From the IMG/VR virus record IMGVR_UViG_3300027976_000187, positions 1 to 26,105 of that record: a stretch of 26,105 bases of DNA, one strand, 5' to 3'. Of the stretch, positions 1-26,105 are shown one piece after another (position 1 is the stretch's first letter; every line of letters starts with the position of its first letter). A program made the position numbers and the translations under genes. The notes under the pieces are model-generated. The model made no database searches. It saw only the letters and a program-made list of their open reading frames with translations, and was not told the DNA's origin. This DNA comes from a virus.

Positions 1-32
1 GCCGAAGGATCTGTGTGGACCTGATAGATCTG

Positions 33-62
33 TTGACACCGTGTCAATGTGTTTGACATTTT
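33..62 (+). promoter_or_regulatory. promoter candidate with palindromic operator
   Basis: TTGACA at 33-38 could be a -35 box, with a weak -10 (CATTTT, 57-62) 18 bases further on. The -35 box is half of a perfect palindrome, TTGACAC-C-GTGTCAA (33-47). A second TTGACA lies at 53-58. The same palindrome core recurs in front of the gene at 608, which suggests one repressor acts on both. The -10 is poor, so the exact start site is uncertain. Confidence 0.4.
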
Positions 63-105
63 CGGTGGCCAGTGGATACATTGGCCGCCAACCAAGGAGC
101 ACACC

Positions 106-459
106 ATGCCGAAAGAAAAGAAAACAGCTGCCGAGCGCACTGCAAGGGTCACAGAGGCGGAACAGATGCTGCGGGCTGGGGCGTCGCACAGCCAGGTCTC
201 CAAACACCTCGGCGTTCCGCGCGCCTACGTCGCCGGCCTTGCCGATCTGCTCGGGCTTTATCCACCCGGAACAGGGCCGGTAATCAAGGCAGGGGTGCCG
301 CGTCGTCTGAGCTTCAAGCCGAAAGGGCGATCCCGGATGGCTGGCGTGTCGCTGCCGGTGTGGTGGGGCATTGGGGCAACAGGCATCATGGTAACGTGGG
401 ACGAAGGCACGGCGACGATCGCGCCGGTCTTTGATGCCCCCGCCGTCGAGCCTGCTTGA
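106..459 (+). CDS. small helix-turn-helix protein
   Basis: A 117-residue protein. Residues about 12-50 read as an HTH (an RAGASHSQVSKHLGVP core, with AYVAGL as recognition helix), resembling the HTH of resolvases and sigma region 4. The remaining half is basic and then beta-rich, with no family recognised. The start at 106 is chosen over an in-frame ATG at 49 because AAGGAG (94-99) sits six bases ahead of it and the candidate promoter at 33-62 covers the upstream ATG. Being first after a palindromic operator, it may be a regulator of the early block; that role is inferred from position and the HTH only. Confidence 0.7.
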   Translation: MPKEKKTAAERTARVTEAEQMLRAGASHSQVSKHLGVPRAYVAGLADLLGLYPPGTGPVIKAGVPRRLSFKPKGRSRMAGVSLPVWWGIGATGIMVTWDEGTATIAPVFDAPAVEPA

Positions 460-467
460 CATGGCCT

Positions 468-480
468 GGCAACTGTTTCC
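468..480 (+). repeat. half-site copy of the 957-987 inverted repeat
   Basis: GGCAACTGTTTCC here equals one full arm of the large inverted repeat at 957-987. The flank is also shared: CCTGCTTGAC, then 2-5 bases, then GCCTGGCAACTGTTTCC occurs at 451-480 and at 938-969. In both places it begins at the end of, or just after, a gene and contains GCTTGAC, a motif also found at 571-577 and 996-1002. It may be a regulatory unit copied between intergenic gaps. Confidence 0.6.
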
Positions 481-515
481 TGTGTGGTGTGCCAAGCGCG
501 CTACACGGTGATCAG

Positions 516-611
516 ATGAAGCGCACTGATCTGGCTTTGCAGTGCCCTGTAAAAGAAACATCAGCACCACGCTTGACAGCGTGTCAGACAGCGTGCATAG
601 TGGTCCTATGA
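516..611 (+). CDS. possible 31-aa leader ORF
   Basis: An ATG at 516 with GGTGA four bases upstream opens a 31-codon frame. Its TGA (609-611) overlaps the ATG of the next gene (608) as ATGA, the coupling used throughout this window. If translated, it would bring ribosomes to the 608 start, which has no clear Shine-Dalgarno sequence. Against it: the promoter candidate at 573-601 lies inside the frame, and the peptide has no recognisable features. It may be chance. Confidence 0.25.
   Translation: MKRTDLALQCPVKETSAPRLTACQTACIVVL
573..601 (+). promoter_or_regulatory. sigma70-type promoter with internal palindrome
   Basis: TTGACA (573-578), a 17-base spacer and CATAGT (596-601) make a good sigma70-like promoter. 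The -35 box and spacer form TGACA-gcg-TGTCA, sharing the 14-base core TTGACANCGTGTCA with the palindrome at 33-47. A transcript would start about seven bases after the -10, at or next to the ATG at 608, and so would be leaderless or nearly so. Confidence 0.5.
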
Positions 612-931
612 CCAACAACACCGCCCGCGCCGCAATGACCAAAGCCCGCAAGCTTGTTGCCGCGATGGGCGATGTGCCTGACCGGGTCAAGATCGCCGCC
701 GCTCTTGCCGCGGCGTGCAAGGCTCGCGACGCCGCCGACGACATGGAGTATCGGGTCGGCGGGATCTGGGCCGCCAACTCGATTGAGGCTCGCGCGCTCA
801 AAGCGTCTTGCGAGCAAGCCGAAGACGCCCTCGCCGCGCGTAGGGGCGCCGGCATCAATCACCCGAAGCGGTACGTCTTCGACGGTGGCGAGTCAGTCGC
901 CTTCCGCCGCTCGCTTGGCATCGCGCCATGA
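608..931 (+). CDS. hypothetical helical protein
   Basis: A 107-residue, mostly helical, Ala-rich protein of unknown family. The first 30 residues are basic; the middle (about 30-85) is a run of helices with regularly spaced Ala, and the C-terminus is short and mixed. An in-frame ATG at 542 is rejected because the promoter candidate at 573-601 lies inside that extension. The start at 608 has no clear ribosome binding site, which fits either a leaderless transcript or coupling to the small ORF at 516. It stands alone between two intergenic regulatory gaps. No function can be assigned. Confidence 0.6.
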   Translation: MTNNTARAAMTKARKLVAAMGDVPDRVKIAAALAAACKARDAADDMEYRVGGIWAANSIEARALKASCEQAEDALAARRGAGINHPKRYVFDGGESVAFRRSLGIAP

Positions 932-956
932 CACGGGCCTGCTTGACGCAGTGCCT

Positions 957-987
957 GGCAACTGTTTCCATTTTGGAAACAGTTGCC
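957..987. repeat. large perfect inverted repeat (13-bp arms)
   Basis: GGCAACTGTTTCC (957-969) and GGAAACAGTTGCC (975-987) flank a five-base ATTTT loop. The stem is perfect but no T-run follows (GTTATTGTGC), so it is not a standard intrinsic terminator. A single arm also occurs at 468-480. An operator, a processing site or a factor-dependent terminator are all possible. Confidence 0.7.
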
Positions 988-997
988 GTTATTGTGC

Positions 998-1026
998 TTG
1001 ACCTCCTGTCTCTGACCGGGTAGCGT
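998..1026 (+). promoter_or_regulatory. weak promoter candidate for the duplicated gene block
   Basis: TTGACC (998-1003) and TAGCGT (1021-1026) are 17 bases apart. The -35 is good and the -10 poor. The motif GCTTGAC at 996-1002 matches the ones at 455-461, 571-577 and 941-947. It precedes the run of tightly overlapping genes that starts at 1046 and could drive them all. Confidence 0.35.
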
Positions 1027-1041
1027 GCGAGCCAGAGGTGC

Positions 1042-1120
1042 AGCCATGAACCAGATCAAGCCGACCGACGAGCAGATGGCCGCGGCACGCAAATTCATAT
1101 CGGACTGGTGCCGCGACGGA
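1042..1120 (+). repeat. 79-bp direct repeat, copy 1
   Basis: Bases 1042-1120 are identical to 1290-1368. The repeat begins four bases before the start codon and runs through residue 25 of each product, so it covers the 5' end of two neighbouring genes. Similarity continues at lower identity for about 75 more bases. Confidence 0.9.
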
Positions 1121-1297
1121 AGGTACGTCACCACCCACGATGTCGCCCGGCTGCTGGCCGAGCGCGAGGCGCCCTTGCGCGCTCAGGTCGCCGAGCTGAC
1201 GGAGGTGTTGTGGATGGTCCGCGCCTATATGCATGCGCTGCAGCGCAATCTCAGCCGCTCCACGCTGGCTGAAGCCACAGCAAAGGTGAAGCCATGA
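1046..1297 (+). CDS. tandem paralogue A, unknown
   Basis: An 83-residue protein of unknown family. Residues 1-25 are identical to the next gene's product and residues 26-52 closely similar (motif THDVA.LLA.REAPLR.QVAELT). After that the two diverge until the shared tail TLAEATAK. The conserved part reads as two or three helices and could be a small DNA- or protein-binding fold. ATG at 1046 is preferred to GTG at 1025 because AGAGGT (1034-1039) precedes it and paralogue B starts at the same residue. The stop overlaps the next ATG by four bases, and AAAGGTGA (1282-1289), inside the tail codons, is the next gene's ribosome binding site. Confidence 0.75.
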   Translation: MNQIKPTDEQMAAARKFISDWCRDGRYVTTHDVARLLAEREAPLRAQVAELTEVLWMVRAYMHALQRNLSRSTLAEATAKVKP

Positions 1298-1368
1298 ACC
1301 AGATCAAGCCGACCGACGAGCAGATGGCCGCGGCACGCAAATTCATATCGGACTGGTGCCGCGACGGA
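1290..1368 (+). repeat. 79-bp direct repeat, copy 2
   Basis: Identical to 1042-1120; covers the start and first 25 codons of paralogue B. Perfect identity followed by abrupt divergence suggests recent duplication or gene conversion confined to the 5' ends. Confidence 0.9.
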
Positions 1369-1572
1369 GCGTACGTCTCCACCCACGATGTCGCGAAGCT
1401 GCTGGCCACGCGTGAGGCGCCTTTGCGTGAGCAGGTGGCCGAGCTGACGGCGGAGATCAGGGAGCGACCTCGGTATGAGACCATCGGCGCGCAGATTGCC
1501 AGGCTCAAGGCCGAGTTCGATCTCGACGTGATCGTCACCCTCGCCGAAGCCACAGCCAAGGAGCAGCCATGA
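1294..1572 (+). CDS. tandem paralogue B, unknown
   Basis: A 92-residue paralogue of the gene before it. The first 52 residues are nearly the same; residues 53-80 are different, charged and helical (ERPRYETIGAQIARLKAEF), probably a short coiled coil; the last residues return to the TLAEATAK tail. The start overlaps the previous stop (ATGA), with AAAGGTGA seven bases or so upstream. The pattern conserved head, variable middle, conserved tail suggests a scaffold whose central part is exchanged. Function unknown. Confidence 0.75.
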   Translation: MNQIKPTDEQMAAARKFISDWCRDGAYVSTHDVAKLLATREAPLREQVAELTAEIRERPRYETIGAQIARLKAEFDLDVIVTLAEATAKEQP

Positions 1573-2033
1573 CCGTCCGCATCCCCACCACAGCCGATCG
1601 TAGCGCCCTCATTGACAGTCTCACACTCGATGCTGTCGCCGTCGGCATCGACACCGTGGCGGCACTGGCGGGCCACCTGGGTGTGTGTGAGCGCTCGATG
1701 TGGCGATACCTCGCCAGGCTGGAGGCGCGCGGTGTGCTGACGTCGTGTTTGACCCGGCGTTTCTCGACGAGGGTGTGGCGCGTGGCGGAACCTGTCGGGA
1801 TCTCCGACAAGTTGGCAGAGGTGACGGTGCCTGTCCCTGTCGTCGAGGCTGGCCCGTGGGTGGTAGTGGACCGCAGCATCGAACTCGCCCCGGTGTACGC
1901 TATGCCCGGCCGCAGGACCGATAACATTGCCCGCGCGACGCGATTCGTCACACGTGACGTCGCCGTCGCCGTCGCCCAATGGGGTGGGCAAGTCGAAACC
2001 CTCGCCGAAGCCACAGCAAAGGTGACGGCATGA
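1569..2033 (+). CDS. winged-helix-like DNA-binding protein
   Basis: A 154-residue protein. Residues about 10-60 look like a winged helix-turn-helix: a helix, then IDTVAALAGHLGVCERSMW as the HTH, then a helix (YLARLEARGVLTS) leading into beta strands of the wing. The remainder is beta-rich with a Val-rich stretch and no family recognised. It ends with the TLAEATAK tail shared with the two genes before it. ATG at 1569 overlaps the previous stop; AAGGAG (1558-1563) precedes it. A role as phage regulator or replication initiator is possible but only the fold is supported. Confidence 0.7.
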   Translation: MTVRIPTTADRSALIDSLTLDAVAVGIDTVAALAGHLGVCERSMWRYLARLEARGVLTSCLTRRFSTRVWRVAEPVGISDKLAEVTVPVPVVEAGPWVVVDRSIELAPVYAMPGRRTDNIARATRFVTRDVAVAVAQWGGQVETLAEATAKVTA

Positions 2034-2233
2034 CGAGCATGGCGAAAAAACACCGCAACTACGCGCGCGCCGATGATGCCTACACCGCGGCCTGCAGAGC
2101 CTGTTGGGCAGCAGAGGCGGACGCTGCAACGCCGCCGCTCGATGCGCACAGCGATCTGGCGAAGCGGCGTGACGCTGCTCGCGTGGCGTTCTTCGCCGCG
2201 CGCAAGGCGCTCACCGAAGAGGCGGAGTCATGA
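2030..2233 (+). CDS. hypothetical small Ala-rich protein
   Basis: A 67-residue, Ala- and Arg-rich helical protein. The first part is basic (KKHRNYARADDAY) and a long amphipathic helix covers residues 40-62. No family recognised. ATG at 2030 overlaps the preceding stop as ATGA with AAAGGTGA (2018-2025) upstream; an ATG at 2039 is a possible alternative. It directly precedes the RusA-like gene with another ATGA overlap, so it may work with DNA recombination, but that is position only. Confidence 0.6.
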   Translation: MTSMAKKHRNYARADDAYTAACRACWAAEADAATPPLDAHSDLAKRRDAARVAFFAARKALTEEAES

Positions 2234-2730
2234 GCGTCGTTGTCATCGTCCCAATCAAAACCGTGCCCGGGCTGAACGCCCGCGAACACTGGCGCGCGAA
2301 GGCCAAGCGTGTCGCCGCCGAGCGCAGGGCCACGGCGAAGGCGCTGTTGCCTTTCTGGATCTGGATCACTGACAAATCCCAATGCATCCTGCTCACTCGC
2401 CACGCCAAAAAATGCGACGACGACAACCTGCAAGGCGCGCTGAAGGGCGTGCGTGACGAGGTGGCAGCGTGGCTCGGCATCGATGACGGCGACGCACGCG
2501 TGCAGTACTGCTACGCGCAAACGACGTGCAAGCGCGGGGAGGAGCACGTGTCGATCACGTTTGGCCACGTCACAGAACTGATGCAGGCCCTCGCCGCCAT
2601 CAGACTGTTGCGGAGGGACCTTGAGGCGAGCAACACCATAGTCTGCGACTATGCCTGTGGGTTCACGGTTCAGATCGGTCGCAACGCCTCGACACTCGAA
2701 GCGACCGACCACTACGGGGTAAACCCATGA
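2230..2730 (+). CDS. rusA: RusA-like Holliday junction resolvase
   Basis: A 166-residue protein with the layout of phage RusA endonucleases, which cut four-way DNA junctions as dimers and help resolve branched DNA before packaging. The N-terminal part has the typical beta strand, NAREHW and a basic helix (16-36). The active-site region is clear: acidic CDDDNLQGALKGVRDE (D63, D64, D65, N66, K72, D76) followed by LGIDDGDARV (D85, D86), matching the family's D-x-DN...K...D...DD pattern. The core ends near residue 115. About 50 further residues, beyond the usual length of around 120, are unexplained. It lies in the tightly overlapping early block, upstream of terminase. Identification rests on motifs only. 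Confidence 0.82.
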   Translation: MSVVVIVPIKTVPGLNAREHWRAKAKRVAAERRATAKALLPFWIWITDKSQCILLTRHAKKCDDDNLQGALKGVRDEVAAWLGIDDGDARVQYCYAQTTCKRGEEHVSITFGHVTELMQALAAIRLLRRDLEASNTIVCDYACGFTVQIGRNASTLEATDHYGVNP

Positions 2731-2927
2731 GCGACTACGACTGGGCGTTGCGCGGGACAGCCCGCCAGCGACGACGGCGTGAGGTTGAGCGGCTCTACAC
2801 GCGCGCTGACCTCGTGCGTGTCGCAATCGAGACGCTGGCCATGGTCTGCAAGCCGGAGACGTGCAAGTGCGAGCCAGTGGACCCCGAGGCCGTCGTTGAC
2901 GGGCTCTTTGACGAGGAGAAGGCATGA
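2727..2927 (+). CDS. hypothetical small protein with Cys cluster
   Basis: A 66-residue protein. The first 35 residues are Arg-rich and helical; a small cluster CKPETCKC (41-48) is followed by an acidic tail. Three clustered cysteines could bind metal together with another ligand or partner, but no known zinc-finger spacing is complete. It overlaps both neighbours by ATGA. Unknown function. Confidence 0.6.
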   Translation: MSDYDWALRGTARQRRRREVERLYTRADLVRVAIETLAMVCKPETCKCEPVDPEAVVDGLFDEEKA

Positions 2928-3250
2928 AAGACTACAGCGAGCCGATCGGACACTGGTGCGACGCATGCGGGTCCATCCCCATCTACGCCATCATCCCCGA
3001 GGGCGAGCGGCCTGAGACGCACGACGAGACGCACCCCTGTGTCGATGGCGTGACAATGAGCTGGGACAGCTCGGGAGTGGCAGCCTTCGTCGACGTGCCG
3101 AGTCTGGGCGAGTCGCTGGATGGCGACATCCGCTTTCTCTGTGCTGACGGTGGCTCTGTTGCTTTTACAAAATACCGCGCCAGGCGCATCAACGAGGTCG
3201 CCCGAGCCACGGCACGAGGTCGCAGGTGCACTGTTGCAGGCTCACCATGA
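2924..3250 (+). CDS. hypothetical protein with CxxC motif
   Basis: A 108-residue protein. CDAC at residues 12-15 and single cysteines at about 39 and 74 suggest a possible metal site. The middle is acidic and beta-like (GVTMSWDSSGVAAFVDVP); the last 25 residues are Arg-rich and may bind nucleic acid. No family recognised. The start overlaps the preceding stop (ATGA) and the end overlaps the next start. Confidence 0.6.
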   Translation: MKDYSEPIGHWCDACGSIPIYAIIPEGERPETHDETHPCVDGVTMSWDSSGVAAFVDVPSLGESLDGDIRFLCADGGSVAFTKYRARRINEVARATARGRRCTVAGSP

Positions 3251-3582
3251 TGACCGTGCGTGACGAGGCACGGCGGCTGTTCCGTGAGGTCTTCGGCGAC
3301 GCCATCACCGACTTCGACTTCGCCCGGCACAACCGGTGCCGTGACTGCGGGGCTGTGCCTGACGTCGCCAGCATGATGACGGGCAACGAGCACGGCACGA
3401 AGGGCGACGAACTCGCCGTCGGCGTCCATCCACCGGAGTGCATGCACGACCTGTGCGTCGCTCGTCGCAAGTCGAGGTGGACTGCAGCCAATCCCGCCGA
3501 CAGCGGGGCCGGCTGCGTCAAGGCGAGAGGATGGGTCGGCGGGGTCAGGACGAACCTGACGAAAAGACGAGGTGCGACGTGA
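3247..3582 (+). CDS. putative zinc-binding small protein
   Basis: A 111-residue protein. C31-x2-C34 (NRCRDCG) and C65-x4-C70 (PPECMHDLC) could form a four-Cys zinc site around a 30-residue loop. An amphipathic helix precedes it and a basic region follows (RRKSRW, then a Lys/Arg-rich end). ATG at 3247 overlaps the preceding stop; an in-frame ATG at 3226 lies further back and a second ATG follows at 3250. Its end overlaps the GTG start of the small terminase gene. Function unknown; nucleic-acid binding is a reasonable guess. Confidence 0.6.
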   Translation: MMTVRDEARRLFREVFGDAITDFDFARHNRCRDCGAVPDVASMMTGNEHGTKGDELAVGVHPPECMHDLCVARRKSRWTAANPADSGAGCVKARGWVGGVRTNLTKRRGAT

Positions 3583-4001
3583 CCGAGGAAACCAAGGAAA
3601 AAAACAAGTCGCTCACCACACGGTGGAAGCCAGCCGAGGCCGTCCCAGGCTCGACGCCCTTCGCAAAGGGCGTCTCATTCAACCCGGGCGGGCTATCGGC
3701 GGAGCGGACCTCCCAACTGAAAGAGATTCGCGCTCTGGCCGTCCAGCACGCTGAGACGATGCTTGCTGAGCTGTTGGCGATGGCTGTCGCCTGGCGACAA
3801 GACCCCAAGCTGATCGCCTCGTCGAAAGGTGCGGCTGAGACGGTGTTGGCCTATGCTGTTGGCAAGCCTACCGCCGTGTTCGATCCTGCGACCGACCTCG
3901 AGGCCGGCGACACGGTGAGGACGATCACCGTCACCGTGGTCAATCGAGGTGGCGACGAGCACACCACGGCGTATGTCGATAGGGAGGTGGTGGAGGAATG
4001 A
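3579..4001 (+). CDS. terS: terminase small subunit (DUF5681-like)
   Basis: A 140-residue protein next to the large terminase gene. Residues 28-40 (FAKGVSFNPGGLS) match the F-x-x-G-x-x-GNPGG motif of the DUF5681 family, common in the small-terminase position of phages. Two or three helices follow (residues 45-95), ending AYAVGKPTA, as in that family; the tail is acidic. The small subunit recognises the phage DNA and passes it to the large subunit. The GTG start at 3579 is chosen over ATG at 3438 because it makes a GTGA overlap with the previous stop and has GAGGTG (3569-3574); the longer frame would overlap the previous gene by 145 bases. Confidence 0.72.
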   Translation: MTEETKEKNKSLTTRWKPAEAVPGSTPFAKGVSFNPGGLSAERTSQLKEIRALAVQHAETMLAELLAMAVAWRQDPKLIASSKGAAETVLAYAVGKPTAVFDPATDLEAGDTVRTITVTVVNRGGDEHTTAYVDREVVEE

Positions 4002-5233
4002 CGGTCACCGATGGCGAGCTGAAAGTCCCGATGCCGGCGTGGTTGCTGCCGTTCCTCGAGCCTGCCCGCTACAAGGGTGCGCACGGTGGTCGTGGCAGCG
4101 GCAAATCCCACGGGTTCGCCACGTTGCTTGTGCTTGAGCATGTCCGCAATCCAGACCAGTCGACGGTGTGTGTCCGAGAGGTGCAGCGCACGCTGTCGAG
4201 GTCGGTGAAGAAGCTGCTGGAGGAGAAGATCGAAGAGCTTGGCGTGGGGCACCTTTTCGAGGTGCAGCAGACCGTGATCAAGTCGCGGAACGGCAAGGGA
4301 ATCATCATCTTTCAGGGGATGCAGGACCACACCGCAGACAGTATCAAGAGCCTCGAGGGCTTTGACCGTGCATGGGTGGAAGAGGCGCAGTCACTCAGCA
4401 AAAAGAGCCTCGACCTGTTGCGTCCCACGATCCGCAAAGACGGCAGCGAAATATGGGTCACCTGGAATCCGAGGAACGCCACCGACGCCATCGACGCACT
4501 GCTACGTGGTCCGATGCCGCCGAAAGACGCCATCGTCGCTGAGGTCAACCACAGCGACAACCCGTGGTTCAACAGCGTCATGCGTGACGAGCTTGAGCAA
4601 GACCGCGCGCGTGAGCTCAACAGCTATCTCCATGTGTGGGAGGGCGCCTACGTCTCGCGGTCAGAGGCTTGCGTGTTCAAGCGCCTGCGCGTCGAGGCAT
4701 TCACTCCGCCACCAGGCACCTTGTATCGCCTCGGGGCGGACTGGGGATTCAGCAAGGACCCGACAGCGCTGGTCAAGCTCTACGTCGAGGGGCGGGCCAT
4801 CTACATCGTCGAGGAGGCATGGGCGCAAGGCGTCGAGACGATCAACCTGCCCGACCTGTTTCGCACCGTCAGCGAGTCGGAGCTGTGGCCGATGACTGGC
4901 GACAGCTCGAGGCCAGAGACCATCAGCCACATGAAAAAGCACGGGTTCCCGAACCTGCAGCCGTCGGTCAAAGGAAAGAACAGCGTTGAAGACGGCATCG
5001 AATATCTGCGCGGCTTTGACATCGTCGTGCACCCCGATTGCGTGCACGCGATTCAAGAGCTGACGGCCTACTCTTACAAGGTCGACAAGGTCAGCGGGTT
5101 GGTGCTGCCGACGCTTGCCGAGGGCATGGACCACATTGCAGATTGCTGTAGGTACGCCGTTGAAGGGCTTCGCAGAGCCACTGTCAAGGCCGTTCCGATC
5201 GTGATACCAGTACCCGTAGCTTCAAGGTGGTAA
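3998..5233 (+). CDS. terL: terminase large subunit (packaging ATPase/nuclease)
   Basis: A 411-residue protein that pumps DNA into the prohead and cuts it. The ATPase part has Walker A GGRGSGKS (30-37), Walker B FDRAWVEEA (122-130) with catalytic E128/E129, and the WNP motif (156-158). The RNase H-like nuclease part has GADWGFSKDPTA (D248), TGDSSRPE (D302) and a late acidic motif MDHIADCCRYAVEG near residue 380. The length and motifs fit the PBSX-type terminase family, unlike P22 gp2, while the portal that follows is P22-type. GGAGGT (3983-3988) precedes the start, which overlaps the small subunit's stop. Confidence 0.95.
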   Translation: MTVTDGELKVPMPAWLLPFLEPARYKGAHGGRGSGKSHGFATLLVLEHVRNPDQSTVCVREVQRTLSRSVKKLLEEKIEELGVGHLFEVQQTVIKSRNGKGIIIFQGMQDHTADSIKSLEGFDRAWVEEAQSLSKKSLDLLRPTIRKDGSEIWVTWNPRNATDAIDALLRGPMPPKDAIVAEVNHSDNPWFNSVMRDELEQDRARELNSYLHVWEGAYVSRSEACVFKRLRVEAFTPPPGTLYRLGADWGFSKDPTALVKLYVEGRAIYIVEEAWAQGVETINLPDLFRTVSESELWPMTGDSSRPETISHMKKHGFPNLQPSVKGKNSVEDGIEYLRGFDIVVHPDCVHAIQELTAYSYKVDKVSGLVLPTLAEGMDHIADCCRYAVEGLRRATVKAVPIVIPVPVASRW

Positions 5234-5236
5234 GAA

Positions 5237-7324
5237 ATGTCAAGCGGATACGACGACGACGAAAAGCCTCGCAGGGGTGTACTCAAAGGCAAGCGGCTGC
5301 GTGAGGTGCACGAGGAGGCGCTGCGCAATTACGACCTCATCTACAGCGCGCTGTACGAGGAACGACAGCAGTGCGTCGCTGACCGCGCGTTCTACCAGTT
5401 GGCCGGCGCCATGTGGACAGGCTCGCTTGGTGAGCAGTTCGACGGCAAGCCGCGCCTCGAGGTCAACAAGGGCAAGCTGGCCGTCAACCGCGTCGTCGCC
5501 GACATGCGCGCCAACGAGATGCGGGTCACCTACCGCAGCAAGGACGGCAAGGCCGCGGACAAAACCGCTGAGACGCTGGCCAGCATTCTTCGTGCCGACG
5601 AGCAGGACAGCAACGCCAGCCTCGTCTACGCCAACGCCTTCAAGGAGGGCGTTGGCGGTGGATTCGGTGCGTTTCGCTTGCGCGCCGTCGACGAAGACGA
5701 GGAGGACGACGAAGACGAGCGGCAGCGCATCCGTATCGAATGGATACCCGACGCTGACACCTCGGTGTGGTTCGACCTCTCGTCTCGTGAGCAAGGCAAG
5801 GCCGACGCGCGCCATTGTTTTGTCGTGACCTCGATGTCGCGCGAGCGCTACGAGGAGATGTACGGCGACAGCGTCTCCAGTTGGACCAAAGCCGACATGC
5901 TGCTTTGGGGCACTGTCGAATGGTGCACGCCCGATCTCGTCTACGTCGCGGAGTACTACCGCGTCGAGGAGGTCCGCGAGAAGGTCACGATCTACCGGAT
6001 GCTCGACCAGACGACCGAGCGCTACACCGACAAAGAGCTCGACGACAATGAAGGGGCCTTGCGCGACGATCTGAAGGTCAGGGGCGCCCAGGCGATGCGC
6101 GAAAAGATGATGATGCGCCGCAAGGTGTGCAAGTACACGTTGTCCGGCGTCGGCGTGCTGCATGAGTGCGTGATCGCGGGCAAACACATTCCCGTCATCC
6201 CGTTCTTCGCCAACTTCGCCGTCATCAACGGCGTCGAGCGATGCAGCGGCATCATCCGCACCCTCGTCGACGCCCAGCGCATCTACAACATGCAGCTGTC
6301 CAAGTTCGCCGAGCTTGCTGGCGTGTCGTCGCAGTCTGTCCCGATCTTCACGTCGGAGCAGGTGTCGGGTCATGAGGCCGTGTGGCGAGATGCGAACCTG
6401 AAAAACTACGCTTTTATGACAGTGAACCCCGTCGTCGGCCCCGACGGTTCGCTGCAGCACATGGGCCCGGTCGGCTACACCAAGCCCCCTGAGCTTGCGC
6501 CTGCGATGGCAGCGCTGGTGCAGATCACGGCGGCAGACATCAAAGAGCTGCTGGGCAATCCGATGGGCAACGACACGGTCGTCAGCAACGTCTCGACCGA
6601 GACGGCGCTACTTGGCCAGCAGCGAACCGATTCGTCGTCGGCGCTCTACATCGAGGATTTCGCGGTGGCGATGAAGCAGATGGGCACCGTCTACCGCGAC
6701 ATGGCCAGGGCGCTCTACATCGAGGACGGCCGCGAGATGAAGACCGTTGGCGAAGACCGCACGACGACCGGCAGCGTGAGGCTGGCCGAGCAATACGTCA
6801 CCGACAACGGGCTGATCGCAGACAACGATCTGTCGCGGGCCAACTTCGACGTGGCTGTCGAGGTCGGCCCGTCGTCGAGCTCAAAGCGAGCCTCAGCGGT
6901 CCGCACGTTGATCGAGGCGGCGAAGGTGACGGTTGACCCGGCCACGCAACTGTTGCTGCTCTCGAAGGCATTGGAGAACGTCGAGGGCGAGGGCATGTCG
7001 GACGTGAATACCTACTTCCGCGCGAAGAACATCAGGCAGGGCATGGGTACGCCGACGCCGGACGAACAGGCCGAGCTTGATGCAGAGGCGCAGGCGCAGA
7101 AGGCCGAAGACCCACAGCAGACCTACCTCAAGGCAGAGGCTGCGAAGTCGTTGGCGCTGGCAGACAAGGCCAAAGCCGACATGATGGGCACCCTCGCCGA
7201 CGTGGAGAAGACGCGCGCAGAGGTCGCTGGCGTCGAGGCCAACACCGAGAAGACGAAGGCGGAGACGCTGGACCTCGTCGGCAAGATCGGGCAACCGCCA
7301 CCGACAAGGCCGTTTCCTCGCTGA
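5237..7324 (+). CDS. portal protein, P22 gp1-like
   Basis: A 695-residue portal, close to the 725 residues of P22 gp1. Twelve copies form the DNA channel at one capsid vertex and dock terminase and then the tail. Seen here: the N-terminal stretch with NEMRVTYRSKDG (93-104), an acidic run DEDEEDDEDE (152-161), the DAQRIYNMQLSKFAEL segment typical of P22-type portals, and the clip/crown region leading to a long helical C-terminus (about 620-690) rich in Ala, Lys and Glu, which matches the barrel of P22 portal. AAGGTGG (5224-5230) lies six bases before the ATG. A strong terminator follows at once. Confidence 0.93.
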   Translation: MSSGYDDDEKPRRGVLKGKRLREVHEEALRNYDLIYSALYEERQQCVADRAFYQLAGAMWTGSLGEQFDGKPRLEVNKGKLAVNRVVADMRANEMRVTYRSKDGKAADKTAETLASILRADEQDSNASLVYANAFKEGVGGGFGAFRLRAVDEDEEDDEDERQRIRIEWIPDADTSVWFDLSSREQGKADARHCFVVTSMSRERYEEMYGDSVSSWTKADMLLWGTVEWCTPDLVYVAEYYRVEEVREKVTIYRMLDQTTERYTDKELDDNEGALRDDLKVRGAQAMREKMMMRRKVCKYTLSGVGVLHECVIAGKHIPVIPFFANFAVINGVERCSGIIRTLVDAQRIYNMQLSKFAELAGVSSQSVPIFTSEQVSGHEAVWRDANLKNYAFMTVNPVVGPDGSLQHMGPVGYTKPPELAPAMAALVQITAADIKELLGNPMGNDTVVSNVSTETALLGQQRTDSSSALYIEDFAVAMKQMGTVYRDMARALYIEDGREMKTVGEDRTTTGSVRLAEQYVTDNGLIADNDLSRANFDVAVEVGPSSSSKRASAVRTLIEAAKVTVDPATQLLLLSKALENVEGEGMSDVNTYFRAKNIRQGMGTPTPDEQAELDAEAQAQKAEDPQQTYLKAEAAKSLALADKAKADMMGTLADVEKTRAEVAGVEANTEKTKAETLDLVGKIGQPPPTRPFPR

Positions 7325-7328
7325 CAGC

Positions 7329-7357
7329 AAAAGGCCCGCCGAGATGGCGGGCCTTTT
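7329..7357. terminator. bidirectional intrinsic terminator
   Basis: AAAAGGCCCGCC (7329-7340) and GGCGGGCCTTTT (7346-7357) form a perfect 12-bp stem around GAGAT. T-runs lie on the 3' side in both directions, so it can end transcripts of the portal (+) and of the reverse cassette (-), whose last stop is at 7363. Confidence 0.92.
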
Positions 7358-7362
7358 CCTTC

Positions 7363-7539
7363 TCACACCTTGGCCAGTGTGACGCCGGTCCTGCTTTCTT
7401 CGGCGTCGAGGCGTTCGCAGACGATGTAGAGGATGGCGCTGGCCATGCTGATGCCGCGGCCCTTGGCGAAGGCGCGCAGCTTCGTCCACGCCTCGCGTGG
7501 CCACGTCTGGCTAAGCCGGTAGGTGTCGGCGCTCGCCAT
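7363..7539 (-). CDS. Arc-like ribbon-helix-helix protein
   Basis: A 58-residue protein that lines up with P22 Arc repressor (53 aa): a short beta strand (TYRLSQT, 6-12), the WPRE motif at 13-16 that Arc also has, helix A (AWTKLRAFAKGRG) and helix B (SMASAILYIVCERLD). Such proteins dimerise through the strand, which also reads the DNA major groove. The start at 7539 overlaps the previous stop as TGATG; an upstream in-frame ATG (7593) would run deep into that gene. Likely target: the inverted repeat at 7899-7931 in front of its own operon; this is inferred. Confidence 0.75.
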   Translation of the reverse strand: MASADTYRLSQTWPREAWTKLRAFAKGRGISMASAILYIVCERLDAEESRTGVTLAKV

Positions 7540-7549
7540 CACACACCGC
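7536..7549 (-). repeat. stop-start junction repeat, copy 2
   Basis: On the - strand this reads GCGGTGTGTGATGG, identical to 7814-7827. It contains the stop of one gene and the start of the next (TGATG). Both upstream peptides end in Gly-Val. Confidence 0.8.
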
Positions 7550-7817
7550 CGATCGCGAGCGCCACCACGAGGAAACCGAAGACGACGACGCACCCGATGA
7601 GGATCATCTGACGGTCCTCCAGAGTCGACACAGTGGCCTCTGACGCCTCAAGCCGACCGATGGCCTTGGTGGCCACGGCATCGGCGTTTTGCAGCGCCTC
7701 AAACAGCTTCTGCGCGGTCTGCGTGCTGGCCGACATGCCCGCGCGTAGGCGCTCAATCTCCCCTTCGAGGATCTTGGCGTGGGCGGGCGACATCGGGACC
7801 TTGATTGCTGCGACCAT
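7539..7817 (-). CDS. tail-anchored coiled-coil membrane protein
   Basis: A 92-residue protein. Residues 10-70 are helical with heptad-like spacing (EGEIERLRAG, then QKLFEALQNADAVATKAIGRLE, EATVSTLEDRQ), and the last 20 (MILIGCVVVFGFLVVALAIG) form one hydrophobic membrane segment at the extreme C-terminus. The layout is that of a tail-anchored inner-membrane protein with a cytoplasmic coiled coil. The start at 7817 overlaps the stop of the 19-aa ORF (TGATG); the longer frame starting at 7925 would cross the inverted repeat and the strong ribosome site at 7881-7886. Possible roles include superinfection exclusion or lysis control; neither is shown by the sequence. Confidence 0.65.
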   Translation of the reverse strand: MVAAIKVPMSPAHAKILEGEIERLRAGMSASTQTAQKLFEALQNADAVATKAIGRLEASEATVSTLEDRQMILIGCVVVFGFLVVALAIGGV

Positions 7818-7827
7818 CACACACCGC
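7814..7827 (-). repeat. stop-start junction repeat, copy 1
   Basis: GCGGTGTGTGATGG on the - strand, the same 14 bases as at 7536-7549. It joins the 19-aa ORF to the membrane protein gene. Confidence 0.8.
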
Positions 7828-7876
7828 ACTTGTTGTCGTACTTGGCCACCGTCGGCTTGTTCGTCTCGTCGGTCAT
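7817..7876 (-). CDS. 19-aa small ORF heading the reverse cassette
   Basis: A 19-residue frame (MTDETNKPTVAKYDNKCGV) with a strong ribosome binding site GAGGTG (7886-7881) four bases from its ATG. Its TGA overlaps the next start as TGATG. It may be a real micropeptide or a leader whose translation sets that of the membrane protein downstream. No family can be recognised at this length; the strong site and coupled junction are the evidence. Confidence 0.5.
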   Translation of the reverse strand: MTDETNKPTVAKYDNKCGV

Positions 7877-7898
7877 CTCTCACCTCAGCGCGCTTGGT

Positions 7899-7931
7899 GC
7901 GCGGTTGCAGCGTATCGCACAGCAACCGCGC
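7899..7931. promoter_or_regulatory. candidate operator: perfect 10-bp inverted repeat
   Basis: GCGCGGTTGC (7899-7908) and GCAACCGCGC (7922-7931) flank 13 bases. On the - strand a weak promoter (TAGACG 7939-7934, 17 bases, GATACG 7916-7911) would place its -10 box between the two arms, so a bound repressor would block it. The Arc-like protein of the same operon is the natural candidate. Confidence 0.5.
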
Positions 7932-7958
7932 GGCGTCTAGACGGTACGTCGCAAATGG

Positions 7959-7987
7959 TTGACGTGGCTTTGCAATGCGGCGAAAAT
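7959..7987 (+). promoter_or_regulatory. promoter for scaffold and coat genes
   Basis: TTGACG (7959-7964) and GAAAAT (7982-7987) are 17 bases apart, matching sigma70 boxes at 5/6 and 4/6. It lies back-to-back with the start of the reverse cassette and 55 bases before the scaffold gene. A promoter is needed here because the terminator at 7329-7357 should stop transcripts coming from the portal. Confidence 0.55.
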
Positions 7988-8041
7988 GCCGTCCACGGTA
8001 CCCCGGCGCACCGAAAGCGACGAGAGAACAAGGGAAATGTG

Positions 8042-8893
8042 ATGCAAACCGAACAGGCAGTAGACGACGACGGCAGCGAGGTCATCAGCGCGACCAACGA
8101 CGAGGCCGATGCGGCAATCGTCGAGGAAAACACTGATGACGAGGTCATCGTCTCGATCGGGGACCCGCCGACCCCAAAAACCGAAGAGCAAGACGACGAC
8201 GAGGCACAGACACCCAAGGCAGCGGCTGCCTGGGCGAAAATGCGCAAGGAAAAGCGCGACGCTGAGCAGAGGCTGGCGCAACTGCAACGACAGATCGACC
8301 AGCAGAAGCCATCACAGGCTGCTCTCGCACTGGCGAAAGAGCCGACGCTTGAGGACGACGACGTCGACTACGACCAGTCGAAGTTTCGCGCGAAAGCAAT
8401 CGCCTGGGCGAAGCAAAAGGCCGAGTTTGACGCCGTCAGCGCGCAAGCGACGAAGGCCGCGACCGACAAGCACGCTCTCTATGTCTCGTCGATCGGCAAG
8501 ATGAAAGTTGGCGGGGAATCTGTCTCGCCAAAAGAGGCCCACGAACTCGTCACAGGTTCGTTTTCGGTGGACCAGCAAAACGCGCTGCTTCAGCACACCG
8601 ATCAGACCCATCTCGTCGTACTCGCTCTCGGCAACAGCCCCAACGAGGTCGCTCGCCTCGCCGGCATCACAGATCCCACGAAGTTCGCCGTCGCCATCGC
8701 GCGGCTTGAGGAGAAGATCAAAGTGACCTCACGCAAGCCGGCGACCTCGCCCGAAAAATCCCCCACCGGTGGCCGCACTGGCGCCATCGCAGACAAAAAA
8801 CTCGACCAGCTTGAGGCTGAAGCCGACCGCAGCGGAGACCGCTCCAAAGTCGTCGATTACAAGCGCAAGCTGCGAGACACCCCCCGAAAGTAG
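8042..8893 (+). CDS. scaffolding protein, P22 gp8-like
   Basis: A 283-residue protein (P22 gp8: 303) between portal and coat. It directs assembly of coat protein into the prohead and leaves before or during DNA entry. Seen: an acidic, flexible N-terminus (1-65), a Lys/Gln-rich helical stretch (65-95), a second acidic patch LEDDDVDYD, a helical middle, and a short basic C-terminus (VVDYKRKLRDTPRK) that resembles the coat-binding end of P22 scaffold. ATG at 8042 has AAGGGA (8030-8035); the frame is open back to 7805 but that part overlaps the promoters and the reverse cassette. Confidence 0.82.
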   Translation: MQTEQAVDDDGSEVISATNDEADAAIVEENTDDEVIVSIGDPPTPKTEEQDDDEAQTPKAAAAWAKMRKEKRDAEQRLAQLQRQIDQQKPSQAALALAKEPTLEDDDVDYDQSKFRAKAIAWAKQKAEFDAVSAQATKAATDKHALYVSSIGKMKVGGESVSPKEAHELVTGSFSVDQQNALLQHTDQTHLVVLALGNSPNEVARLAGITDPTKFAVAIARLEEKIKVTSRKPATSPEKSPTGGRTGAIADKKLDQLEAEADRSGDRSKVVDYKRKLRDTPRK

Positions 8894-8899
8894 GCTCGC

Positions 8900-10180
8900 A
8901 TGTCCAACAGTTTTGCCAAAGAAGAACGCGTCGCGTTCGATGAGATGATGATCGGTTTCGACGACCAGCTGGCCGTCAGCAAACTGGTGCGCAAGTACGT
9001 CTCCGACCAGCAGGCGATGGAGCGCAGCAACAACACGATCTGGCGTCCCGCGCCCTACATCGCCGTGAGCAACAGCGGCAGCGACGCCACTGGCTCGTTC
9101 GACGACTACACCCAGCTCACCGTGCCCGCGAGCATCGACACGCAGCGCTTCGTTGCGTTCCAGATGAACGCGCAAGAACTCCGCGACGCCTTGCAGGAAA
9201 AGCGTCTCGGTACCGCTGCCGTCGCCAAGCTGGCGAGCGACATCAACGTTGCCTGTCTCTCGCGCGCCTCGCTTGAGGGCACCCTGTTTGTAAAGCGCAG
9301 CGGCGCCGCGACCGGTTATGACGACATCGCCGAGGCCGACGCGCTCATGAACGAGCAGGGCGTGAGCAACCTCAACCGCCGTCTCGCGCTGTCGTCCCGC
9401 GACTATAACTCGATGGCCAGCGACCTCTCGAAGGCCTCGCGGTCGTTCGGCAACGAGATTTCCGACGCCGCGCTCCGCCGCGCCTACGTCGGACCCATCG
9501 CCGGCTTTGAAACATACAAGCTCGACTACGCCTTGCGCCAGCTCGCTGCTGCCGGTGGCGGTGCTCTCACCATCAGCACGCTGCCAGGCGGAGCCAACTT
9601 CTACGTCCCCGCTGCGCGTACCGCGCCCGGTGCGCAGGGGCAGACCGCCAACGTCGACAACCGCACACAAGTGGTCACCGTCTCCAGCACCACGAACGTG
9701 CGTTCCGGCGACGCACTCACCATCGTTGGCGTTGAAGCCGCGCACCACATCACCAAGCTGTCGACCGGCCGCCTGAAAACCTTCCGTGTCATCGGCGCGC
9801 CTCTTTCGGGCACCACGCTGCGCATCTCGCCGCCGATCATCAGCGCGCAGGGCGGCAGCGACGCCGAGTTGCAGAACATCAACGTCGTGCTCACCAGCAC
9901 TTCGGGTTCAGCTGCAATCGTGTTCCTCAACACCGTGACCAACACCCTCAACCCCTTCTTTTGTGAGGAGTCGATCGAAATCCTGCCCGGCCGTCTCGCC
10001 GTCCCCACCGACGCGGGCGCTGCGGTCATGTCGGCGACGACGGCCAACGGCATCCAAGTCGCGATGGCCAAGCAGTTCGACATCAAGACCCATAAGACCC
10101 TCTACCGCGTCGACACGCTGTTTGGCACCGTCTGTCTGCAGCCCGAGATGTGCGGCGTGATGATGTTCTCGCAGACCTGA
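8900..10180 (+). CDS. major coat protein, P22 gp5-like
   Basis: A 426-residue protein (P22 gp5: 430) with the HK97 fold expected for this family. Stretches that match P22 coat by eye: AMERSNNTIWRP near residue 40, the LRDALQEKRLGTAAVAKLAS helix near 95-115, FGNEISDAALRRAYVGPIAGFE around 175-200, and NVDNRTQVVTVSSTTNVRSG (about 250-270), close to P22's [20 protein letters not shown] at the end of the insertion domain. It starts six bases after the scaffold stop with only a weak ribosome site, so translation may be coupled. A strong terminator follows. Confidence 0.93.
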   Translation: MSNSFAKEERVAFDEMMIGFDDQLAVSKLVRKYVSDQQAMERSNNTIWRPAPYIAVSNSGSDATGSFDDYTQLTVPASIDTQRFVAFQMNAQELRDALQEKRLGTAAVAKLASDINVACLSRASLEGTLFVKRSGAATGYDDIAEADALMNEQGVSNLNRRLALSSRDYNSMASDLSKASRSFGNEISDAALRRAYVGPIAGFETYKLDYALRQLAAAGGGALTISTLPGGANFYVPAARTAPGAQGQTANVDNRTQVVTVSSTTNVRSGDALTIVGVEAAHHITKLSTGRLKTFRVIGAPLSGTTLRISPPIISAQGGSDAELQNINVVLTSTSGSAAIVFLNTVTNTLNPFFCEESIEILPGRLAVPTDAGAAVMSATTANGIQVAMAKQFDIKTHKTLYRVDTLFGTVCLQPEMCGVMMFSQT

Positions 10181-10186
10181 TCGCAT

Positions 10187-10218
10187 GAGCGCCGCCGTGA
10201 TGGCGGCGCTCTTTCTCT
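10187..10218 (+). terminator. intrinsic terminator after coat gene
   Basis: GAGCGCCGCC (10187-10196) and GGCGGCGCTC (10202-10211) form a perfect 10-bp stem around GTGAT, followed by the T-rich TTTCTCTT. It begins seven bases after the coat stop. Confidence 0.88.
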
Positions 10219-10254
10219 TCTGTTGGTTTCCTTCTTTCGTTGTTGAGGTTCGCC

Positions 10255-10860
10255 ATGTCTCTTGTTGTCCCAGCTTTTGCACAGAACGACTTTGTGGTGC
10301 CTGCCACGGGTCTCGTCTCGTGTTTCTCTCAGGGCGCCTACACCGTCTCGCAGTCGATCCCCGGATCGGCCACCCCGGTGTTCACCTTGCTGTCCGCGCA
10401 GCCAGCGGGTGCAGCCGTGTTCACTTCGAGCGCCTTCGCTGCCGGCGCAACGGTTCGCATCGACGCCAGCGGTGGTCAGCTGGTTGCCGTCGACGTCGGG
10501 CTTGCGCCATCGCCCAAGCTTGAGCGCTCTGCGATGTCCCAAGGCACCATCGCCACTGCGGTCAACGTGACCGCCACGCTCACCGTGCCGCAGATGGCCG
10601 GCGGCATCATCACCTCGACGACCGCTGCCGCTGTCGCTGCGACGCTGCCCACGGGCGCTGTGCTGGACCTCGCGGGCAACTGGGGCATCGGCGAGGGACT
10701 GCTGTGGTCGTCGATCAACACGGGCGGCGCCAACGCGTTCACCTTGACCGCCTCGGCTGGTCACACCATCGTTGGCGCCGCCGCTGTTGCGCAGTCGACC
10801 TCGGCTCGGTGGAACACGGTCAAGACCGCGGCAGCGACGTACATCACCTACCGCGTGTGA
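10255..10860 (+). CDS. small virion protein, possible head decoration
   Basis: A 201-residue, Ala/Thr/Val-rich beta protein with no charged helices, typical of virion surface proteins. The first half (1-90) reads as a beta-barrel-like domain with VSQSIPGSATPVFTLL; the second half (100-201) has SINTGGANAFTLTASAGHTI, common in phage capsid-associated proteins. Placed directly after the coat gene and fenced by terminators on both sides, it could be a capsid decoration protein. GAGGTT (10244-10249) precedes the ATG. No family is identified with certainty. Confidence 0.65.
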   Translation: MSLVVPAFAQNDFVVPATGLVSCFSQGAYTVSQSIPGSATPVFTLLSAQPAGAAVFTSSAFAAGATVRIDASGGQLVAVDVGLAPSPKLERSAMSQGTIATAVNVTATLTVPQMAGGIITSTTAAAVAATLPTGAVLDLAGNWGIGEGLLWSSINTGGANAFTLTASAGHTIVGAAAVAQSTSARWNTVKTAAATYITYRV

Positions 10861-10868
10861 CCCATCAA

Positions 10869-10904
10869 CAAGGCCCGCCGACGTGGCGGGCCTTGTCTCT
10901 TTCT
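10869..10904 (+). terminator. intrinsic terminator
   Basis: CAAGGCCCGCC (10869-10879) and GGCGGGCCTTG (10885-10895) form an 11-bp stem around GACGT, followed by TCTCTTTCTC. Stem and loop pattern are nearly the same as at 7329-7357. Confidence 0.85.
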
Positions 10905-10915
10905 CTGGAGCTCCC

Positions 10916-11197
10916 ATGCCCGAACAGTGCTTCCCCACCATCCTCTACAAGAGCCCCGGCCCGCTCGACGCCGGCAACGGCTCGACCTACAGCTACGCCG
11001 GCTGCAACGACGCCGTCGACCTTGAGATTGCGCTGGCCTCTGGCTGGCACCTCAGCCTGCCCGACGCGCTCGAGGCGGCGAAACCCGTTGACCAGGCTGC
11101 GCTTGGCCAGCTTGAAATCGAGCTTGCCGTGGCGAAGTCTGACCTCGCTGCCGCTGACGAAAAGCTCGCCGCTGCTGCCAGCAAAAAGAAGAGCTGA
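10916..11197 (+). CDS. hypothetical small structural protein
   Basis: A 93-residue protein. Residues 1-55 form a compact part with Tyr/Pro/Gly (ILYKSPGPLDAGNGSTYSYA) and GWHLSLPDALE, which resembles small phage proteins found beside coat genes. Residues 62-90 are an Ala/Lys/Glu coiled-coil-like helix ending in four basic or polar residues. GGAG (10907-10910) lies five bases before the start. Position among head genes suggests a head or connector role; nothing more specific can be said. Confidence 0.6.
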   Translation: MPEQCFPTILYKSPGPLDAGNGSTYSYAGCNDAVDLEIALASGWHLSLPDALEAAKPVDQAALGQLEIELAVAKSDLAAADEKLAAAASKKKS

Positions 11198-11200
11198 ACC

Positions 11201-11677
11201 ATGTCCTGGACACGTCGCCAGTTCTGTCGTGCTGCTCTGAAAGAGCTGGGCATCGGCAACGATTACGACGCGTCACCGGAGGACCTAGAGGATGCCCGCG
11301 CGCGCCTCGACGCCATGATGGCAGAGTGGAACGCGCGCGGGATTCGCCTCGGTTACCCGATTGGTCAAGATCCCGAAGACGGCGATCTTGACGTCCTCAC
11401 CAACGTACCCGACGCGGCCAACAACGCGATCATTCTCAGCCTCGCGACAGTGCTGGCGCCGAGCTACGGCCGGCCGGTGCAGCCGGGAACCACGAGCGGT
11501 GCTGCGCGTGGCCTCGCTGTGCTCCTGCAACGAGCCGTCGTGCCTCCGACGCAACAGTTGCCGGCGATGCCTTCGGGCGCAGGCAATCGTCGCTGTCGTG
11601 GTATCCTGAATAACTACACGCCGGACCCTCTCGTCTTGCTCGACGGCGGACCCGATGGCGAGATTGAACTACCCTGA
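11201..11677 (+). CDS. tail accessory factor, P22 gp4-like
   Basis: A 158-residue protein (P22 gp4: 166). In P22, gp4 binds under the portal after packaging and links it to gp10; it also has reported cell-wall hydrolase activity. Seen: WTRRQFCRAALKELGI near the start, then ASPEDLEDARARLDAMMAEW, and IGQDP, then NVPDAANNAIILSLATVLAPSYGRP, which is the helical core of this family. The C-terminus is extended and lacks clear features, as expected for the portion that reaches along the portal. Position after the head genes and before gp10-like fits. Confidence 0.82.
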   Translation: MSWTRRQFCRAALKELGIGNDYDASPEDLEDARARLDAMMAEWNARGIRLGYPIGQDPEDGDLDVLTNVPDAANNAIILSLATVLAPSYGRPVQPGTTSGAARGLAVLLQRAVVPPTQQLPAMPSGAGNRRCRGILNNYTPDPLVLLDGGPDGEIELP

Positions 11678-11692
11678 CGCGAGGCCACGACG

Positions 11693-12658
11693 ATGCCGAC
11701 GATCAACCAGTTTTCCGCTGTGACCTCGCTCAACCCAAGCGACCAGTTGCTTGTTTTCTCGTCGAACAACGGCGACACCCGCAAGGCCAGTATCTCGACG
11801 CTGTTGGAGTTTTTTGAAGCCAACTTCGCATCGCCTGAGTTCGTCGAGGTGTACGCCAACCCCACGCTCTCGGGCTTCGTCGTACCTATCCCGGACTCGA
11901 CGGCGAACCAGTGGCTGATTCTCGCGCCAACCGGCGCCTTCGCCGCTGGCTCGATCACGCTTCCGCTGTCGTCGGGCCTCGTCGACGGCCAACAGGTACT
12001 GGTCACGACCACGCAGGCAACCACCACGTTCTTGGTCAACGGCAACGGTGCCAGCGTCATCGGGTTCCCCACGGCGCTCGGTGCTGGCGGGTTTTTCTCG
12101 TTGCGCTACGAGAAGCTGGGCAACCGCTGGTTCACGACGTCGACCACGCTCGGAGTGACGTCTACATTTTCGACAATCACGCTGACGTCGGACACGGGAA
12201 CGATCAAAGACGTCAACAGCCAGACGTCACTGCAGTTGACGAAAAACTACCCTGGTGTGGTTGCCGGGAATTTTGTCCAAATCGACAATCGGGCAACGGG
12301 CGACGGGCCGTCTGTGTCGGCGCGTGGCGTCGATACCAACATCAGTCTCACCGTCAGCTCAAAGGGAACAGGCGAGCTGAGTCTCAGCTCAAGTGGCTGC
12401 AGCTTCAACGCAGCCGATGTCACGTTGACGTTGACCTCTTCGTTTGTCACGTCGAACTGTGACGTTTTCACGGTGAACGGCGCACTTGCTCAGTCTGTCA
12501 TCTTGGTCGCCGCACTGGGCACCGCAACCGCAGGTCACAGAAATTTCGTCAGCAACTCCACGGTGGCTGCGTCAGGAAATTTTGGCGCCATTGTGGCCGG
12601 CGGCGGCACCTTCGATGTTCCGGTGTTTGCCGACGGCGCAAGCTGGCGGATCGGCTGA
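11693..12658 (+). CDS. tail fibre-like virion protein
   Basis: A 321-residue protein. Residues 1-50 contain LNPSDQLLVFSSNNGDTRKA and SISTLLEFF, a motif seen at the N-terminus of many podovirus fibre or tail proteins that attach to the virion. The rest is Ser/Thr/Val/Gly-rich with no long helices, typical of fibrous beta structure; residues 60-150 form a likely separate beta domain. It lies between the gp4- and gp10-like genes, where P22 has no gene. GAGG (11681-11684) precedes the start. Receptor or virion attachment role is inferred. Confidence 0.65.
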   Translation: MPTINQFSAVTSLNPSDQLLVFSSNNGDTRKASISTLLEFFEANFASPEFVEVYANPTLSGFVVPIPDSTANQWLILAPTGAFAAGSITLPLSSGLVDGQQVLVTTTQATTTFLVNGNGASVIGFPTALGAGGFFSLRYEKLGNRWFTTSTTLGVTSTFSTITLTSDTGTIKDVNSQTSLQLTKNYPGVVAGNFVQIDNRATGDGPSVSARGVDTNISLTVSSKGTGELSLSSSGCSFNAADVTLTLTSSFVTSNCDVFTVNGALAQSVILVAALGTATAGHRNFVSNSTVAASGNFGAIVAGGGTFDVPVFADGASWRIG

Positions 12659-14059
12659 ATGCAGATTCCCATCCTCAGCGGCGTCTACACCGACAATGGG
12701 CCAGACATGCGGTTGGCGTATCCCGTCAACCTCATGCCCACCCCGACGCGCACAGGCATCAGCGCGGGCTACCACCGCCCCGCTGACGGCCTCGTCGCCG
12801 TCGGCCTTGGTTCGGGCGTCGGTCGTGGCGGCATCGAGTGGCGAGGCATCTTGTATCGCGTGATGGGCTCGCGGCTTGTATTCATCAGCGCCGCGGGTGA
12901 CGTGATAGACGTCGGCGAGGTCGGCGAAGGCGGGCCGGTCACGTTCACCTACGGATTTGATTACCTCGCAGTCATCAGCAACGGCAACGCGTTCCTCTAC
13001 GATGGAATCACGTTGGCGCAGATTGTCGACAAAGACCTTGCCGTCGTCGTCGATGGCCAGTGGATCGACGGCTACTACTTGTTCACCGACGGCGCCTCGT
13101 TGATTGTGACCGAGCTGACCGACCCGTTCTCGATCAACCCGCTGAAATACGGCAGCAGCGAATCCGACCCCGATCCGGTGCTGGCCATCTTGCGGTTACG
13201 AAACGAGATCTACGCGCTCAACCGCAACACCATCGAGGCATTCGATAACATCGGGGGCGCGCTGTTTCCGTTCCAACGCATTGACGGCGCCAAGATTAAC
13301 AAGGGCACGATCGGCACGCATGCGTGTTGCGTTTTCCTTGAGACACTAGCCTTTGTCGGCGGCGGGCGCAACGAAGCGCCAGGTGTCTACCTCGGGGTCA
13401 ATGCGTCGGCGACGAAGATCAGCACCGTCGAGATTGACCGCGTGCTCGCGACGTTCACCGAGGTACAGTTGGCCACCACTGTCGTCGAGACGCGCAACGG
13501 CAACGACCACGAATACCTCTACATCCATCTGATTGACCGTACTCTCGTCTACGACGCGACCGCGTCACAGCAGCTTGGTGACGCGGTGTGGATGACGCTC
13601 ACCACGTCGCTCTCAGGGCTCGGCCAGTACCGGGGGCAATACCTCGTGTGGTGCTACGACCGATGGAACGTCGCAGACCCATCCTCGTTCGTCGTGGGCA
13701 TCCTGTCGTCAGAGGTGTCGAGCCACTATGGGCAGCCGGTGCAATGGGAGTTTTCCACGGGCATCACCTACGCCGACGGCAAGGGTGCCATCTTCAATCA
13801 GATCGAACTCGTCGCGCTCACCGGCCGCGTTGCGCTTGGCGAAGATCCGTCGATCACGACCAGCCACAGCGCCGACGGCATGGTGTTTTCGCAAGAGCGC
13901 AGCATCAAGGTCGGCAAGATCGGTGAGCGGATGAAGCGCCTGGTGTGGTTTCGCTGCGGCCAAATGCGGCACTGGCGCATTCAGCGTTTTCGCGGCACGT
14001 CTGATGCGCATGTTTCGTTTGCTCGCCTCGAGGTCAAGGTTGAAGGGCTGGCCTACTGA
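12659..14059 (+). CDS. packaged DNA stabilisation protein, P22 gp10-like
   Basis: A 466-residue protein (P22 gp10: 472). In P22 a hexamer of gp10 closes the portal-gp4 channel and holds tailspikes and needle. Supporting signs: the N-terminus LAYPVNLMPTP followed by GLGSGVGRGGIEW; repeated beta-strand blades (YRVMGSRLVFISAAGDVIDVG; GNAFLYDGITLAQI; LFTDGASLIVTEL; GSSESDPDPVLAILRLRNE) consistent with the beta-propeller of this family; and the C-terminal WFRCGQMRHWRIQRFRG. The start follows the preceding stop directly. Length, order and motifs agree. Confidence 0.88.
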   Translation: MQIPILSGVYTDNGPDMRLAYPVNLMPTPTRTGISAGYHRPADGLVAVGLGSGVGRGGIEWRGILYRVMGSRLVFISAAGDVIDVGEVGEGGPVTFTYGFDYLAVISNGNAFLYDGITLAQIVDKDLAVVVDGQWIDGYYLFTDGASLIVTELTDPFSINPLKYGSSESDPDPVLAILRLRNEIYALNRNTIEAFDNIGGALFPFQRIDGAKINKGTIGTHACCVFLETLAFVGGGRNEAPGVYLGVNASATKISTVEIDRVLATFTEVQLATTVVETRNGNDHEYLYIHLIDRTLVYDATASQQLGDAVWMTLTTSLSGLGQYRGQYLVWCYDRWNVADPSSFVVGILSSEVSSHYGQPVQWEFSTGITYADGKGAIFNQIELVALTGRVALGEDPSITTSHSADGMVFSQERSIKVGKIGERMKRLVWFRCGQMRHWRIQRFRGTSDAHVSFARLEVKVEGLAY

Positions 14060-14760
14060 TGACGACGACGACGCTGCGCCTTGACCGGTCCCAGCTGAGC
14101 AAGGCGCTCGGCGGTGACAGCGAGGTCGTAAAGCAGTTCGAGAAACTGATCGCGCTGGTCAACGCCTTGCCCGCTGGTGGCGGTGGTAGTGGCGTCACCT
14201 CGGTCAACGGCGATGTCGGGCCCGCTGTCGTGCTGACCGCTGGCGACGTCGGCGCCGCTACCGTTGCGGCGCCGGCTGCTGCGGTTGCCGCGCACGTTGC
14301 ACTGGCTGACCCACACACGCAGTACCAGCGCGAATCAGAGCGCGACGCCGTCAACGGTTATGCTGGCCTCGACGGCCTTGGGGACATCGCGGCATCAGCC
14401 ATCCCGCCGACGGCAGTGGCGCCGGGCAGCTACACGTTGACCAACCTCACCGTCGACGCAGCAGGACGCATCACGAGCGCCGCAAATGGTGTCACCGGTA
14501 GCACCAGCGGGCAGGTCTCCGCGACGTTTACGGGCGGTGCGGACAGCGTCACAGTCACTGTGGCGGACGCTGGCGTGACCGCGCTGTCGAGGATCGTCCC
14601 CGCTGTCATGATGGGCACCCGCGACGCCGACGAGATGGAGATGGCGCCTGTCGCTGTCGCTGTCGGCGACATCACACCCGGTGTCGGATTCTCCCTCATT
14701 GCGGTATCGCTCGACGGCGACGCCGATGGCGTCTACCTGATCAACTACTCAAGGACGTGA
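14059..14760 (+). CDS. tail fibre-like protein in the needle (gp26) position
   Basis: A 233-residue protein. It has a short helical N-terminus (1-35), a Gly linker, then GVTSVNGDVGPAVVLTAGDV and HVALADPHTQYQ (near 80-92), both signatures of phage tail fibres and their attachment regions. The last part is beta-rich. P22 has its tail needle gene (gp26, also 233 aa) right after gp10, but this protein lacks the long trimeric coiled-coil heptads of the needle. It may replace the needle, or be a fibre bound to the tail hub. The start shares one base with the previous stop (TGATG). Confidence 0.68.
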   Translation: MTTTTLRLDRSQLSKALGGDSEVVKQFEKLIALVNALPAGGGGSGVTSVNGDVGPAVVLTAGDVGAATVAAPAAAVAAHVALADPHTQYQRESERDAVNGYAGLDGLGDIAASAIPPTAVAPGSYTLTNLTVDAAGRITSAANGVTGSTSGQVSATFTGGADSVTVTVADAGVTALSRIVPAVMMGTRDADEMEMAPVAVAVGDITPGVGFSLIAVSLDGDADGVYLINYSRT

Positions 14761-14763
14761 CCG

Positions 14764-16230
14764 ATGGCCCAGATCAGTACAGGCGCAAGCGCAGCGGGAA
14801 AAGCCAACGTCGATAGCGGATTCAACCTCAACGTGACCTTGCCGACGAGCGACGCGCTCACCGGCAAAGTGCGGATGATGTCAGAGAACGACGCGGGCGA
14901 AGTCTTGGGCGTCGCGACGCTCAAGAGCCCCGAGACCAGCCCCGACTATCGGTTGCGCGTCGGCCTCGACACCGAGCTTTTCAAGGACCAGTTCAACGCG
15001 ACGGCGCAAAACACGAACCTGTGGGCGTATACGTTCTCGACGCTGTCGGCGGCACAGCCGGGGGCAGGCACGGTCAACTTTTCTACGGTGCAGGGCACGA
15101 CTGCCGCGCACGGCGCGTTCATGCGAACGTTTCAGTATTTTCCCCTCGTCAACACCGCACCGCTCGCTCTCGAGTTTTTCTTCGGCCAGTTCACTGCGGG
15201 CCTTGTCGCCGGCGAGGAATGGCTGATGGGCCTCGGCCTGCCTGGTGCCGCCGTGACACGTCCCACTGACGGCGTTTGGTTCAAGTTGACGCCATCGGGC
15301 CTTGTCGGCGTGCTCGCATTCAACGGCACCGAGACCGATACCGCAGTGCTCGTGCCTGCCGCGTCGATCCCGCTCGCGTCGATCGACAAATATGTGATCG
15401 TGATCGGCGAGTCGGGTGTGGAGTATTGGCGCAAGGATCAACTGCTGGGTGTCCAGCTAATCCCCACCGCAAACGCAACAGCCTTCATCGGCGCTGCGTT
15501 GCCCATGTTCATGCAAAAATTCAACACGGGCGCTGTGTCGAACACCAATCAAATGCGTGTTGGTCGCGTGGGCGTGACGTTGCTCGATGTGCAAGCGGGC
15601 AAGGAGCTGCCTTTGATTCAGGCAGGCCAAGGCTCTCACGCCAGCGTGGGCCAAAACGGCTCGGTGATGGGCTCAACCGCTGGCGGATTCAATCAGACCG
15701 CACTCGCCGCCGCGACAACAGGAACGAATACGACGGCCAACGTGACCGGCCTCGGTGGCCTTGGTGTGATGACCGCGCAAGCGAGCAATGTTGCGGCAGC
15801 AGGCGACATGATCGCGACATCGTTCCAAAATCCAGCACCAACGATCAACCGCTCTGGGCGCAACCTCTACATCACCGGGATACGGGTCTCGTGCATGAAC
15901 ACGGGCGCGGCGGTGGCAACGACGCCCACGTCGTTGATCTGGGGTATCGCCTACGGTCACACCGCAGTGTCTCTCGCCACGGCTGAGTCTGCGTCATTCG
16001 CCACGGCGACGGCCCATGCACCTCGCCGTCTGCCGCTTGGCATGTGCACGGCGGCGGTTGGCGCTGCCGACGGCACGGCCTACGACGGGGAGCTTGAGTA
16101 TTCTTTCCAATCTCCGATCGTGATTCGACCTGGCGAGTTTATCTCAACGACGGTGCGCTTCCGTGTCGGCACCGCGACCGCGCTTCAGACCCTCACCTAC
16201 ACGGTGGGATTTGGCGGGTTCTGGGAGTGA
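14764..16230 (+). CDS. virion structural protein, probable tail component
   Basis: A 488-residue protein. The first 90 residues (ASAAGKANVDSGFNLNVTLP) resemble a conserved leader of structural proteins in several phages. Middle and end are beta-rich with aromatic residues (LALEFFFGQFTAGL; GVEYWRKDQLLGVQL), consistent with a jelly-roll or lectin-like region around residues 95-280. Residues 290-488 form a second beta domain ending with FGGFWE. AAGGA (14751-14755) precedes the start. Family not named with confidence; a virion role follows from position and composition. Confidence 0.65.
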   Translation: MAQISTGASAAGKANVDSGFNLNVTLPTSDALTGKVRMMSENDAGEVLGVATLKSPETSPDYRLRVGLDTELFKDQFNATAQNTNLWAYTFSTLSAAQPGAGTVNFSTVQGTTAAHGAFMRTFQYFPLVNTAPLALEFFFGQFTAGLVAGEEWLMGLGLPGAAVTRPTDGVWFKLTPSGLVGVLAFNGTETDTAVLVPAASIPLASIDKYVIVIGESGVEYWRKDQLLGVQLIPTANATAFIGAALPMFMQKFNTGAVSNTNQMRVGRVGVTLLDVQAGKELPLIQAGQGSHASVGQNGSVMGSTAGGFNQTALAAATTGTNTTANVTGLGGLGVMTAQASNVAAAGDMIATSFQNPAPTINRSGRNLYITGIRVSCMNTGAAVATTPTSLIWGIAYGHTAVSLATAESASFATATAHAPRRLPLGMCTAAVGAADGTAYDGELEYSFQSPIVIRPGEFISTTVRFRVGTATALQTLTYTVGFGGFWE

Positions 16231-16256
16231 TTATCTTATCACCCGCCGAAGAGACG

Positions 16257-16712
16257 ATGACGCTCGCCGACAGGCTCGAGGCGAAGGCGCTCTCGCTGAA
16301 CCTGCCGCCCATCGACTGCGGATCGCGGCACCATTTCGGCTGCGGCGTATACATCCGCGAGGTCACAATCCCCGCTGGTACCTACGTCATCGGGCACGCG
16401 CACAAGGGGCCACACCTCTGCAACATGCTCGCTGGTACGCTGGCGTTCGTCGACGAGAACGGAGGGCCCCCGACGGTCATCACCGCGCCCGCCACGTTCG
16501 TCGCGCCAGCGGGCCGCAAAGTGGCGTTCGTCGTCGAGGATTGCGTCTTCCAAAACATCTTCGCGACCGACCTCACCGACGTCGACGAACTTGAGCGACT
16601 GCTGGTCACCAAGTCGCCAGCATTCGTCGCGCATGAAGCCGCTCGGGCACTTGTGCCGTCGTCTTCGATGGACTACTCTCCCCCCGTTCTCCTGCCAGAG
16701 GTGTCGCCATGA
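16257..16712 (+). CDS. cupin-fold protein
   Basis: A 151-residue protein with a single cupin-like barrel: IREVTIPAGTYVIGHAHKGPH carries two His separated by one residue (metal-ligand style), followed by LAGTLAFVDENG and APATFVAPAGRKVAFVVED. Cupins bind metals or small sugars and appear in phage tail regions, but no substrate can be assigned. ATG 16257 is used; a GTG at 16227 overlapping the previous stop (GTGA) would add ten residues and cannot be excluded. It precedes the ejection genes and overlaps the first of them by ATGA. Confidence 0.65.
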   Translation: MTLADRLEAKALSLNLPPIDCGSRHHFGCGVYIREVTIPAGTYVIGHAHKGPHLCNMLAGTLAFVDENGGPPTVITAPATFVAPAGRKVAFVVEDCVFQNIFATDLTDVDELERLLVTKSPAFVAHEAARALVPSSSMDYSPPVLLPEVSP

Positions 16713-17434
16713 GTTTCGTCGCAGTCGCAATCGGCGCCGGTGCCGTCATTGCAGCCGGTGGCGCCATCGCTGGCGGCGTCATCCAGAGCAGATCGATCGA
16801 TGACGCGCAAACCCGCCAGCTCGCATTTGACCAGAGGGCCCTCGACGCCCAAACAGCCGCTGGCCAGCAGGCACGCCAGGACCAGATGCCGTTCGCGCAG
16901 GCCGGCATGGGTGGCGTTGCTGGCCTCGGGCAGTTCCAGGACGCAGGCACCGACGCGCTCGCCCAGCAGCGCGCACTCGCCGGCCTCGACGGCCCAGAGG
17001 CACAGCAGGCCGCGATCCAGATGTTGCAGAATGGGCCGCAGTTCCAGTCGATGCTCGATGCCGGCAACAACAACATTTTGCAGAATGCGTCGGCGACCGG
17101 TGGCCTTCGCGGGGGCAACACACAGGCCGCGCTTGGCATGTTGGCGCCCAGCATTCTCGACCAGCTGATCTCGCAGCAGTTCTCGCGCCTCGGTGGGCTC
17201 GCAGGAGCCGGCCAGGGCGCTGCAAGCAACATCGCCGGACTCGGGCAAGGCGCCGCCGCTGGCCAAGCAGCACAGGGCGTCCAGACCGGCCAGTTGCAGG
17301 GCAACGTCCTTGGCCAGATGGGCGCCAGCGCAGCGGGCGCAGCGCTGGCACAGGGTCAAGCCGCAAGCGGCGCCGTTCAGGGTACCGCCAAGGCTGTCAG
17401 CGGCGGGCTCGGGACCTTTGCGGGGGGATTCTGA
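16709..17434 (+). CDS. DNA ejection protein, P22 gp7-like
   Basis: A 241-residue protein (P22 gp7: 229). The N-terminus (5-25) is a Gly/Ala hydrophobic helix, then a charged helix (DDAQTRQLAFDQRAL). Residues about 95-150 carry PQFQSMLDAGNNNILQNASA and TGGLRGGN, a pattern shared by gp7-type ejection proteins. The rest is Gly/Ala/Gln-rich and flexible. In P22, gp7, gp20 and gp16 leave the head with the DNA and help it cross the cell envelope. Here the three follow in the same order, joined by 4- and 1-base overlaps. Confidence 0.8.
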   Translation: MSFVAVAIGAGAVIAAGGAIAGGVIQSRSIDDAQTRQLAFDQRALDAQTAAGQQARQDQMPFAQAGMGGVAGLGQFQDAGTDALAQQRALAGLDGPEAQQAAIQMLQNGPQFQSMLDAGNNNILQNASATGGLRGGNTQAALGMLAPSILDQLISQQFSRLGGLAGAGQGAASNIAGLGQGAAAGQAAQGVQTGQLQGNVLGQMGASAAGAALAQGQAASGAVQGTAKAVSGGLGTFAGGF

Positions 17435-18852
17435 TGGCGCAGCCCTACGATTTCAGCCTCGCCAACCGAGTCGATCCGGTCACGTTCAACGATTTCAGCA
17501 TGGGCGTGCAGAACGGCCAGGCGATGGTCTCGAACAACCTCACCATCCAGGCCAAACGCGATGCACTGGTGCAGCAGCAAGTCGCCGCCGCTCAAGCGCA
17601 GATTGCCGCGCAAGAGCAAGCAAAGGCGCAAGCCGAGTTGAAAGCCGAACTTCTCGCTGAGTCACAGCAAGAAGGCGGGCCCACGGCGCTTGGTCTGTCG
17701 CGCATCGTCACCCGTCACCCGCAGCTCGCCGACGCGATGAAAGACAACATCGCAGGACGTGGCAAAGCGGAACAGGAACAGCTCAAAAACCAACTCACCT
17801 CGACGTTCGTGCGGTCCATGAACGGCGACATCGAGGGCGCCGCCGTCGAGCTCGAGGATGCCGCTGCAGCCTACGAGAACTCGCCGGGCCGCGAGGCAGA
17901 CGCGAAACCCCTCCGCGATTTCGCCAAGCTGTTGCGTGACAATCCGAACGCGGCGAAGACCACGATGGGTATCAAACTCGCCACCGTGCTTGGCCCCGAC
18001 TACGAAAAGATCGTCGTCGCTGGCATCAACACTGATTCGTCTGTGGCGAAGGCCGGCGCCGACGCTGTCAAGGCCGAAGCCGAAGCGAAGATCAAGGGCG
18101 AAGAGATCAAGATCAAGGCCACCGAAGCGCAGTTTGCGTCGCAGACTGCGATCGCCGGCTTGCGCCTCACCAAGGCCCAGGGCGACCGGCTCTACGCACA
18201 GTCCGCCAACGACGCCAGGCGGCTTGACCTGGACCGTGATGCTCTGGCGCAAGCGAACGCCCAAAAGCTGGCTGAGCTCGAGGCGACGGCGGGCAAGCTG
18301 CCACCCGAGGTCTTCAAAGAAGTCAACGACACCGTGCGTCTTGGCGCGTCCGCTGGGATGCAGGCGATGGCCGCGGAAGATCTCGCGAAAAAGTTTCAGG
18401 CGTACGAGAACAAAGCGAAGGCCGAGTTCGGGACGACGACCGCGTCGGGCGCTCGGTCGTGGGCGATGGAAGGCGTGAAGCAGATTGCCGGCTTTGAAGA
18501 CGAGGTGTCTGCGATTCGCAAGCAGTACAGTGCACTCGTCGCCGACAACGTCATCAAAAACCTCCCGCCCGGTGCCGCGAGCGACAAGGACATTTTGCTG
18601 ATTCAAGGTGGTTTTCCGAGTGAGAACTCAAGCCCGCAAACGCTGGTGAACTTCCTCGGGGCTGTTTCGCGTGTGCAGCGGGCGGCGCAGGCGTCTCGCA
18701 ACGACGAGTCCGAATATCTTGCGCGCAATCGTTCGCTTGGCGTCGCTCGCGTGCCGATGACGATCAACGGAATCGCGGTCAATCCCGGCGAAAGCTACGG
18801 GCAGTTCGTCGCGAAGCGCGCTGCGTTCGTTTCTCCAGAGGACACAGAATAA
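17434..18852 (+). CDS. DNA ejection protein, P22 gp20-like
   Basis: A 472-residue protein, nearly the length of P22 gp20 (471), in the same position. Long helical stretches dominate (40-75 Gln/Ala-rich; 185-270 Lys/Ala/Glu-rich). The C-terminal third has NLPPGAASDKDILLIQGGFP followed by SPQTLVNFLGAVSRVQRAA, the recognisable end region of this family, and YGQFVAKRAA near the C-terminus. Expected to leave the virion with the DNA. The start shares one base with the previous stop (TGATG); the stop shares one with the next start (TAATG). Confidence 0.83.
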   Translation: MAQPYDFSLANRVDPVTFNDFSMGVQNGQAMVSNNLTIQAKRDALVQQQVAAAQAQIAAQEQAKAQAELKAELLAESQQEGGPTALGLSRIVTRHPQLADAMKDNIAGRGKAEQEQLKNQLTSTFVRSMNGDIEGAAVELEDAAAAYENSPGREADAKPLRDFAKLLRDNPNAAKTTMGIKLATVLGPDYEKIVVAGINTDSSVAKAGADAVKAEAEAKIKGEEIKIKATEAQFASQTAIAGLRLTKAQGDRLYAQSANDARRLDLDRDALAQANAQKLAELEATAGKLPPEVFKEVNDTVRLGASAGMQAMAAEDLAKKFQAYENKAKAEFGTTTASGARSWAMEGVKQIAGFEDEVSAIRKQYSALVADNVIKNLPPGAASDKDILLIQGGFPSENSSPQTLVNFLGAVSRVQRAAQASRNDESEYLARNRSLGVARVPMTINGIAVNPGESYGQFVAKRAAFVSPEDTE

Positions 18853-21800
18853 TGGCCAGCAAAAAGCCCCCCGTCGACGACGAAGCCGTGGCTATCGCTG
18901 CCGGCACTGAAAAACAGCTCGGCTTGCCCGAGGGCGTGCTCACTGCGCTGGTCGCCGAAGACGACGTCGACTTTTCGCCGAAAGAGCTCGCCAAGCTGCG
19001 CGACGTTCACGGCATCGACCCGAAGCTGACCAAGCGCAACGCCGTCGAAAGCGCGGGCTTGCTCCTGCTGGACAACCTCGCCGCCAACGGTGGCGACATC
19101 CCGCTGGCGCTCGCTGAATATCGCACCGGCAGAGACCGGGCCGCGTGGGGCGAAGACACGGCGTCGTTTGTGACATCGGTGTCGAGCCGACGCAGCGCGT
19201 CCGGTATGCGCATGGGTGACACCGTGGAAGCGCCTGTAGCGCCCGCTGGCGGCCGTCGCAGTGCTTCTGGTGTGTCGGGTCCGCCTGCTGCGCCCGCGCC
19301 GTTTGCGATGGGTTCTGCGGCGCCTCCGATGCCCGCCGCCGCGTCGCCGCTTGTGCCGACCGGCATGGAGGACGCGAGCGCGCAGATGTCGATGGGCGAC
19401 CCGGCCACTGGTTTGCCTGCTGCCGCCGTGCTCGGGCGAGCGACCGCGCCGCTGACGCCAATGGCGTCGCCGGCTCCCGCTGCGCCGCCTCCTGTTGAGG
19501 CGCCTGCTGTGCCTGCTGCGGTCGTCGAGGCACCGACCACCGGCGCTGTCGCTGTCGCTGTCGGCCCAAAAACGCTTGCCGCGTACCGCGACGGCACCCT
19601 GTCGCCAGAGCGACGAGCGCGCATCGAGCGCGCAGTGAAGGCCGGTACGATGTCAGTCCCTGACGGGCTCCCCCTCGACGGACGGACGGCCGAGAAAGGC
19701 GTCGTCGACACTGTCAGTGAGCTTCCGGGTCGAATCGCTGAGGCTGTCACCGGCAACGCGCGCCGCACCGCCGAGACGGAGGCGGCGCCAGATTGGTCAG
19801 GTGCACCGTCCTGGGAAAAACTCGGCACAGGCATCAATTTGGCAGCATTGATGGCGTCGCCAAAAGAGGCGTTGAAGATCTTGCAGGCGAACTCGCCCGG
19901 AATGAAAATCCGTGAAGACGAGAAGGGCAATCAGTTTTTCACCGATCCAGTCGACGACGTCGAATACGCCGTCAAGCCCGGCTTTCGGGCAAGCGACATA
20001 GTGCGAACCGCAGGGCAAATGCTGGCGTTCGTGCCCGCTGGGCGTGCCGTCGGCGTGGCTGGTATGGTCGGCACGTCCGCGCTGACACAAGGCGTGATCG
20101 AGACCGCTCAGGTTGCCAACGGAGGAGAATTCAATCCGGAAGACATCGCGCTCGCTGGTGCAGTTGCACCGATCGGCACAGCCGCCGCCGCCGTGGGGCG
20201 CAAGGTGGCCCCTGTTGCTCGAGGCCTGGCGAATGCAGCACTCGACGCAGTGCCAGGATCGACAACCCGCGTCGCCGGTCAAGCCGCGGCCTCTGCCGTC
20301 GACGATGTCACCCGCACGTCTGTGCCCAGGGCAACGCCACCTCTGTCACAGGCTGCCGATGCCCCTGCTGTTGCTGCCGTCGCCGACGCCGCGCCCGCGG
20401 TCAAAACCCCCAATGAGGCGATCAAGTCGGTGCTCAACGACGCTGGTGATGTCGATTTTGGCAAGCTGGCGACGTTGTCGAGAGAAGCGACTCGCGAGGG
20501 AGCGAAGGGCGCTGCTGCAAAGCGCACCCTTGCACAAGCCATCGACATAAACCCCGAGGCAGTAGACAGCGCGGCGCGCCTTGGCATCGACCTGCCCGCC
20601 GACGTGCTTGGCGACTCAGTTCAGCTGCAGCGGTCGATCGGCCAACTGCGTGCGCAAGCCGGCAGCGAGGCCGAGAAACGTTTCGTTGCGTCGATGGACG
20701 CGGCGGTGCGCAAGGCCGACGACGTCGTCGCCGAGATCGGCGGCGCACCTTCTGCCGGCGACATCTCAAGCCGCGTGCTGGCAAACCTCGACGCCGCTCG
20801 CGCTGACCTCAAGGCGCAAGCGTCAAAGCTCTACGAAGACGTCGACGTCATCGTCAAAAAGCCAGCGCCCGTCACCCTCGATAACCTCGAGAAACTGTTG
20901 ATCGAGCGCAAGGCTGAACTTGGCGGCGTGCTCAAGGGCCCAGAGGCGGACCTTGAGCGGCTGGTGGGGCGCGCCAAGGTGATGCCGAACATCCCGACGA
21001 GAGAGGGTGTGCAGCGTGCGACGTATGGAGCTCTGGCCGAGGAGAAGGCCCTTGTCGGGCGCGCGCTCTCGCGACTCGAGTCAATGTATGGGTCGATGGA
21101 CGAGCGCGTACTCAAGCGCCTCTACGGCGCGATGGCAGAGGACCAGCTCGCCAACGTGAAGCGCATCGGCGGGGAGGCTGCCGCCGACAAGGTGCGCCTC
21201 GCGAACAAGTTCACCTCCAGCCAAAAAGCGCTGGAGGAAAAGATCGTCGGGGCGTTCGGCAAAGAGGGACAGGGGTCGATCGCGTCGCTGATGGAAGGCG
21301 CAATCAAGGACGCCGGCAAGGGCAACGTCAAGAGGCTGAACCAACTTCTCGATGTGGTGCCCGAAGAAATGCGCGGCGAAGTGCTGACGACGGCGCTGTC
21401 GGCCCTGTCGCGGGCAAAGGGTGGCGCAGCCAAACAAAGCAACGGCTTTGGTTTTGCCGAGTTTTCCGACGTCTACCGTGGCCTTCGCTCACCCGGCAAC
21501 GAAGGCGTCTACAAGGCGTTCGCTGAGGGTGTAGGCGTCAAGCGCGCAGAGGTCTTTCGTGATCTTTTCGAGATCAGCAAGCGCGTCACGTCTGCGCGCG
21601 CGTCGATTCCCACGACGGGGAAGGCCAACCAGCCGCTGTTGCAGGCCATCGCCGCCGAAAACCTCGTTGGCAAAATCGTCAACAGCGCACTGGGCGCCAA
21701 CGTGGCGCGCGCTGCTGGCGCTGGCGTAGGCGCTGCGGCTGGTGGGCCCATCGCTGCGATGGCCGGCGCTGCAACCGCTGAGGGCTTCATGAGGGCCATC

Positions 21801-22067
21801 GCAAAAGGTGGGCTCGAAGAGGTTGAGCGCGTCGGGGCGCTGCTGTCGTCAGAGGCGTTCAAGGACCTGGCGGTTGAGGTCGCCACACAGGCCGCTGTCA
21901 CGCCGGCCGCGGTGCGCAAGGTCGTCGTCAGCCAGGCATTTCGAGACTTCGCCTCGTCAATTAATCTTCCTCGTGATATATCTGCGAGGGAGAAGTTTTT
22001 GACGGACGCTCTCACCGTCTCCGCGCAAGCTGCCCGCATCGCAGATTTGCCAGAGGCCACGCAATGA
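18852..22067 (+). CDS. large DNA ejection protein, gp16 position
   Basis: A 1071-residue protein, much longer than P22 gp16 (609). Residues 12-115 look like a transglycosylase-type (SLT) fold: a helix with LPEGVLTALVAED, then NAVESAGLLLLDNLAANGG and ALAEYRTGRDRAAWG near the end, where active enzymes have ALAAYNAG. The expected catalytic Glu-Ser is replaced by Glu-Asp-Asp, so activity is doubtful. An Ala/Pro-rich linker (115-240) follows, then hydrophobic stretches near 380-450, long charged helices (520-900) and a Gly/Ala hydrophobic segment near 950-980 that could enter a membrane. Position third in the gp7-gp20-gp16 series supports the ejection role. Confidence 0.75.
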   Translation: MASKKPPVDDEAVAIAAGTEKQLGLPEGVLTALVAEDDVDFSPKELAKLRDVHGIDPKLTKRNAVESAGLLLLDNLAANGGDIPLALAEYRTGRDRAAWGEDTASFVTSVSSRRSASGMRMGDTVEAPVAPAGGRRSASGVSGPPAAPAPFAMGSAAPPMPAAASPLVPTGMEDASAQMSMGDPATGLPAAAVLGRATAPLTPMASPAPAAPPPVEAPAVPAAVVEAPTTGAVAVAVGPKTLAAYRDGTLSPERRARIERAVKAGTMSVPDGLPLDGRTAEKGVVDTVSELPGRIAEAVTGNARRTAETEAAPDWSGAPSWEKLGTGINLAALMASPKEALKILQANSPGMKIREDEKGNQFFTDPVDDVEYAVKPGFRASDIVRTAGQMLAFVPAGRAVGVAGMVGTSALTQGVIETAQVANGGEFNPEDIALAGAVAPIGTAAAAVGRKVAPVARGLANAALDAVPGSTTRVAGQAAASAVDDVTRTSVPRATPPLSQAADAPAVAAVADAAPAVKTPNEAIKSVLNDAGDVDFGKLATLSREATREGAKGAAAKRTLAQAIDINPEAVDSAARLGIDLPADVLGDSVQLQRSIGQLRAQAGSEAEKRFVASMDAAVRKADDVVAEIGGAPSAGDISSRVLANLDAARADLKAQASKLYEDVDVIVKKPAPVTLDNLEKLLIERKAELGGVLKGPEADLERLVGRAKVMPNIPTREGVQRATYGALAEEKALVGRALSRLESMYGSMDERVLKRLYGAMAEDQLANVKRIGGEAAADKVRLANKFTSSQKALEEKIVGAFGKEGQGSIASLMEGAIKDAGKGNVKRLNQLLDVVPEEMRGEVLTTALSALSRAKGGAAKQSNGFGFAEFSDVYRGLRSPGNEGVYKAFAEGVGVKRAEVFRDLFEISKRVTSARASIPTTGKANQPLLQAIAAENLVGKIVNSALGANVARAAGAGVGAAAGGPIAAMAGAATAEGFMRAIAKGGLEEVERVGALLSSEAFKDLAVEVATQAAVTPAAVRKVVVSQAFRDFASSINLPRDISAREKFLTDALTVSAQAARIADLPEATQ

Positions 22068-23104
22068 CCGTCGTCGTCACCCCACCCTTTCCATTCTTTC
22101 TCGACCGCGTCGGTGCGGCGCTCGACGCTGGTTTTGTCTACATCGGGCTCCCAAACCAAGACGCGCAGGCGAACCCTGTCGCCATCTTCTGGGATGCCGT
22201 CAAGACGATTGCGGCGCCGAATCCGGTGCGCACGTTTGCCGGCTACCTGAACAACAACGGCAGCCCAGGCAACATTTTCACCGCTGACGACTACTCGATT
22301 TTGATCACCGACAAGCGCGGGATCTTGGTCTTCTCTTCGCCATCGACAGCGCGCACCGGCCTTGGCGACATCACGTTGTCGGCTGGCGAAAAACTGACGA
22401 TGGAAAGCGGCTCGACGTTGCAAATCAACGACGGCGCCGTCGTCAACGTCGGAACCGACACCGGGCTCGGTGTCACCGTCAGCGTCGCGCCCAATGCGCG
22501 ATTCGTCGGCAACCTGATCCCGCTTTTCAACTCAAGCGGCCAGCTTGGCAGCTCATCACAATCGTGGACCGCGACACTGCAAAGTCTACGGGTCAAATCC
22601 AACATCTTGCCGCTCGTCGCTGGTGACTTTCAGCAGCTTGGCAGCGATGACTTCGCTTGGGCGGTGGCGACGGCGAAGGGCATACGGACAAACGATGTCC
22701 GCGTGTTTGAGGTGTTCGCCCCGGTCGATGCGAGCGACTACGACCGCCTCGGTCGGCTGACCGCGCGTGACACGCTGTTGGGCTGCTGCCACCAGACGTC
22801 GAACACGCCGACGGCAGTCCTTGGCGCCGACGCCTTCAACGTCACCAGCGTCGTGCGGACGGCTATCGGCGACTACACCGTGACGTTTCTCGTGCCGCTG
22901 TCAGCGCTGTCGTACCTCACGCTGACCTCAGAGGAGAGCAGCGGCGCCGCCCGAATGTCGGGCGCTTGGTTGACGCCGACTACGCTACGAGTCCGCATGT
23001 TCGGCGCTGAAGATGGCCCGTTCAATGGCGCGTTTTCCGTCGCTGTGCATGGCGCAGCGTCTTTGACCGGCGTCGCCGGTTTGCCTTCTTCGCCGCTGCT
23101 CTGA
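22064..23104 (+). CDS. tailspike-like protein with P22 head-binding domain
   Basis: A 346-residue protein. Residues 5-95 resemble the P22 tailspike head-binding domain: PFPFFLDRVGAALDAGFVYI, then GLPNQDAQANPVAIFWDA, and YSILITDKRGILVFSS, matching FKAVANGKIYIGQIDTDP and MAIYDANGSQV of P22. P22 gp9 is 667 residues with a long beta-helix that cleaves O-antigen; here the beta-helix is absent. A short linker with LGSSSQSWTATLQSL, a repeat type common in fibres, leads to a beta-rich C-terminal domain (180-346) of unknown type. It likely binds the tail through gp10-like and serves as adhesin or adaptor for other fibres. Starts by ATGA overlap. Confidence 0.78.
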   Translation: MTVVVTPPFPFFLDRVGAALDAGFVYIGLPNQDAQANPVAIFWDAVKTIAAPNPVRTFAGYLNNNGSPGNIFTADDYSILITDKRGILVFSSPSTARTGLGDITLSAGEKLTMESGSTLQINDGAVVNVGTDTGLGVTVSVAPNARFVGNLIPLFNSSGQLGSSSQSWTATLQSLRVKSNILPLVAGDFQQLGSDDFAWAVATAKGIRTNDVRVFEVFAPVDASDYDRLGRLTARDTLLGCCHQTSNTPTAVLGADAFNVTSVVRTAIGDYTVTFLVPLSALSYLTLTSEESSGAARMSGAWLTPTTLRVRMFGAEDGPFNGAFSVAVHGAASLTGVAGLPSSPLL

Positions 23105-23115
23105 AAGAGGTCCGC

Positions 23116-23496
23116 ATGTCTGACATCCTCGACCGCATGGCCTTCGGGCCGCTTGAGTCTCTTTTGGTAATGGACGCCAGCGCAGCGCTCGGCACCACAT
23201 CGATTCTGGTCGCGTTGCCCGCGCTGCCTGTCGGCAGCGCGCCAGCGAGCGGCATCCTCGTCAAGCTCTTCAACGGCTCGACGACGGCAACCATCGCATG
23301 GCGTGACGTCGTGCGCGCCGACGACGGCAGCAGCGTCAACCCCAACATCACCGCGGGTTTTGTCGCGGCGACGTGCGGATCGCACGTCGGGCCGGGGCTG
23401 TCGGAGTGGTTCGTGTTGAAGCCAGATCGTGACCTCTACATCGTCGCCAGCGCTGTCTCCACCTCGTGGTCGTGCTCGTCGAGGCTCTTCCAGTGA
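23116..23496 (+). CDS. hypothetical small beta-rich virion protein
   Basis: A 126-residue beta-rich protein with few charges except near 60-75 (WRDVVRADDGSS). PDRDLYIVASAVSTSW near the end suggests a compact beta sandwich. No family recognised. AAGAGGT (23105-23111) precedes the ATG. It lies between the tailspike-like gene and the LamG-like gene and overlaps the latter by GTGA, so it may be a tail or surface accessory. Confidence 0.6.
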   Translation: MSDILDRMAFGPLESLLVMDASAALGTTSILVALPALPVGSAPASGILVKLFNGSTTATIAWRDVVRADDGSSVNPNITAGFVAATCGSHVGPGLSEWFVLKPDRDLYIVASAVSTSWSCSSRLFQ

Positions 23497-24311
23497 GGTC
23501 CGCCGGCTGGCTCCCACAGATCGGGCATCGCACGTCACGGCGACAGGTCGCGTCGAGTGGCGCGCCTGACGCCAGCAACCTGCGTGTGTGGCTCGACGGC
23601 GACGACATCGACGGGACCAACAACAGCACGCTGACCAACGGCAACACGTTCGCCGGCTGGACCAACAAGGGCTCGCTCGGCGGGACGATGGCGCAAGCTG
23701 TCGGAGCCAACCGTCCAACGTTTCGGACGGGCGTCGGGCCGGGTGGTGCGCGACCAGCGGCGGACTTTGACGGCGCCGACTTCATGTTGTCGTCACTCGC
23801 GGCGTCGGCCTTCACGTTCATGCACGACGGCACCGGCGCCACGATCTACACGGTCGCAAAAACCACCTCGTCGGCGGCGAGAACTTTGCTCGCCACAAGT
23901 ACAGGTGCAGCGGCAAACAGAGGGATTGGTCACCGATATAACACCAGTTTTTCGGCGAGTTATTTTATGTCTGACGGCGTGGCCCTCAGGATCAACGCCT
24001 CGTCGGCAGCGGCGGCCGTGACCAACGGCAGCTTTGACGTGATGGCCTCGACGTTGGCGTCTGCTGACACGCCAGATATGAGCATCTACGTCAACGGGAC
24101 CAGTGTCGCCACAGCTGATGCCACTGCATTTTCGGCAGCCGACCCATCGAACACGTTGGCGATTGGCGCCAACCCCGGTGGCGCCGTCGCGTTTCTCGGG
24201 CCGATCTACCAAGCGATGGTCTATGCCGGCTCACACGACACCGCGACACGTGCCGCAGTGCTCGCCTTCCTCGTCGCCAAGGCCGGCGTCGCGGGCTACC
24301 CCGTCGTATGA
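23493..24311 (+). CDS. LamG/concanavalin-like carbohydrate-binding virion protein
   Basis: A 272-residue protein with the pattern of LamG-type jelly rolls in phage adhesins: NLRVWLDGDDIDGTNN, FAGWTNKGSLGG, ARPAADFDGADFML, then ATIYTVAKTTSSAARTLLA, SIYVNGTSVATADAT and AFLGPIYQAMVYAGSHD. Such domains bind sugars or cell-surface polymers. The GTG start at 23493 overlaps the previous stop (GTGA), with GAGG (23481-23484) upstream; a GTG at 23466 is the alternative. Bases about 23886-23970 are less GC-rich than the rest. Placed after the tailspike, it may help host binding. Confidence 0.7.
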   Translation: MRSAGWLPQIGHRTSRRQVASSGAPDASNLRVWLDGDDIDGTNNSTLTNGNTFAGWTNKGSLGGTMAQAVGANRPTFRTGVGPGGARPAADFDGADFMLSSLAASAFTFMHDGTGATIYTVAKTTSSAARTLLATSTGAAANRGIGHRYNTSFSASYFMSDGVALRINASSAAAAVTNGSFDVMASTLASADTPDMSIYVNGTSVATADATAFSAADPSNTLAIGANPGGAVAFLGPIYQAMVYAGSHDTATRAAVLAFLVAKAGVAGYPVV

Positions 24312-24715
24312 GAGACACCATGCGCCCGATCGCCTTCGCCGCCCTGCTGTTCGCCTCATGTGCGCAATACCCCGTCGTCGAGGGTCGCTGCTCGCCGGCC
24401 GGCATCGAAGAGGCGTTGCTCGACGCGTGCGAGAAATGGCCAGAGACGTGCGATGTTGGCGGGCGCCTTGAGGTGTTCTGCGTCGACGCAGAGGCCATCC
24501 GGTCCGAGTCCCGATGCGGTGGCCGATTCAGGCGCCTGGACGCGTGCACGATGTGGCTGGGCACGTCGACGCTCTACCCCGCGCGCGTCTACGTCCGCGA
24601 AGGTGTCGCTGTGAGCGCAGCCATCGAGCACGAGGCGCAGCACTGGCACCTCTGGGACGACCTCGAAACCAACGCCTGCGAAACACACGATGCCAGCTGC
24701 GGCTGGGTCTACTGA
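24308..24715 (+). CDS. putative exported HExxH metallopeptidase, lipoprotein-like
   Basis: A 135-residue protein. An N-terminal signal-like segment (RPIAFAALLFASC, 6-18) ends in a Cys resembling a lipobox, though Phe at -3 is not ideal. Eight further Cys (28, 41, 48, 58, 70, 80, 124, 131) suggest four disulfides outside the cytoplasm. AIEHEAQHW has the zinc-peptidase motif HEAQH (108-112); H127, D118 or E120 could be the third ligand. No substrate is clear; cell-wall or surface protein cleavage in a lysis region, or lysogenic conversion, are options. An ATG at 24320 is an alternative start with a shorter signal. Confidence 0.6.
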   Translation: MRDTMRPIAFAALLFASCAQYPVVEGRCSPAGIEEALLDACEKWPETCDVGGRLEVFCVDAEAIRSESRCGGRFRRLDACTMWLGTSTLYPARVYVREGVAVSAAIEHEAQHWHLWDDLETNACETHDASCGWVY

Positions 24716-24728
24716 AATGGAGATCAAC

Positions 24729-25073
24729 ATGCCCGTCTGGATTGTCGCCGCCATTCCCTCCGCCGTTGCCGCCATCCTCGTCGTCTGCGGTATCGCGATG
24801 CTCGTCGGGCCGTTCGCGATCCCCTTGTGGGCCGCAACCCTCGACGAGAAACACCGCCTTCGCCTCGTCGCCGCCATCAAAGGCGCCAACGACGCGCTTG
24901 GCCCCGTCGTGCGCCTGACGCCGACCGATCTCGACGACCGCATCGCCGCGGTGCTCCGCATGGTGGAGATCGAGCTGGGCAAGGCCAAGGGCGACGCGAC
25001 GACATACAAGCGCCAGGCCGTCGCCCTCGCCATCGTCACCAAGAGCGCCGCCCCGGAAGCGAGAGCCCGATGA
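24729..25073 (+). CDS. small membrane protein, holin candidate
   Basis: A 114-residue protein. Residues 2-38 are hydrophobic and can form one long or two short membrane spans; after DEKHRLRL the rest is a soluble helical domain (DLDDRIAAVLRMVEIELGKA) with a basic end. Size and layout, and the position just before an endolysin candidate, fit a phage holin (class with N-terminal membrane segment and cytoplasmic helix). GGAG (24719-24722) lies six bases before ATG 24729; ATG 24717 is an alternative. Holin assignment is by context. Confidence 0.55.
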   Translation: MPVWIVAAIPSAVAAILVVCGIAMLVGPFAIPLWAATLDEKHRLRLVAAIKGANDALGPVVRLTPTDLDDRIAAVLRMVEIELGKAKGDATTYKRQAVALAIVTKSAAPEARAR

Positions 25074-25396
25074 GCACGATGCAGATGGTCGCCGTTGTGG
25101 TTGGCTTGGTGCTGTCGCTCGGCGGCACCGCGTTTGCGATTGGTCGCGTTGTGTTCGTCGTCGAGGATCGAGTTTCTCGATCGATCGACGACATCAAATC
25201 GGTGGCGATGCGAATCAAAGAGGTCGAAGGCAAGGTCGACGGCGTTGACAGGGAAGTCACAGGGCCACACAGCAGCCGTGCAGTCAAGATGGCCGGCGAC
25301 ATCGCCAACGTTGAGCACAAGGTCGACCGAGTGATCACCGACCTCGGGACGTTCATTTCTGAATATCGCGCGGACCAGAAACACAGGCGCACATGA
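25070..25396 (+). CDS. small membrane coiled-coil protein, spanin/holin candidate
   Basis: A 108-residue protein. Residues 5-31 are one membrane segment (MVAVVVGLVLSLGGTAFAI, then VVFVV), and residues 32-100 are a charged helix with heptad-like spacing (VAMRIKEVEGKVDGVDREV; ANVEHKVDRVITDLGTF). One N-terminal span plus coiled coil is the form of inner-membrane spanins and of some holin-like proteins. It overlaps the preceding gene by ATGA. No separate outer-membrane spanin was found. Confidence 0.55.
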   Translation: MSTMQMVAVVVGLVLSLGGTAFAIGRVVFVVEDRVSRSIDDIKSVAMRIKEVEGKVDGVDREVTGPHSSRAVKMAGDIANVEHKVDRVITDLGTFISEYRADQKHRRT

Positions 25397-25524
25397 CCAC
25401 GTGGCGCGTCACCTACGACGACGGCGCCAGTCGCGTTGTGCTCGCCGCTGACGAGCACACCGCACTGATTGTCGCCTCCTGTATCAGCCGCTCACCAGCG
25501 CGTCTTGTGGTGCGCCTGTGGTGA
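25393..25524 (+). CDS. 43-aa small ORF in the lysis region
   Basis: A 43-codon frame starting at ATG 25393, overlapping the previous stop (ATGA), and ending at TGA 25522-25524, overlapping the GTG of the next gene (GTGA). It bridges a gap that would otherwise be 124 bases in an otherwise gapless region. The peptide begins with a beta-hairpin-like TWRVTYDDGASRVV and has no membrane segment or known domain. The matching overlaps on both sides make it likely to be translated. Confidence 0.55.
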   Translation: MTTWRVTYDDGASRVVLAADEHTALIVASCISRSPARLVVRLW

Positions 25525-26105
25525 CTCGTCATGGATGGCCAGACCCTGACCGCGTCTTCGCACAGCGCGACTACCCGCAGCCCTACGGTCATGGGGGCGT
25601 CCCTATCTCGCGATGGGGATGCACCGCAGCCGCGCTGAGCCAGGCTGCCCGCCTCTCCGGTGTGCAGGCTGGCGCAACACCGGCGACAGTCGCCGCGCGC
25701 GGTCTGACGGCGACACCGTACGTCTGGGCGCCAGGCTCGTCACTGGCGCGGATGCCGCAGATGGCGCGGGCGATGGGGTTCACCTGCCCCGATGCCGCTG
25801 ACGCCTACGACGTGAAGACGGGCACGACGCCGAGCGCTCTATCGATCGCTATCAGCGACGCGATCGATAGGCACGGGCTCGTTGAACGCAATGGATTCGC
25901 GTGGGTGCAGGTCGACTACACCGGTGACGACGTCGGAGAGCACTGGCTCTGCGCCTTCGCCTACGACGAGGTGAGTATCTACTGCACCGATAGCGCTATC
26001 GGTGCAGTCGTCAACGTAAACCGAAAGACGCTGCGAGCCACGGTGAAGTGGGGCAGCGTCTCGCGGAGGTATCGCATCGTGCGCGCCTACCCGCTCACGG
26101 TCTGA
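25521..26105 (+). CDS. C39-like cysteine peptidase, endolysin candidate
   Basis: A 194-residue protein whose layout fits the papain-like C39 fold: FAQRDYPQPYG with a possible oxyanion Gln (Q15), then SRWGCTAAALSQAARLSG with catalytic Cys C34, later DDVGEHWLCAFAYDEV with His H141, and YCTDSAIGA with Asp D157. Such domains occur in phage endolysins that cut peptide bonds of peptidoglycan and in peptide processing. There is no signal peptide or wall-binding domain. Following holin-like genes, an endolysin role is likely; a virion-protein role is possible. GTG 25521 (GTGA overlap) is preferred to GTG 25518. The window ends at its stop codon. Confidence 0.65.
   Translation: MTRHGWPDPDRVFAQRDYPQPYGHGGVPISRWGCTAAALSQAARLSGVQAGATPATVAARGLTATPYVWAPGSSLARMPQMARAMGFTCPDAADAYDVKTGTTPSALSIAISDAIDRHGLVERNGFAWVQVDYTGDDVGEHWLCAFAYDEVSIYCTDSAIGAVVNVNRKTLRATVKWGSVSRRYRIVRAYPLTV

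Follow-up and report, generated by a model that had tools for sequence, protein, structure and literature searches.

In phage P22, the ant moron or immI block (sieA, orf59a, mnt / arc, ant) lies between genes 16 and 9, and its Mnt/Arc block stands within the late operon (PMC8022706). Its reverse-strand genes encode the inner-membrane protein SieA and the ribbon-helix-helix (RHH) protein Mnt, Arc is part of the same block, and the promoters together with the Arc and Mnt operators are located in its divergent region (PMC2629481, PMC8022706, PMC10883804). Among the P22-like phages then known, morons occurred at one site only in the morphogenetic clusters, and Villafane et al. (2008) asked whether that site alone tolerates insertion (PMC2629481). 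Short repeated start-site sequences before exchangeable genes are also known from other phages, as PeSLs in T4-type phages, as SAS/ESAS in cluster K mycobacteriophages and as boundary sequences (PMC3203893, PMC4503421, PMC3029335).

Here we analysed a virus record of 26,105 bases (the window, meaning this whole stretch), which derives from a P22-like podovirus. The record has the usual gene order of terminase large subunit, portal (PF16510), scaffold (phrog_648) and coat (PF11651), and its nearest annotated phages are two uncultured Manatee Spring records and Pseudomonas phage PfAn1, with a portal identity of 38-45%. Between the portal stop at 7324 and the scaffold start at 8042, three minus-strand ORFs were found, encoding a 58-aa RHH protein, a 92-aa protein and a 19-aa peptide. 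We consider it most likely, with a probability of roughly 0.6, that they form a leftward cargo cassette of the moron type, with an insertion point downstream of the portal stop and ahead of the scaffold leader, in which the RHH protein would repress its own expression and the 92-aa membrane protein would be the effector.

Like immI, the cassette lies in the late operon and encodes a putative inner-membrane protein and an RHH protein on the reverse strand. In contrast to immI, it is located at the portal-scaffold junction instead of between gene 16 and the tailspike gene, its Arc-like gene is itself on the reverse strand and last in the operon, and its length is 0.7 kb, compared with about 2.9 kb. 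The three short ORFs are its whole content: the antirepressor gene ant is absent, as are homologues of sar and sieA. The original prediction had placed P22 Arc at a different location; the junction is indeed a different one, but in P22, too, the late operon contains the Mnt/Arc block (PMC8022706), which makes the parallel closer than had been thought.

Insertions at the portal-scaffold junction

The portal-scaffold junction is an insertion hot spot in P22-like contigs. For the survey, portal- and coat-bearing loci were taken from IMG/VR, from genomes in GTDB and from phage records. As loci were selected by similarity and some contigs are related to each other, the percentages are rough and the contigs are not independent. 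The portal-scaffold gap was shorter than 200 bp in 106 of 134 contigs (79%), in agreement with the expectation that the two genes are normally adjacent in P22-like phages, and the relatives thus do not all share the arrangement of the window. In the four annotated phages inspected first, the gap was at most 77 bp, and in P22 it was 13 bp. The other 28 contigs (21%) had a gap of at least 200 bp, with 0.3-4 kb of varied cargo, whereas gaps of this size were found at 2 of 84 terL-portal junctions (2%) and 7 of 147 scaffold-coat junctions (5%); the pooled contrast of the portal-scaffold junction with the other two gave a Fisher p of 8e-7 on contigs that are not independent. Carriers of portal-scaffold cargo include L131, L140, L144, L153, L169 and L171, among others.

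Among the inserts listed, most genes point rightward. Reverse cargo was found in two lineages: the window with its near relative L003, and a group consisting of L034, L036, L039, L152 and L199 (the L034 lineage), which is unrelated to the window's lineage and has no homologue of the cassette RHH. A reverse cassette at this junction, as originally described, is therefore present but not unique, since a second lineage carries other reverse genes there.

Organization of the reverse cassette

The coordinates of the cassette and its surroundings are given in Table 1. At each ORF junction of the cassette, the stop and start codons overlap as TGATG, by which the RHH and membrane protein genes are translationally coupled. 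The exact motif GGTGTGTGATG occurs only twice in the window, both times at an internal start of the cassette, and in L003 it is found at the RHH gene and at the first gene.

Table 1. Features of the cassette and the flanking genes in the window
Feature	Position	Strand	Details
Portal gene, P22-like, left flank	5237..7324	+	PF16510, E 4.5e-127
Bidirectional intrinsic terminator closing the cassette	7329..7357		AAAAGGCCCGCC-GAGAT-GGCGGGCCTTTT; identical in L003
Arc-like RHH protein, 58 aa (52 aa in L003)	7363..7539	-	Pfam Arc E 0.005; P22 Arc best sequence and fold; dN/dS 0.19
Junction motif at RHH gene start, TGATG coupling	7537..7547	-	GGTGTGTGATG
Coiled-coil protein, 92 aa, C-terminal membrane anchor	7539..7817	-	helix 11-90; hydropathy; dN/dS 0.35
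Junction motif at membrane gene start	7815..7825	-	GGTGTGTGATG
19-aa ORF	7817..7876	-	slot holds an unrelated 85-aa gene in L003
Weak leftward promoter candidate	7911..7939	-	TAGACG-17-GATACG, TG preceding -10; 7/12 matches
10-base palindrome, candidate RHH operator	7934..7943		CGTCTAGACG; conserved in L003
Inverted repeat around -35 of rightward site	7951..7973		GCAAA...TTTGC; same element in L034 lineage
Rightward promoter-like site before scaffold	7959..7987	+	TTGACG-17-GAAAAT; identical in L003
Scaffold leader, family pseudoknot position, degenerate in the window	7994..8024	+	CGGT/ACCG kept, second stem weak
Scaffolding protein gene, P22-type, right flank	8042..8893	+	phrog_648, E 1.5e-31
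Coat protein gene	8900..10180	+	PF11651, E 3.7e-83

One near relative with the cassette was found in IMG/VR, namely L003 (IMGVR_UViG_3300001097_000359), which keeps the terminator, the RHH gene and the membrane protein gene and differs in the first gene, of 85 aa and unrelated to the 19-aa ORF. The synonymous divergence between the window and L003 is about 0.28 in the portal, RHH and membrane protein genes and 0.09 in scaffold and coat; this drop (Fisher p 2e-11) therefore marks a mosaic joint at the cassette start, where the first gene was exchanged. The slot upstream of the membrane protein gene is thus swapped between close relatives, and the 19-aa ORF is not a stable component of it.

Both the RHH and the membrane protein genes are under purifying selection relative to L003. 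Because dN/dS is low in the minus frame (Table 1), while in the frames offset from it dN exceeds dS and the plus-strand frames are interrupted by stops, these two ORFs are real genes; of the three reverse genes that had been predicted, it is the 19-aa ORF that is not conserved in L003. The GC3 values of 0.88 (RHH) and 0.82 (membrane protein), against 0.84 for portal, correspond to the codon bias of phage genes, and the composition is not foreign in L003 either, where the GC content is 0.63 for both the insert and the locus. A 1-base indel upstream of 8042 between the window and L003 supports 8042 as the scaffold start and the region preceding it as non-coding.

Proteins encoded by the cassette

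The RHH protein scored 17.1 bits against Pfam Arc (PF03869), under the curated cut-off of 20.4. Its best solved sequence is P22 Arc (E 0.07-0.10), with which it has a WPRE motif in common, and in a Foldseek search the top 12 rows were all Arc (identity up to 39%, E 0.5-1.1). In VIA-align, however, MazE, MatP and CopG rows tied with Arc, and Arc is therefore not singled out by fold alone. As in P22 Arc, there is one RHH domain only, about 53 aa long, and the WPRE motif follows the strand; the nearest fold is Arc. The protein is thus best described as Arc-like, as first proposed and in line with its nearest solved sequence and fold, yet by the Pfam cut-off it would not count as a member of the Arc family. 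Arc-family proteins bind their operators as tetramers; the strand residues with which Arc contacts DNA differ in the cassette RHH.

The 92-aa protein is predicted to form one long helix (residues 11-90), with a fold that is a plain helix, and has a C-terminal hydrophobic stretch of 20 residues (19-mer hydropathy 3.09 at residue 71), in keeping with the tail-anchored membrane protein originally predicted. We suggest that it is the effector of the cassette, probably acting at the host inner membrane. Family searches with this protein gave no match better than chance, and in profile searches of Pfam, PHROG and NCBIfam the cassette matched structural or lysis families no better than chance. No homologue of the RHH or the membrane protein was detectable in IMG/VR outside L003, where a profile scan with the RHHs of both the window and L003 returned the known relative only. 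Phage records contained no homologue of either protein, and plasmids none of the RHH; nor was an RHH homologue found in 300 genomes from the bacterial order that includes a portal-bearing Pseudorhodoferax genome, in a search that had no positive control.

The size and anchor of the 92-aa protein would also fit a holin or holin regulator, to which a weak PHROG holin match (E 0.076) could point. This E-value is at chance level, the cassette is oriented opposite to the late genes, and the lysis genes of P22 are elsewhere, in a region whose counterpart lies outside the fragment; we regard a lysis function as very improbable. Somewhat less remote, but still improbable, is a toxin-antitoxin pair in which the small membrane protein would be the toxin and the RHH protein its antitoxin and autorepressor. 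The two genes are small and coupled, as such a pair would be, and the fold matches of the RHH protein include antitoxin domains (MazE types, TacA, HicB), but the protein (52-58 aa; 52 in L003) ends soon after its second helix and has no toxin-binding tail, the effector gene is 5' of the RHH gene, and the membrane protein, with its long coiled coil, does not resemble known small membrane toxins. Searches of the cassette with NCBIfam and PADLOC gave chance-level matches only, with no match to a toxin-antitoxin family. Neither of these functions is as probable as that of a self-regulated moron-type cassette.

Terminator, promoter-like sites and candidate operators

As had been predicted, the cassette is closed by a strong bidirectional terminator, the hairpin of which folds much better than shuffled sequences on both the plus strand (z -5.2) and the minus strand (z -5.0). 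A near copy that reads rightward is located at 10868-10897, 3' of the coat gene. Terminators are therefore tolerated in the late operon of the window's phage, which would imply antitermination or several promoters.

The divergent promoters of the original prediction were recovered in part. The rightward site, 55 bp upstream of the scaffold ATG, is the sole consensus promoter match within 6900-8500, and its counterpart in L034, L036 and L152 is TTGAAA-16-GATAAT. The leftward candidate, in contrast, is poor, and its -10 is not kept in L003; its -35 is overlapped by the palindrome CGTCTAGACG. The tetranucleotide CTAG is rare in the window, with 3 copies in 26 kb (7937, 11285 and 13346), one of them within the cassette's divergent region.

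We propose that a leftward transcript would start in the divergent region, run against the late operon and end at the bidirectional terminator. The leftward promoter is most likely repressed by the cassette's Arc-like RHH protein, which may bind at CGTCTAGACG. Scaffold and coat would most likely be transcribed by antiterminated read-through and/or from the promoter-like site before scaffold. The RHH protein might, in addition, repress that rightward site and so act as a switch that sets the timing of scaffold and coat synthesis or dampens it: in the divergent region, a stretch of about 55 bp holds both the site at 7959-7987 and the palindrome at 7934-7943, and both are identical in L003. We think this unlikely, as the inverted repeat around the -35 is also present in the L034 lineage, 91 bp before scaffold, where there is no RHH homologue.

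The window and the L034 lineage have in common the element GCAAATrGTTGA...TTTGCA...GAwAAT, in both cases 91 bp before the scaffold ATG. In 2000 shuffled pairs, a local alignment score as high as this one arose 36 times, with the equal position left uncounted. In IMG/VR, matches to the pattern of the element were confined to the window and L034 lineages and two unrelated places. The GCAAA/TTTGC repeat was considered as the RHH operator and rejected on account of its presence in the L034 lineage without an RHH homologue, and it is probably no operator of the cassette RHH. A leader model of the common element also matched the short portal-scaffold gap of insert-free phages (best E 3e-5); the leader therefore belongs to the backbone, and cargo enters between it and the portal stop.

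Reverse arrays of the L034 lineage

Members of the L034 lineage carry two to five reverse genes each, which differ between members; the arrays are at L034:8257-9004, L036:5149-5824 and L152:5229-5960, and L199 also has one. In front of most of these genes is the linker AACCAGCAAGGAG, in many cases together with a short hairpin, and such start-site repeats with hairpins recall the repeated-linker systems of other phages. Unlike PeSLs and SAS/ESAS, the repeats here lie among reverse genes at the portal-scaffold junction, and the window has two copies of GGTGTGTGATG only. On the scaffold side, the lineage has a leader of about 184 bp that is conserved at 98% between L034 and L036 and at about 86% in L152. 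A palindrome in this leader differs on both arms between L034 (GTTACTGGTAAC, within 8985-9166) and L152 (CTTACTGGTAAG, within 5940-6125), changing as an operator would.

G006, a 34-kb record of this lineage, has small reverse genes at about 18.8-21.4 kb that share the strand of the pre-scaffold array, and near copies of the AACCAGCAAGGAG linker occur in this run. Such a likeness would be expected if the reverse genes were a displaced block of early genes, transcribed ahead of the late genes by a phage with a leftward early strand. The window's record and 11 related records of up to 40 kb, all of which may be incomplete, yielded no integrase, in keeping with early genes as well; early expression is therefore no less probable than prophage expression, and lysogenic expression of the cassette is not supported. 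We nevertheless regard a displaced early block as rather unlikely, given that the small genes upstream of terminase are rightward in the window, where the phage's early region lies outside the fragment. A moron-type cassette remains our preferred reading.

A pseudoknot in the scaffold leader

The aligned scaffold leaders have the form S1-nnCC-S2-S1'-loop-S2'-GAG, an H-type pseudoknot that is present in most relatives. Copies are located at L086:9062-9097, L034:9111-9146, L110:6055-6088 and L143:5871-5904, with about 60 more. Covariation was assessed in 64 distinct leaders, which had been picked by their GAG ending, irrespective of pairing. Of the cells, 85.7% were paired, and changes on both sides were found in 123 cells compared with 35 in shuffles. 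The covariation score of 0.538 exceeded both the shuffled controls (0.200, sd 0.015) and the slid ones (no more than 0.12). Each of the two helices, taken alone, was above its controls. An Rfam search with leaders from nine sources gave no match, for one leader even at E up to 1. With a covariance model built from these leaders and run over 24 sources, strong matches were obtained only before scaffold, the rest being at chance level.

The model did not find the leader of the window at E up to 10, nor did it find those of P22 and its enteric relatives. The leaders of Sf6, HK620 and APSE-1 have a similar layout by eye and by a pairing search, the score of which alone is not above background, while the P22 leader has only CGGC/GCCG with GTGT/ACAC, in a register that is not clearly the same. 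The P22 scaffold is reported to limit its own synthesis post-transcriptionally. We hypothesize that the leader pseudoknot is the RNA target of a P22-type self-regulation of scaffold.

Discussion

The moron is an already known kind of element; what is new here is its site, the reverse-strand Arc-like gene and the gene-swapping slot. The original prediction of a moron carrying its own regulator agrees with these data, as most relatives have no insert, the cassette has its own terminator and an Arc-like gene, and the cargo of related phages at this point differs. More tentatively, we suggest as a possibility rather than a probability that P22-like phages have a second site for morons at the portal-scaffold junction, where cargo would land between the portal stop and an autonomous pseudoknot leader controlling scaffold synthesis, with the pseudoknot as the target of scaffold self-regulation, so that head assembly would stay regulated whatever is inserted.

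For environmental relatives of P22, our survey answers the question raised by Villafane et al.: the portal-scaffold junction is another, much-used site, and it has twice received reverse-strand sets of genes. The effect of a reverse cassette with an Arc-like repressor on the supply of capsid-gene products can now be tested, and the leader pseudoknot offers a concrete RNA candidate for the control of scaffold synthesis.
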